This document shows, one piece after another, positions 1 through 64,000 of a DNA stretch of 64,000 bases; position 1 is the first letter of the stretch, and every line of letters begins with the position of its first letter. Origin of the DNA: Shinisaurus crocodilurus. Lineage: Eukaryota; Chordata; Lepidosauria; Squamata; Shinisauridae. A program made the translations under genes and the position numbers. The stretch is taken from assembly GCA_021292165.1 (NCBI GenBank), contig CM037880.1, positions 22,590,051 to 22,654,050 of the forward strand, given 5' to 3'. The notes under the pieces are model-generated. The model saw nothing but the letters and a program-made list of their open reading frames with translations. It was not told the DNA's origin and made no database searches.

Positions 1-1385
1 CTTTGATACTGTAGACCGTACAGCTCTCTGGACTATCCTTATGAAAATTGGATGCCCCAATAAATTTGTGAATATCTTGCGACTTCTCCATGACAACATG
101 ACGGCAACGGTTTTGGACAACAACGGCTCTCATGGTGCTCCATTTAAAGTGGGATCAGGTGTTAAACAGGGATGTGTTATCGCCCCAACATTATTTGCCA
201 TTTTCATCGCCATGGTTTTACATCTTGTCAAGGGGAAACTTCCCACTGGTGTGGGAATTATATATCGAACAGATGGAAAGCTTTTTAATCTCAGCAGGCT
301 GAAAGCAAAAAGTAAGGTAATTACAACCTCCGTTGTGGAACTTCAGTATGCTGATGATAATGTGGTCTCCGCACATTCAGAAGATGATCTCCAAACTATC
401 CTAAATGCTTTTGCAGAAGCATACGAAAAACTTGGTCTCTCACTTAACATCAAAAAGACCAAAGTGCTTCATCAGCAAGTGCAAGCTAACCCTTTGGTGA
501 TGCCATCTATCCAGCTTGGCGGGACAATACTGGAAAATGTCGATCATTTTCTCTATCTTGGCAGCTATCTTTCTGTTACAGCTAACATCGACAGTGAAAT
601 CCAGCATCGTTTGAGCTCCGCAAGTGCCGCATTTTCTCGAATGAAACATAGAGTTTTCGAGGATCGGGATATTTGTAAGAAGACCAAAACACTGGTTTAT
701 GAAGCCATTGTATTACCAACTTTATTGTATGCCTGCGAAACATGGACTATCTGTAAACGTCACTTCCACCTCCTTGAAAGGTTTCATCAACGTTGCCTCC
801 GGAAAATCCTGCGAATTACTTGGGAAGATAGACGAACAAATGTCAGTGTACTGGAAGAAGCAAAGACTACTAGCATTGAAAAAATGATCCTTCAACGCCA
901 ACTTCAGTGGACCGGTCATGTTGTTCGAATGCCTGACTGCCGTCTCCCAAAGCAGTTACTTTACTCCCAACTCAAGGATGGAAAGCGGAATATCGGTGGT
1001 CAATATAAGAGGTTTAAAGATGTTCATAAGGCTAATCTAAAAAAATGCAATATAAACATCGAAAGCTGGGAAGCTCTGGCCCATGAACGATCTAAATGGA
1101 GGTTGGCCTTTCACAAAGGTTCCATGGACTTTGAAGAAGCTCGAGTGCAAGGAGAAAGGGAGAAACGTGCTAAGCGAAAAGCACGTCAAATGAATCCTTT
1201 ACAGGACCATCTTCTATCTGGTAACCTGTGTCCTCACTGTGGGAAGCTGTGTGGATCTAGAATTGGCCTCCACAGTCACTTACGGACCCATCGCTAGAGT
1301 CTACACAATCTTCTTTAGAATTTCCTCCTTTTATCCCGGAAGGCAATCTTACTCGGTCACGAGTGATCGCCTGATGATGATGATG
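1..1385 (+). mobile_element. LINE 3' half (Vingi/RTE-like non-LTR retrotransposon)
   Basis: The reading frame is already open at the left edge of the window. It runs to 1297 and is followed by a short 3' UTR ending in a TGA/GAT microsatellite tail at about 1372-1385, as expected for a non-LTR element that ends in a simple repeat. The element continues upstream of the window, so its 5' structure is unknown. Clade assignment (Vingi, RTE or a relative) is my inference from the protein. Confidence 0.75.
2..1297 (+). CDS. Partial LINE reverse transcriptase with C-terminal C2H2 zinc finger
   Basis: This is the C-terminal half of a retrotransposon polyprotein that copies its own RNA at a nicked target (known for non-LTR elements). 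The frame is open from base 2 (FDTVDR, the first catalytic-aspartate motif) through the first ATG at 41. GVKQGCVIAPTLF is the template-grip motif and LQYADDNVV is the catalytic YADD box. After the thumb come conserved LINE-tail motifs (LLYACETWTI, RLPKQLLY) and then a C2H2 finger, CPHCGKLCGSRIGLHSHLRTH, at the extreme C terminus. The endonuclease domain must lie upstream of the window. There are no in-frame stops or frameshifts over about 430 codons, so the copy is fairly young. The tail resembles Vingi/Ingi- and RTE-group elements; the exact clade is uncertain. Confidence 0.8.
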   Translation, partial: FDTVDRTALWTILMKIGCPNKFVNILRLLHDNMTATVLDNNGSHGAPFKVGSGVKQGCVIAPTLFAIFIAMVLHLVKGKLPTGVGIIYRTDGKLFNLSRLKAKSKVITTSVVELQYADDNVVSAHSEDDLQTILNAFAEAYEKLGLSLNIKKTKVLHQQVQANPLVMPSIQLGGTILENVDHFLYLGSYLSVTANIDSEIQHRLSSASAAFSRMKHRVFEDRDICKKTKTLVYEAIVLPTLLYACETWTICKRHFHLLERFHQRCLRKILRITWEDRRTNVSVLEEAKTTSIEKMILQRQLQWTGHVVRMPDCRLPKQLLYSQLKDGKRNIGGQYKRFKDVHKANLKKCNINIESWEALAHERSKWRLAFHKGSMDFEEARVQGEREKRAKRKARQMNPLQDHLLSGNLCPHCGKLCGSRIGLHSHLRTHR

Positions 1386-1482
1386 TGTGGAAGGAAGTCT
1401 TTGCCGACAACCAAAAAAGAGCAATTTTGACATCATCCCTGTACAAAGAGAAGGAAGGAAAAATTTGAATTGATTTAAAATT

Positions 1483-1764
1483 CAGGGGTAGGCAACTTGT
1501 GACCTTCCAGATGTTCTGGCCCCAGATGTTCTGGCCTACAACTTCCATCAGCCCTAGCCAGCATAGCCAATAGTGAGGGATTCCCCCTCCCCAGGGTTAA
1601 CTGATGCTCTGTTTTTTCTTGTATTTACGGTAATTAGATTGTACATCGATCAGAGTGGCTGGATGACTGGCCAGATGGGCGATTAAAAAATAAAATAAAA
1701 TAAATAAATAAATATAAATATTGTAGTCCAAAACTTCTGGAGGCCCACAACTGTTCCACCCTAA
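1483..1764. mobile_element. hAT-type MITE split by an L2 tail
   Basis: The left half starts with the terminal repeat CAGGGGTAGGCAACTTGTG at 1483 and continues in the usual form (tacaacttccatcagccct). The matching right half (tgtagtccaaaacttctgg, then ggcccacaactgttccaccc) appears only after about 1722. Between them lies an L2-type 3' tail. The MITE is therefore older than the L2 insertion. Confidence 0.55.
1593..1720 (+). mobile_element. L2-type LINE 3' tail
   Basis: It contains the window's recurrent L2 end signature (ttgtacatcg, then ggccagatgggcgatt) followed by an AATAAA-rich simple tail. The same end sequence closes the long L2 copy at 19.6 kb, which ties this fragment to that family. 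Confidence 0.65.
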
Positions 1765-2084
1765 AGCATAGCACCTGTGTAAAACTGATTCAAACTGAGT
1801 CTTTTACTGAAGTTTTGGGGAGTTTGGACACTTTTGTTTGTTTTGTCGAGGGCACCGGACAAGCAGATCTTGAGGAACTGGGTTTATGTTTGGCACTGAC
1901 ACAGTTTGGCTTGATCTTTTAGCCACCGTTAAGAGATCCAGGAGAGCACGAGTGGGCCTTGGGTTCATGCCGTGGCCCATCTGCTCTCTCCCATTTCATG
2001 TGGGAGCTCCCTCTTCAACAAGATTTAACATCAGGGTTTGAGCCTGATTAGCTGCCAAAACTGACATTTATGCAGAAAAATGTG

Positions 2085-2160
2085 GCCATCGCCCAGGATG
2101 GCCGGGTGACCGGCCAGATGGGCGATAATAAATATAAGAAATAAATAATAAATAAAAATC
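2085..2160 (+). mobile_element. L2-type LINE 3' tail fragment
   Basis: A short 5'-truncated copy with the same signature (catcgcccaggatggccggg, then gaccggccagatgggcgat) followed by AATAAATA repeats. Confidence 0.65.
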
Positions 2161-2210
2161 ATTTTTACCCCACCTTTCTACTTTCACGGTGCCCAAGGTG
2201 GCTCTTATGG

Positions 2211-2292
2211 AATACATTCATGGAGGATAAGGCTATCAACACTTACTCGTCATGATGGCCATATGAGACCTCCAGTTTCAGAGGCTCTATGA
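2211..2292 (+). mobile_element. CR1-like LINE 3' UTR fragment
   Basis: The phrase attcatggaggataaggcta and the following ctccagtttcagaggc match the better-preserved copies at 24.2, 31.5 and 40.9 kb. This copy is truncated on both sides. Confidence 0.45.
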
Positions 2293-2867
2293 ACCTCAGC
2301 AGCTGGCAGGAAGCACTCTGTTCAGTAAGCTGCTGACCCCTGATTGGTTAATAGCAGTTATCCTTAGCAATATTCTGCTTAGGCTTTTTTTTTTTTTTTT
2401 GGTGATATACCAACCCACCTTTGCCATCACTGCTACTTTATGTTCAACCGTTTTTCCCTCTTCTTGAGTGCAAAGTTGCACATACCACATCAAATTTTAA
2501 AGCACTGGATGATCTAAAGACAGTGCCTTGCACTCAGGAGATCTGAGAGTGGTTCCATGTAGTGCTCGTGTCTTCTGTTTTCAATGCTTACATTATTCCT
2601 TTTAATCTTGAAAGAAGTAGATACTCAAATGGCTGCACTTGATCACTTTAGATTTTGTATAATGTCATATAACATCTTTCCGTGCCAAATTGCTTGAAAG
2701 TGTTGTGTTTTTCTTTACATCAGCTACTGTGCTAACAAGAGGCTCAGCTAACACAAATTTTATTAGGTTTTCCTACAGCTGTGAGAGCAGGCAAATGATA
2801 TTGGATAAAATGCATCAGCTTGGGAGAAAGGTTTCCACAGCATCCCTGTCTCGCTGGCTACGCGACT

Positions 2868-3262
2868 ACTACTCAAGTTTATTTAGTCCACAGACCCTTA
2901 ATAAATAAAAACAAGTATTTAGACAATTGTTAAAAAAAAATGGTATTAAAACGATGAATAATACATTAAAAAACAGTTTTTAGAACAGTTATTGTTAAAA
3001 GAGTTATTAAAACAGTGATTATAAATTATAACAGCAGAGCAATTTGGGTATTCCGTAATAAAATTAATAATATCATCCTCATCATTTTATTATATATTCA
3101 CAGACTATTTAAAACACAGGATGATCTTTAAAATAGAATACATAAATCAAAAGCATACTACCATTTAAAATATTTAAAACCTAAACATATACAGTATGGT
3201 AGAATATTGTCAAGTAGTTGTAACCTCATGAGACTGATGGATGGTCTTACGAATTTTAACAG
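2868..3262. mobile_element. AT-rich insertion with 22-bp flanking direct repeat
   Basis: A 395-bp AT-rich block splits the DIRS recombinase frame. The sequence ctgtctcgctggctacgcgact (2846-2867) is repeated with one mismatch at 3263-3284, directly after the block. A repeat of this length looks like a LINE-style target-site duplication. The block itself has no recognisable protein and its family is unknown. Confidence 0.5.
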
Positions 3263-3265
3263 CTG

Positions 3266-3526
3266 TCTTGCTGGCTACGCGACTGCATCGCTCTGGCCTA
3301 CTCTTCAGCAGGTCTACCAGTGCCTGAGGGCATAGTGGCCCATTCAGTGAGAGGGATGGCCACCTCAGCGGCATTCAGCGCAAGGGCGCCCCTAGATGAA
3401 ATCTGCAGGGCAGCCACCTGGTCTTCGGTTCACACATTTACCAGGCATTATAAAATTAACCAGATGGCCTCAGCAGAGGGCGCCTTTGGGAGGCGCATTC
3501 TGCAGGGAGTCATTCCGTCTCAGTAG
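3266..3526 (+). pseudogene. DIRS tyrosine recombinase C-terminal fragment
   Basis: The frame reads SCWLRDCIALAY, then PEGIVAHSVRGMATSAAFSA, then ICRAATWSSVHTFTRHY. The H-S-x-R box and the terminal HY match the catalytic H-x-x-R and nucleophilic tyrosine of tyrosine recombinases. In DIRS elements this enzyme joins the circular cDNA into the genome (known). Only the last ~85 codons are present. The upstream part (VSTASLSRWLRD, near 2832-2867) is separated by the AT-rich insertion, so the gene is dead. It ends in a stop at 3524-3526. Confidence 0.65.
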
Positions 3527-3720
3527 GAGGGTGGCTGGGAGGGAGGTTTTTCCCGCCCAGGGGTTGGACTGCTTTTTTACATCCCCATATTTGCTGGCCT
3601 CCGACCCTCGAAGGAGAAACGGAAATTCTTTACTTACCGTGAATTTCTGTTCTCCGCTGAGGGGAAGAGGCCAGCTAGGCCCGCCCTGGGCTGGCCTCCT
3701 CCTGGACACGCTCTGAGCAG

Positions 3721-5634
3721 GTGGGAGGGGGGTCTCTCTCTTATTGTTCCCTCAGGCTCGTGACCAATGGACCAGACAGAGTCCCTATTGTGGATAGCAA
3801 GGACGTCTACACCTAACGGTTCATTTGGAAGTGTCAACTGGAGCTTCTGGGGAGGCCCCCCCTCCACCGGAAGCTCAGAACAAGTCTGCCATGCCACTGG
3901 ACCCTCCACTGACATCATGCAGCTCCAGTGTAAGTTGGGTGGCCCATGGTTGCCATGGAGGCCATGAAGTTTTGAGCCACCCCTGACATTGCAGACTCAG
4001 CATGTACGGTATGTGGAAATCCCCAGTACAAGCTGGGGGGACTCTAGCACCACCGCTGGGGCCACCCTCACTAGCTCAGCAAGTGAGACTATTGGGCAAG
4101 TGGGGTGGGCCGTACATTAGCAGAATCCTTATTTTGTCCTGAACACCCACCTTCAGATACGCACACAGAACTGGAAGACTGTGGGATGGGGCACTTGGAC
4201 ATGGTCACAGAATCATGATGGACTACTGCCACTCCACTACTCTACATGTAAAGTTTTTCCCACTGCTGCTGCACAGAGAACCTAGATGGGCAAAGCTGGG
4301 CGAGAGTCACCCCCCTCCCCATCACATCATTCAACCATGTTTCCATGAGAAAAGCCATGGAAACTTTTCTCCATGGCTTTTCCAGGATCAAGCTTGTCCA
4401 GGTTCAAGTCCTGAATGGCTCTTGTTTTTCCATTCACCAACCTGATGTTTAGCAGCAGATACCTAAAACTCAGGGAACTGTCACCAAGGCTGCTTGGACT
4501 AAAACAATATATTTGACATAAACAGTGTATACTGTACTAGTAGATTCCATGTTTCAGGCTGATGTTAAGGGTGGGTCCTGTGTCTGGAAAGGTTAATGGT
4601 CTAGAACAAATTTAATGTGTATCTGCCACAGGGTGAGTGCTGAAATTAATTTTGCATCCTGCATAAGCACAGTTTGCATCGGCAAACTTTGTATCAGTTA
4701 TCAGCTAAAAGAGTGGAGATTTTGACTCATTCAGGAAAAGAGCCAAATGATCAATGCTCTTCCAACATCTGTTTTCCCTCCCTCCCAGGCAAATTGTGAA
4801 ATTTCAAATAGTTGTCCCCCCCTGCTTCATTACACCCCAACTAACTGTGTGAAAAAAGAATTTTGCTTTGAGCTAGGAAGACTTTTCACAGCAATCTGTC
4901 TGGTGTTCTAATGAAAATAATCTTTTATTAAAACCGGTTAGTCGACAGGGGTGCAGTCAATTTGTGTGTGTGTGTGCGTGTGCTATTTTTTAAAAGTTGG
5001 AGGCATCCAGACATGTTTAAAGTTAGCTGTGTAGAGAACACTGTGAAATTTGGTTTGGGCAAGGCAGAAAGTGGGATCACTGCATTTGTTTTTACAGGTT
5101 GTATGCAATCCAGATGCCTCTTTCCATTTTACTGTAATTTTATCCCACTGAGTGTATTTGTATCTGTTTTCAGCACTTCTGTGTCTTCCAGAGTTGAGAA
5201 TACTTAATTTAGAACCCATTGGGGAAAAGAACCCCCTCCCAAAAACATCTTGACTCACTGCAAACACTGAACAGCTGATTCTGAACAGCTGATTCTGAAT
5301 CAAGGAGCCATTCAGACTTTTATTATGCAACTTATCAATGCTTGGAAAGGATTCACTTTACCATTAAACTGCATTTGCAAGTATTATTTCGCCCCTCATA
5401 GTTTTTCTCCTAAGATAATCTCAGTGTTAACTATTTCACTTCTGTAGCATCTGCAGCAGTTCCACTGAATTTAACGATACATGTTTTTCCCATCAACCAC
5501 ATCCTCCCCCATCATCATGTCCGCCCTTGGCCTTGTCCATAATATCTGGTCTGTCTGTAGGTGGCCCAAGTCATAGCTCCACAAAAGATTTGCTAGATAG
5601 CCTTTGCCAGGCTGGTATCTCCTATAACAATTTA
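3721..5634. other. Intronic stretch, no gene seen
   Basis: No convincing exon or structured repeat. It holds a self-complementary ccatggaaacttttctccatgg motif region near 4340-4380, a (TG)n run at 4963-4983, and otherwise ordinary AT-leaning intron. The short open frames here lack any recognisable protein signature. Confidence 0.5.
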
Positions 5635-5743
5635 GGGCACAATCCTTTGGATGTTTAGGCTGAAAAATGTCCCACAACTCCCAGCCAACCATGCTGGGGG
5701 TTGTAGGACGTTTTTCTGTCTAAACATGCAGAGGATTGTGTCC
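5635..5743. mobile_element. Palindromic MITE (GGGCACAATCC family)
   Basis: The ends are inverted copies (gggcacaatcctttggatg and catgcagaggattgtgtcc) and the interior is also foldback (acaactcccagc / gctgggggttgt). The same family recurs at 47887-48011. Confidence 0.6.
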
Positions 5744-7126
5744 TTAGTCCCTCCTTTGGCATGAATAGGATGAACTACCATTTAGCTCCCCACTTCCAGA
5801 ATTGTCCTCCTTCAGCAGAGCTGGGAAGACTTCAGGCTTGCAAGATGCACTTTCTGTTTTTCTTTTTTCTTTTACTAGAACCCTGAGCTCCACCAGTCGG
5901 AGCTAGATGCAATGTAATGGCTTAGAATGACCAAACAAGGGTGCTGCTAAGCACATGTTCAACCCAGGAATTTGTTTTCAGCACTAGACCTGAGCTCAAA
6001 GCCTGGTTGCACAAAACTCCATTCCTGGTCTCCACCCCCACCCCACCTTCACCCCCAGATATTTACATTTCAGCAACCTAATTTAGAAGATTTTTGTTGC
6101 TGCTGTTAAACCATTGGGAGTTAGAAACCCTCGGTGATCTACTGCAAGTCAACCAGAGATCTACCAGTAGTTCCCGATTTACCTTCTGCACACCCCTGCC
6201 CTACAGCGACCATTCCAACTGGGCATTATGTAACTTTGTTTCATAACAGTGTAAAAGAGTTGAATTTGTTTCTTTTAATTTCATTTCCCTTCTTCCCTTT
6301 TCCTTTGGTAAACTGTAAACCACCTTGAGTGTTTTGGCAGCACGGTTGTATATCAGTGTACTAAATAAATGCATACAAACGTTTTAGTGAGATTTGTGAA
6401 CTGCCCAGAGAGCTTCGGCTATTTCTTACCACTCTTTCCCACTGCCTCTGTAGCCTGGTGAAACAACCCATGGTTCTGGGTTCACACATAATGACAACCC
6501 ATGGTTTAAACAACCCAAGAACAAACCATTGGTTCTCTTTCTGGTTTGTTAGTGTGGCTGGGTTTGCACATCACAACAACCCAGAATTCAACAATTGATG
6601 GGTTAAACGAACAGTGGGTTAGCATTATGTGCGAACCAGGTCAGTGGTTTTTACCAGGTTAAAAATGTGGTTTCAGGTGCTAGTTTGATGGGTGCTTTGC
6701 AAACCATGGTGTGTCAGATCATGTTATTTCAGACATCATGAGAAACAGTACTCAGTGTTGAGGGGTGAAAGACATGGGATAGTTTCATTTCAAATTAAGC
6801 CAGCCTCTATTTAGCCTGTGGTTCATTCACCATCTTTATAAACAGGTAAACTACTTGCTAAAAAGCTTGAATTAATATATTCACAGTTTGAAATAATTAG
6901 CCAGTTATCAATCATTATCATGAGAAGATCTGGGTCAAGCATCATTTGAAAATATTACTGGGTCCATCGGTAGGCAAAATAGATTTAAAATCAGTGCAGA
7001 AAATTTCAGATAATGGCCACTCACAGAGATTGATCCTCTCTTTTGAATCCAAAAGGATCCCATCTCTTATGATGGGGCTGAAGCTTAAGCTAGCTCAGTC
7101 AGGTGTAATCCCTAACCGGTATTTTG
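5744..7126. other. Intronic stretch with repeat fragments
   Basis: It contains a LINE-like 3' tail at about 6311-6380 (taaaccaccttgag, ending in taaataaatgc). At about 6470-6655 there is a foldback region built from aacaacccatgg / gttcacacataatg motifs, related to the MITE at 12.5 kb. No gene is seen. Confidence 0.45.
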
Positions 7127-8017
7127 TATTTATTTATTTTATTTATTTATTGTATTATATTTGTTAATCGCCCATCTGGCTGGTTGTGGCGGAGTGACAG
7201 GCAGAAACCCAGGGAGGGGCCAACCTGAACATTCCAGAGGCTCTGATTGGTTGAAGGAGAGCATAGAACCCCAGAGAGTTGGCAGTTAAGGTGAGTCGGT
7301 TGTCAGTTGGGGAGAGAGTGGGTTGGAGTGAGAGAGGGAGTGGAAGGTTAGTAGAGTAGGCAGGGAAAGAGTTCAGACAGGAAATCTAGTAACTAAGTTG
7401 TGAGAAAGCAAACATGAAGGTGTTAGTATAGAACAATTCACAGGAGTCTCCACTTAGGGAGTGAAGGACCTTCTGTCTGACGAAGAAGGAGAAACTCTGG
7501 ACTACTGTGAGGGACAGTTAAGTTCCCTAGTCTGATACTGTAACTTTCAAGTAACCAAGCCAAATTGATACAAAGAGCACTGTATAACATCTGCCTGCCT
7601 TTAACCTGAATCTAAGCAAAGAACAAGTTTGAATTAACTGTTGAAAATCCAAGTTATCTGTGCCTGAGTTGAATATCAGTTTTGAGACTTCGTTAGAACA
7701 ATAAATCAATCTTTTTATTCAAAGTTCTAATTCTCCAGAGTCTGACTGGTGACAGGAAAGTAAGAAGTGAATTAACGGAGGGGCACCCTGCTTCAAGTAA
7801 TCAAATAAAACAAACTGCTCTTAATAAAGACAAACAAACGTGGATGAACAGCTACATATAAGACCTAAGACACATAATCGGCTAATGCGGTTTAAGAAGA
7901 CAGCTTCAAGTCTGAAGTGACCCATACAAGGGGGCACTTGGTGAGAGCGAAGTACACATTGAGGGTGTGGGCTTTGGAGTAAGGGGTCCCGTCCGTTACA
8001 CCGGTCACCCGGCCATT
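7127..8017 (-). mobile_element. Antisense L2 tail interrupted by a solo LTR
   Basis: The left part (tttattgtattatatttgtt, then aatcgcccatctggctggt, ending at 7184) and the right part (ccggtcacccggccat from 8001) are adjacent in intact L2 tails such as 20346-20410. Here they are separated by an 816-bp LTR, so the L2 tail was present before the LTR inserted. Confidence 0.6.
7185..8000 (+). mobile_element. Solo LTR, 816 bp
   Basis: The block begins TGTGGCGGA and ends TCCGTTACA, an imperfect terminal inverted repeat with canonical TG...CA ends. The flanks are ctggt (7180-7184) and ccggt (8001-8005), a 5-bp target duplication with one CpG-type C-to-T difference. A polyadenylation signal AATAAA lies at 7700-7705, followed by a T-rich stretch. 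No internal retroviral sequence is present, so this is a solo LTR left by recombination. A 5-bp duplication fits ERV-L/class III or Gypsy elements. The family is not identified. Confidence 0.7.
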
Positions 8018-8920
8018 TTGTAGATACAGCAATGAAATCCTTGCTACCATTTAGAAAAGGGAACAGTAGGGGAACAACACCTTTGCTTGCTGACTTATTT
8101 AAGAGTAACAGTCAACGAGCTGCTATAAATTACATCAAAACCATTAATGAATGTGGCCTCATATGAAGCATTACATAGCTTCAAAATGGTTACACATATT
8201 CTAATTAGTCCTATTCAGGTGTTCTTATTGTGTATATAGAGAACATGTGAGAGGGAAGAGTGAGGACAAGCATGTGCTTTACATATTTTTCTGGCTTTAA
8301 AACTTGTAGTGGAATGCCAGTCAAGCTGCTAAACATCAGGCTGGATGCACAGCTTTTAGTAATATGGAGTTTCTTACTGGAGAGATGATAATATTCAGGT
8401 TCAGTTTCCCATCCCTTCATGTGTGCAGTTGATTGTTTATGACCAGAAAGTGTTTTTTCCTTAATTGACTCTTGTTTCTTTTCTTTTGTGTCACTGTCTC
8501 TTCCACCTATTCACTGACTAGTTTTATTGCTTTATGTCTTCATTGGTCCCTACAGGCTCTCTTCAGACTCTCATTCAAACGTCCTACGTGATTGATACTT
8601 TGATGTATCACCAATACCTATTTTCATACCACCAATACCTATTCCCACCTTCTGGCCTGCCCTGGGCTAGAGCTGTTTGTGGAGCTGGAAAAGGCAGTTA
8701 CGGAGGCAGGCACTTAAACAGCTTTCTCCTTTCTTCAAGGCCTAAGCATAGGCTTCAGTTATTGGAGGAAGAGTAGGGTGTCTTTTCAAGTGTCTGCTTG
8801 CCTTTCCCAGATCCACAAACAGGTCTGGCCTATGTTAAGCAACTTTTTAATACCAATGTAACTTTGCTCTGTGTAGCATCCAGGGGTGGATTTAGGTCCA
8901 GCAGAAAAGTGGGAGGCCAT
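8018..8920. other. Intronic stretch, nothing recognised
   Basis: Unstructured intron. A short local duplication (caccaatacctattttcata / accaccaatacctattccca) lies near 8609-8646. No exon-like frame was found. Confidence 0.4.
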
Positions 8921-8993
8921 TTATTTATTTATTTATTTCATTTATACCCCGCTCTTCAGCCAGAAAGGCTCTCAGAGCGGCTTACACAAATTA

Positions 8994-10708
8994 CCGTATA
9001 TACTCAAATATAAGTCTAGTTTTTCAGCACAATTTTTGTGCTGAAAAATGCCCCCCTCGACTTATACGTGGGTCAGCGCCCCCCCAGGACCCCCGCCGCC
9101 GCCGCCACCGCAAGGGACCGCCAGGCACCCCCCTCCACCCCCAGGACCCCTGCCGCCACCCCCAGACACCCCACCCCCACCCCCGTACCTGCACCCGCCA
9201 CCGCCGAAGCCCCTCCCCCGTCGAAGCCGCGCCGCAGCCCCCCCAGACACCCACATGCCACCCCCACGCTACCCCCAGACACCCCCCCACGCCACCCTAC
9301 CTGCACCCGCCACCGAAGCCCCGTTGCCACCGAAAAGCCTCCCTGCCGCCGAAGCCTCGCTCCCGCTGAAGCCCCTCCCCCGCCGAAGCCGCGCCGCGCC
9401 GCAGCTTCCCCAGACACCCCCCATGCCACCCCAAACACCCCCATGCCACCCCAGACACCCCACCCACACCCCCGTACCTGCACCCGCCGCCGCCGAAGCC
9501 CCTCCCCCGCTGAAGCCGCGCCGCGCCGCAGCCCCCCAGACACCCTCATGCCACCCCCAAACACCCCCACGCCACCCCCACGCCACCCCCGTCACCGTAC
9601 CTGCTCCCGCCGCCGAAGCCCCACTTCGGAAGGGGAAGGCGCGAGCGATCCTCTTCCCGCCCGAACCTGCGTTTGAATCACGGAGGCCCGCCTCGCAGTC
9701 CGCCTCCGGGCGGCCAATCAGGAGGCGGGAGGCGCCGGCTCCTGCCCGGAGCCGGCTGCCCATTGGCCACGCCCGGGGAAGAGGGCGGGGCGGAGGAGGA
9801 GGCGGCGAAACAGGTTACAATGTATCCAATGCGAGAGGCGCAGATTAAAATAAAAAACAACAAGCGGCGCCTGGGCACGTGTGGGCGGGGCCAGGCAAGG
9901 GCGGGGGGCGGCCTCTCCGGTGCAGCGAGCGCTCCGCGGGTGGGGCGGGGCGAGGCGAGGCGAGCGCTGTCTGTCTGTCTGTGTGCCGGCAGCTTGGACC
10001 CGGACCCAGGCAGCCGCCCCGCCGCCCTCCTCCGCGCAGCAGCAGCAGCAGCAGCCCCGCCCCGAGCGAGGCGAGCCCCCGACTGCGCCGCCCGTGCCTC
10101 CACCTGGCATTCCATCAGCATCTGCAGCGAGCTGTCCTGACGGCGACTCTGAGCCGGCCCGGCCCCGCCCCGGGGGCAGAGGCGAGCCGAGCGAGCAGGA
10201 GCAATTTGTCTGGGGGGCTGCGGCGCGGCGCAGCTTCGGCGGGGGAGGGGCTTCGGCAGCGGCGGGTGCAGGTACGGGGGTGTGGGTGGGGTGTCTGGGG
10301 TGGCGTGGGGGTGTCTGGGGTGGCGTGGGGGTGTCTGGGGGTGGCGTGGGGTGTTTGGGGGTGGCATGGGGGGCTGCGGCGCGGCGCGGCTTCGGCGGGG
10401 GAGGGGCTGCGGCGGCGGCGGGTGCAGGTACGGGGGTGTGGGTGGGGTGTCTGGGGTGGCGTGGGGGTGTTTGGGGGTGGCGTGGGGGTGTCTGGGGGTG
10501 GCAGGGGGTCCTGGGGGGGCTTTGGCAGGGGGGCTTGGCGGCAGTGGTGCAGGTATGGGGGTGGGGGGTGTCTGGGTGGCGGCGGGAGTCTCCCCTCGTA
10601 CATTTCCCACCCTAGACTTATACTGGGGGCAATAAGTTTTCCCAGTTTTGGGGGGTGAAATTAGGGGCCTCGACTTATGTTAGGGCCGACTCATAGTTGA
10701 GTATATAC
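8994..10708. mobile_element. TA-flanked palindromic element with GC-rich core (Tc1/mariner-type, non-autonomous)
   Basis: The ends are inverted (ccgtatatactcaaatata at the left; gagtatatac at the right) and both sides carry the dinucleotide TA (8992-8993, 10709-10710), the target duplication of Tc1/mariner elements. Inside the tips, cttatac-type motifs repeat on both sides (cctcgacttatac, tagacttatactgggggc). Next come long GC-rich arms that are inverted relative to each other: C-rich tandem units at about 9040-9640 (gaagcccctcccccgccg, cagacacccc) and their complements at about 10205-10605. A unique core of about 560 bp lies between. No transposase frame exists, so mobility would need one in trans. 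Confidence 0.65.
9640..10204. promoter_or_regulatory. GC-rich promoter-like core carried inside the transposon
   Basis: CpG-dense, non-repetitive sequence. It contains CCAAT boxes at 9714-9718 and 9826-9830, an inverted one at 9762-9766, GC boxes at 9783-9790 and 9883-9891, an A/T-rich TATA-like motif at 9843-9857, a CACGTG E-box at 9876-9881 and a CAG run at about 10037-10055. This composition is typical of vertebrate CpG-island promoters and unlike the simple arms on either side. The direction of any transcript is unclear. I infer a captured promoter or 5' UTR but cannot name the source gene. An alternative is sequence simply grown by GC-biased expansion. Confidence 0.4.
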
Positions 10709-10906
10709 TAATAAGACAGTCCCTGCCCTCAGGCTCACAATCTAAAAGACATGAACACAAAACATCAAGGAACACTGAATATAGTATTTAAAAAAAATAA
10801 TCTACAGAATATAAGAACAGCAATACAAGTTAATATTAAAAAACACTAAATATTCAAAAAAAAATACAACAGAAATAATTACAGATACCAACAAACAAAA
10901 ACAAAA

Positions 10907-11812
10907 AAAGGCAGGAGCAGCAGCAGCCTTTGTAGCTGGAGTCAGTCAGGCCCCACCCTCCCTAGCCAGGTGTGATGAGCCAGGGAAGCAGGGACCAGGT
11001 CTTGCAGGACTCACAGCTAGATGGTCTCTAGGCACCTTCAGCAGGAGCAGGAGTAGCAGCAGCTTTTGTAGCTGGAGTCAGTCAGGCACCACTCTCCCTG
11101 GCCAGGTGTAATGAAGCAGGGACCAGGTCTTGCAGGACTCACAGCTAGATGGTCTCCAGGCACCTTCAGCAGGAGCAGCAGCAGTCTTTGTAGCTGGAGT
11201 CAGTCAGGCCCCACCCTCCCTGGCCAGGTGTGATGAGCCAGGGAAGCAGGGACCAGGTCTTGCAGGACTCACAGCTAGATGGTCTCTAGGCACCTTCAGC
11301 AGGAGCAGGAGTAGCAGCAGCTTTTGTAGCTGGAGTCAGTCAGGCACCACTCTCCCTGGCCAGGTGTGATGAGCCAGGGAAGCAGGGACCAGGTCTTGCA
11401 GGACTCACAGCTAGATGGTCTCCAGGCACCTTCAGCAGGAGCAGCAGCAGCCTTTGTAGCTGGAGTCAGTCAGGCCCCTCCCTCCCTGGCCAGGTGTGAT
11501 GAGCCAGGGAAGCAGGGACCAGGTCTTGCAGGACTCACAGCTAGATGGTCTCCAGGCACCTTCAGCAGGAGCAGGAGTAGCAGCAGCCTTTGTAGCTGGA
11601 GTCAGTCAGGCACCACTCCCTGGCCAGGTGTAATGAAGCAGGGACCAGGTCTTGCAGGACTCACAGCTAGATGGTCTCCAGGCACCTTCAGCAGGAGCAG
11701 CAGCAGCCTTTGTAGCTGGAGTCAGTCAGGCCCCTCCCTCCCTGGCCAGGTGTGATGAGCCAGGGAAGCAGGGACCAGGTCTTGCAGGACTCACAGCTAG
11801 ATGGTCTCCAGG
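10907..11812. repeat. Minisatellite, ~7 copies of a ~120-136-bp unit
   Basis: The phrase tgtagctggagtcagtcagg recurs at 10931, 11067, 11189, 11325, 11455, 11591 and 11711. The spacing mostly alternates between ~136 and ~120-130 bp, so the higher-order unit is a dimer of about 258 bp. Each unit also carries caccttcagcaggagcag and ggaccaggtcttgcaggact. The small open frames through the array reflect the unit's composition and not a gene. The last unit decays into unique sequence at ggtctccaggccatcc. Confidence 0.85.
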
Positions 11813-12524
11813 CCATCCAATCCCACTTTGAGTACTGATGTCAAACCATTGTTTGGTGTTAAATCTGAACCATCCCAGAATGTTTGCCCTCTCTAGAAGC
11901 ATTTGGCCAAAAATATGAAAAGTAGTTGTCCCCAAGAAAGGAATTATGAAGCAAATAGACTGCCGCTTGGTTACTAGTCTGTGAGAGTTTGTGGCCTTTG
12001 CCAGCCAAATGAAATTAAGCAACTGGAATTGTGGCTTCTTGCTATTAAAATGACATCCAAGAGAACTAGTTAATTGACCATGACTGTCATTTTAATTGAG
12101 TGGATTTGGGACTGTATTTTCAGCCTGGCGGTGGCTGAAATGGGCTAATAACCAATTCATGTTGCTCAGTACCAGAAATTGAATAGGCACTAATTTTTTC
12201 ATGAGCTTTGGGATGGGAACTTAATGTAATTTGAGAGATTAAAAAATAAATCAGTATTGCTGGAAAGCGTTCCATGGAGGAAGGAATTAGCATAACATTG
12301 CACTACATAAACTCCTGTTCATATTCAGTAGCTATCAATTGTTTCTTTTTTTTTTTAAAAAAAGAAAAAAGTAAGAGCACTACATTTTTGTACAGATGTC
12401 ATTTGTTGTATGGAAAAGCCTTCCTAATGGTGATGGATGAATGTAGGATTACAGGAACTGAAGAAAAGCTTTGAGCTGTGGCAAAGAAAGTACACTTACT
12501 CAGGAGAAACCCCTTTGAGCTCAG
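11813..12524. other. Intronic stretch, nothing recognised
   Basis: Ordinary intron with a T/A tract (ttttttttttaaaaaaa) near 12346-12363. No exon or structured repeat recognised. Confidence 0.4.
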
Positions 12525-12793
12525 GGACCTGGTTCACATGTGGGTTGTTGTTGAATCATGGGTTGTCATTATGTACGGACCCTGCAATATGGTTTAACTA
12601 TGGGTTGTTAATCACAAACAACCCAGAGTTCACAACTCAATAAGAAACCATGGGTTCTCTTCCTGGGTTGTTTGCAATTAGCAACTCATAGTTATTCCAT
12701 GGTGCAGGGGTTGCTTGTAATGACACAGCTCACAATTCAATGATAGCTCATACTCAACCCATACTCTGGGTTGTCATTACATATGAACCAGGT
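12525..12793. mobile_element. Foldback MITE (GACCTGGTTCACATG family)
   Basis: The terminal inverted repeat gacctggttcacatg faces catatgaaccaggtc. The interior is built from internally repeated gggttgt / acaaccca motifs that fold back on one another. Related pieces occur at about 6.5, 21.97 and 29.8 kb. The transposase family is not clear from the ends. Confidence 0.55.
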
Positions 12794-12914
12794 CAGAGGT
12801 GCCTTCTAGATATTCCTGTCAGAGTTAGTTAAGGCTGCTAATCTCTCAACTTTCTAAAGTCTGTTTTTTCATTGATGTAGAACACTGTAATTTATTGCAC
12901 TGTTTACCAAGCCA

Positions 12915-12992
12915 TGTCATGACTAACTTAAGTCCATTGATTTCAGTGGGTCTACTCTGGGTATGACTAAATCTGGATCCAACCCAATATTT
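12915..12992. mobile_element. MITE half (GGATCCAACCC family)
   Basis: The stretch tgactaacttaagtccattg, then tgggtctactctggg, then aaatctggatccaaccc matches one arm of the complete palindromic copy at 40236-40373. Only one arm remains here. Confidence 0.5.
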
Positions 12993-13308
12993 TTTAAGTA
13001 AGGTGCACCTATGCATGAGGGGCAGGGGTAGAGCTACTCATGAAGTAGATATTGCAGAATTGAACGCTCAGGTAGTTGCTAGCTGACATGGAGTGCAGAC
13101 AAGCTGCCTGAGTTCAAATGGCCTGTGACTGCAAGACTTTCTCCTTCCTAGGGCACGGTCTTGTTAAATGTCTTTGGTACCAAATCTGTTGTCGGGACTT
13201 TGGCACTGGATGGGCCCGTTTGTGCCATGGCTGCGGATGTTTGAAGAGAGGAAGAACTTTCTCGGCCATCATCGATTGAATCTCTGTTCAGGGACTCGCC
13301 TTTAATTC

Positions 13309-13908
13309 TGTAACCTGGATTTAGATACTGAAGCCACAGAGCAACTACAAAACCCATGTGGGGTAAAACCAAGGAAGGTTTATTCTGGTAGCATTATACA
13401 ACAAAAGGTGGGAAATGAGGGAAGCACACAAAATTATAGAGAGACACTTTGGTACACAGAAATAGAGCTACAAAATAACAAAACCTGATTCTTTATATCT
13501 CTCAGGCACACAACTGGTTACCTGAGGGTCAGTTCTCTTCCAGGGTTGGATCCAGCACAGCCCTGCCGCCTGGGGGGAACTACTCCACCTACCCGAAGGT
13601 CCAAGATGGGTAGCCCTCCACAGGGCCTGCTTTTACCAGAGCCCTCATTCAGCTAATTTCACCAGGAGCTACCTGGGGTCGGTTCCTGAGGCCTCCCGAA
13701 GGCTTGGACCTCTGCTTGGCCTACCGCCATTGCTCTTAACAGCAACCATGCGGTGACCCAAAAGACAAAGACACAAAGGCTACACTTTGGGAATATACTT
13801 CCCCCCCCCTCCTCCTTCCTGTAGCTTTGCTGCTTCTCAGCCAATCATGATGCACTTCACCTGTCCAGGCAGGGGGAGGGGAACTCATGACTTACTGGGC
13901 CTGAACTA
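13309..13908 (-). mobile_element. Possible degraded LTR (antisense)
   Basis: Read on the minus strand, a block beginning TGTAGTTCAGGCCC and ending CCAGGTTACA contains a CCAAT box (+ strand cagccaatcatg would be the reverse context, near 13838) and an AATAAA signal at about 13380, roughly 75 bp before the end. No matching target duplication or primer-binding site is visible. An LTR is only a suggestion. Confidence 0.25.
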
Positions 13909-14466
13909 CATTTGCATCTGAACAGCTGTAGACAGGCGCCATGTCCCATCCGATACTTTATGCACATTTCGTCTCCTCCCAGCCCCCCAACTGGCCTTAC
14001 TTGGTTTACGCATGAGGAGGCGTGTGTGTGTGTGTGTGTGTACATGTAGAACCCCCAAAGGCTCTTTTCTTCACAATTAGGTAGCTGATTGAAGAGAGAG
14101 GCCTTTTCCTGAGACTTTGCCTTTCAGAGGAGACAATACTGGGTTAGATTCCAAGAGTCTGACCTGCTATAAGGCAGCTTTGTAGGTTCCTATGGCTTTT
14201 GCTGCACCTTACAGGCCGCACCTTTAATTAGTTTATTAGCGGAATGGCAACCCGTTTGCTTGTTTGAAATATAATTCTCCCTTGAAATGTAGAATGGTGC
14301 AAACCAACTTTCAATCAAATGTCTCGCTGTGCAAGTTCAAATCCCAGCTCAGCCCCTGCACCAATGTTTATGGAGGGCAGGAAAGAAGTCAAATAGATTG
14401 TAGTGTAATATCTGAAGCCAAGTCTGTCTGGCTGCGTTGCTACTTAAAAATGTAAATGTGGTGTAG
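13909..14466. other. Intronic stretch, nothing recognised
   Basis: Contains a (GT)n run at about 14022-14042. No exon-like or structured element is apparent. Confidence 0.4.
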
Positions 14467-14698
14467 GAGAGCCAGTGTGGTGTAGTGGTTAGAGTGTTGG
14501 ACTGGGATTTGGGAGATCCGGGTTCTAGACCCCACTCGGCCATGAAGCTTACTGGGTGACTTTGGGCCAATCACTGACTCTCAGCCTAACCTACCTCACA
14601 GTGTTGTTGTGAGGATAAAATGGAGAGGAGGATTATGTAAGCCTCCTTGGGTTCCTTGTAGGAAAAAAGGAGGGATATAAATAAATAAATAAATAAAA
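14467..14698 (+). mobile_element. tRNA-derived SINE, copy 1
   Basis: The head has pol III box-A-like tggtgtagtggttagagtg and box-B-like gggttctagacccc spaced as in a tRNA. The conserved body is tgggtgactttgggccaatc, then cctaacctacctcacag, then gttgttgtgaggataaaatgg. The end ggatataaataaataaat forms the 3' simple repeat. The style is that of squamate SINEs. Confidence 0.8.
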
Positions 14699-15393
14699 TG
14701 ATTACATTGACTAACACCAGGTGCGTTCTTGGTTACCTGAGGCCTTGTTCTGTCCTGTTCCTATTATCCCAGATCTTCATAGAGTTGAGGGTGAGCAGAA
14801 ATGCACAGCTTCATGAATACCCTTCCCATACTCAGAAGCCAAAGGACTTTTTCATTCATTATGAGTTCAGGAAGAGGATCACATCCATGTCCTTATTCTT
14901 ACCCCCTGTACACCTTCAGAAGAACTTATGAGAAGGCCCATGCGCTTAGGCGCCATGTGATTGGTACATGCCATCCGAATGCACAAATAGCAGGGAAATT
15001 TGATTGTTGTACACTGCCCAGAGAACTTCGGCTGTTGGGCGGTATAGAAATTAATGAATGAATGAATGAATGAATGAATGTATGTTCCCACTGGGTGTGT
15101 GTGTGGCCCTGCGACTCTCCTCACTTCTTTCAATGTGTGTGCACGCACGGGGTGTGTGTGTTCCTATGAACGTTTTTAGTATCTCCCACTCACCTCCTTC
15201 CAATTTAGAACGAACATTACACGATAATTGTGAACCCATTCAGTCTGCTGCTTGTTTTATCATTTTTTAGGTTTAGGTCTCTGTTGTAAAACTGTACAAA
15301 AATCAGTTGTAATATGATCACTCAAAGGGTACTGACAAGATTTTATGAATTTTATTTTCTTTCAAAAGTATCCCAGCTGCTGAATTTTTGTTT
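14699..15393. other. Intronic stretch with a LINE-like tail
   Basis: At about 14994-15082 there is an L2/CR1-like 3' end (ttgtacactgcccagagaac, then ttcggctgttgggcggtat) followed by (GAAT)n. The remainder is unstructured intron. Confidence 0.45.
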
Positions 15394-16434
15394 GTTGCTA
15401 TCATTTTCACTCATCTTAAATTCTGGCAGACAGGTCTTGTGAATGAGATGTAATGCAACCCCTTGTGTATATTGTTTCTAGGTTGTTGGACTGAAGAAAG
15501 TGCTTGTTTTGGCAGTTCCCTCTTGTACCACCGACACACGCATGGAAAAGTATGACCCTGTTAGGAAGTCAACAAAGGAGTGCCTGATTATTATATATAT
15601 TTTTTGGGAGAGGAAAATGGGAATATTAGATTTCCCCCCTTTCTGTACTGGCTATAGTTGCAGGCTCCCTTTGACTGGTTATCTACCTTATTTTCCAAAG
15701 GTTTAAGGTCAGAAATTGAGGCATTAGACAGCGCAGAAGAGACCTCATCCCTTTGTAGAAACATGGTGTGTATTCCTTTGGGGGCACACGGATCCATCCT
15801 CAGTCTCCCAGAGATCTAAGCCCATAAGGAGTACATACTCAACTGATTCCACTTGATGCCCAGTGCCCTGTGATCAGGACTTCAGTACAATGTAGACCTA
15901 GATCAGCCTTCCCTCACCTAGCGGCCCCCAGTTGTGCTGAAATGCAACTTCTATCTTCCCCAGCCAGCAGATTATTGGGCATGTTGGCTAGGGATTATGG
16001 GATTGTAGTGTAACACGTCTGGTGGGCACCAGGAGGGAAAGACTGACCCAGATGAGTGAAGTTAAATGTTACCCCCCTCCTTTTTCTGGAAAATTGGGGG
16101 GGGGGGAGATTTTCTCCCTGAATTTGTCTGGTTTTCCCTCAGTTCCCCATCCTGCAGCCTTCACATCTCTAGGTAGGGTTCTGATGGGGGTTCATTTCTC
16201 AGAGCATGGGAGTCTGAGACTGAACGATGTTCACTGGTCCCCACTTCGTTTCTGACCTCAGTTCTAAGCACTTCTTATTACCCTTTAAAGCAGGGGTGGT
16301 CAACTTGTGGCACTCCAGATGTTTTGGCCTACAACTCCCATCAGCCCTAGACAGCATAGCCAATAGTGAGGGATGATGGGGGCTGTAGGCCAAAACATCT
16401 GGAAGGCCACAAATTGCCCACCATTGCTTTAAAG
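15394..16434 (+). repeat. Donor copy of the 1.04-kb segment duplicated at 42.7 kb
   Basis: From gttgcta (15394) this segment is nearly identical to 42716-43754, with only scattered substitutions and small indels. Examples are gtgcttgttttggcag versus gtgctttggcag, and a few bases inserted near 43199. There is no hAT terminal repeat to the left of this copy. It reads as ordinary intron running into two MITEs, so I take it as the source locus. No coding sequence is recognised in it. Confidence 0.8.
16291..16426. mobile_element. hAT-type palindromic MITE
   Basis: The ends are caggggtggtcaacttgtgg and caaattgcccaccattg. The core is foldback (ggcctacaactcccatc / gatgggggctgtaggcc). An exact 8-bp target duplication, ctttaaag, flanks it (16283-16290 and 16427-16434), as expected for hAT transposition. 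Confidence 0.85.
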
Positions 16435-16547
16435 CAGTGTTCTCCAACCTTGGGTCCCCAGATGTTTTTGGCCTACAACTCCCAGCATGCCCGCATGCTG
16501 GGAGTTGTAGGGAAAAACATATGGGGACCCAAGGTTGGAGAACACTG
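16435..16547. mobile_element. hAT-type palindromic MITE inserted into its neighbour's target duplication
   Basis: The ends are CAGTGTTCTCCAACCTTGGG and its complement CCCAAGGTTGGAGAACACTG, a nearly perfect hairpin of 113 bp centred on cagcatgcccgcatgctg. The left flank ctttaaag is the right target duplication of the preceding MITE, and the right flank is ctttaaac (7 of 8). Confidence 0.85.
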
Positions 16548-17067
16548 CTTTAAACTATTTAGGACCAGCGTATTGAAAGGACGTCTTCCTCCTTCATGGC
16601 CTCACCCCGCTCTCTTAGGTAGTACAGCTGGTGGATACACAGAAGAGGACCTCCTTGGTGCCAAAGTAGATGAGGTGCCATTCTCGCTAAGCAAATTCTA
16701 GGTGTGCCTCCCAGATTGAGACCAGAGGGATAGAGTCCCCCTACTAGGGTCCCGATCCAGATCGTGCCAGGGCCTTGTGCCTGCCATTAACTTTTAAAAA
16801 GCTATTTGCTCAATTACTGGTTATGTGAATAGTGTATCATCTAGTTTGGCCCTCAGATACAGCACCCAGATTTTGGGAACTCTTTACTCCAGGGGCAGTG
16901 GTATAGTGATACATTTTGAAGGACAGGAGCTCATCATGGCAGCCCCCGTAGTCTCTTCCTGAAGGAGAATCTCCCCCCCCCCAGAGCATCAGTACATAGC
17001 AGAATACTCAATTTATTAGGATCAGCTGACAGTCCTGGAAGAGTGGGCTAGCCTCACTCTCTGTGCC
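16548..17067. other. Intronic stretch with MITE debris
   Basis: A fragment near 16735-16770 (actagggtcccgatccagatc) is an antisense piece of the MITE at 30.1 kb. No gene is seen. Confidence 0.4.
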
Positions 17068-17200
17068 AAGGCTAGGTAGCCTGGTGCCCTGCAGATGTCT
17101 TGGGCTACAACTCCCACAATCCCTGACCATTCGCCATGCTGGCTGGGACTGATGGGAGTTAGTCCTAAACTTCACCTGGGCACCAGGTGACCTACCCCTG
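17068..17200. mobile_element. hAT-type palindromic MITE (diverged)
   Basis: Left ggctaggtagcctggtgccc faces right gggcaccaggtgacctaccc, with the typical core (ctacaactcccacaatccct, then gctggctgggactgatggga). Confidence 0.55.
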
Positions 17201-17987
17201 CTCTATGGTAATATCATAAACAACAGTAAAACTTGAAAGCTTCATTATCACCTAATCCGTCAGAGCAAGGAGTGTTTCAATTATCCTTGCACTTTGGCAG
17301 ATTATGCCGTTGCTCCTGCTTTGAAAAAGAGCCCCAGAATGTGCTTGCCTGTGTTCCCCCTCCACTGGACCACTGTCCAAGAGGCTCGTATGGGCCCCAC
17401 TCGAACATATTGATATCTAGTGAAGGCTGTCCTGTTTTGACATGCTTTTGATATACAGAATGACTTGCTCATCTCCTTATCTTTATGATGGTTATGCAAG
17501 GCTGTAGCCTGTAGACAGCCATAGGATTTTTCCGATACCCAGCAACGAGGTTGGGAAATTCCTCGTAGCTGTGGATCCATAGATCCTCCTCCCTGCTCTC
17601 CTTGTAGTCGGCGTGGAAAGGACCATGGCAGTTGCTTCTCCGAGGTCAGAAGAGTGACCTCAGAGAAGGGCTTTTTGGGGGCGTTCTGGGGGGCAGAGAG
17701 GGGAAGAGACCGGTGCTGCCAAGATAAAATGTATCCTAGTGGTGTGTCAGCCTTCTTCCTTCCCACTACAAAGTGCGGCACTTAGATGGCTGAAATCGGC
17801 CGTCTAAGTGTTTTGCAGAGTGAGAGAAGCCCAGAGGCGACCTTTGCTTTGTGCTCCTCCCACTCTCCATAGGATTCCAGTAATTCTCCAAGTTTGGAGG
17901 GTTATGGGCATCCCCATTGGATTGCACCCTTAAATTTCCCTTCCATGGAAAAATAGAGAAGCAATTAATGAACATTAAGGCTGCCCT
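17201..17987. other. Intronic stretch, nothing recognised
   Basis: No repeat or exon assigned. Several short open frames on both strands have no recognisable domain. Confidence 0.4.
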
Positions 17988-19694
17988 TAATCTGATGAAG
18001 TGGACAAGGTGCTTTCATCTGTGAGGCCGACCACCTGCTTGCTTGACCCTTGCCTGTCCTGGCTCATTATGAGCTGCAGGGAGAGACTGGGTGAGGGGAT
18101 CAAGGCGGTGGTGAATGCCTCCCTCGAGGAGGGAGTGATGCCATCAGCCCTCAAGGAGGCAGTAATAAGACCGCTTCTAAAGAAGCCCTCCTTGGATCCC
18201 CAGGATTTAAACAACTTTCGCCCAGTCTCCAATTCACCATTTCTGGGCAAGGTGATCGAGCGGGTGGTGGGTGCTCAGTTGAAGGCACACTTGGATGAAG
18301 CCGATTATTTGGATCCGTGCCAGTCGGGCTTCAGGTCTGGACATGGGACGGAGACGGCCTTGGTCGCCTTGGTGGATGATATGAGGAGGGCTTTGGATAG
18401 GGGCGAATGCTCCTTTCTAGTCCTCCTCGATCTCTCAGCGGCTTTTGATACCATTGACCACGGTATCCTCCTGGACCGTCTGGAGGGGTTGGGCTTGGGA
18501 GGCACTGTATTGCAGTGGTTCCGGTCCTTCCTCTCTGGAAGGTATCAGAGGGTAGTTCTCGGGGAGGAGGCTTCGGACCCTCAGGCCTGCTCACTTGTGG
18601 AGTGCCAGCAGGGTTCCATCCTCTCCCCGATGTTATTCAACATCTACCTCAAGCCGCTGGGAGCTATCATCAGGAGGTTTGGGGTGCAGTGTCATCAGTA
18701 TGCGGATGACACACAGCTCTACCTCTGTTTTAAGTCCTCACCGAGGTTGGCCGTTGAGACCCTGTCCAAGTGCTTGGAGTCAGTGGCTGGCTGGATGGGA
18801 AGGAACATGCTGAAACTGAACCCCGACAAGACCGAGGTACTTCTGGTGGGGGACAAGGGAAGGTTAGGGGATGTTGACCTGGTGCTGAATGGGGTACATC
18901 TACCCCTGAAGGACCAGGTCCGCAGCTTGGGGGTCATTCTAGACTCCCAGCTGTCCATGGAGGCTCAGGTGGCAGCTGTGAGCCGAGCGGCGCTGTATCA
19001 ACTCCATCTGATATGGCAGCTGCGCCCCTACCTTCCTAATCACCTGCTCCCATCAGTGGTACATGCCTTGGTCTCCTCTCGCCTAGACTACTGTAATGCG
19101 CTCTACGTGGGGTTACCCTTGAAGACGGCCCGGAAGCTTCAGCTGGTACAGAACGCGGCGGCTCGCCTGATTAAGGGCAGCCGCCGGCGTGATCACATCA
19201 CGCCAGTGCTTAATGAGTTGCACTGGCTACCAGTTGCTTGCCAAGCCAAATTCAAGGTGTTGGTTTTGACCTTTAAAACCCTACACGGCTCCGGCCCAGC
19301 TTATCTCAAGGAGCGCCTCCAGCAACATCAAGTAGGCCGCTCAACAAGGTCTGCCACGGACGGCCTTCTCCTTATCCCATCAGCCAGAGCAGCCAGGCTG
19401 GTGGGGACTAGGAAGAGGGCCTTCTCTGTGGCGGCCCCCACATTATGGAACTCCCTCCCTAGTGACCTTCGCCATGCCCCCTCCGTGATGAGCTTCCGCC
19501 GTGCATTAAAAACATAGCTGTTCAGGCGGGAATATGGGGTGGGTTAGGTTTTTAATGAGAATTTTTTATATTGTTTTAATTATTATATTTTATTGTGTTG
19601 TTTTGCTGTGTTTTAATTGTACATCGCCCAGGGTGGCCGGGTGACCGGCCAGATGGGCGATTGATAAATATAATAAATAAAATAAATAAATAAA
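17988..19694 (+). mobile_element. L2-clade LINE, 5'-truncated
   Basis: The element starts abruptly inside the reverse-transcriptase ORF. After the ORF stop there is a 3' UTR ending in the family signature ttgtacatcgcccagggtgg, then gaccggccagatgggcgatt, then a TAAA-type tail (AATAAATAAA). The endonuclease domain is missing, typical of incomplete target-primed reverse transcription. The long open frame suggests a recent insertion. Confidence 0.8.
18000..19517 (+). CDS. L2-type LINE reverse transcriptase, 5'-truncated ORF2
   Basis: A 505-codon uninterrupted frame for the polymerase part of an L2/CR1-group ORF2 protein, which copies element RNA into DNA at a nicked target. Landmarks, counting the GTG at 18000 as residue 1: NNFRPVSNSPFLGKVIERVV (~71-90), QSGFRSGHGTETAL (~108-121), LDLSAAFDTIDHGIL (~143-157, catalytic D at ~150), CQQGSILSPMLF (~202-213), HQYADDTQLYL (~232-242, catalytic YADD), KLNPDKTEVLLVG, and the family's C-terminal ELHWLPV...FKVLVLTFKTLHGSGPAYL. 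A stop lies just 3 codons upstream of 18000 in this frame, so the true ORF start is lost with the 5' end. The protein cannot be independently mobile without the endonuclease. Confidence 0.8.
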   Translation: MDKVLSSVRPTTCLLDPCLSWLIMSCRERLGEGIKAVVNASLEEGVMPSALKEAVIRPLLKKPSLDPQDLNNFRPVSNSPFLGKVIERVVGAQLKAHLDEADYLDPCQSGFRSGHGTETALVALVDDMRRALDRGECSFLVLLDLSAAFDTIDHGILLDRLEGLGLGGTVLQWFRSFLSGRYQRVVLGEEASDPQACSLVECQQGSILSPMLFNIYLKPLGAIIRRFGVQCHQYADDTQLYLCFKSSPRLAVETLSKCLESVAGWMGRNMLKLNPDKTEVLLVGDKGRLGDVDLVLNGVHLPLKDQVRSLGVILDSQLSMEAQVAAVSRAALYQLHLIWQLRPYLPNHLLPSVVHALVSSRLDYCNALYVGLPLKTARKLQLVQNAAARLIKGSRRRDHITPVLNELHWLPVACQAKFKVLVLTFKTLHGSGPAYLKERLQQHQVGRSTRSATDGLLLIPSARAARLVGTRKRAFSVAAPTLWNSLPSDLRHAPSVMSFRRALKT

Positions 19695-20226
19695 TTGAGA
19701 AACCAGGCTGTTAGAAATGTGTGAGCAGCTGATTCAGATATCAATATGCTGCTGCTATTCACAGTAAGAAATCTTGCAATCTCTAAGAATGAGCCATTGT
19801 TTTAGCACTGTTCAAACAGTGCTCTCTGGTGGCCTTCCAGTAGGGATCTTTCAAAACATATTAGTCTTTCACAAACGTACTGTGTACCGGTAATCTTTTT
19901 TTAGTGGGTGGGGACATGAAGCTGATTTTGTGTGCATAAGATATTAATGTCCTGCTGTAACATTAAAATATACAAGCTGGGGCAGTAGAAAGTAGATTTA
20001 AACAGCAACAACAATAACTCTAGAAGTTTCAAATGCCATGAACAACAATCCCATTGCTTGGGAAGTTTTGGGAATTTTCTCCTGAGCATTAAGAAATGTT
20101 GACATTTCTCCCATCTGAGAAATTTTGATGGCGTAGATCCCATATTGTGTTGAATTTAAATATTCCATATTTGGAATATCTTGTATCTTACTGTATGAGA
20201 CAGAAAGCAGTTTCTACTCTCCTGGA

Positions 20227-20228
<2 letters not shown>
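19695..20228. other. Intronic stretch, nothing recognised
   Basis: Plain intron between two L2 copies. No exon or structured repeat. Confidence 0.4.

Positions 20229-20267
<39 letters not shown>
20229..20267. repeat. (GAT)n microsatellite
   Basis: Thirteen uninterrupted GAT trinucleotides. Confidence 0.9.
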
Positions 20268-20345
20268 CAGATGATTCTGCAAATTCAGGGTTGTTGTTTT
20301 TTTGGTTCAATGCAAGAGTGAGCGACTTGTCCTCCAGATATTTTG

Positions 20346-20785
20346 GATTATTTATTATTTATTTCTTATATTTATTAATCGCCCATCTGGCCGGCCACCC
20401 GGCCACCCTGGCCGATGTACAATTAAAACACAGACAATAAACAATACAATAAAATATAATAATTAAAACAATATAAAGAATTCTATTAAAATCCTAACCC
20501 ACCCCATATTCCCGCCTGAACAGCCATGTTTTTAATGCACGGCGGAAGCTCATCACGGAGGGGGCATGGCGGTCACTAGGGAGGGAGTTCCAGAACGTGG
20601 GGGCCGCCACAGAGAAGGCCCTCTTCCTAGTCCCCACCAGCCTGGCTGCTCTGGCTGATGGGATAAGGAGAAGGCCGTCCGTGGCAGATCTTGTTGAGCA
20701 GCCTCTTGATGTTGCTGGAGGCGCTCCTTGAGATAAACTGGGCCGGAGCCGTTTAGGGTTTTAAAGGTCAAAACCAACAACCATT
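20346..20785 (-). mobile_element. Antisense L2 LINE 3' fragment
   Basis: Reading from 20785 down: the end of ORF2 (MLVLTFKTLNGSGPVYLKERL, then a frameshift, then RPPRSGTPS / frame-shifted NSLPS region), the 3' UTR, and the tail signature (+ strand ttaatcgcccatctggccgg, cggccaccctggcc). It matches the last ~150 codons of the L2 copy at 18.0-19.7 kb but carries small indels, so it is a dead older copy. Confidence 0.75.
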
Positions 20786-20876
20786 ACAACTCCCATCATC
20801 CCTCAACATTGGCTACGCTGGCTAAGGCTGATGGGAGTTGTAGACCAAAACAAATGGAGGGCCACCCCTGGTTTAA
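20786..20876. mobile_element. hAT-type MITE remnant
   Basis: It keeps the central palindrome (tacaactcccatcatccctc, then gctggctaaggctgatggga) and the right end ggagggccacccctg. The left end is lost at the L2 junction. Confidence 0.5.
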
Positions 20877-21005
20877 TGGTATTATTTCCTCAGTATTGCT
20901 TGGTGCAGCCATAACACTTAACCATGGTTAGTGCTGACCATGGTTTTTTGCCTTGACTTTGGTTAAGATATAAGAAATAGGCTGTGTTCACATGTAATGC
21001 TAAAC

Positions 21006-21170
21006 CAGGGGTAGGCAACCCAGTGCCCTCCAGACCGCCACTCCCATAATCCCTGACCCTATCAGACTGCCACTCCCATAATCCCTGACCATTGGTTAAG
21101 CTAGTGGGAGCTGATGGCAGTTGGAGCCCAAGATCTGGAAGGCCATAGGTTCCCCACCCTTGCTCTAAAC
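21006..21170. mobile_element. hAT-type MITE with internal duplication
   Basis: It begins caggggtaggcaacccagtg and ends ggccataggttccccaccct. The core phrase ccgccactcccataatccctgacc is present twice in tandem before the foldback half. Confidence 0.55.
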
Positions 21171-21965
21171 CATACTTAACACTAACCACTGTTCTCAGTT
21201 CAGACATGGACCTCCAAGATGCTGTCCCTACCCACAGCCCTCCAGGATGATCCCCATCATCTTCAGCCCACTGTTTATTTTTTTCTGGACAGCTGGGCAT
21301 GATTCAAAATGAAAGTCTGGGTTCCAGTTGCCCACCGTTTTTATTTTCTAGGAATGCTTCTGGCATTCTTGGAAATAAAGATGGTGCCCAAAGCATCAAT
21401 GCCAGTCTCCCAGTTAAAAAAAACCATACAATTAAAACATCAAAACATCATGAGGGCAGGGTGCCTGGAGGGTGCCATGGGAGTTGCCCATAGGCATATT
21501 GGTGCCCATGGGAACCACATCGGGGTCCCCAGGGTTAGCATTACATGTAAACCACGCCATACAGTGGACTCTGGTTTAGCTGACTGAGCTAAGCGCTGCT
21601 TGTATGGGGAGAGACCAGTGAGATGTCCTTGTCATCTTGAAGCGGAGAGGCTAGAGAGGTGGCAAGAGTGCCTTTCATATAGCTTGCCATGTGAAAATGT
21701 ATTGCTTAACCATGCTTAATGCAAACTCACTTTATATATCACTTTACCATCTTCCTTTGTGGCCAGTCCTTAAGCATGGTTTTGGTATGATGCAATACTT
21801 GACCCTGGCTTATTTTCCTTTACTTTTGCATCCAGAATCCCTCTTCCTCAAGAGGGAGGGCTCTGCTTGCAAGAGGAATTGGACTCTGCCCAATTTGGGG
21901 GGATCTCCCCCCCCACACACACTACAGGTTAACCGCATTCAGCAGTGTCTCTTGACTCTCTGTAC
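21171..21965. other. Intronic stretch, nothing firm
   Basis: The motifs gttcacatgtaatgctaaacc (near 20982) and gggttagcattacatgtaaacc (near 21533) face each other. The whole 20.98-21.55-kb interval may therefore be one large foldback element enclosing the MITE above. No gene is seen. Confidence 0.35.
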
Positions 21966-22312
21966 CGGTTCATTCACATGATCAAGCAGCACACCATGGC
22001 TTATTTAAGCCACGGTGGGCTGCAGTGTGTGTGGGTGGCCATTTTGAGCATTCAAACCTGTGACCGCAGCTTGTCATCTCATCCAAACCCAGTGGGGGTG
22101 GGTTGTGTGAGGGTTAAATAACCCTCACATAATCTATGGCTTGTTTTAGGGTTATGCGAGAGTTGTTTAACCATTGCACACCTGGGTTCGGACAACACGA
22201 CCAGCAGCAGTAGCGACTTGACTGTTCAAAAGCTGCCCAGCCTGCGCCAGCAAGTGCCGCAACCCGCCATGGCTTATTTAAGCCATGATGATCGCGTGAA
22301 CCAGGTCACTGT
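21966..22312. mobile_element. Foldback MITE-like element
   Basis: Left ccggttcattcacatgatc faces right gatcgcgtgaaccaggtc. Inside, ccatggcttatttaagcca occurs at both ends (about 21997 and 22270), and aaataaccctcacataa faces its partner in the middle. This is a long imperfect hairpin related to the 12.5-kb element. Confidence 0.5.
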
Positions 22313-23194
22313 CTAGCATTTTCAGGGACTGGCTGGAGGGACTATCATGGGAAGGAGAGGGTGGGGAAGTCCGCTTTTGTCAGCACAGTTTATCCGGCAT
22401 AAATCTGGATCCGACCCTATGTCTGCAAAGGGTCTTTATGTTCCCTCATTATCATCAGTTATGAGACAGCAATATAGTCAGTTTGCTTTGTATTGACTAA
22501 ACTACCTTGAGATTATTTCATTTTATTTTTTTCCCTACACTGTTTTAAGTCACTGAGTAGCAATAATTAATTGTGCTAGTGAAGACATGATTTCTGTGTC
22601 GCGGACAAAATATTACTTTGCTCTGAGGAACAAACTGTAAAGCTCTAAAAGGCATTTAGGTGTAATCCTGGCTTCCTTCAAGTCGATAGCTAAAAACCCA
22701 TCCCATTTCCCTAGTCTCTGGGTTGCATAATTTGTATTAAGTCACTTTCAGAGTGTCATCAAAAGGAAAATGGAACTGGGTGTAAGCAGGAAGTAAGAGA
22801 CTTGTTTTGACTTGTATGCTGTAGCGAAGTGATCATATTGTCGTGCTGTTTATCCAGTTTTCTGATAAACTGGCTGGTCTTCCCTGATGCTGTTTAAGTC
22901 AAATATAAATCAACAGATATATATCTTATAATTATAGTTTCCCAATTTATTGAGCTGAAAAGTACACGTTGTTCTAGAGGAGCATGTGCATTCTAGTGGC
23001 TAATAGCCTCATCCAAAATTATTGCAAATGTAAACATTTTAGCATGTTGTATTTAATATGCACTTTTAACTTGGCAAGGGAGATCTGCATACTCTGAAAT
23101 AGATCCGTGTATTAAACGTCACACGATATAATTTCATATCTAAAGCGTGAGCTACAAACCAGGCAGTCCAGTTTGAATCCTTTTTCTGCCATGA
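22313..23194. other. Intronic stretch, nothing recognised
   Basis: AT-leaning intron with no identifiable repeat or exon. Confidence 0.4.
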
Positions 23195-23655
23195 AGCAAG
23201 GCTGGCACCAAGGGTAGGCATTGTTGGGCACCTGTTGAGGGCCCACACCCCCAGCAGGGCCCCACTGACAAGAGCCCCCTGAAGTTTCTCCTTATTTTCA
23301 CCACTGCATCCTGCTTGTTCACCTGCCCCTTGCTCTTGCTCAGATAAAAGTTGTGGTGAGGAGGAGGACGATGAGTGTTGGGGCACCGGTCTCGCAATTA
23401 ATTAGATCAGAACCCCAACAACAAGGAGGGGGCAGCAGTAGATGACACTGCCAACTTGCTCACTGACTGTTTGCCTGTCAAGCAAGCAAGTGGTAGCAAT
23501 GATGAGAAGGAGGATGAGGAGCAATAGCAGCTGGTGACCATGGCAGTGAGAAGAAGGTAGACTCACTGAGGGAGGGCGCCCATGGAGAGTATCTTGCCAA
23601 AGGGCCCTCAGAAACCTGCAGCCAGCGTGCTGCCTTAGGCAAGCCTCTTCCTCAG
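23195..23655 (+). repeat. Unclassified interspersed repeat, copy A
   Basis: It shares with 28437-28830 the ordered blocks cagggccccactgacaagag, cctgcttgttcacctgcc, agcagtagatgacactgcc, cctgtcaagcaagcaag and gaggatgaggagcaatag. This copy has an extra ~60 bp (aattaattagatcagaac and flanks). No terminal repeats or coding capacity are recognised; the family is unknown to me. Confidence 0.6.
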
Positions 23656-24204
23656 CATCGGTCCCCTACCTGCGATATGATGATGTTTATATCTTACAGG
23701 GTTGTTGTAAGTTTTGACAGAAAGTTTGAAAAAACACCGTTCTAGGCTGACAATATACCTAGGTTTCAGCGAAAGAATAAGGCTATTGTTTTGGAAGACT
23801 ATATGAGAGCATTTTTCTTCACTAGGCACTTAATGTATGAAAGAGGAATCCCAGAAAAACACTGCGTTGTGTGGAGCGGGAGGTTTAAGTAAAGGGATTG
23901 ACAGTATTTTCCCTTTTGCTTATTGGATTCTGCCTTGTCACATCAGCTGCTGTCAAACTAGTTTGGGGCGTTCCTTGCCCTGTCTAGTCTTGCTGACCTA
24001 CTATGTTGTGCCAGCGCCTTGTTGAACAGGAAGAGTCACAAGAGACCTGCCTCCAGCTTTTGTCGGATGACATGTATGGATTTTTGTGGTTGTAATATGG
24101 AAATAAAGCCATTCTCCTTTTGGAGGTTTCTCTCAAAAGAGAAAAGCTGCCCTGTTAAAATTTGTAAAATCATAGGGAACAATGCATTTTTCAATAACAG
24201 CATA
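23656..24204. other. Intronic stretch, nothing recognised
   Basis: No exon or structured repeat seen. Confidence 0.4.
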
Positions 24205-24505
24205 TAAACAATGGCATTTGCTACCACAAGATGCAGTGATGGTTGCTAACTTGGATGGCTTTAAAAGGGGATTAGATGAATTCATGGAGGATAATGGCTA
24301 TTAATGGCTGCTAGTCATGATGGCTGGCAATATATTACCTTCTCTGTCAGAGGTAGTGTGCCTCTCAATACCAGTTGATGAGGAACATGAGCAGAAGGGT
24401 TATTTTGCACTCATGGCTGCTTGCAGGGCACTTGTGGGAACAGAATGCTGGACTAGATGGATCTTGGGTCAGATCCAGCACAGCTCTTCTTATGTTCTTA
24501 TGCAT
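24205..24505 (+). mobile_element. CR1-like LINE 3' UTR
   Basis: It carries ggatggctttaaaaggggat, attcatggaggataatggct, ggaacagaatgctggactag and ggatcttgggtcagatccag, and ends in the octamer-like tcttatgttcttatg. Short tandem octamers at the 3' end are characteristic of CR1. Confidence 0.65.
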
Positions 24506-25492
24506 CATGCCTGGTCCAGATTTGGTAGGATGATTCCCTTCAAATCGTAAATCCAGTATTGTCAGGTGTTGAGGTGCTATTATGCAGGTAAAGACAGGGC
24601 TTGAAAGGCATCAAGTACTGAGTAGAGGCAGAAGCAGCAGACGGACAGTAATCAAACTGTCTAGAAGTGCAGAGAGGTAGCCTGGTAGACACTTACGCTC
24701 TGTGGCATGATTGATTAGGCCGAGGGAGTGTAGCAGATGATGGAACTTTATAGCAGGTGCTAAAATGCCATTAGCTCATCGGGAACACCTGACTTCGAGA
24801 ACCAGGAGGATTGTGGTGTCATTTTAGTATCCAGTTCAAACGGCCTGCGTTTCCCTCTGCTGCTCAGTGATCCAGTCCCACAGGGAATGGGTAATCATTG
24901 CTTCTCTCTCAGGGATCCTGGTTCAAGCCCCATGGTTCTTTGCAACCAAACTTTCTTCTTGAGTGCCACAAGTGTGCTGATGTGAGACAATATTGCAAAA
25001 ATCACACGAGTTCTCTTCGCCAGGGCCTGCAAATAACCGTGAATCACCTTCTGCAAGTGTAGAGGCTACTGTCCTGATGGGGTCCTCTTCCTATTACTCT
25101 TTCTCGGATTTGTTCAGAGCAGTTCAGGCAGATTGTACAACAGAGTAATCATCACCTGTCACTCCCCAAGTTAATGGGTGACACTGAGGTCCACCCAAGC
25201 GGAGATTCCTGTCTTGCCTTTTCATTATTGTGTAATGTGGTAAGGAGTAGGAACCTGATGTTGAGGGGAAAAGAGATGCTTTGACATTGTTTTCTTCCCC
25301 CCAGTCAGCAATGAACTTTTCAAACAAGGCTAAGTTTGCTGTTAATCTTTAAATATAAGTACCACTGGAGGTATCACCACTGGGCCATAGGCAGTTGAGC
25401 ACAGAGGAAGCTGAGGTGCGCATCCCGTCAGGACTGGGACCAAGAATTAGATGGAAATATGGGGGCAAATCCACAGGAGAGTCAATCTAGAT
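24506..25492. other. Intronic stretch, nothing recognised
   Basis: No exon or structured repeat seen. Confidence 0.4.
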
Positions 25493-25570
25493 CAGTGTTC
25501 TCCAACTGGCTGGGGCATGCTGGGAGTTGTAGGCCAAAAACATCTGGGGACCCAAGGTTGGAGAACACTG
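25493..25570. mobile_element. hAT-type MITE (CAGTGTTCTCC family), left half shortened
   Basis: The ends are cagtgttctccaa and ttggagaacactg, with near-perfect 8-bp flanks atctagat and atctagag. The left arm jumps straight to gctggggcatgctggg, so about half of the usual left arm is deleted. Confidence 0.75.
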
Positions 25571-25719
25571 ATCTAGAGGCAGAGTGAATTGCCAGGGCCC
25601 TGTTTATGGAAATCCTTATGAACTGTGTTGCCAGGGACTGGATCTGAGACCTCCTGCATGCATTGTGTGTCCTGTGCTGCTGTGCTACATCCCCTCTTTT
25701 CAAGTTCTTATGCCTTCCC

Positions 25720-25842
25720 AATCCTGGTGCCCTCTGGATGTTTTGGACTACAGCTCCCAGCATGCGTGACCATTGGCTGTGCTGGCTGGGGTTGATGGGA
25801 GCTGTAGTTCAAAACTATCTAGAGGGTACCAGATTGGAGAAG
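25720..25842. mobile_element. hAT-type MITE (diverged)
   Basis: A palindrome with ctctggatgttttggactac on the left and gtagttcaaaactatctaga on the right, around gctgtgctggctggggttga. Confidence 0.55.
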
Positions 25843-25887
25843 GCTTGCCTAGGACTTGGCCATGCTTTTCCAGCCCTCCATTTCCCC

Positions 25888-25914
25888 ATAATATATATAT
25901 ATATATATATATAT
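25888..25914. repeat. (AT)n microsatellite
   Basis: An uninterrupted AT run. It is followed by a LINE/SINE-tail-like phrase (gatgaagtgagctctagtcc, then cacaataaatctcttcacc) to about 25990. Confidence 0.85.
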
Positions 25915-26297
25915 GATGAAGTGAGCTCTAGTCCATGAAAGTTCATGCCACAATAAATCTCTTCACCTTAATAAGGTACCTCGAAACAGTGTTTTTTTTT
26001 TTTTTTTAAATGTCTTTGATATACTTTTCTGAATTTCTGTGTGGATGCTAAATTGGCTGTTTGTCACTTGTTAGGGTTAAATAAGCTTAGCAAAATTAAA
26101 GAGGGTGGAACTCACCCTCGCTACATCTTTTGGTTTCACACAGGCCTCTTAAGGTATAAACGGATTGGTAGGGTTTCTATAAATATATACTTTTATGCAA
26201 TCTGTGAGCTCTGAAGGAGCAGAACAACCTTGTCTCGGCTACTGAGATTGAAGGCAGATAGTTTTGTTTTATAATCTGTTTTCTTTGTGAGTGTGAA

Positions 26298-26299
<2 letters not shown>

Positions 26300-26327
<28 letters not shown>
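26300..26327. repeat. (TA)n microsatellite
   Basis: An uninterrupted TA run in otherwise plain intron (25990-26860), where I see no gene. Confidence 0.85.
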
Positions 26328-26331
<4 letters not shown>

Positions 26332-26861
26332 GCTGCCAACAGTGATGTGATTTGGAGGGGAAAGTATGCACTTTGTTCCACCTAGATTATATATCTAGAT
26401 TATACCTTGCAGGCTTTTTTTGTTTTGTTTTTACATAGCAAAGGCAGGGAGTGTACGAGCAAGGCAATCTCTGTAGAAAGGAATAGTAGGAGAATGTAGA
26501 AATATCCGAAACGTGGCTTTTGTTGGAAAAAGAAGGGTGCTGATGGGATATGGAAAACTTGAGTGACTTCAAAAGAGTATTGTCAGTATTTTGGCTATGA
26601 CTATTGATACCTAAGCTACCTTTTCCATTCTCAGTTTATAATCCTCAACTGTCAGTAATCGAAGGACAGGATAATTGGTTGGGATTTGTCTCCTTCAGCT
26701 GTTTCCCCCCATCCTTTTGATCATTTTTTTCACCCTTAAAGACTAATCGACGGTGTATTACATAGCACCTGGGATTGCCACCAAGTGTGCACTTATCAGA
26801 AAACAACCTCTGTACTATACATATTTTTAAACACGTATTTGACACATCTGTGCTTTTAGTG

Positions 26862-26998
26862 CAGGGGTGGGCAAACTGTTGGCCCTCCAGACGTTTTGGC
26901 CTACAACTCCCATGATTCCTTACTATCGGCTAAGCTGGCTAGTACTGATGGGAGTTGCGGGCTGCAACATCTGGAGGGCCACAAGTTGCCCACCCCTG
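26862..26998. mobile_element. hAT-type palindromic MITE, intact
   Basis: caggggtgggcaaactgttg faces acaagttgcccacccctg, flanked by an exact 8-bp duplication ttttagtg on each side (26854-26861 and 26999-27006). This is the best-preserved copy of the family in the window. Confidence 0.9.
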
Positions 26999-28436
26999 TT
27001 TTAGTGGGTGCATGCTTTTCCTTTTCATTTTTTTAAGGGTGCCCTGTTTTTAAAAAGTGTTATGTGTGAAGTGACTCTCCATAGTAACACTGCAGTAGGC
27101 TAAGCTGGAGAATTGCAGGTTGTGACAGTGACACGTTCAGAAATTTTTGAACCTGAAATGGGGAAAAATGAAAATATTTAGCAGCCCTAGGCAGCGATCC
27201 TCAACAAATCTTAACTGGAATTAAGTCCAACTGAAATTAATGGGACTTGCTTCCAAGTTAACATACTACCACACATGTCAAGTTAGTAGTTTAAAATGGT
27301 TACAGTCTTACTGTCAAAGGATAAAACTGGCAAAGGAAATGGATAGCTAGCACATGGCATGGTTAAGAAACCGTAAGAGGCAAATTGAAGATGAATCCTC
27401 CACCCACTCCAATTAATGAACATTCCTGGACTCATAGCATTGGTAGATTATGCCTCCTGAAACCTTAACTGACCCAACAACTTCAAAAACTTCCCCTGTA
27501 CTTAAAAAAATACCAACACATTTTCAACCTATCCCTGATTCAGATCAGTCAAAACCTTATGTGATACATGTTGTAATATTGGCTCCAAGCATAACAGATT
27601 TGTGATTAACTGTTCAAGAATGTTTTAGTTGCCTATTTGCTATAGTCTAACAATGCCCTTGGCTCCACACCACCTGCTCTCTCCATTTCAGAGTTTGCAG
27701 TCTGATTCATCTGGCTAGAGTAAACAAAGCATGCTCAGAATGAATGAACTGCAATCTATAGGGAAGAGTTGGCTCTCTGTGTCCTGTTCCTACTCCTGAA
27801 TTCCCTGTCCATGCTTTGGCCACTTCCTGTCTTGTTGATCACTACCACCTTCTGTTTCTTTTGCCGTTTCTCCAGCCGTGTCCTAACTTGCTAGGTTGAT
27901 TTTGAAATGTCACTCCTAACCAAGGTCATCTTTCTGACTTGGTTCAGTCACAGAGGCCTTGCCACTCCACTGTTTCAACCTCTGAGACTATGTCCCTGTC
28001 ACTCCTCATCAACTTCAAACTTCTGCTCCTTGGCTGCAATCCAAAGGGGTGTTTATATGCAAAGGAATCATTTGTGTAGCCAGAGTCTCCTTGTCATTGT
28101 TCCCACAGTCAAGAAGGCAAACTGCTGGTGACTTTTAAAGGCAGTTTGTTTCCCCAAGCTGTGGCTGAGTGCCCCCCTATGTGTGATGTTCCCTTACAAT
28201 CATGCAAACTTCTCCTTTGGATTACAGTGTTGGTTAAAATCTCTCCATCACGATGACATCGTCCGTTATTGTCTCCTTCTCTTCTGAGGGAAGTGCTATT
28301 TAGTGAGCGGGGGGACGGGACACATTCCCCCCCTCCTTTACAGGCTACATGTGATTATCTGTTAGTGATAGGACTCATAACGCAGTGGTAGAACATATAT
28401 TTGCATATACAAGGTAGAGATTCAATCCCTGGCACC
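26999..28436. other. Intronic stretch, nothing firm
   Basis: A weak repeat phrase (ttaagtccaactgaaattaatgggacttgc) near 27225-27250 resembles the arms of another MITE family. No exon found. Confidence 0.4.
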
Positions 28437-28830
28437 TCCAGCAGGGCTAGCGTCAAGAGTAGGCATGATTGGGCACCTGCCAATCGCCCAGCCCACAGCA
28501 GGGCCCCACTGACAAGAGCCTCCTGGACTTGCTCCTTTTCTTCATCATTGCAGCCTGCTTCATCATTGCAGCCTGCTTATTCACCTGCCTCTCACTGTGG
28601 CTCAGACAACGGTGATGGCGGGAAGGAGCAGCAGTAGATGCCACTGCCTACTTGCTCACTGGCTCTCTGCCTGTCAAGCAAGCAAGCAAGCGGTGGCAAT
28701 GATGAGAAGGAGGATGAGGAGCAATAGTAGCTGGGGACGATGGTGCTGATAAGGTAGGCTGACTGAGGGAGGGGGGGCTATTGAGGGTGTCTTGTCCTCT
28801 AAAATCTGGAGCTGGCACTGGCTTCTAGTT
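28437..28830 (+). repeat. Unclassified interspersed repeat, copy B
   Basis: Same block order as 23195-23655. It has a local tandem duplication of cttcatcattgcagcctg and an extended caagcaagcaagcaag run. Function and class are unknown. Confidence 0.6.
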
Positions 28831-28924
28831 AATGAAGCTCAGGTTCCAAGGGTTGGCCTCAGACTTTGGAGAACCACTGCCAGTTGGACTAGGCAGGGCT
28901 GGTCTAGACAGATTAATGGGCTGA

Positions 28925-30097
<1,173 letters not shown>

Positions 30098-30390
30098 TAC
30101 TCTAGTGTAAATGCAGGGGGGGTCTGATCTGGATTGGGACCCTAGTGTGCGGGGATAGGGGGCTTTAAACCTCTTCCCCTGCTATGATCTCTCTCTGGAT
30201 CAGCACCCCAACCCCATGCCTGTCATTTTTAGTGTCAGATGGTGATCCGTTAAAACAAATGGATCACTATTTGGCACTATAAATTGCAGATGTGGGCCCC
30301 ACGATTGGGATTGGGGCTGCAGTGGGGGGGGGGGTTAACCCCCCCCCAATCTGGGTTGGGCCCTCATGCTTACACTAGAGTAAAAAGGAG
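30098..30390. mobile_element. Palindromic MITE (TTTTACTCTAGTGTAA family)
   Basis: Terminal inverted repeats: ttttactctagtgtaaatgc at the left, gcttacactagagtaaaa at the right. Matching subterminal ggattgggacc / gggttgggccc motifs and a central gggggttaacccccc palindrome lie inside. Confidence 0.65.
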
Positions 30391-31239
30391 GAAAAGTAAT
30401 GTCTGCTGTGGCCCTGAGATAGAAATTGGGGTGCAGTGGGATTAGCAATGTGATGCTTCTCCTTATTGTAATGAGATAGAGGAAACTTTTTTGATTTCAA
30501 AAAGTGTAGTGTGTATACTTCAGGTTTCTGAAGTGATCAGGTTTCTTGGCTATGCTGTCTTTTCAGTAGATTTTCTTGAATGCAAGATAAATCCATGCAA
30601 CATTTTCTTTCACACGCAAACATTGCTTTAAAGGCAACCTGCCACGGCTCATAGTACCTGCCTTCAAAGACTTGAGCATATTTCAGCCCACTCTTCTAGC
30701 ACAGGTTTTAATACTGAAATGGCACGTGGACGTTTTTATACCAGTGACTTGTGGCTCCCAGTGCTTGACTGCCACTTAAATAAGCATCGCCGTTGTAACA
30801 GCAGCATTTTGTGTCTGTGTCAGTGGCTGAGAAACCTGTCAGACAGCTGTGGACCGTATTTTTTCTCTCTCTCCCAGTTCCCGAAGTTTTGTTTCCTTTC
30901 TTGTGATGACAAAGCTCTGTGACAGAGTCCTGAGTTGCTGGTGATGTGTGCAAGGCAATTGTGCTGCCAGAAAGCACTGAATTGGTAATCTGAGCCTCAT
31001 TTCTTCTAAGTGCTTCTGTCCTTCGTGTTTGCCAAGTGTGTACCTTTCTACACCCACTTAAGAGTATGGCTTGCTTTTGATATTTGGCCTTTACTTCCCC
31101 TTGTCATGAATGGCTTTAATTGTACATTATTCAACTATATCTCTATATAGTTCAGTCCGTCTGGGTGTTGTGTACTCTGGGCTGGCTCTGGCTCTCAAGC
31201 AGAGTATCTAAAACACGTGCTTTTTAGTATTTGTTTAAA
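30391..31239. other. Intronic stretch, nothing recognised
   Basis: No exon or repeat assigned. Confidence 0.4.
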
Positions 31240-31725
31240 GCAACCTTCCCCCAGCCCTCCACCCTCCAGATGTGTTGGACTACAACTCCCATCATCCCCA
31301 GTCAACACAGCCATGGTTGCTTTGAAAGCTACTGCACACAAAAGTCACAGTCCCATACATGCAGGGCCTTTCCATTTTGTTCCACGGTGGGACATTCCTC
31401 CTCATGCTCAGCTCAGATTGACTTTCCCTTGGCCATGTTGGCTGCTGGGATGTTGGGAGTTGTAGTCCATTCATGGAGGATGAGGCTATCACTGGCTTTA
31501 TGCTACCTCCAGTATCGGAGGCAGTATGCCTATGTACACCAGTTGTGGGGAACATGGACGGGAGGGTGCTGTTGCACTCATGTCCTGATTGTGGGTTTCC
31601 CGTGGGCAGCTGGTTGGCCACTGTGTGAACAGAATACTGGACTAGGTGGACCCTTGGTCTGATCCAGCATGGCTCTTCTTATGTGTGTAACACATCTGGA
31701 GGATGCTGGGTTGGAAAGTCTGCTT
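31240..31725. mobile_element. hAT-type MITE interrupted by a CR1 tail
   Basis: The left MITE arm (caaccttcccccagccctcc, then gttggactacaactcccatc) starts near 31240. The central arm ttggctgctgggatgttggg, then agttgtagtcc, reaches 31470. The right end (aacacatctggaggatgctg, then ggttggaaagtctgctttaa) resumes only at about 31689. The gap is filled by CR1 sequence. The MITE also contains an extra ~140 bp at about 31295-31430. Confidence 0.5.
31471..31688 (+). mobile_element. CR1-like LINE 3' UTR
   Basis: attcatggaggatgaggcta, ctacctccagtatcggaggc, gggcagctggttggccactg, ggacccttggtctgatccag, then tcttcttatgtgtg. It inserted into a MITE. Confidence 0.65.
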
Positions 31726-33056
31726 TAAAAACTACTGCAGACGAAAGTCACACGCAGGGGCTTCCTGTTTTCTCCACAATGGGAAATTTCTCCTTACGCT
31801 CAGCTCAGAATGGTTTGCCATTCTCCTGCTGCTCCCAGAAAAGTATGTGCAAGGTGCAGAGCTTCTGACTCTTGGCTCCTGAAGTCTGGTCTTGTTAATC
31901 TGTTAATCTGTTGTGTTTGTTTTCAGTGTATGGAGGGAGAGTATATAGTGACAGCTTACTGAAAAATATGAGAAAGTTAAAGTTGAAGTAGAATTCCCAT
32001 GTATGAGTTGAGTGAATTTGAAGCTTCTTGAGGGAGAAGGTGCGGGACATGCAGTCACTAAATAAAAGAGTTATAGAAGTGAAGCTCTGCAGCCCCCCAA
32101 TCTGGCTTTGTGTGGTAGATGCGGCTGGATTCTCATTTCCGTATAAGAGAGTTCACAGGCTGGTCACAGAGTCAGAACTGAGGCAGTGGATTTTGTGTCA
32201 TAGCCTCTCAGGCATTGTTCCATGCGCTGCAGAATGTTTTATTGTACTGTACCCTAAAAATATTTTTATCATGGGTTTAAATTATGTCTACACCCACATG
32301 ACCTTTGAGGAGTTCTCCGGACGGTCATTCTCTCGGGCGGGCTATCAGTCACCCATTGAGTTTAGAAGTGTTTTTCTGTCTGGCCATTCCTGACAAAAAT
32401 ACAGTTCCAGAGGGACCGTGACCTTTTACAGTACAAACAGTTCCTGAGAGTTGCAACTTTCGTTCGTTGAATCACTGGCTCCTAGAGATGGGGGGGGGGG
32501 GAAAGGTTGATTTTCCCCCCACAGTGTTTGAAAATTACCGTAGTGCTTTTCTCTGTACGTGCATGTTTGGACTATAATGGAGAGTACAAACTGTCTAGTT
32601 TATTATGAGGCCTTGCACCGCAGTAAGCTGTTGATGAAGCACAGATAGTGGACGGCTTGTGTTTAGATCTCTGAAGAAGGGATGAAGGCCACGTCTGACC
32701 TAGTGTAAGGCCAAAATGAAGCAAACGGGGGAAGGTTGTTGGGGCAGCAGTGGCAAATGGTGTGCGTGCAGACCTTGTGAAATAAGTTGCCTAAAAGGAG
32801 GCGGGTAGCTGACGTTAAGCCTTGTGGATGTTATGTTCCAGTCTTTGGTTGCTATACTGTGGGGGGGAGGGGCATACCCCTTTCTACCCCGAGGACCACA
32901 TCAGGTCCCTAACGGGGTGCCAAGGGACATACGCACACTTATGCCCACGTTTTCTCATTCACGTGTCCCCCACATCACACAGGCACACACACACTCCCTC
33001 CACCCAGACACACTGTCTCCTCCAAACAGGGCTTTCCCTTGCTCCTGCTAGTGCAG
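31726..33056. other. Intronic stretch, nothing recognised
   Basis: It contains G- and C-runs (32490-32520, 32860-32875) and short open frames without domain signatures. Confidence 0.4.
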
Positions 33057-33120
33057 TGTTCTCCAACCTTGGGTCCCCAGGTGTTTTTGGCCTACAACTC
33101 CCAGCATGCCCCAGCCAGCT
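33057..33120. mobile_element. hAT-type MITE left half (CAGTGTTCTCC family)
   Basis: cagtgttctccaaccttggg, then cccagcatgccccagccagct. The right arm is absent. This copy shows the normal continuation of the left arm (gccccagccagct), which helps fix the capture breakpoint in the element at 42.65 kb. Confidence 0.65.
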
Positions 33121-34799
33121 AGAGAGATGGGAGATAAGGGAAGGGCTTCCCGTGTTAGCCCTAGTGCTTGCAAGGGAAATCCCAGGCTTTCCCCTGCTAG
33201 CACTATCACTAAAAAGGGAAACTGTGGGCAGGGTCCCCGTGGTTCCGCAGGCCACACTGGAAGCAGCTGAGGACCGCATGTGGCCCTCGGGTTGTACACC
33301 CCTGCTATACTGGGAGATAAATTGATGCTGACTGCTTACATGTGCATGTGTAATCTAACAACCAAGTTTCTTTTTTTAAAAAAAGGACTGCTTGTTACTT
33401 TCCTCATTCCAAACATAAGCTGTTATTTGACTAAGACTCATAAGAATGTGACTAAAGCATACGAGGGCTAAATCTGAGAGGGGAGGTGCATGCAAGCTCC
33501 TCTATACCAGTGTTCCTGCATGTACAGACACATTTTTAGGCCATTGTGCAGACCAGCACAAAAGTCTGAAGAGGGGGTTCTAAGTGTATTTGACGGAACA
33601 CGCTTAGGAGCCTTCCTGTAGTCAGGAACCCTGCCTCATCAGGGTTCTCGCTCACAGGGAGTCTTCTAAGTGCATTCAGATTATAACTTGAATATAAGCA
33701 GTGGAGCTTGAAAACTGTTATGAGGGAATAGTACTGCTTCACGAGACCCTTGGAGTTCATTCAAAACCACTATAATAGGAAGCTGAGATAAAATATATAC
33801 CACAGAGGAGGAAGCCAGGCCAAGAAGTTGCCCATGTGGCTAATGAGCAGCATCAAGGAAGCCATAATGACTGAGAACACTTCCTTTCAGAAGCGGAAGT
33901 GCTGTTCAAAATAGAAAAATGAAAAGGAGCATAAACTCTGGCAAAACAAATGCAAGTTTTCAAGCAAAAAAAAAAAAGAAAAGAAAAAAGGAGAGAGAGA
34001 GCTTATTGCTAAGAACATTGAAACAAATGAAATGTCTTTAAATGCACTAGGAGTTGAAAGCCAATCTGGGAGGCAGTTGAATTGTAAGACAAAAGAGATG
34101 AGAGGATTGCTGAGGGAGGAAAGGGAGTTTGTTGAGAATGAACGAATGGATTCTTTGAGCCAGTCTTCGGTGTGGAAGATGTTTTGTAGATGCATTAAAT
34201 TGCTTTTGGAGGGGAGGTTATCTGAGGGTAAGAAGTGAAGTTCTACAGCTAATTGATAAATTAAAAACTAAAAATCCAGGTTAGGATGACATACACTGGG
34301 GAGTTCTTAAAAGTATTTAAATATGAAACTGCTGATATTCTAATACACACACTCACACACACAACCTGCCACTACAATTTGCCTCTTTAATGGGAGGATT
34401 GGTACATAGCCAATCAAAGTCAATTTTTTAAAAAAGGATCTATGGAGCAGCCAGGAAACTATAGGCCTGTTCACTTAACTTTCTGCCCGACATTAATTGC
34501 TGGAAAAACATGATTCGAAATGGGATTATTGCACATTTGGTAGGGCTGGGTTAGTGCCCTTCTTGTGGAAGTGACCCAGGAAGCAGCTTGAGGTTGCTGC
34601 CCAGCTATAAGGAGCTGTAACATAATGTAAAAGTGAACCTCCTCTCCTTTGGCACACACTCCAGGGCACAAAGGTGCTTGAGTAGCGTGAGTCGGCAAGC
34701 CCTGCTCCACTTCATCCGGCAGTGTGATGTTTCGCATTGCTGTGGGCCGAACAGAGAGTGGAGCATCGTTGTGCTTTCTTGTTCTGGCGCAAGCATCGC
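33121..34799. other. Intronic stretch, nothing recognised
   Basis: A-rich and AC-rich short runs (33966-33980, 34345-34365). No exon. Confidence 0.4.
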
Positions 34800-34980
34800 C
34801 AGGAGTCCTTCAACCTTTTGGGCTAGTGTGTGTGTGCATTTGGAATTTTGAAAGCCTGTTATGGGTGCCTTCACAAAATGGCTCCCATGAAGGGGCCTCC
34901 TAGTCATAAAAAATGGCTACCATGGTGGATGTGACCAGTCACAAAATACCCATTTCAATGAAGGCAAAATTGGTGAAGTT
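34800..34980. mobile_element. MITE-like repeat (CAGGGGTCCCCAACC-type), copy A
   Basis: caggagtccttcaacctttt, then catttggaattttgaaagcc, then acaaaatggctcccatgaag. The copy at 52180-52330 has the same order of motifs. The right end is unclear. Confidence 0.4.
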
Positions 34981-35596
34981 AAAGGACAACTAACTTGCCC
35001 AAGAACCCAAGTACATGGCAGAGGTGGGTTCTGAGTTCCCATGCTTTTGAGCCCCTCGTTCTGCACTCCATCCCATATTTCATGGAAGGCACACTTTGAA
35101 ACAAAGCACTGGGCTGCAGCCACCCGCCGTTTTATTTTCTGAGGATGCCTCCAGGGCCTTTTATTCCTGGAAATGAAAATGAGCTGTTCTGGAGGCTGAT
35201 ACTTCGCTTCGCGGCATGCCAGCCTCCCAGTTAACTTATTTTTTATTTTTAAAAAATATATTTAAAAATGTAAACGAATCAGGAGAGGCAGGGAGCCTGG
35301 CGGGCACCAAGGGGATGTCTCTGTGGGCATATTGGCGCCCACAGTATTAGGCAGTGCAAAGCCCCACATGACAAGTTGCATTGGTCTGGTTTGGAATGAT
35401 ACTGCCTGTGTGCAGCCCTCTGTCCACCCAGCACCCATCAGGATATATCCCTCCCTGCCAAATTGTACAGCTTTGTCTCTTGGGTGCCACCTCTATGCTC
35501 ACTCCTCCTGATCTACAGAGATTGAATCTTCTATTCTCAAAAAATAGAATTTTTTATTCTTAATCTGATTTTTTTCTTATTCTCCTGCCTTAACTC
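34981..35596. other. Intronic stretch, nothing recognised
   Basis: Contains a T/A-rich stretch (35238-35268). No gene. Confidence 0.4.
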
Positions 35597-36037
35597 CAGG
35601 GGCAGTGCCGGGAACTGAAAAGATCTGGGGCTCAGGCCCACGGGATGGGGGGCGGGGGGGGGAGAGCAAAATTTGCATATGTTAATTTACATATGCTATA
35701 AAGTCTGTCTCTCTCTGTTTATGTCTGTCTCCTAAGGACACCCCTATTTGTAAAAAGGTGTATGGACAGGGGAGAGGAGGGTATTTGCTTTCAGAAAAAA
35801 ACCTCAGGCAGAAAGAATCATTGGGGGGCGGCAGGAGGTGAAACACCTGTGGGCAAAAAGCCAGCTAATCCTGGGGGATCAGATGCAACAGAGATCATCA
35901 GGGCCCCTGCGCCTTTATTTCAGTAAGTGCCCATGGACAGCAGGGTGGTGGGGCAGGTGGCTGCCCAGAGATCCGGGGCTCCAAATGAATGATTCGGGGC
36001 TCCAGCCCTAGTGGGCCACCCCCTAACACCACCTCTG
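35597..36037. mobile_element. 441-bp hAT-type MITE, copy A
   Basis: Starts caggggcagtgccgggaact and ends ctaacaccacctctg, an inverted pair in its last ~14 bp. It is flanked by cttaactc / cttagctc (7 of 8). The interior is unique to this family (cagatgcaacagagatcatc, then gggcccctgcgcctttattt). There is no transposase. Confidence 0.7.
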
Positions 36038-36240
36038 CTTAGCTCTCTCCCCCCTTCCCCATGGGAAACTTGTTCTTCTATGATACTTGAAAGAATTCTT
36101 GCCTGGGCTCTGGGGATTTGATGTTGTTTTCAGTCTTGAAGATGGTTTAAAAAATTTTTGAGGGTTGCTAAGTAGGTGTGTGAGTGGATTAATGGTCATG
36201 ATCTTCTTAATGGTTTAATATGAGCTGGTGTAGCATAGGG

Positions 36241-36366
36241 CAGGGGTAGGCAAACTGGCGCCCTTGAGGTTTGGGACTACGACTTCCATCATTTGCCATG
36301 CTGGCTGGGACTTATGGGCAGTTGTAGTCCAAAACAGCTGCAGGGCTCCAGGTTGCCTACCCCCTG
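36241..36366. mobile_element. hAT-type palindromic MITE
   Basis: caggggtaggcaaactggcg faces caggttgcctaccccctg, with the usual central foldback (gccatgctggctgggactta). The flanks are only partly matched. Confidence 0.7.
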
Positions 36367-38026
36367 TGCTAGGAGATTGGGCTGTGACTCAGATCTCATC
36401 TCTGCCTCGAGCTCGTTGAGCTGCCTTAGACAAAGTCACGCACTCTCAGCCTCCCATCTGCAATATGGAGATAATGGGACTCAGCTAGTTTGCTGGGTCG
36501 TTGTAAAAACTGGAACAAAATAATGCATGCGGTGGACTTCGAACACTTAAAAGCACTGTGCAACACTTAATATGTACTATGTATTTAATACTGAATAAAT
36601 GTGTTTTCTGTTTGTCAATGTAACGGCTCCCTTGGTGGTCTGTCGTGTTACTATTTCTAAAGGTGAGCAGCTGTTCATTTCCGCGCTTTTTTGTTTATGC
36701 GTGTAAGAGCCGTGCTAACTGCTTTTGCAGGCGTCTGTTCTCCAGCTAAGAAGCATACGCTCTTCGCTTGGCTTACCATTCCTTAATATTCAGTCAGCAT
36801 TTTTGCCCCCTGCATAACTCTTCATCTCTTATTTATGCACTCCAGAGTGCAGAGATGCAGTCCAAGGCAGGGAAGTGCCAATGTCTAGACCCAATTCCTA
36901 TGCATGTACGTCAATGCAGCTGCCCTTGATTTGCCAGGCTGTTTGTGGCGTCTCTGGCTCATCTCTTGCAAAACAGATTAGGGTCCTATCTTCTTATTGG
37001 TGATTAGGCTTGCCATCTGAAAGACTGAGAAAGGGAGCCCCGGGGAATTTTCTTTTGCATTTCTGTTTTGAGAACAAGGTGGTGGCAAAAACAAGAAGTT
37101 CATTACCGTAGATCAGTGCTGAACTGGAGTTCATAAAACATTCATAGCACAGAACTGTGTTAAGTGATCAAATTGCTGCTGAAATTTCCAGTGCGATAAC
37201 AAATTGCTTTATGTGCAAACTCCATTTTAAAGCTCTGCAAGGGCTCTTTATCCCTTTAATTAATGTCTGGCTGTTCTTCGCTTGGCCATAGAAAATGTAA
37301 GCAACCAAAGCTTAGGGGGCTGGGAGACAGGGTGAGGGAGAGAGAGATTGAAGGAGGTACAGTAAAGCAGCTGGAGATGGGTCTGGAGCATTCTACATAT
37401 CTGTGGCCTGATTGGCTTTCTTTCTTTCTTTCTTTTTTAAATTTTCCATGACCCTCTCAGGCTTCTATTTACATAGATGCAAGTCCTGCTGAACTCAATC
37501 AGTGACAAGTGATTGAGGTGAGCAAAGAAGAGTTGACCCCCTTTTCTGAAGCCTCTATTGGGAGTCTGATTCTCAGTGCCACATGTTGTGTGTGCAATTT
37601 GTTTCTAAAACATCCTATTTTAAGCGTGAGGTTGCTATTAAGGGACAGTCATGCCATATGTGTGTCAAACAGGAGAACACATTTTTTGACAGTTCAGGCT
37701 GCGAATGGCTCATGTCATGCCCTTTCCATTAGCTTCACCTACCTATCCAGTGTAGTGATGTGGGTTTCCCATGGGTTTTTTTCTATGCAAATTTGGCCAA
37801 TTTGTATAGGGTAGTTTATATCAGGGGAAAAAAAATCTAGTTTCCAGTTTTCCTTAGAGAGTGATCTAATTTAGCATGTTTAATTTATTTGTATTTAGTA
37901 CCCAATGTTAATAAAGGGCCTCACGTTAATTTATGTCCCAAAACACCACAAGTGATTGACCTGAAATATTGGGCGGGGGCGGGGAATTAAATAACACTTA
38001 ACATTATAAAAATGCTTTTTGTTTTT
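36367..38026. other. Intronic stretch, nothing recognised
   Basis: A (CTTT)n run near 37420-37435 and a GGGCGGGGGCGGGG run near 37971-37984. No exon or structured repeat. Confidence 0.4.
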
Positions 38027-38270
38027 ATTATATTTTATTTATTATATTTATATCCTGCCTTTTTTCCTGCAAGGTACCCAAGGCGGCTTACATAATCCTC
38101 TTCTTCCTCCTCTCCATCTTATCCTCACAACAACCCTGTGAGGTAGGTGGGGCTGAGAGTCCATGACTGGCCCAAAGTCACCCAGTGAGTTTTATGGCCG
38201 AGTGGGGACTAGAACCCAGATCTCCTGAGTCCCAGTCCAACACTCGAACCATTACGCTGCATTGGCTCTC
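38027..38270 (-). mobile_element. tRNA-derived SINE, copy 2 (antisense)
   Basis: The + strand shows the tail first (tttattatatttatatcctg), then cctcacaacaaccctgtgag, then gcccaaagtcacccagtgag, then the box B complement (ggactagaacccagatctcc). Confidence 0.8.
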
Positions 38271-39137
38271 TTATGTAGAATTTTTTTATTCTTATAAACA
38301 TTAAAAGAAAAAGCGTGTACTTCCCTTACGTTGTTCAAATTTAAGGACCCCCTCCCCCCACTGGTACTGAAAACTGTTGACACATTAATAAAGAAATTTG
38401 TGTGATATGCTGACAGCCACTCATCTGTTTCAACAGAGTTCAACTCTCTTCCACTGAGCTTGTTGAGTCACATACAGTTTTGCTGTCATTTCATATTAGT
38501 ACCAAAAACATACAAAAACGTTAGCAGCAAAAATGTTAGTGTGATCCTAACTATTTAGGGAGGGAAACCAGCATTTTATTATAGTTTTTCTCTGTTAAAC
38601 AGATGTTACGTGCAGGCTGTCAAGTTTTTGACCAGAGCATTTTTGATTTAAAAGACACACACACACACACACACACTTCTGTTTCTGCCACCCCTGGTTA
38701 AAGGAGCCTCCTAGAAGTGCTGGAAAATGTTTCCTTCTCTACCTGCTGGTTTCTTTCATGTTGGGTTACTGCTGCACACCTTTTTGGCAGTTCTGGATCT
38801 TCTATCATTGGTGTGTTTGTGGTTCGTTAGAGCCTGACCTTGTGTGGAAACACCCCTTAGCTATACATAGCTCCCTGCCCCAAAGAGATTACAATCCAAA
38901 CTTAGACAGTGTGGGTAGAACAGAGGGGAGGGGAGGGGAAGGAGGGAAGAGACAAGCGTATCAGTGGAGGAATAGGTATGTTTATTATGTTTTTGACTTT
39001 GCTTGTATTTGATGTGAAGATCTAGGCATTAAGCAAGAGCTTTCTGGTAAAGGGGTCTTTGAGAAGATAGATAAGTGGCTCCACATAAGCCTTCTGGGTA
39101 GGGAATTCTAGGGATTGGTATGTAATACTCAAAGATT
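38271..39137. other. Intronic stretch with (AC)n
   Basis: (AC)n at 38655-38676 and a GGGAGGGGAGGGG purine run near 38926-38940. No gene. Confidence 0.45.
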
Positions 39138-39300
39138 ATTAAGTATCCATAGATTATAGACCATAGAGTTGGAAGGAGCCTAAGGCTATCGAGTCCAACC
39201 CCCTGCTCAATGCAGGAAACTAGAGGAGGGGGGTCTCCCATCCAAGTAATAACCAGGCTTGACCCTGCTTAGCTTTCCACGCTCAGACAAGCTGAGCCAG
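39138..39300 (-). mobile_element. 5S-rRNA-derived SINE with CR1-like tail, copy 1
   Basis: On the minus strand the head is 5S-rRNA-like over about 39299-39231: ggaaagctaagcagggtc, then cctggttattacttggatgg, then gagacc. This covers the box A, intermediate element and box C of the 5S internal promoter. It is joined to a CR1-type 3' end (+ strand tagagttggaaggagcc, then gagtccaaccccctgctcaa). A second copy with the same junction lies at 55.9 kb, so this is a family and not a chance fusion. Confidence 0.65.
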
Positions 39301-39400
39301 CCCATAGATATGTATTCAGATATATGGTAGCTCATGCTTTAAATCAGAGGAATAGTACATATTCCTATTACATATTCCTAGTACATGTTGTGTACTAGCC

Positions 39401-39650
39401 AGAGCCAGTGTGGCGTAGTGGTGAGAGTGTTGGACTGGGACTCGGGAGATCCGGGTTCTAGCCCCCCGCTCAGCCATGAAACTCACTGGGTGACTTTGGG
39501 CCAGTCACTGACTCTCAGCCTAACCTACCTCACAGGGTTGTTGTGAAGATAAAATGGAGAGGAGGAGGAGGATTATGTAAGCCGCCTTGGGTTCCTTGCA
39601 GGAAGAAAGGCAGGATATAAATATAATAAATAAAATAAATAAAAAATAAC
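39401..39650 (+). mobile_element. tRNA-derived SINE, copy 3
   Basis: agagccagtgtggcgtagtg, then gatccgggttctagcccc, then the conserved body and a TAAATAAAATAAA tail. Confidence 0.85.
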
Positions 39651-40235
39651 GAACGCAGCATGGTTTGAATATGAACACTGACATTTTATCATTGTGAAAT
39701 AACCTGCGGAAAACCTAGGCCATGTCAACATCGGCTCACATTCATTCATCAGTGCTATCATTTATCCTTATCTTTTAAAGAGAGAATGATGCAGTTACAC
39801 TTCAAACTGGGGGTGAACAGATCATAGCCTTTTAATCTCTTGACACCTGCTGGGCTTTATTAACTCCACATGTGTGTTCCATAGAAACACTTGAGATTTA
39901 CACATTGGCGCTCTGACCCCCAATATAGCTTTGGTTAAGGTAATGGCTAAAGCCACCTTGGCTATAAATCATTCGTATTTGTCTTACGTGGACTGGATCA
40001 CACAGAGGGAAGCTCTCTAAATCAGGGCAGATCATATTTTATTTAAGGCAAGGCTAGTTGCTATTTAAAAGCCCGAATGTGTTCTTGTTTACAGTCATTG
40101 GAGCACATGATTAATTGTGTGCGCTTCTGAGTGATGTTAGGCTGTGGAGTGGACTGGATCAGCCATCCTGTGGATATGTCAAAAGGCTTTTCCACACATT
40201 ACGCGATATATCGTAGGTGTACTGCTAAATATGTA

Positions 40236-40373
40236 ATGGCTTGGATCCAGACCTCGTCATGGTTAGAGTAGACCCATTGAAATCAATGGGACAAGCAAGT
40301 CATGACTAACTTAAGTCCCATTGATTTCACTGGGTCTACTATAAGCATGACTAAATCTGGATCCAACCCAATG
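40236..40373. mobile_element. Palindromic MITE (GGATCCAACCC family)
   Basis: ggcttggatccagacctcgt faces atctggatccaacccaat. The inner arms gagtagacccattgaaatca and tgatttcactgggtctact are complementary, giving one long hairpin. Confidence 0.7.
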
Positions 40374-40375
40374 TT

Positions 40376-40622
40376 GAGAGCCAGTGTGGCGTAGTGGTGA
40401 GAGTGTTGGGCTGGGACTCGGGAGATCCGGGTTCTAGTCCCCGTTCGGCCGTGAAACTCACTGGGTGACTTTGGGCCAGTCACTGACTCTCAGCCTAACC
40501 TACCTCACAGGGTTGTTGTGAGGATAACATGGAGAGGAGAAGGAGGATTATGTAAGCCGCTTTGGGTTCCTTGCAGGAAAAAAGGCGGGGTATAAATATA
40601 ATAAATAAATAAATAAATAAAT
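40376..40622 (+). mobile_element. tRNA-derived SINE, copy 4
   Basis: It abuts the preceding MITE. gagagccagtgtggcgtagt, then ccgggttctagtccccgttc, body, and an (AATA)n tail. Confidence 0.85.
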
Positions 40623-40879
40623 ATGTGTGGTGTGTGACCCTAAGCACCATATCTGGTTTAGATTACAGTATCCTCATCAATACAAGCGTTAGAGACAAGT
40701 TGCACACCTACTTGCTAAGTTGCATCACTCAGTAGCTGAATGTTTGAACTTCCCTCCATTGCACACTATCTGTTTTGGAAGTGGTATGACAGCTCTGTCT
40801 GTGGAGGTTGTTTCATACACACAAGACAATGTTATGATAGCGAAGGCCTGTATGTAGCATGATGGGTATGCACGGGAGA

Positions 40880-41176
40880 GTGTAGTGATGGTCACCAATT
40901 TGGAGGGCTTTAAAAGGGGATTGGACAAAGTCATGGAGGATAGGGCTATATCAGTGGCTACGAGTCCTGATGGCTATATGCTACCTCCAGTATCAGAGTA
41001 TGTCTATGTACACCAGTGGCTGGAGAACATGGGCAGGAGGAGGGTGCATTTGCACTCATGTCCTGCTTTTGAGTTTTCCATAGGCAGCTGGTTGGCCACT
41101 GTGTGAACAGAATGGTGGGCTAGATGGACCCTTGGTCTGATCCAGCATGGCTTTTTGTATGTTCATATGTTCTTAG
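40880..41176 (+). mobile_element. CR1-like LINE 3' UTR
   Basis: ggagggctttaaaaggggat, gtcatggaggatagggctat, ggccactgtgtgaacagaat and ggacccttggtctgatccag, ending tatgttcatatgttctta. Confidence 0.7.
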
Positions 41177-41499
41177 AGCTTGTCCGTTAGCCGCACGTTT
41201 TCATTGGATTCAAAGTACAGAGCAACGGGAATGAAGGAAGGAATCCCCGTTTTTCCTTTTTCAATTAACTGGTCTCTTCTGGCATGCAGTTTCAAAGTCC
41301 CGAGTGCGTTTTGATATCTACTGTGAAGGGAAGTGCTCCTTGCATGCCTGGTGTTTCCCAATGTATATACCGTACACAGAGTATTTCCTTGCCTGTAAAG
41401 CAGAATGGTGAAGCTCCTCTGCATGTAGAGAGCTCCATTTAAGCCACTGCAAACTACTTTAGTAAACCCATGTTTTAATGGAGGGGAGGATCATCTGGC

Positions 41500-41697
41500 T
41501 GGAATACTTGCCATCCAGTTTCTAAGGCAGTATGTCTGTGTGCACCAGTTGGTGGGGAACATGGGTGGGAGGGTGCTGTTGCACTCACATCCTGCTTGTG
41601 GGTTTCCCCTGGGCAGCTGGTCGGCCGCTGTGTGAACAGAATGCTGCACTAGGTGGACCCTTGGTTTGATCCAGCAGGGCTCTTCCTATGTTCAATC
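41500..41697 (+). mobile_element. CR1-like LINE 3' UTR fragment
   Basis: gcagtatgtctgtgtgcacc, ggtgctgttgcactcacatc and ggacccttggtttgatccag, ending cttcctatgttcaa. Confidence 0.65.
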
Positions 41698-42645
41698 TGA
41701 TAACTTGAGTCTACATTTGCTTACAATGGCTTCCTGTTAACTCACTGACAATGTCATTTAATACCTTGCTTATACTGGTTGCTCTTTGGCACAGAAGACA
41801 TGACTGAGGCTGCTGCTTATATGAGGTGCCAGACAAATAGATGGGACTCCGAGGCTCATAAATACCACAACCTGGAGGGCAAGTGCGAAACTTTATATTG
41901 AATCCGCAGACAAATGTGCACCATCCATTATGCAAATTATATGTAATTGACATAATTTTGATGATTGGGCATGCTGCTAGTTTGTTGTGCAAGCCACATG
42001 TTGCAAAAATGTGCCTGTCTTCTTCCCAGCCTGACATTGCCACAACCGCACTGACCCCGTGGGTCACGAGGCTTTTTTTTTTTTTGGTCAGACCATCAAG
42101 TACATGGGTGGAAGCATTGGCACGTCACCTCTTCCAACTCAGTGGTGCAGCCCTGGCTAACTCACATGTTTCATTGCTATTGGATTTGTGAGAGAGGGAA
42201 TCACATGCAAGAAAAAAATAGTGTCAACTTCATTTCTCATTTTCTCTTCCAAAGGAAGCTTCTTCTTTTCTTAAGAAGTTATTTATTTGATGTCAAGGCT
42301 CCAATTTCTTTACTGTAGGACTGATGCTCCATCACAGTATACTGTGAAGGGCCTATGATTATTATCACAGTGTTCTGAAGGGCTATGATTAGGGCTATCT
42401 AGTTCTGTCTATTAACGGTATGGTGCTTATTTCAGGTATCCAAAATACCTGGATCGCAAAGACCTACGCGCTTCCATCCCATGTTGAAGAGCCCTCTATG
42501 TTGATAAAGGTGTTTGCAGGGTGGTGCGGGGGAGGTCATTCCTTGCACTCTCTTTTCACATTTACATGACTTGACAATAAGCATATATTTTCTTATAGCC
42601 TTAATACTCATTTTGGGCCTTTGGGGAGAAGGGGGACTTGTTTCC
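41698..42645. other. Intronic stretch, nothing recognised
   Basis: A T-run at 42071-42085. No exon or repeat assigned. Confidence 0.4.
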
Positions 42646-42653
42646 CTTTAGCC

Positions 42654-43867
42654 CAGTGTTCTCCAACCTTGGGTCCCCAGATGTTTTTGGCCTACAACTC
42701 CCAGCATGCCCCAGTTGCTAACATTTTCACTCATCTTAAATTCTGGCAGACAGGTCTTGTGAATGAGATGTAATGCAACCCCTTGTGTATATTGTTTCTA
42801 GGTTGTTGGACTGAAGAAAGTGCTTTGGCAGTTCCCTCTTGTACCACTGACACACGCATGGAAAAGTATGACCCTGTTAGGAAGTCGACAAAGGAGTGCC
42901 TGATTATTATATATATTTTTTGGGAGAGGAAAATGGGAATATTAGATTTCCCCCCTTTCTGTACTGGCTATGGTTGCAGGCTCCCTTTGACTGGTTATCT
43001 ACCTTATTTTCCAAAGGTTTAAGGTCAGAAATTGAGGCATTAGACAGCGCAGAAGAGACCTCATCCCTTTGTAGAAACATGGTGTGTATTCCTTTGGGGG
43101 CACACGGATCCATCCTCAGTCTCCCAGAGATCTAAGCCCATAAGGAGTACATACTCAACTGATTCCACTTGATGCCCAACGCCCTGTGATCAGGACTTTC
43201 CGCCAAGTACAATGTAGACCTAGATCAGCCTTCCCTCACCTAGCGGCCCCCAGTTGTGCTGAAATGCAACTTCTATCTTCCCCACCCAGCAGATTATTGG
43301 GCATGTTGGCTAGGGATTATGGGATTGTAGTGTAACACGTCTGGTGGGCACCAGGAGGGAAAGACTGACCCAGATGAATGAAGTTAAATGTTACCCCCCT
43401 CCTTTTTCTGGAAAATTGGGGGGGGGAGATTTTCTCCCTGAATTTGTCTGGTTTTCCCTCAGTTCCCTATCCTGCAGCCTTCACATCTCTAGGTAGGGTT
43501 CTGATGGGGGTTCATTTCTCAGAGCATGGGAGTCTGAGACTGAACGATGTTCACTGGCCCCCACTTCGTTTCTGACCTCAGTTCTAAGCACTTCTTATTA
43601 CCCTTTAAAGCAGGGGTGATCAACTTGTGGCACTCCAGATGTTTTGGCCTACAACTCCCATCAGCCCTAGACAGCATAGCCAATAGTGAGGGATGATGGG
43701 AGCTGTAGGCCAAAACATCTGGAAGGCCACAAATTGCCCACCATTGCTTTAAAGCAGTGTTCTCCATCCTTGGGTCCCCAGATGTTTTTGGCCTACAACT
43801 CCCAGCATGCCCGCATGCTGGGAGTTGTAGGGAAAAACATATGGGGACCCAAGGTTGGAGAACACTG
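42654..43867. mobile_element. 1.2-kb composite hAT element carrying a captured intron segment
   Basis: It starts exactly with the MITE terminus CAGTGTTCTCCAACCTTGGG and ends exactly with its complement CCCAAGGTTGGAGAACACTG. It is bounded by a perfect 8-bp target duplication ctttagcc (42646-42653 and 43868-43875). The first ~60 bp are a MITE left arm. At gcccca|gttgcta (about 42715) it switches to sequence nearly identical to 15394-16434, and it finishes with the same two MITEs found at that locus (43611-43746 and 43755-43867). The whole block therefore moved as one hAT unit. There is no transposase gene, so it is non-autonomous. Confidence 0.85.
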
Positions 43868-43959
43868 CTTTAGCCCATCATCCTTAGCCAGGTGTTTGTT
43901 GATAGGTGGTAGATATGGAAGCCCTTCAGAAGTTAGGTGGGTGGTAACTGGGGTGGCTC

Positions 43960-44195
43960 CCCCGTCATAGAACTCCTTCCCTAGGAATATTCACCAGTCA
44001 TTATCTTTTCGACACCAGGAGAAATCTGTCCTGTTCGCTTGAACCTTTATTATACTTTAAGCTGCTCTGGTGTTGTTGCTGGCTTATAGGTCTTTAGCCT
44101 GTTTTCATTTAATTTGTTCTTCTTAGCGTGGTATAGTTGTTTTAAATTGTACGTATAAGCTGCCTCGGGGGCTATAATGCCGGAAAGATAGAATA
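43960..44195 (+). mobile_element. L2/CR1-like LINE 3' end, degraded
   Basis: gaactccttccctaggaata, then cttttcgacaccaggagaaa, then a diverged UTR ending ataagctgcctcgggggct. These are the remnants of the ORF2 C-terminal coding region (NSLP...SFRR-like) and tail. Confidence 0.45.
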
Positions 44196-44257
44196 TACAT
44201 CTTTTCATCATTTCCAAGGTGCTACAATTTGCAATACTTAATTTTTGTTTTGTTTTT

Positions 44258-44462
44258 ATTATTACATTTATATCCCACCTTTTTTCCTCCAAGGAACCTG
44301 AGCTGGCTTACATGATCCTCCTCCTCCTTATTTTATCCTCACAACAACCCTGTGAGGTAGGTTAGGCTGAGAGTCAGTGACTGGCCCAAAGTCACCCAGT
44401 GAGTTTCATGGCCAAGTGGGGACTAGAACCCGGATCTCCCGAGCCCCAGTCCAACACTCTAA
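44258..44462 (-). mobile_element. tRNA-derived SINE, copy 5 (antisense)
   Basis: + strand: attacatttatatcccacct, then aacaaccctgtgaggtaggt, then ggactagaacccggatctcc. The 5' tip is cut off at the (TG)n run. Confidence 0.8.
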
Positions 44463-44499
44463 GCAAGAAAACAAGGGGACCAAAATATCATCTTGATAT

Positions 44500-44500
44500 G

Positions 44501-44526
<26 letters not shown>
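44500..44526. repeat. (TG)n microsatellite
   Basis: An uninterrupted TG run next to the truncated SINE. Confidence 0.85.
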
Positions 44527-44532
<6 letters not shown>

Positions 44533-46191
44533 TATGAATGTGAAAGCACATGTCTGAAATTTGGCGTCAGTAAAAATGCTGACGGTTTGTGTGTGGAAAT
44601 ACAACTCCAGCTTGTCAATTGTTACAATACGGCTTGTGTAATGAGTCTCTGCAAGGGAGGAGTTAAAAAGATGGCTTTGAACCCCAGTTGGGCTGCTTCA
44701 CCTCCTCCCTTTAGGTGCTGACACTACTCCCACACCCTTTTGGCTCACATTAAGCTACCTTTCCATCACCTTTAGTGTGCTCGGCAGGCTAGGTGCTGCT
44801 GTTTTAGATCAACACTGCAGACTTTCTTCTTGTGACTTCCCAAATGACAGCAATTCTTAGAAGACAAATACTTTCCATGTGACAAATAGTTTTCATGTGG
44901 AACCTGTCACGCTAGGTTGGTTGCTTTCCTGTAAGACTGAAGGAAGTCCACACGGCCAGAAAGTGGAAGCCTCTGGAAACTGGTGTCCGTGCGGTGCAGC
45001 TTGGCTTATCAACAGCCTGGAGTTGGCTTTGGGGGATTAAAATGGCCGACAAACCAAGACTGAAAATTAAAAAGAAATCTAAATCGTTTTCTTATGATCG
45101 CCGGAGGGATTCAGTGAAAGTTAAGAGGCAGGCTAAATCTCTCCGCTTCAAGTCTGCTGCCTTGGTAACCTGTAAAAGACAAGTGAAGGAAAGGCAGGTT
45201 GGTAAAAGTTTGTTTGGCACAGTTCCCAATTGCGTGAGGGTAATACAGATTTTAATTTACTGGGTGCCAATTAATAATACTGATTTCACCCCCCTGCTGA
45301 TTGATTTCACTCCAATTGATTGTCCTGCTTGCTTCTATTTTTGGTCATGGATTGGAATGATTTGCATCCCCCCCCCCCCCAGTTAGAGAAATGATAATTT
45401 GTACCTTACGAGAGTGGGAGATGAGCGGTTACATCTGCTTTTTAGGAGTCCTTCCAGGTGTGTTGTGGCTGATCAGTGCTTGAACTAGATGTGCCATTGG
45501 CATGTCCATGTATTCAGATGCTGGATAGTGCCACCTCTGATCAGTTCTAATCCCAATGGACCTGCAAGAACCACCACCTAAAACTTCACAACAGGAAGCA
45601 ACTGTGTTTGGCACTTCCTGGTTTGCACTGCTGCTGTTACTGGGGGAAATGCTTGGAAGCTCCTAACTCACATTGCATGCTCTATCAGATGTAACTTTTG
45701 TGAGATGATTAAATTATTTTGAAGGCTTAGTGTTTGGCAGTGTGTGTGTGTTACTCACAGTGACCTTAATTCTAATCCCATTTTGCCAAATGTTCATAAG
45801 TACTAGAGGTAGAACAGCTCCGGGAACTCAAATAAGTTGTGTTTGAGCTTTGGTTTTAATCTCTGCCTCTCATTTTGTTAAAATGTTCAAACTTGTTTTT
45901 GGTGACTATTGGTTTTGAATATATTGTAAACTGCTTTGTGGGTTCTTCAGAGGTCTGAAAGGAAGTATAGAAATGCTCTTTTAATTAAATAAACAAATAG
46001 GAAACAGAAATGGCTCTCACTTGATCTGGAGGGATCAGTTTCCTTCCACTTGTCCTGAGATTTTTTAACCTTACTTTCTCCCTTAAGCATAAGGTTGGTA
46101 AGAACAATAAATGCAATAAAATATGCTAAAAAAAAAACCCACCTGGAAACGTAAATGCTCTACCCTTGGGCATTTGTTCTTTGGAAAGGAG
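44527..46191. other. Intronic stretch, nothing firm
   Basis: A basic open frame near 45042-45200 lacks homology I can recognise and has no splice context. There is a C-run at 45369-45381 and a LINE-like tail near 45930-45999. Confidence 0.4.
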
Positions 46192-46638
46192 CAGGGGTGG
46201 TGGTACTAGGTACTGAAAAGAACCTGGGCTCAGGCCCACAGGACAAAAGATGCACAAATTTGCATATGCTAATTTACATCTGCTATAAAGTCTGTGTTAT
46301 GTGTGTCTTTAAAGGACCCTGTTTCCTAAAGACACCCCTATTTCTAAAAGGGGATGTATGGACAGGGGAGAGGAGGGCATTTGCTTTCAGAAAAAAACCC
46401 GCAGGCAGAAAGATTCAAGGAGGGGGGGCAGCAAGAGGTGAAGCACATGGGGGCAAAAAGCCAGCTAGCCCAGGGGGATCAGATGCAACAGAGATCATCA
46501 GGGCCCCTGCACCTTTATTTCAGCAAGTGCCCATGGACAGCAGGGTGGTGGGGCAGATGGCCTCCCAGAGATCCGGGGCTCCACATGAAAGATTCGGGGC
46601 TCCAGCCCTAGTGGGCCGCTCCCTAACACTGACTCCAG
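46192..46638. mobile_element. 447-bp hAT-type MITE, copy B
   Basis: Same family as 35597-36037: starts caggggtggtggtactaggt, shares cagatgcaacagagatcatc and gattcggggctccagcccta, and ends ctaacactgactccag. The flanks gaaaggag / aagaggag match imperfectly. Confidence 0.65.
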
Positions 46639-46989
46639 AAGAGGAGCAAGTAGCAGATACAGGTAGCCATTGCATGGGTGTGGCTTTAGCCCTACTCACA
46701 CGGCTATGTGATGCCATTGTATCACAGAGTGGGGTTTGTTGCATGTGAAACACAGAATTAAAAATAACCACATACTTACTAATCATCACTAAGTGGCTAC
46801 TTAATTCTGTAAAAAAGTTGATGCTGATTTGGTGGGCTTTAGCAGGGAACAGGGTTAAATACAAACAGAAGCTTATCAGAATGCTCATCTGTGCACCCTT
46901 GTTCTTTGGTATTTGATGCATTATGAAGTGTGCACTCATGCACAAAAATAAAGGCTCCTTTTTTCTTCTTTTATTTTTACTTCGGATAA

Positions 46990-47080
46990 CTTCATAGAAT
47001 CATAGAAAAGTAGAGTTGGAAGGGGCCTACAAGGCCATCGAGTCCAACCCCCTGCTCAATGCAGGAATCCAGGTCAACTT
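46990..47080 (-). mobile_element. CR1-like 3' tail fragment
   Basis: + strand: tcatagaatcatagaaaagt, then agttggaaggggcctacaag, then gagtccaaccccctgctcaa. This is the same tail as in the 5S-derived SINEs but without the 5S head. Confidence 0.55.
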
Positions 47081-47886
47081 GAAAGAATGCAGGGAAGATC
47101 CAGTCTGTTTAAGGAAGTGGGTCTGTGGACCACTGACGTGTGTTTACTACATTTACAAAGCAGCATTACTTTGGTTCTCTGAACAGTTAAGACATATAAA
47201 TTAAGCTGTATTAAGTGGCCCTGCTAAGTGAACAGTCTCACTTTAGAATGCAAGAAGTTACTAGCAGGTGCAGATCAAGACTCAGTTAGCCTAGCATTCT
47301 ATGCAAAATTCCCAGCAACCTGTACTAAATGAACTGAACTTTGGTCTACCTTCTTTTGTTCTAAGGTATATAGTACGCTTTACAGTGAGGAAGCAGCTGC
47401 AAGGCAGAGTAGCATGATGGATCTCCTTGCAAAGGCTGTTGTTTGGAGTTACGGAAGTTATTCTGTGTGCCATAGCCGATAGGCTTATCTTGAGGACTGA
47501 GATATTAGGTGAACAAAGTGAGATACTTTACGTGTGTGTGTGTGTGTGTGTAAGATTATTGTACATCACGTTACTTGGATGAATGCCACAGATTGTGCAT
47601 GACCTTTAGTGGTCAATGGGAAATATTGGTCGAAATACAACATGGTTCTCATGACGATGCGTAAATTTGAATTCAAAGTTTGCAGTTATTTTTTCCTGCT
47701 AAAACTACACTTGGCTGCTAAAATTATTTCCCCCCCATAGTGCTTTGCCAAGGTTTTCACCACACCTTTGTCATCACATATTCAAATTTTTTTAGACATG
47801 AAGATTGGAATTAAAACAATAGCAGGGTTTTCTAGCATTCTTCTTATTAGACTGTCTAAAAAAAGTAAATAAACTAAGGACAATCT
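47081..47886. other. Intronic stretch, nothing recognised
   Basis: (GT)n at about 47533-47551. No exon. Confidence 0.4.
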
Positions 47887-48011
47887 GGGCACGATCCTAT
47901 GCATGTTTAGACAGAGAAACGTCTTACAACTCCCACCATTCCCCGGCCTGGCTGGGGACTGCTGGGAGTTGTAGGACATCTTTCTATCCAAACATGCATA
48001 GGATTGCGCCC
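47887..48011. mobile_element. Palindromic MITE (GGGCACAATCC family)
   Basis: gggcacgatcctatgcatgt faces acatgcataggattgcgccc, and cttacaactcccac faces gggagttgtagga. A second arm set (tgcaatcctatgcacatttg, then gtaaacataggattgcgc) follows at 48016-48097 and looks like a related but different element. Confidence 0.7.
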
Positions 48012-48949
48012 TAATGCTGCAATCCTATGCACATTTGCTTGGGAGTAAGCCCCATTGAAAACAATAGGTATATTTCTGAGTAAACATAGGATTGCGCTGT
48101 TACAGTCTCAAAACTCTGGAATCTCCTTCTTGAGAAGGTTACGAAACGCACACCTTTTTCCGGGTTTTGAAAAAGTTGTACATTATCTCCGTTTCAGTTG
48201 ACATCTGGCTAATCTGTGCTGTTTGTTATTTTGTGATATGTTCATTTTTTATGGTTTTGTTTTTCTCGATTCATTAAAAAAAACACCACTTCGAGCTATT
48301 TTGGGAAAACGGCATATGCGTATGTTAAATAAAACAGGTCTCTTGCTCCCCCGCTGTCCCCCTGAACATGCAGTGTTCTTGGCCGTTTATCGCTTGAGTA
48401 ACTTGTATTCATGGCAACAGAGAGGGCTGAGCGGTAGACATCCTGATGCCCAGACTGACTCAGTACCTTGCATATCTGCACACTGGGCATGGCAGGAGAG
48501 AAAACCGGGCTCTATGGAACCCTAGGACAACCCAGCCATCTATAAATGCACCAACTGCGCCAATACGGATTCTGTAGAGTTCTTTCCTGCCCATTAGAGC
48601 CAAAACAGGTCATGATGAATTATTCTCTCACTGTATCTTTTCAGCAGCTTCAGGGGTGGGCTGGGTTGCCTTCCAGGGCTTACTTTCAGTTTGCCAGGGG
48701 CCCCTAATCTCATCTGCTCTGCTTAGCTGCCATCCTCCACAAATTGAGAGTGCAACACTGAAAGGGTGGGTTCTATCATTCATACTTTGCAGGTGGGGAA
48801 ACTGAGAGATAGAGGGTGAATACCTAATTGCACAAAGGGCTAGGGATTCCATAGCGGCTGTAGGATTTAAGCTCATATCCAAATCACTTTTATCTAGACC
48901 CTAACTGGCTATCAGTAGAGGGTCCAGAGATTCTGGAGACCTTCTAAAG
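48012..48949. other. Intronic stretch, MITE fragment then plain intron
   Basis: 48016-48097 is the neighbouring MITE-like hairpin. The remainder has no recognisable content. Confidence 0.4.
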
Positions 48950-49062
48950 CAGACTTCCCCAACCTGGTGCCCTCCAGATGTTTTGGACTTCAACTCCCAT
49001 CAGCCCTAGTCAGCAGGGCCAATTTGTAAGGAATGCTGGGGGTTGTAGTGCAAAACATCCGG
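48950..49062. mobile_element. hAT-type MITE (diverged)
   Basis: cagacttccccaacctggtg, then cagatgttttggacttcaac, with ttgtagtgcaaaacatccgg on the right. Confidence 0.5.
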
Positions 49063-51476
49063 AAGATTTAGATCATAAAGAAATTCCACATTTGTTGCCT
49101 TGGAGGAGAGGGGAGAAGGCATATCTGTGTTTGAACACGTGGCATGTTCTTGCTGCAGAATTAATTGTAATGCTTCACAGCAAACTGGAAACTCAGTTAT
49201 AGTTTGTTAATCAACTTCTGCTTCTGGACTCAAAAGCCTGTTATCAGGTGTGTACCCCACTCCCCCGCAAATCTCTTGGTTGGGGGGGGGATATTGATTT
49301 TGGCTCTCTTGGCATTTCTCTCTCTGCTTGGACCATGGATTGGACAATGGACACAAAGATCACGAGACTTGGGGCAAAGCTAGCAGGAGTCGTCTGATTT
49401 CGTATGTGCTGCGTCCCAAGCACTTATTTCCCTTTGATATGTAGGCTGCAATTTTCACTGACAGCCGTAGTGGCTTCTAGAAGCATAATCATCATCGACG
49501 CGCGACATCCATTCCAACAGATGCTCCCTCATCTGCCGGCAGCCCTAATGACAGCAGCATCTGGCAGAAGTGAGGTTACAGTAAATCCTGATGGTGGTTC
49601 ATCTATTATTTAAAATAGAGTGAGAGAAATGGAAGAGGCAGCCATGTCAAACCCTGCATTGCTCTGCTGTCTAGTGCCTTAGCAGGGACGTGTTATTATT
49701 ATTATTTTTTACAGCGCTGTTCATTTGTGGAACTGCACTGGGTGTGTTTTGCTACCCCCACTGAGCTCTTTTTATGGCAAACTGTATATGTGAACAGACA
49801 CATTGCGGCAAGTGACTTTTCAAACAGTTATTCCCACATGAAACCCAGCAGTGAAGTACTTCACCTCTGTCTGGCCTATGTTACAGCTACAGTGAAGACT
49901 GAGCTACCGCTGCAGGAGAGGAGTCAACTGGATGCTTTTCTGGGGTGGAGAGGGTTGCCTGGGGGTATGTTGCAGGCACCATAACCCTGACAAGGCTGCA
50001 TTTGGATGTAACATTAAACCAGGGCTAAGTTTTGGACTACAACTCTCATAATCCCTGACCATTGGTCATGCTGGCTGGGGCTTATGGGAGTTGTAGTCTA
50101 AAATCTCTGAAGGGCACTGGGTTGCCTATTGCTGCAGTAAACCATATTTTAATGTTATGTGAACAAGTACGTATGAGATTTGTGGACTCCTCCCTCCCTT
50201 CTCTTCCTCCTGTGCAGTCACAAGGAGACAAAAGCTTCTGCTTACATTTTCAGCTAACCACAGTTGTCATTATGTGTGAACCTGGAGAAACTGTGGTTAG
50301 TCTTAACTATGATTTAGAGAAACAACTTAAAATAATAGTTTGTGATCCTGGCTTATTTCCCCAATCATAGTCAATACTAACCGCAGTCCCTGTCTGGCTA
50401 CACCAGAGGACAGAGGGAGCATATGAGCCCAAGGTTTGTGCGTGTAATGCTACACTAAATTTTGGCTTAGTGTTATCTCTGAACTCAGTATAGAGTTTCA
50501 GCAGCCTTTGCTGCACCAGAATTATCTTATTTCAAGCCAGAAGTGGATATTTGCTTTGAAGTTAGTCTCAGTCCAGGAATGGTATTTGTTTCATAGAAGC
50601 ATGCAGTGTGTGTGCGTCTCCTTCCCTTCCTGCAAACACTTCCTAAACTTTTTATTGTAACAACTTGAAATGCTGCATTGTTGTAGAGAACTTGCTTGAA
50701 CTCACTGACTCAATTCAGAGGATAGGTTTCCTGATTCCCCAAGCCATAGCTTGGAAACTGTGTTCTGCGATCTCTGAGTTAGCCTATTGCCTGCTTCCAG
50801 CAGCTATTTCTGCCCAGGAGGACTAATTATTCTGCCCAGAATTATCAGTATTGTCTTTTAAGCATTCTAGCAAAGAATTACTGCTAGGTGATTCTGTTGT
50901 TTCTTTTGTTTCACTTAGACATTTCCTTGAGTTGGGAAAGTTTGCTACCAGGAAGTGTGAAGAACCACTATAGGCACACTTGTTCAAATACCCTATTTTG
51001 ACCTAGTATGGCTGTAAGTCGAACCATATCCCATAAGTATAGGTGTGGCAGTTTTGGATCCAACGTGGGCACCTCATTTTATATAAATTCTTGTCACACA
51101 GTGCTTCTGAAAGACATACCAGCAGGTTTTTCACCTCCCTTCACACCCCAATTTTAGCCATATAATAATCCTATTGCTTTTTTCTTTTTATCAACTTGTG
51201 TTATTAAGGTCATGTGACATTTATTTGCCATTTATCCTAAGCATAAATTATTTGGGATAGTTTTTCTTTCTCCATAATATGCTGAAGTTAGTCATCCCTC
51301 CACTCCATACATCAGAAGATTATTGCTTATCTTGAGTGAGTTGTCTCCAACTACCACATACAAAGGCTTCAGAGCTACTTATAGGCAATTGTAGCACTTA
51401 CTGCTTGCTGTTGCAACCATGGGACAATACATTTTGGATATAGAAGCTGTAACTCTTAATGAACAGGCTAAACGGA
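49063..51476. other. Intronic stretch with a MITE remnant
   Basis: A hAT-type MITE core at about 50030-50130 (ttttggactacaactctcat, then ggagttgtagtctaaaatct). It lies between gtaacattaaacc (near 50007) and ttaatgttatgtgaac (near 50150), so it may sit inside a larger foldback. No exon seen. Confidence 0.4.
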
Positions 51477-51903
51477 GTTTGGGGGGTCAAGCCCAGCTAG
51501 TCTACCAGATTTCCACCTCCCCGAATGAAATCCTCGCACATGCAACTCCTTTGCTGAAGGAACTGCACTGGCTACCTATTTGCTACCGGGCCAGGTTTAA
51601 GGTTCTGGTACTTGTGTATAAAGCCCGAAACAACTTGGGACCAGGTGACCTGAGAGAGCGCCTCCTCCCATACCAACCTACCCAGTCACTGAGGTCATTC
51701 CTGGTGGTTCCTCATGGACCTTTGGCCCAATTGGAGTCCACCAGGAGAAAAGCCTTCAGTGTGGCGGTGTCATTTCTGTGGAACTCCCTTCCTCTGGAGG
51801 TCAGGCAGTCTCCGACTTTGTGCTGCTTTTGGTGCCTGCAGAAGTCCTCCTTGTTCTATGGAGCGGTATACAAATACTGTAAATAATAAATAAATAAATA
51901 AAT
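51477..51903 (+). mobile_element. L2-like LINE 3' end
   Basis: The frame reads TPLLKELHWLPICYRARFKV, then GPGDLRERLLPYQ, then RRKAFSVAVSFLWNSLPLEV. These are the C-terminal ORF2 motifs of the L2 group. It is followed by a very short UTR and a (TAAA)n tail. It diverges from the 18-kb family, so it is a separate subfamily. It is 5'-truncated. Confidence 0.7.
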
Positions 51904-52179
51904 AACTCTGGAGCTCGAAGCTGTATCTTCCAAAATTTGGTAAGCTAACTTTGTTAGGCCTCACACAATTGTTTCAAGAAAATGTCAATATATCTTTGCT
52001 CTGAAAATTATTAGCATTTTGTTCAATTTAGGCACAGAAAATGAGCAGTGGCATATGCCTCTTAGCTGAATTGGAGAAGGATGTAGATTCTCTATTATTT
52101 TTGTAAAACATTGTAAGTACTGTTTCTGTGGATTTTGTTTTTGAATTGTAAGTCCCCCTGAACCTTTGATGTGCTAGAT

Positions 52180-52330
52180 CAGGGGTCCCCTGCTTTTTTG
52201 GACCTGTGGGCACATTTGGGAATTTGAGAAACTGTTGTGGACAGTGCTACAAAATAGCTCCCATGAAGGATGTGGCTAGTCACATACTGGCTGCTGTGTG
52301 GGCCTGGTGACTCAAAAGTGTGCCAAAGAG
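52180..52330. mobile_element. MITE-like repeat (CAGGGGTCCCC-type), copy B
   Basis: caggggtcccctgctttttt, then gggcacatttgggaatttga, then atagctcccatgaaggatgt. Same order as at 34800-34980. Confidence 0.4.
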
Positions 52331-52727
52331 GTGGTGGTAGGAAGAGAAATAGTGAGGCTAGAGGCTGGGGGGGGGAGAAGGGGGAAATAGGAAGGCAAAG
52401 GAGTAGAGGGGGGGGGAGAGAGAGAGAGAGTGTGTGCAAGGCTAGAGGCTGGGAAGAAGTGGGAAACAGCAAGGCAGAGGGACAGAGAAAGAGCAAGGCT
52501 AGACACTAGGAGGGAAGAAACAATGAGCTAAAGAGCTGGGGAGAGAATTAGTGAGGTTAGAGGCTGGGAGGGAGGGGGAAATAGCAAGGCAGAGGGGTAG
52601 AGAGGAGAAGAAGAGCGAGGCTAGAAAGGGAAAGGAAGGAAGGAAGGAGACTAGGGTTGGGGAAGGCAGAGAAATAGCGAAGAAAGGGGTTGTGGGGGGA
52701 GAAATAGTGAGGCTAGAGATGGGAGTG

Positions 52728-52758
<31 letters not shown>

Positions 52759-52790
52759 CAAAGGGGAAAGGTCTGTGTGGGCAGAGGAAG
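52331..52790. repeat. Purine-rich degenerate tandem repeat
   Basis: About 460 bp almost entirely G and A on the + strand. The phrase gaggctagaggctggg or a variant recurs at irregular ~65-110-bp spacing (near 52352, 52440, 52551, 52617, 52708). Two (GA)n runs lie at 52418-52430 and 52730-52758. The open frames in it are compositional. Confidence 0.75.
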
Positions 52791-52920
52791 ATTGGGCAGG
52801 GCCGGAAAGCAACTCCTTCCTTCTCTGCCTGCCCACCAGCAGCTGATCTGCAGCAGGTGCAGGAACAGGAAGGAGAACCTGGTACCCTCATGTTTTTCAA
52901 GGTTTGTATTAACTATAAAT

Positions 52921-53287
52921 TTTTGAAGGAGGAGGGCCTTCTCAGTGGTAGCCCCCCAATTATGGAATAAGCTCCCCACTGGGACTCGCCTGGCGCCAAC
53001 GTTACTATCTTTTCGGCGCCAGGTTAAGACTTCCCTCTATGCCAAGGCATTCAACAGTTAAGGGCTCAAATAGCACATGGGGGGGCAGGGGGGAATTGTC
53101 ACCTGTAGGCTTAGTTTTATTAACTTTTGTATTGTCATTTTAAACTGTGCTTTTAAATTTGGTTTTTAATCTTTTTAACTACGGTATATTGTATGTTTTA
53201 TTGTTGTTTTTATGTATAAATTGTGAACCGCCCAGAGAGCTTCTGCTGTGTGGTGGTGTAGAAATGAAATAAATGAATAAATGAAAT
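52921..53287 (+). mobile_element. L2/CR1-like LINE 3' end
   Basis: ggaggagggccttctcagtg, then ttatggaataagctccccac, encodes a degraded RAFSV...LWNKLP end. The UTR tail is tgtgaaccgcccagagagct, then an ATAAATGAATAAATGAAA-type simple repeat. Confidence 0.6.
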
Positions 53288-55921
53288 GGAATGGAATGGA
53301 GTGGAGGGCTTAATGGGTGCCATGGCACTCATGGGCCCTGCGTTTGGGGGGCCCTGCCCTAGATTCCCTATGGGGAAGGGCTCAGTGGTAGAGCACATGC
53401 TGTGCATGTTCACGTTCCAGATTCAATGGCTGGCATCTCCAGGCAGGGCTGGCAAAAAAAAAACCCTGTGTGAAATCCTGGAGAGTCACTTCCAGTTAGT
53501 ATAAACAACACTGAGCCAGATGGACCAATGGTCTGACTTGCTATAACATTTTAAAGACAGAGACACAAGCCAATGTCCGCTCATGCAGCAGGACACCCCC
53601 ATCCTCTCCTCCCTCTGCAGCTTCCCACATGCCTCCAAACTCTGCTCCAGAGGGTCCCCCAACCCTCTGGAACAGATTTGGGGGGCATGCAGGGTCTGCA
53701 GAGGGAGGGGAAATCTATTCCGCCAGTGGTTTGTGTTCCACTGGTGGAACAGCACAGTTGGATCCAAGCCAGCAAGCCTACACATGGACCCTGCATAAAT
53801 CATTGGTGTCTGACATTTTCCCATCAAAAGTAATTTGGTTTATAAGTATCCTTTAAGTTGTCAAAATGTCTGTTTTCCAAAATGTTCCTTTTTAAATTTA
53901 ACATACACTTTATGCTACAAAGCAAACTGCCAAATAAAGAACATCTCTCTTTAGCTTGTAGCCCTGAAGGAACATTGATGAATGATACCCAATCGTCACT
54001 AATTCAGTTATTGTAACAGGGAATGCAGATGTTATTTTGAGACACCGGTCTTTTTCGATCAGCCCACTACACTTGTTTGTTTTTGGACAGGACAGCTGAG
54101 TATTGACATGGAGTCATTTTGTAGACATTGATGTATGTTGTCCCTGTGAAAATGTTAGTGTACATTGCCTTTTTCTAATCCAATGTGGTTTTCTGAGTTA
54201 CTGAAAACATCATTCTCCTTTGTAAGGAAAGCATCTGCTATTGCCAAAACACATACCGGTAGGTGAAATTCTCAAGTACATTAGATTCATCAAGTGCATT
54301 AACAAATCAACTTTTATTTATTCTATTTTAATGATGGAACATTGCATTTACGCTCAGTTTATGACTGAATTGAACTTGGGCATTTTGGATGTAAATATCT
54401 GCTTGCCAGGATTTTTGGTATTTATCCTTTCAATAAAGTTTTATTCATGAACATGAAAAAAGGAACATGATGACATTTCTCTGTAACTTATCCCAAAGCT
54501 AACATAGTTAGTCTAAAGGTGTGTATTCATGTTATGCAAGAGGTATTTGTTCCAGAAGGTGCAGTTCAGGTTTCTCTGGAAGGTTTTCATGGTCAAACAT
54601 TCTTCTCTCATTAAAAGGATGTTTCTCTCACGTGATCATGGTTTTGATTCCAGTAAGCTCACTTAATTCCATTGTCACCAGTGGATTTCTAGTTTAAGTC
54701 GTTTGACTCTGCGAGCTGGATCCAGACTTATCCATGCTTAGTGTAGACCCATTGAAATCACTGGGACTTAAGCTAATCATGACCAACTTAAATCCCACTG
54801 ATTACCATGGGTCTACTCGAAGTATGACAAAGTCTAGATCCATCCCAGTATAAATCATGAAAATGGGGAGTAGTAGATTGCCATCTACTTTAGAACTGTG
54901 TTTCTACTGCATATTTAATTCAATGCAGCAGAAGAATTCAGTGCAGAATTTCAACTTGTCTTTCATTCTGAAGAATGTGTCTGGGAGATTATTATTTGTA
55001 CTTCTAGCTCAGTGAAGAGTATAGAATACGCCAGGCAAGTTTTATAAATATACTGGCAGGTGAATTTCAGCCATGGTGCCTGTTATGTCAAATACTTAAA
55101 ACAAGTACTTGGAGTGATATAAAGATTGAAGCTGAATATCTGAAACCATAACATCAAGTAACACAACAATGAACAACAGAACAGTGACTACACTAAAGCA
55201 GCCAATGCCAGAATAATAAATACCAGCAAAAATCTAGTTTATGAGTGACCACAATATAATAATTCTAGTAGTTTTTTGTGGCCAGTTGCAGTTAGATCCC
55301 ACTGAGTGATTGCTGATGCCACCCAGAATTGCCTCCAGAGGCAGTTACTCTTATTTGTGAATGTTTTAAGCAACGGCTTGTGTTTATATGAGTATAACTG
55401 TGACCAGCCATTTGACAGAGATGAATGCATCAATAGGGAACTTTCTGGGAAGCAAAGACTGTGCTGCTCCATGGACTTTTGGGAGCAGTGACCCTGTCTT
55501 TAAAGAGCAGTGAGATGTGGGACAAGTTGGCCTGAGAACAGTATCACAGTGTCAGGCAAACATTCACACCGGGGGAGTGTGTTCGGGGGAAACGTCTCAG
55601 CTCCTTTTAATCAAGAACTCTGCAAATGTATGTCATGTGCTGTTTAAATTTGATCTGTTGGGACTGGCACTAATTGAGTTCTTTGAGAGTGTGTGAAGAT
55701 GTGTTTTACCCCACAGATAATGAGGTGAAAACATTTTCACTGTGGGTAAATTTCTAGTTTGCTTTCTGTTTAAGCCAGGGGTAGATGTTTTGGAATACAA
55801 CTCCCATAAGCCCCAACTAGCATGGCAGGGATTGCCTTAATGGAACAGAAGCTCTTTCCTGGATGGAACAGGCATTCTATTTTAAAGGCTTTGACTAATT
55901 CAGACTTAGCATACGCATGTT
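53288..55921. other. Intronic stretch with two foldback repeats
   Basis: 53605-53720 is a hairpin (cctctgcagcttcccacatg facing catgcagggtctgcagaggg). 54716-54848 is a GGATCCA-family MITE (gctggatccagacttatcca, then aagtctagatccatcccag). 55778-55835 is a hAT MITE fragment. No exon found. Confidence 0.45.
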
Positions 55922-56080
55922 CATAGATCATAGAGTTGGAAGGGGCCTACAAGGCCATCGAGTCTTAACCCCCTGCTCAGTGCAGGAAACTAGAGGAGGA
56001 GGCTCCCATCCAAGTAATAACCAGGCCTGACCCTGCTTAGTTTTCCACGCTCAGACAAGCTTAGCCAACATGAGCCACAG
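55922..56080 (-). mobile_element. 5S-rRNA-derived SINE with CR1-like tail, copy 2
   Basis: + strand: tcatagatcatagagttgga, then ccccctgctcagtgcaggaa, then 5S-antisense ggctcccatccaagtaataa, ccaggcctgaccctgcttag (56001-56066). The junction and order are identical to 39138-39300. Confidence 0.65.
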
Positions 56081-56325
56081 GCCTGTATTAATTGTTCTCC
56101 ATAATGTTACAATGGGATTTGAATGTAAGTGGCCATAAACTGACTTGTTACAACCTGAGATCAGAACCCTTTGCTCCGCTCAGTACATCAGGCAGGAAAC
56201 TCTTGCAAAAAGTGGCCTTTTCATTGTTCAGATGGCATCAGGTTGTGTTTTTTTTTAGCACTTTTCGAGAAATGGGTCTTGAGCCTTAAAACTGCCGACC
56301 AAAGTGTTCTGCATATGTTCTGTAG

Positions 56326-56500
56326 CCAATGTTGTGTAGTGGATAGAAAATTAGACGTGGAGTTGCCAGACTTAGGCTCAGGTCCCCAAGAATCCTGCTG
56401 TGGATGGCTTGGGCACTAACTCACCCCCCAGGGTGGATATGAGGATAAAATGGATGAACTTGTGTACACTGACATGAGCTCATTGGGAGAAGGAGTAGAT
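56326..56500 (+). mobile_element. Diverged tRNA-derived SINE
   Basis: tagccaatgttgtgtagtgg resembles the SINE head, and aggctcaggtccccaagaat the box-B region. It is followed by cagggtggatatgaggataa. It is much older than the other SINE copies. Confidence 0.4.
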
Positions 56501-56696
56501 ATAATTGTGCTTACTAAATATTTACTAATCAACAAACATTCCGCACATCAGACCTGCAGCTCCATTCACAGGTATTGAAATTTGAGGGTGGTGGTGGTGG
56601 TGGTGTATTGTGGTGATTTTTGAGGGTGGAGCAGCGCAAGCTGGCTTAACTTCCTGGCAGCGTTGGTATTTGTTAGAAGTGTCTTTGTTCAAGTCC
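56501..56696. other. Host flank of the provirus
   Basis: Contains a (GGT)n run at 56587-56606. No gene is seen. The bases agtcc immediately before 56697 would be part of the proviral target duplication, but the other flank is outside the window. Confidence 0.4.
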
Positions 56697-57340
56697 TGTA
56701 AAAAGAAATAGTTCTCTGGACAAGAAAATTGGTGAAAGCAAAGCACTTTTTATTGAATACAGTCTTGCAAGAGTGGGTGCGCTATGCAGGTAGGCACACC
56801 TTAACATTCAAGCAGCGTGTTTTTATTCCCTATGCCCGGCCGCAGGGTTCCTCCCTCATTCCCCCATTGGCTGGGTACTTTGAGGTTTACAGCCTATTCC
56901 GACCGCCTAAACCGAATACATTATTCCCCGCTCCTGTTTACCGACCCTCCTCTTGTTGTGTGGCATCCTGTTACTCTAATTTCCTATTGGCTCTTCCACA
57001 CATTCCTTAATTTCATTTTAACTTTGACCTCTTACTCTCCCATCAGCAGACACCTCTTCTTTTGACACATTTTTATGCCTGGTCTGTGTTTCCAGAAAGG
57101 GAGGATTCTTTATTTATCTGTTACTTACTTATTCAATGTCATCCCTATCTAAGCATAATTTATCATCTACTAATCCTATGCCATCCTTATGACCCGGGCA
57201 TTGAGTTTCTTACATATTTTAGGCCTCATTTATTACTAGACTGGGGCCCCCATTCAGGGTGAGTTCTCTGGCTTCTTTTAATTTCTGTCTTTTATTTTAT
57301 TTAATATAATTTGGGAAAGAAACTTTCTATAATTCTTACA
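56697..57340 (-). mobile_element. 3' LTR of the provirus, 644 bp
   Basis: On the minus strand it starts TGTAAGAATT (57340) right after the polypurine tract and ends TTTTTACA (56697), giving short inverted TG...CA ends. In U3 there are CCAAT boxes (minus strand, 56990-56986 and 56870-56866). An A/T-rich TATA-like gggaataaaa lies at 56830-56821, and AATAAA at 56754-56749 serves as the polyadenylation signal. The order CCAAT, TATA-like, AATAAA, CA end is as expected for a retroviral LTR. The precise end is inferred from the inverted-repeat match. Confidence 0.7.
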
Positions 57341-57363
57341 ATCCCTCCTCTTTTTCTTTTTAC
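57341..57363 (-). promoter_or_regulatory. Polypurine tract
   Basis: The minus strand reads aaaaagaaaaagaggaggga, directly upstream of the LTR's TGTAAG. In retroviruses this RNase H-resistant tract primes plus-strand DNA synthesis (known). Confidence 0.8.
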
Positions 57364-57382
57364 TCTTTTCTTTTCCAACACT

Positions 57383-57931
57383 TTAGTCAATTTCTTTCAT
57401 CTTAATATAGTATGGTGGAGACGTTTCGTCTTCTAATACTATCATACTAGTATCATAAGCCGGAGGAGTCAGTGGCATTTTCTTAGATAGGGCGGTTTCA
57501 ATAAGTCTTTGTGTTAGTCCTCGGACACAAGGGATAATACAACATCCTAACGCTACTAAGACTCCTCCTACCACAATCAGGGAAGTAAACATTGAGATTG
57601 CTAAGGTTTTCCACTTCCCAAACCATGTTTCTAACCATCCTGTCAATGAAGTATTTATTCCTGAGTTTTCAGCAAGTTCCGCTGCCAGGGTATTGAGACC
57701 CTCTAGAGCTTTTGTTATTGTCCCATCAGGAGCAGTATTGTTGGGTATGAAGGTACAACACTGTCCTCCTAACATTACACAGACGCCACCTTTTTCTGCT
57801 AAAACCATGTCCAAAGCCATCCGATTTTCCCAAGCTATTCGACTGGTGGCATCCAATTGCTCCGCTATCCCTTTTATTGCATCTCGGGTATAGTTTATGA
57901 ATCTCTGTTGATTGTAAAAGATGTAATTAAT
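57383..57931 (-). pseudogene. env: env transmembrane-subunit region (after two in-frame UAGs)
   Basis: Same reading frame as the surface-subunit ORF upstream, resumed after UAG codons at 57962-57964 and 57932-57934. The first ATG in the open part is at 57856 (157 codons). From that ATG, a CX6CC motif (C26...C33C34), typical of gamma-type envelopes in which the two subunits are disulfide-linked, is followed by a hydrophobic membrane span (~84-110, including IVVGGVLVALGCCIIP). The ~45-residue cytoplasmic tail carries PPAY and ends at the UAA at 57383. The two UAGs fall between the cleavage site and the heptad region, so a full envelope cannot be made without suppression. Confidence 0.8.
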
Positions 57932-57961
57932 CTAGTCAACATTTTTATTTATGGTTGACCA

Positions 57962-59278
57962 CTAAAAGAGAGCAGACTCAAATCCGGCAGCTATTTGATT
58001 TCGGGCTTTAAATTCATCTGGAACTCCTCGGGGCACCCCTATGGCGTCAATATATATCCCTTTATCAAAGGATGTAACTAGTACATTCCTTTTGTTCCGA
58101 CTATGCCATTCGGGTTTAACTTCCTTTTTAAAGGCCAGGGTGAATGGTACTGCTAATTGTATTATAGCACAAGTCCCAGTCCAATTGGCGGGTAAGGTTG
58201 GCCTTATAGACTTTCCCCCACAATACCACCATAAGTCAGCTCTGGCCACTCTCAAGTTAGAGTAATTCCCATTGCTTAATGTGATGTTCAATACCTCCTT
58301 ACATGTGTTCAGTTCTCCCATTGGCCTGGCCAACCCCCCCACTTGTCGTGAGAAACAAGCAGTGTGATTGACGTGCCTAGTAGAGAATGTCGGAGGCATT
58401 CTTTCACTTTTGGACTTTAAAGCTGGGAACAATAGGGATAGAGACCTGCAAGTCTCATTTCCCCAAGCATCTTTATGCTGGAACAGAGCTATTATACAAC
58501 TCATTCCCAGGGGGTCCTTGCTCCAACCCAGAGGAAAGGGAATTACTTGTGCTACAGGCCTTCCTGATGCACAGGCATAACAGTTACTTTTGTTCAAACT
58601 TTTAGCAGTATACTTCACCCATTCAACCCAGGTGTTCGTGTCTCTATACCCTGTTTCTACTTCAAATGTTTGGCGCAGATCTTCAATCTCAACTACTGTC
58701 ACTACCTTCGGATCATTCAGAGGAGCTTGGAAAGTTTTAACTTTGGGCATGACAGTTGCCTCTAAGGTTTGGTCGTTAGAATCTGACTTTTCTACTATTA
58801 ATCTAAAACAGCATGCAACGGGATCAGTTCCAGAAACACTTATTCCCATGCTAAACGAAGTCTGATTTATTGAGAATTTGGTTGGCCGGCCACCAGAGGG
58901 ATATTTATTCCAAGATGTTTGGACGATGGATACCCATACTGGATTGCAAGTCCCCTCTTCACAATCTGACCGAGTAGGACCTTTACGAATTGAAACCATA
59001 TTTTTTATTCTAGAGTGAGGAGACGCTGCTGTCCATCCTTGGGATTGTGTGGTCCACAAGACTTCGGACCAGCGACGACAGGGCGTCCCTACACACATAT
59101 ATTTGTCTTGGGAACTCCACCGTCTCTGAGTGTTCAAATCTCCACATTTCAACAAGCTGCAGGCATCGAATTTTATAACTTGAGTCTGACTACTTTCTCT
59201 AATTTTTATTACAAACGTAGTGGAGATGTTGCCAACCAGAGATATCAGTATACCTATACAAATTAATCGGGCTGTCAT
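57962..59278 (-). pseudogene. env: env surface-subunit ORF, truncated by in-frame UAG
   Basis: A 438-codon open frame for the receptor-binding envelope subunit. An N-terminal hydrophobic signal peptide (about residues 1-19) is followed by an ectodomain rich in cysteines and N-glycosylation sites. A CXXC motif (CYAC, 233-236) is the kind used in gamma-type envelopes to isomerise the SU-TM disulfide. A furin-like RNKR site is at 394-397. The frame runs ~41 residues past the cleavage site into the fusion region before a UAG. A second UAG follows 9 codons later, and then the same frame continues as the TM part. The fusion-region residues look more like envelopes of fish and reptile ERVs than of mammalian ones (inference). 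The 45-codon ORF ends 30 nt upstream. Confidence 0.85.
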
Positions 59279-59308
59279 GGTTACAATCTTTTAAGGAACT
59301 GAAGGTTT

Positions 59309-59446
59309 CTAATCCTCTGTCAATTCTTTTGACACGGAAACCCCAAAGAACTTGTGTTTATAGATATAACATATAGTTACTAACCCACTAAGAATAAGAA
59401 AGATTACAAGGATTATTTCAGCTACAACTAATTCTCTAGTTTGCAT
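59309..59446 (-). CDS. ORF-C: 45-aa predicted single-pass membrane peptide
   Basis: A short ORF between pol and env. The product begins MQTRELVVAEI and has an uninterrupted hydrophobic stretch (about residues 7-28, ILVIFLILSGLVTICYIY). A short basic then mixed tail (KHKFFG...) ends at a UAG. Topology would be a type-III/type-I small membrane protein, reminiscent only in layout of the small membrane proteins some complex retroviruses encode next to env. Its ATG overlaps the last 11 nt of ORF-B in another frame, and env starts 30 nt after its stop, in the same frame. I recognise no homologue. Expression would need a spliced or bicistronic message. Confidence 0.55.
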   Translation of the reverse strand: MQTRELVVAEIILVIFLILSGLVTICYIYKHKFFGVSVSKELTED

Positions 59447-59651
59447 TATATTGTATCTTCCACCCTGGGAACAAAGGGATTCCCCCTGGAGGGATCTCTC
59501 TGGGTGTGGATCCTATGTCTACAGTAATATTTCTTATTATTTGAGGTCTTCCACCTTGGGACTTCTTTTGCACAATTATCACCTTTTGTTGACCTTGGAT
59601 TTGGACAGGTAAGGATCTAGTTTCTAGCACTAGTGGACTTGGCCCTCCCAT
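59436..59651 (-). CDS. ORF-B: 71-aa protein of unknown function
   Basis: It starts 3 nt after the tandem stops UAG-UGA that end ORF-A and is in the same frame. It is proline- and glycine-rich, basic in the middle (VIIVQKKSQGGRPQIIR), and ends with GGIPLFPGWKIQ. No signal peptide, cysteine motif or recognised domain. Because it shares a frame with ORF-A and pol, it could be a separate spliced product, a readthrough extension, or the decayed end of a once longer ORF-A. The short length and lack of homologues I know keep confidence moderate. Confidence 0.45.
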   Translation of the reverse strand: MGGPSPLVLETRSLPVQIQGQQKVIIVQKKSQGGRPQIIRNITVDIGSTPREIPPGGIPLFPGWKIQYNAN

Positions 59652-59654
59652 TCA

Positions 59655-60242
59655 CTACAGGTCTGCCCACAGTCCTTCTCCACAATACATGTACCCCTTT
59701 GTTTTTCTTTCCCAAGGATCAGAGGTTGCGTATGGGAGTTCCTCGTCTGAATCGTCCAGATTTAGTAGTCCTCCCTTATTTGATCCAAATCTTGACTTAC
59801 ACTGCTTATATTCCAACTCATGGAAATTATTCAGTTGTGGGGGTAATTGGATCACCTGGTGGGCCCAACGCCTAATGCCTCGATTTTGAACTGCTAATTC
59901 GTTTTGTAACTCATATCCTTCTACTTCTCGGACACCGATTTTCCTAAGGAAAAACCACTTATGCCACTGTCCTTGAGTTCCTACCCGTCGGTATCTTATG
60001 ACCCAAAACTGAACTGGCTCTCCAGTTCCTAATTTAGGTAACGCTAAGTCCCCTTTCTCTATCCTTAATTCCCAGAATGGGCACAAGATTTCTTCCCAGA
60101 TCACAGATGATCCTGGGCCTGTAGTCCAGCTGTCTACTAATGGACTTACTATTGTTGCATATCTTTCCTCTGGATCCCAATCCGGGTTGTTATCTGGTCC
60201 CGCATCCCACCCTGGTACAGAATCCCCTATGGTATTGTCCAT
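59655..60242 (-). CDS. ORF-A: 195-aa accessory protein of unknown function
   Basis: An intact ORF whose ATG directly follows the pol stop (UAG-AUG, same frame). The protein is tryptophan-rich (11 of 195). Its N-terminal ~35 residues are acidic (DNNPDWDPEERYA). A central basic-aromatic block follows (FWVIRYRR...QWHKWFFLRK), then an acidic cluster (LNLDDSDEELPYA) and a C-terminal MYCGEGLW. No transmembrane segment, signal peptide or zinc motif. Simple gammaretroviruses have nothing here; lentiviruses and some fish retroviruses carry regulatory or accessory genes in this position (known). I do not recognise the family and assign no function. An intact 588-nt frame in a provirus with few breaks argues that it was a real gene. 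Confidence 0.65.
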   Translation of the reverse strand: MDNTIGDSVPGWDAGPDNNPDWDPEERYATIVSPLVDSWTTGPGSSVIWEEILCPFWELRIEKGDLALPKLGTGEPVQFWVIRYRRVGTQGQWHKWFFLRKIGVREVEGYELQNELAVQNRGIRRWAHQVIQLPPQLNNFHELEYKQCKSRFGSNKGGLLNLDDSDEELPYATSDPWERKTKGYMYCGEGLWADL

Positions 60243-62528
60243 CTAATGGGTAACTTTCTTAAGAACTATTTTCGTGGGTGTTTGTGTTTTAATTACTGTC
60301 CAACTGTTAGCGTTTGGAGGTTCTTCCACAGGCCCTTTCACTCGCGTATAGTGAGTCCACCTTTTTTCGGCTGTCCGGACTGCGGTTTCTGTATTCAGGA
60401 GCGTTTGGAAAGGCCCCTCCCACTCCGGTTGGAGTTTGGCTTCTTTCCACGATTTGATCAACACCCACTGTCCTGGTTGTATATTGTGGACTGCGAATTC
60501 CAGGGGTGGCGTTTGCGCTAGGAGTCCTTTCCTCCTAAGAAAAGATAAAGAAGACGACAGCCCAAGTATATACTGTTTTAAAAACCGATCTTTGGTCTCA
60601 TATTGGGGCAATTCTCCAAGTTGACCCATGTATGGAAGACCAAACAGCATCTCATATGGGGATACTCCTATATCCTTCCGTGGGGCGGTCCTTATCCTTA
60701 ACAAAGCGAGGGGCAAACATTTAGTCCAAGGTAATTTAGTTTCTAAAATTAATTTGCGCAAGGTGGCTTTTAACGTTTGATTCATTCTTTCCACTTTTCC
60801 AGAGGATGGAGGATGCCATGGTGTATGATAATCCCAACTAATTCCCACTCCCTCCATGATTCTTTTCAATACCTTGGAAGTAAAATGACTCCCCTGGTCT
60901 GAATCAATATGTTCCACTATTCCATACCTGGGCAAAATGTGTTCCAGGATAATTTTACTTACTCCAGTTGCAGTGGCAGTTGACATTGGATATGCTTCTA
61001 CCCAGTTGGTTAAATGATCTACTAAGACCAGTATATATTTCAACCTGCCTACTGGAGGGAGTTCTGTAAAATCAACCTGGATACTTTGGAAAGGACGCAA
61101 TCCTGGCTTGCGCCCACCTGGTGGTTGCTTTCTTAGCACCTTTTTGTTGATTTTTCTGCAGATCATACACCGTTCGCAGATCTGCTTTGCTACTGTGTGT
61201 ATCTCCATACACCCATATTCTCTAAGTACTAAATCACACATAGCTTGGACTCCCCAATGGCCCCCTTCATGTAAAATAGCCATAATTTCTCTCATTATTT
61301 GTTTGTTGACCATTTCTCTGCCATCTGGGAGTATCCATTTTCCCTCTTCTACTTCAGTTGCTCCTAATTCTTTTAGTCCTAACATCTCCCTTTCCGTCCA
61401 TACTGGCCTTTCTTTTGTTTTTGGCAACCTAGGGGTTAGCATGTTCATTTTTACTACTTCTTCTCCCATAGCAGCTTCTTTAGCTGCTTCATCCGCTAAT
61501 GCATTCCCTCTTGCTTCAAAGGATGCACCTCTTTGGTGACCAATTATGTGGACCACCGCTATTTCTCTAGGCAAAAGTAAATTTTCTAACACTTCTTGTA
61601 CTAGTGCTCCGTGTACTAGTTCTTTTCCTTTGCTATTTATTAATCCCCTCTCGTGCCATATTTTTCCAAATGTATGTACTACTCCATAAGCATATTTAGA
61701 ATCCGTATAGATGGTCCCATCTTTTTCTTTTAAAGCCTTGAGGGCTTGATTTAAAGCATACAGTTCATAGGTTTGGGCTGACCAGTTATTGGGCAACCTT
61801 CCTGATTCTGTTAGTTCTTTAGTGTTACCATCTATTACGGCATACCCATTGTGTCTTTTTTCTTCCAATACACGGGAGGACCCATCTATAAATAGGCAAG
61901 TTCCCTCATGCAATGGAAGGTCTCTCAAGTCTTGTCTCACTTTAGTCTGATATTCAATGATATCCAGACAATTGTGTTCTAAATTTTCACACTCATGTTC
62001 CCCTTTTGTCAGAAACGTGGCTGGATTCAGACAATTTTCAGTGGTGAGGATTAAATCCTCTTTTTCCATTAGGACCGCTTCATATCTCAAGATTCTAGAA
62101 TCTGTTAGCCATCTCCCTGCCCTTTGTGTCAAAATGGTGCGAACTTGATGAGGCGTACTGACCACTAGTGCCCCTCCAAAAGTTAGCTTCCTGCTTTCTT
62201 CTACTAACAGAGCTGTTCCTGATATTGCCTGAATACATTCTGGCCATCCTCGGGAGACTGGATCCAGAATTTTTGATAGGTATGCTACTGGCTTTCGCTG
62301 TCCTCCCCATTTCTGGGTGAGCACTCCCAAAGCTGTTCCCTCTTGTATGCTGACAAACAAATGAAATGGTTTGTCTAAAGAAGGAAGAGCCAATACTGGA
62401 GCAGTTATCAGATCGTGCTTTAGGATTTTTATTAATTCTTTTTCTCCATCTGTCCACACTAATTCATTTGGTTTTTCTTCCAATAATTTTAGATACAGTC
62501 CTTTAGTTTTAGCCGCATAGGAATCTAT
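60243..62528 (-). CDS. pol: pol C-terminal part: RNase H and integrase
   Basis: Continues the pol frame after the UAG at 62529-62531. The first ATG is at 62483, giving 746 codons numbered here. RT connection, then RNase H with its acidic set D200 (FIDGSS), E240 (TYELYAL), D261 (YTDSKYA) and D331 (ALADEAA). The integrase zinc-binding site is H405, H409, C436, C439. The catalytic D,D-35-E is D471 (VDFTE), D529 (SDQGSHF) and E565 (GKVERMNQT). The C-terminal domain (GQWVLIKSW...PEWEGPFQTLLNT) is of gammaretroviral type. RNase H degrades the RNA template and integrase inserts viral DNA. No break is seen over 2.2 kb. The stop UAG directly precedes the ATG of ORF-A. Confidence 0.9.
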   Translation of the reverse strand: MDSYAAKTKGLYLKLLEEKPNELVWTDGEKELIKILKHDLITAPVLALPSLDKPFHLFVSIQEGTALGVLTQKWGGQRKPVAYLSKILDPVSRGWPECIQAISGTALLVEESRKLTFGGALVVSTPHQVRTILTQRAGRWLTDSRILRYEAVLMEKEDLILTTENCLNPATFLTKGEHECENLEHNCLDIIEYQTKVRQDLRDLPLHEGTCLFIDGSSRVLEEKRHNGYAVIDGNTKELTESGRLPNNWSAQTYELYALNQALKALKEKDGTIYTDSKYAYGVVHTFGKIWHERGLINSKGKELVHGALVQEVLENLLLPREIAVVHIIGHQRGASFEARGNALADEAAKEAAMGEEVVKMNMLTPRLPKTKERPVWTEREMLGLKELGATEVEEGKWILPDGREMVNKQIMREIMAILHEGGHWGVQAMCDLVLREYGCMEIHTVAKQICERCMICRKINKKVLRKQPPGGRKPGLRPFQSIQVDFTELPPVGRLKYILVLVDHLTNWVEAYPMSTATATGVSKIILEHILPRYGIVEHIDSDQGSHFTSKVLKRIMEGVGISWDYHTPWHPPSSGKVERMNQTLKATLRKLILETKLPWTKCLPLALLRIRTAPRKDIGVSPYEMLFGLPYMGQLGELPQYETKDRFLKQYILGLSSSLSFLRRKGLLAQTPPLEFAVHNIQPGQWVLIKSWKEAKLQPEWEGPFQTLLNTETAVRTAEKRWTHYTRVKGPVEEPPNANSWTVIKTQTPTKIVLKKVTH

Positions 62529-63761
62529 CTACAACCTACAGTATCCTGTTAACCCTAGGAACTTCTTCAATTCCCTTTTTGTCTTGGGTAGGGGTGTTTC
62601 GACTATCCCTTTTACTCTTTCAGGGCTAATTCTTCTTTTCCCCTCACTTATGAGATGCCCTAAATATTTTACTTCCTTTTCTACAAATTGAAGTTTGGAC
62701 TCTGACACTCTCAGTCCTTTCTGTCCTAGAAAATTTAACAGCGCTTTTGTGGCCTCCGCCACTGGGCCTCTCTTTTTCCCTGAAATTAGAAGGTCATCCA
62801 CATACTGGAGGAGGAGCGTTCCTGATGGCATTTTAAATTGCTCTAAGAGTTGTTCCAATACTTGTCCAAACAAGTTTGGACTCTCAGTGAATCCTTGTAC
62901 GAGGACTCGCCACCGGAATTGTTGTTTTCTTCCAGTATTTGGATCCTCCCATTCAAAGGCAAACATATCCCTACTCTCCTCAGCCAAAGGACAGGTCCAA
63001 AATGCATCTTTAAGATCAATTACACTAAACCACCTATGTTCATGTGGAATTCTACTTAAAAGAGTATATGGGTTAGGCACTACAGGATGTCTGGTCTGAA
63101 CTATTTGGTTCAACTTCCTTAGGTCCTGCACCAATCTGTAACTACCATCTGGTTTCTTTACTGGTAGTATAGGGGTGTTATAAGGTGACATGCAAGGTTC
63201 TAACAACCCATCTTGCACCAGAGTTTCTATGACTGGCTTCAAGCCCTTCCTTCCTTCTAATGGTAAAGGATACTGTTTCTGACATACTACTTCACCTTCC
63301 CTTTTTAACTTTATTTTTAATGGAGGTATATCTAAAATTCCTCTATTCCCCTCTTTAACCCATACTTTGGGGTTTATCTCTTTGATATCTTCCTCTGAAA
63401 GAACTGCCATCTTTACTACCATTTCTTTGTTTTCCACCCTTACTTCTAGCCCTAGTTCTGTCGTCATGTCTCTTCCTAACAAATTTGTGCCTAATTCTGG
63501 TAAGTAAAGAGGCTGACACATTATTTCTTCTTTCTTATGTTTAATTTGCATTGGTTCAAACATTGGGGTCCGAATTTGGCCTCCTACCCCTGACGCTAGT
63601 ACAAAATTATTGGACAATTGGGTTCCTACAGGTCTGTAATTAAGGGAGGTTCTTTCTGCTCCACTATCTACAAGAAATACTGTATCCTCTTCTCCTGGCC
63701 CCACCTTTAAATTTATCAAGGGTTCCCGGTGGGTCCTTTTAAAAGGATACCCCTGACTCCC
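62529..63761 (-). pseudogene. pol: pro-pol N-terminal part: protease and reverse transcriptase, ended by in-frame UAG
   Basis: In frame with gag beyond the UAG at 63762-63764, so it would be made by stop-codon readthrough. Numbering from the ATG at 63719: aspartic protease with VDSGAERT (D18) and LLGRD (~80-84). RT follows, with LPVKKPDGSYRLVQDLRKLN (~185-204), VIDLKDAFW (~233-241, first catalytic D), LVQGFTESP (~273-281) and the catalytic YVDD at 306-309. In the template-grip motif, gammaretroviral RTs usually have LPQGF; here it is LVQGF. The frame stops at a UAG after FLGLTGYCRL, in the RT thumb/connection, and resumes in the same frame. That single stop inactivates pol. Confidence 0.85.
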
Positions 63762-64000
63762 CTAATCCTCTTCCATATTCATTAGTGGGATAATCCTTTC
63801 TTCCCTTTGGATCTCGGGACAATCTCTTTTAAAGTGTCCTAATTTTCCACACCGGAAACATCCAGCTCTCTGTCCTCCCCTTTCTTGACCTCTTCCTGTC
63901 CCCAACTGCCCATCCTGATTTTGTCTGCTTGAGCCTGGTTTTCCCTGTTTCCACTTTCCCCTCCCCATTTTTCCTTGTTGTCCCTTCTGACCATTAGCCT
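63762..64000 (-). CDS. gag: gag C-terminal part: nucleocapsid
   Basis: Partial; the frame is open to the window edge. One zinc knuckle CFRCGKLGHFKRDC (CX2CX4HX4C) sits in a very basic, Gly/Gln/Arg-rich context. This is the RNA-packaging nucleocapsid; a single knuckle is gamma-type. Gag ends in UAG at 63764-63762, followed by ggg agt cag ggg, very like the known gammaretroviral readthrough context, with pol in the same frame. The rest of gag lies beyond the window. Confidence 0.85.
   Translation of the reverse strand, partial: ANGQKGQQGKMGRGKWKQGKPGSSRQNQDGQLGTGRGQERGGQRAGCFRCGKLGHFKRDCPEIQREERIIPLMNMEED

What the first reader, a model, noticed from the sequence alone, without database searches (positions are those of the whole stretch)
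59309..60242. Three-ORF accessory cassette between pol and env in a gammaretrovirus-like provirus
Seen: ORFs of 195, 71 and 45 codons packed end to end (UAG-AUG; UAG-UGA-AUG; 11-nt overlap; 30 nt to env), all intact in a provirus with few breaks. Known: simple gammaretroviruses go from pol to env with overlap and no extra genes. Inference: this lineage is a complex retrovirus with gamma-type gag-pol and unknown accessory proteins. ORF-A is tryptophan-rich with separate basic and acidic blocks; ORF-C is a predicted membrane peptide.
Basis: partly seen in the sequence, partly recalled or inferred. Interest (0 to 1): 0.87.

Follow-up and report, generated by a model that had tools for sequence, protein, structure and literature searches.

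The report
Retrovirus with extra accessory genes
A family of retrovirus remnants in a vertebrate genome carries three small extra reading frames in a place where its simple mouse-leukaemia-virus-like relatives have none, and sequence signs suggest that at least the largest was a working gene.

Summary
On the minus strand, ORFs of 195, 71 and 45 codons lie between pol and env with the junctions described. The provirus has MLV-like pol, gamma-type env, a Pro-type primer site (recalled) and LTRs 99.1% identical. The unnamed 2.19-Gb host genome holds about 82 near-complete copies of ORF-A. Of 70 copies examined, 47 carry the cassette (33 with all three frames intact); 23 are internal-deletion derivatives. 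Against a diverged sister lineage (two copies), ORF-A has dN/dS 0.39 (0.23-0.65), so it very likely was a gene; B and C have too few changes to tell, and A is broken in that lineage. The best-scoring splice acceptor of the part scanned lies 292 nt before ORF-A, followed by an AUG-free leader. Out-of-frame AUGs are depleted from there to the end of A, in none of 15 other pol and env blocks, and not in B or C. Weaker acceptors before C and env stand in both lineages. Best reading: a gamma-type retrovirus expressing a pol-env accessory block from spliced, partly polycistronic mRNAs, laid out like lentiviral vif-vpu-env without detectable homology. Splicing, translation and functions are inferred.

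The parts
59655..60242 (-). ORF-A, 195 aa, pI 4.9, 11 Trp; acidic ends, basic middle (residues 81-100 net +5)
   Evidence: dN/dS 0.39 against the sister lineage; no Pfam or NCBIfam family, one chance-level PDB row at E 2.4
59436..59651 (-). ORF-B, 71 aa, pI 10.5; predicted three-strand sheet at moderate confidence (mean pLDDT 67, single sequence)
   Evidence: intact in 43 of 47 cassette copies examined
59309..59446 (-). ORF-C, 45 aa, one hydrophobic segment (residues 7-25, KD19 2.8) and a short charged tail
   Evidence: intact in 43 of 47; hydrophobic segment kept in the sister lineage
60532..60554 (-). best-scoring candidate 3' splice site of window 56671-64000; exon would start at 60534, 292 nt before ORF-A's AUG
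   Evidence: first of 648 AGs, approximate matrix; best of 200 shuffles 10.2 against 10.3; score 9 or more in 44 of 47 cassette copies
60243..60534 (-). leader between that acceptor and ORF-A's AUG: no AUG in any frame (it is also the 3' end of pol)
   Evidence: AUG-free in 44 of 47 cassette copies
59462..59484 (-). weaker candidate 3' splice site, 19 nt before ORF-C's AUG
   Evidence: same place in L055 and L056
59385..59407 (-). weaker candidate 3' splice site, 110 nt before env's AUG
   Evidence: 112 nt before env in L055 and L056
57383..59278 (-). env, gamma-type (CXXC in SU, furin-type site, CX6CC in TM), with an in-frame stop at 57962-57964
60243..63761 (-). pro-pol, MLV-like, with an in-frame stop at 62529-62531
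63762..64000 (-). 3' end of gag (one CCHC knuckle); UAG stop in frame with pol, readthrough-type
   Evidence: GP_knot1 match below cut-off at this stop
56671..57340 (-). 3' LTR; purine tract just before it (57342-57361)
   Evidence: match to the 5' LTR in L072 over 56668-57340, 6 mismatches in 673

Best explanation
The cassette is a block of accessory genes of a once-infectious gamma-type retrovirus. A strong leader donor spliced to the acceptor at 60535, where simple gammaretroviruses splice for env (recalled), gives an mRNA on which ORF-A is the first long frame. ORF-A's AUG has a weak context (T at -3, G at +4), and AUGs between it and B are fewer than expected, so some ribosomes scan or reinitiate on to B. 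C and env are reached from further acceptors 19 nt and 110 nt before their AUGs, env having the best AUG context. A is a soluble charged protein, C a single-pass membrane peptide with its tail probably inside the cell, B a small basic protein. They most likely act late, against host factors that limit infectious spread, as vif and vpu do from the same genomic place. SHOWN from sequence: frames, conservation, selection on A, AUG depletion, candidate splice sites. INFERRED: splicing, scanning, protein production, topology, and every protein function.
For: 33 of 47 cassette copies examined have all three frames intact. A dN/dS 0.39 (0.23-0.65), A codons 1-71 0.24; env start 0.24, pol 3' end 0.04-0.07. 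Acceptor before A scores 9 or more in 44 of 47. Out-of-frame AUGs in 18 blocks of pol, A and env: only the three blocks from the acceptor to the end of A are low (0, 2, 2 against 3.0, 4.6, 6.3; P 0.010, 0.037, 0.008). AUG is the most depleted of 64 trinucleotides in both stretches under both controls, nearly tied with TAT in A under one of them. 40 of 44 main-lineage copies have 6 such AUGs in A; for three such copies 12.2-12.3 are expected, P 0.002-0.005. L056 has none in A's first 71 codons (2.6 expected, P 0.02) nor in its leader (2.5, P 0.02). The three best acceptors from 900 nt before to 1100 nt after A's start are the same in both lineages. The leader donor AAG|GTAAGA is the best of those scored.
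Against: B and C: too few changes (2+5 and 3+6) to show selection; bootstrap intervals span 1. No AUG depletion within B or C, nor in A's first 71 codons of the main lineage taken alone (2 against 3.2, P 0.27). Three of the four out-of-frame AUGs in the window's A have G at -3, which would stop part of the scanning. A is disrupted after residue 76 in both sister copies. 23 copies lost the end of A, B, C and env's start, yet multiplied, perhaps helped in trans. A 4-codon upstream ORF precedes the donor. The acceptor before A lies in pol coding sequence, so its conservation may be pol's. Five sites elsewhere in the provirus score higher than the candidates before C and env. Both splice matrices are approximate and from recall. 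The family is young, so open frames alone mean little. No transcript or protein data.
Confidence: 0.6

Rival explanations
1. ORF-A is a real accessory gene, but B and C are only spacer or env-leader frames that happen to be open.
For: dN/dS of B and C not distinguishable from 1; a longest ORF as long as B occurs in 9.3% of shuffles; B's frame runs on into C in L055.
Against: B and C starts and frames kept in L056; C changes keep the hydrophobic segment; codon usage in frame above most shuffles (B 3.7%, C 1% as high); the B block is unusually conserved, though recombination could explain that.
Confidence: 0.25
2. ORF-A is a captured host gene fragment, like the KIT-ligand of CrocERV29, with no long-standing viral role.
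For: A captured host gene between pol and env without loss of viral genes is reported for CrocERV29 (PMC4299795, passages read).
Against: No Pfam or NCBIfam family and no PDB match below E 2.4; all 70 host-genome matches that I fetched have pol beside them, and the matches above E 0.1 look like chance or fragments (not fetched); A-rich third codon positions like pol.
Confidence: 0.15
3. The cassette is a passenger: open only because the copies are young, with no function.
For: LTRs differ by 6 of 673; many copies nearly identical; sister lineage has A broken; deletion derivatives multiplied.
Against: A's dN/dS below 1; AUG depletion under two synonymous controls with a border at the acceptor; acceptors shared by two lineages.
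Confidence: 0.1

Closest known systems
Gammaretroviruses (MLV type)
   Same: Pol matches MLV-type RT-RNase H best in the PDB (which entries are MLV or XMRV is partly recalled); gag-pol in one frame across a UAG; gamma-type env; primer site that I recall as Pro-type; splice acceptor inside the 3' end of pol (position in MLV recalled).
   Different: MLV goes from pol to env with an overlap (recalled); here 964 nt and three frames lie between. [quoted passage not shown]
Lentiviral vif-vpu-env block (HIV-1)
   Same: Works like, by layout only: a ~190-codon frame right after pol and a small membrane peptide right before env, several candidate acceptors, weak then strong AUG contexts (lentiviral features recalled).
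   Different: No Pfam family for A or B at E up to 1; pol is MLV-like, not lentiviral. Analogy only.
Snakehead retrovirus and walleye epsilonretroviruses
   Same: Non-mammalian retroviruses with small extra frames; SnRV has ORFs of 52, 94 and 76 residues in subgenomic mRNAs (PMC12193657, passages).
   Different: SnRV also has a 205-codon frame starting at the end of env (same passages), the walleye viruses likewise extra frames after env (recalled); here only 42 nt lie between env's stop and the LTR, purine tract included.
CrocERV29 with KIT-ligand
   Same: Extra ORF between pol and env without loss of viral genes (PMC4299795, passages).
   Different: That ORF is a recognisable host cytokine; A, B and C match nothing found here.

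Membership tests
Gammaretrovirus-like (class I) provirus | MLV-type reverse transcriptase, RNase H and integrase | tested here: met
   RT half: MLV-type PDB chains up to 267.5 bits, best other chain shown 103; RNase H half: up to 268 bits; MLVIN_C in Pfam above cut-off (best 60 rows shown in each)
Gammaretrovirus-like (class I) provirus | gag and pol in one frame separated by a stop read through with a pseudoknot | tested here: inconclusive
   UAG in frame seen; Rfam GP_knot1 over its full length at the stop but 22.9 bits against a cut-off of 67.7, E 0.31
Gammaretrovirus-like (class I) provirus | gamma-type Env (CXXC in SU, CX6CC in TM) | tested here: met
   CYAC, RNKR and CVMLGGQCC found; TLV_coat 24.1 bits against 22.5; Syncytin-1 and -2 best PDB hits of the TM piece
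Gammaretrovirus-like (class I) provirus | simple genome, nothing between pol and env | tested here: not met
   three frames in 964 nt, A with dN/dS below 1
Gammaretrovirus-like (class I) provirus | place in a retroviral pol tree | not tested
   no reference set of vertebrate retroviruses was at hand; protein database switched off
Lentivirus accessory genes (Vif, Vpu) | sequence homology to Vif or Vpu | tested here: not met
   no Pfam family at E up to 1 for A or B; only unrelated sub-threshold rows for C
Epsilonretrovirus / SnRV | extra ORF at or after the 3' end of env | tested here: not met
   42 nt from env stop to the 3' LTR
Captured host gene (CrocERV29 type) | recognisable cellular parent | tested here: inconclusive
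   none seen in Pfam, PDB or the six-frame host genome; introns or fast divergence could hide one

The most novel reading that the evidence does not exclude
A gamma-type retrovirus lineage independently evolved a lentivirus-like accessory block between pol and env: a ~22 kDa soluble protein and a single-pass membrane peptide, made from spliced, partly polycistronic mRNAs by leaky scanning, that counter host restriction, in a class of viruses described as simple.
Probability: 0.4. Interest if true: 0.85.

Novelty: new variant of a known kind. Interest (0 to 1): 0.68.

Why it matters
If right, a block of accessory genes between pol and env is not a lentiviral speciality, and gamma-type viruses of this kind of host could be used to ask which host defences drive such genes. 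The AUG-depletion test on synonymous sites is also a cheap way to look for polycistronic reading in other proviruses.

Tried and rejected
Displaced piece of pol or env: no match of A, B or C elsewhere in the window better than E 1.4. Known family: Pfam, NCBIfam and PDB gave nothing usable; the fold of A at pLDDT 36 is useless and was not searched; the fold of B gave no viral match better than E 0.056. Relatives outside the host: viral-contig scans with two pol pieces, env TM and ORF-A found no relative; an RT motif gave one 249-kb contig that I did not examine; one genome-contig scan with a pol piece found no relative. RNA element in the cassette: of 17 windows one, inside A, at z -2.9, the rest between -1.4 and 1.3. 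Cassette-free relatives by pol: the own-genome search did not complete. Literature: searches; in their listings I saw no report of this cassette, but only open papers are held and I read passages of seven papers, not whole texts. One control, the leader of L055, was run out of pol's frame and is set aside; that copy has one leader AUG.

Full report
Anatomy. The provirus lies on the minus strand and runs off the right end of the window. Reading 5' to 3': the end of gag with a CCHC knuckle; a UAG in frame with pro-pol; pro-pol to 60243; ORFs A, B, C; env from 59278 to 57383; a purine tract; and a 3' LTR at 57340-56671. Pol and env each carry one in-frame stop. The 5' LTR, outside the window (L072, 2 kb fetched), differs from the 3' LTR at 6 of 673 positions, a few million years at usual vertebrate rates (recalled). 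It is followed by a primer site that I recognise from memory as proline-tRNA type.

Which virus. The RT half of pol matches MLV-type chains in the PDB at up to 267.5 bits; the best other chain shown has 103; the RNase H half likewise. Env has CXXC, a furin-type site and CX6CC, and its TM piece matches Syncytins best. Rfam's gag/pol readthrough knot matches over its full length at the gag stop, but below its cut-off (22.9 of 67.7 bits, E 0.31). So the backbone is gamma-type. A pol tree was not made.

The frames. A 195-codon frame was not reached in 2000 shuffles; B's length is within chance (9.3%). Codon usage taken from pol, env and the gag end scores all three frames above most shuffles (as high: A 0, B 37, C 10 of 1000). 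A is acidic at both ends with a basic middle and 11 tryptophans; C has one strong hydrophobic segment.

Copies. ORF-A has 134 matched stretches at E up to 10 in the host genome. By my count of that table 82 cover most of A in the 195- or 200-residue forms, 62 of them without a stop inside the match. B matches stand beside such copies and beside none of the short-form places. 47 carry the cassette: A is intact in 39, B in 43, C in 43, all three in 33. The sample leans to good A matches, and the family is young, so this says little about selection. In the 23 short-form copies A's frame is lost at about residue 124 or before, B and C have no match, and A is followed within about 100 nt by env from about residue 180-200.

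Selection. L055 and L056 form a sister lineage (last 195 residues of pol 93-95%, env start 81-82% identical). Both share a frame disruption in A after residue 76; B, C and env's start are kept in L056, and in L055 B's frame runs on into C's. I counted codons on which at least 90% of 45 main copies agree and the sister copies agree: pol 3' end dN/dS 0.04 and 0.07; A 0.39 (144 codons, bootstrap 0.23-0.65; codons 1-71 0.24, codons 74-140 beyond the disruption 0.72); env start 0.24; B 0.80 (2 synonymous, 5 not; 0.09-2.88); C 0.48 (3 and 6; 0.07-2.26). So A was under purifying selection, looser than pol and env; B and C are undecided.

How it was read. An approximate splice-site matrix (from recall) ranks the site at 60535 first of 648 AGs in window 56671-64000, just above the best of 200 shuffles (10.2 against 10.3). 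From there to ORF-A's AUG there is no AUG in any frame; this is part of the longest AUG-free gap of 57341-64000 (359 nt). Against synonymous-codon randomisation, out-of-frame AUGs are depleted in the three blocks from the acceptor to the end of A (P 0.010, 0.037, 0.008) and in none of the other 15 blocks tested; B and C show no depletion. AUG is the most depleted of 64 trinucleotides under both controls, in A nearly tied with TAT under one. The window copy is extreme (4 AUGs in A); 40 of 44 main copies have 6, still low (about 12 expected, P 0.002-0.005 in three copies tested). The AUG-free leader is kept in 44 of 47 cassette copies; 9 of 23 short-form copies have AUGs there, 8 of them sharing two, allowing for indels. 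L056 lacks AUGs in A's first 71 codons (P 0.02) and in its leader (P 0.02); L055 lacks them in the first 71 codons but has one in the leader; the main lineage's first 71 codons alone are not low (P 0.27). The next best acceptors within 900 nt before to 1100 nt after A's start, 19 nt before C's AUG and 110 nt before env's, hold the same ranks in the sister lineage, though five sites elsewhere in the provirus score higher. A's AUG has T at -3, env's reads ACCAUGA; three of the four out-of-frame AUGs in A have G at -3. The leader has a strong donor, preceded by a 4-codon upstream ORF.

Reading. An mRNA spliced to 60535 would have A as its first long frame, with scanning past A to B; C and env could come from nearer acceptors. 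That would explain why the leader and A, but not pol upstream or env, avoid AUGs. The pol-end acceptor is where MLV splices env (recalled), so the cassette sits between the old env acceptor and env. Functions are inferred: loss of the cassette together with env's start in copies that still multiplied hints that it served infectious spread rather than core replication, though trans-help by intact copies would give the same picture.

Known comparison. PMC9967133 calls gamma-type Env viruses typically simple with few accessory genes (passages). CrocERV29 carries a host KIT-ligand between pol and env (PMC4299795, passages and part of the Results). SnRV has small extra frames and a 3' ORF (PMC12193657, passages). 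Ovex1, fish and Xenopus ERV papers were looked at in passages only. None describes a cassette like this in what I saw.

Noticed in passing
window 62780-62980 (minus): Very stable predicted RNA fold inside the RT region of pol (-68 kcal/mol, z -5.3, 0 of 200 shuffles as low); the lowest of 90 windows scanned, the next being z -3.9.
   Followed up: partly
window 59652-59411: The B block and the start of C differ by only 3.3% between the two lineages against 11-14% on either side (P 9e-6), with almost no synonymous change: recombination or an overlapping constraint.
   Followed up: partly
L032-L054: A sub-family with a deletion from within ORF-A into env has multiplied in the genome: 23 such places in the table, all examined.
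   Followed up: partly
L056 about 245-420 nt after A's start: An insert, looking like a short interspersed element, inside ORF-A of this copy.
   Followed up: no
window 56671 and L072 about 1051-1056: No clear target-site duplication at the two LTR ends; LTR boundary uncertain or a recombined provirus.
   Followed up: no
window 41-1297 and 18000-19517 (plus): Long open reverse-transcriptase frames (418 and 505 aa, RVT_1), LINE-like, suggesting young LINE activity.
   Followed up: no
host genome G000: 2.19 Gb with four ~300-Mb contigs and several of ~35-40 Mb; from memory this resembles a crocodilian karyotype, not tested.
   Followed up: no
window 8001-12000: G+C-rich stretch (56-59%) in a background mostly of 40-50%.
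   Followed up: no
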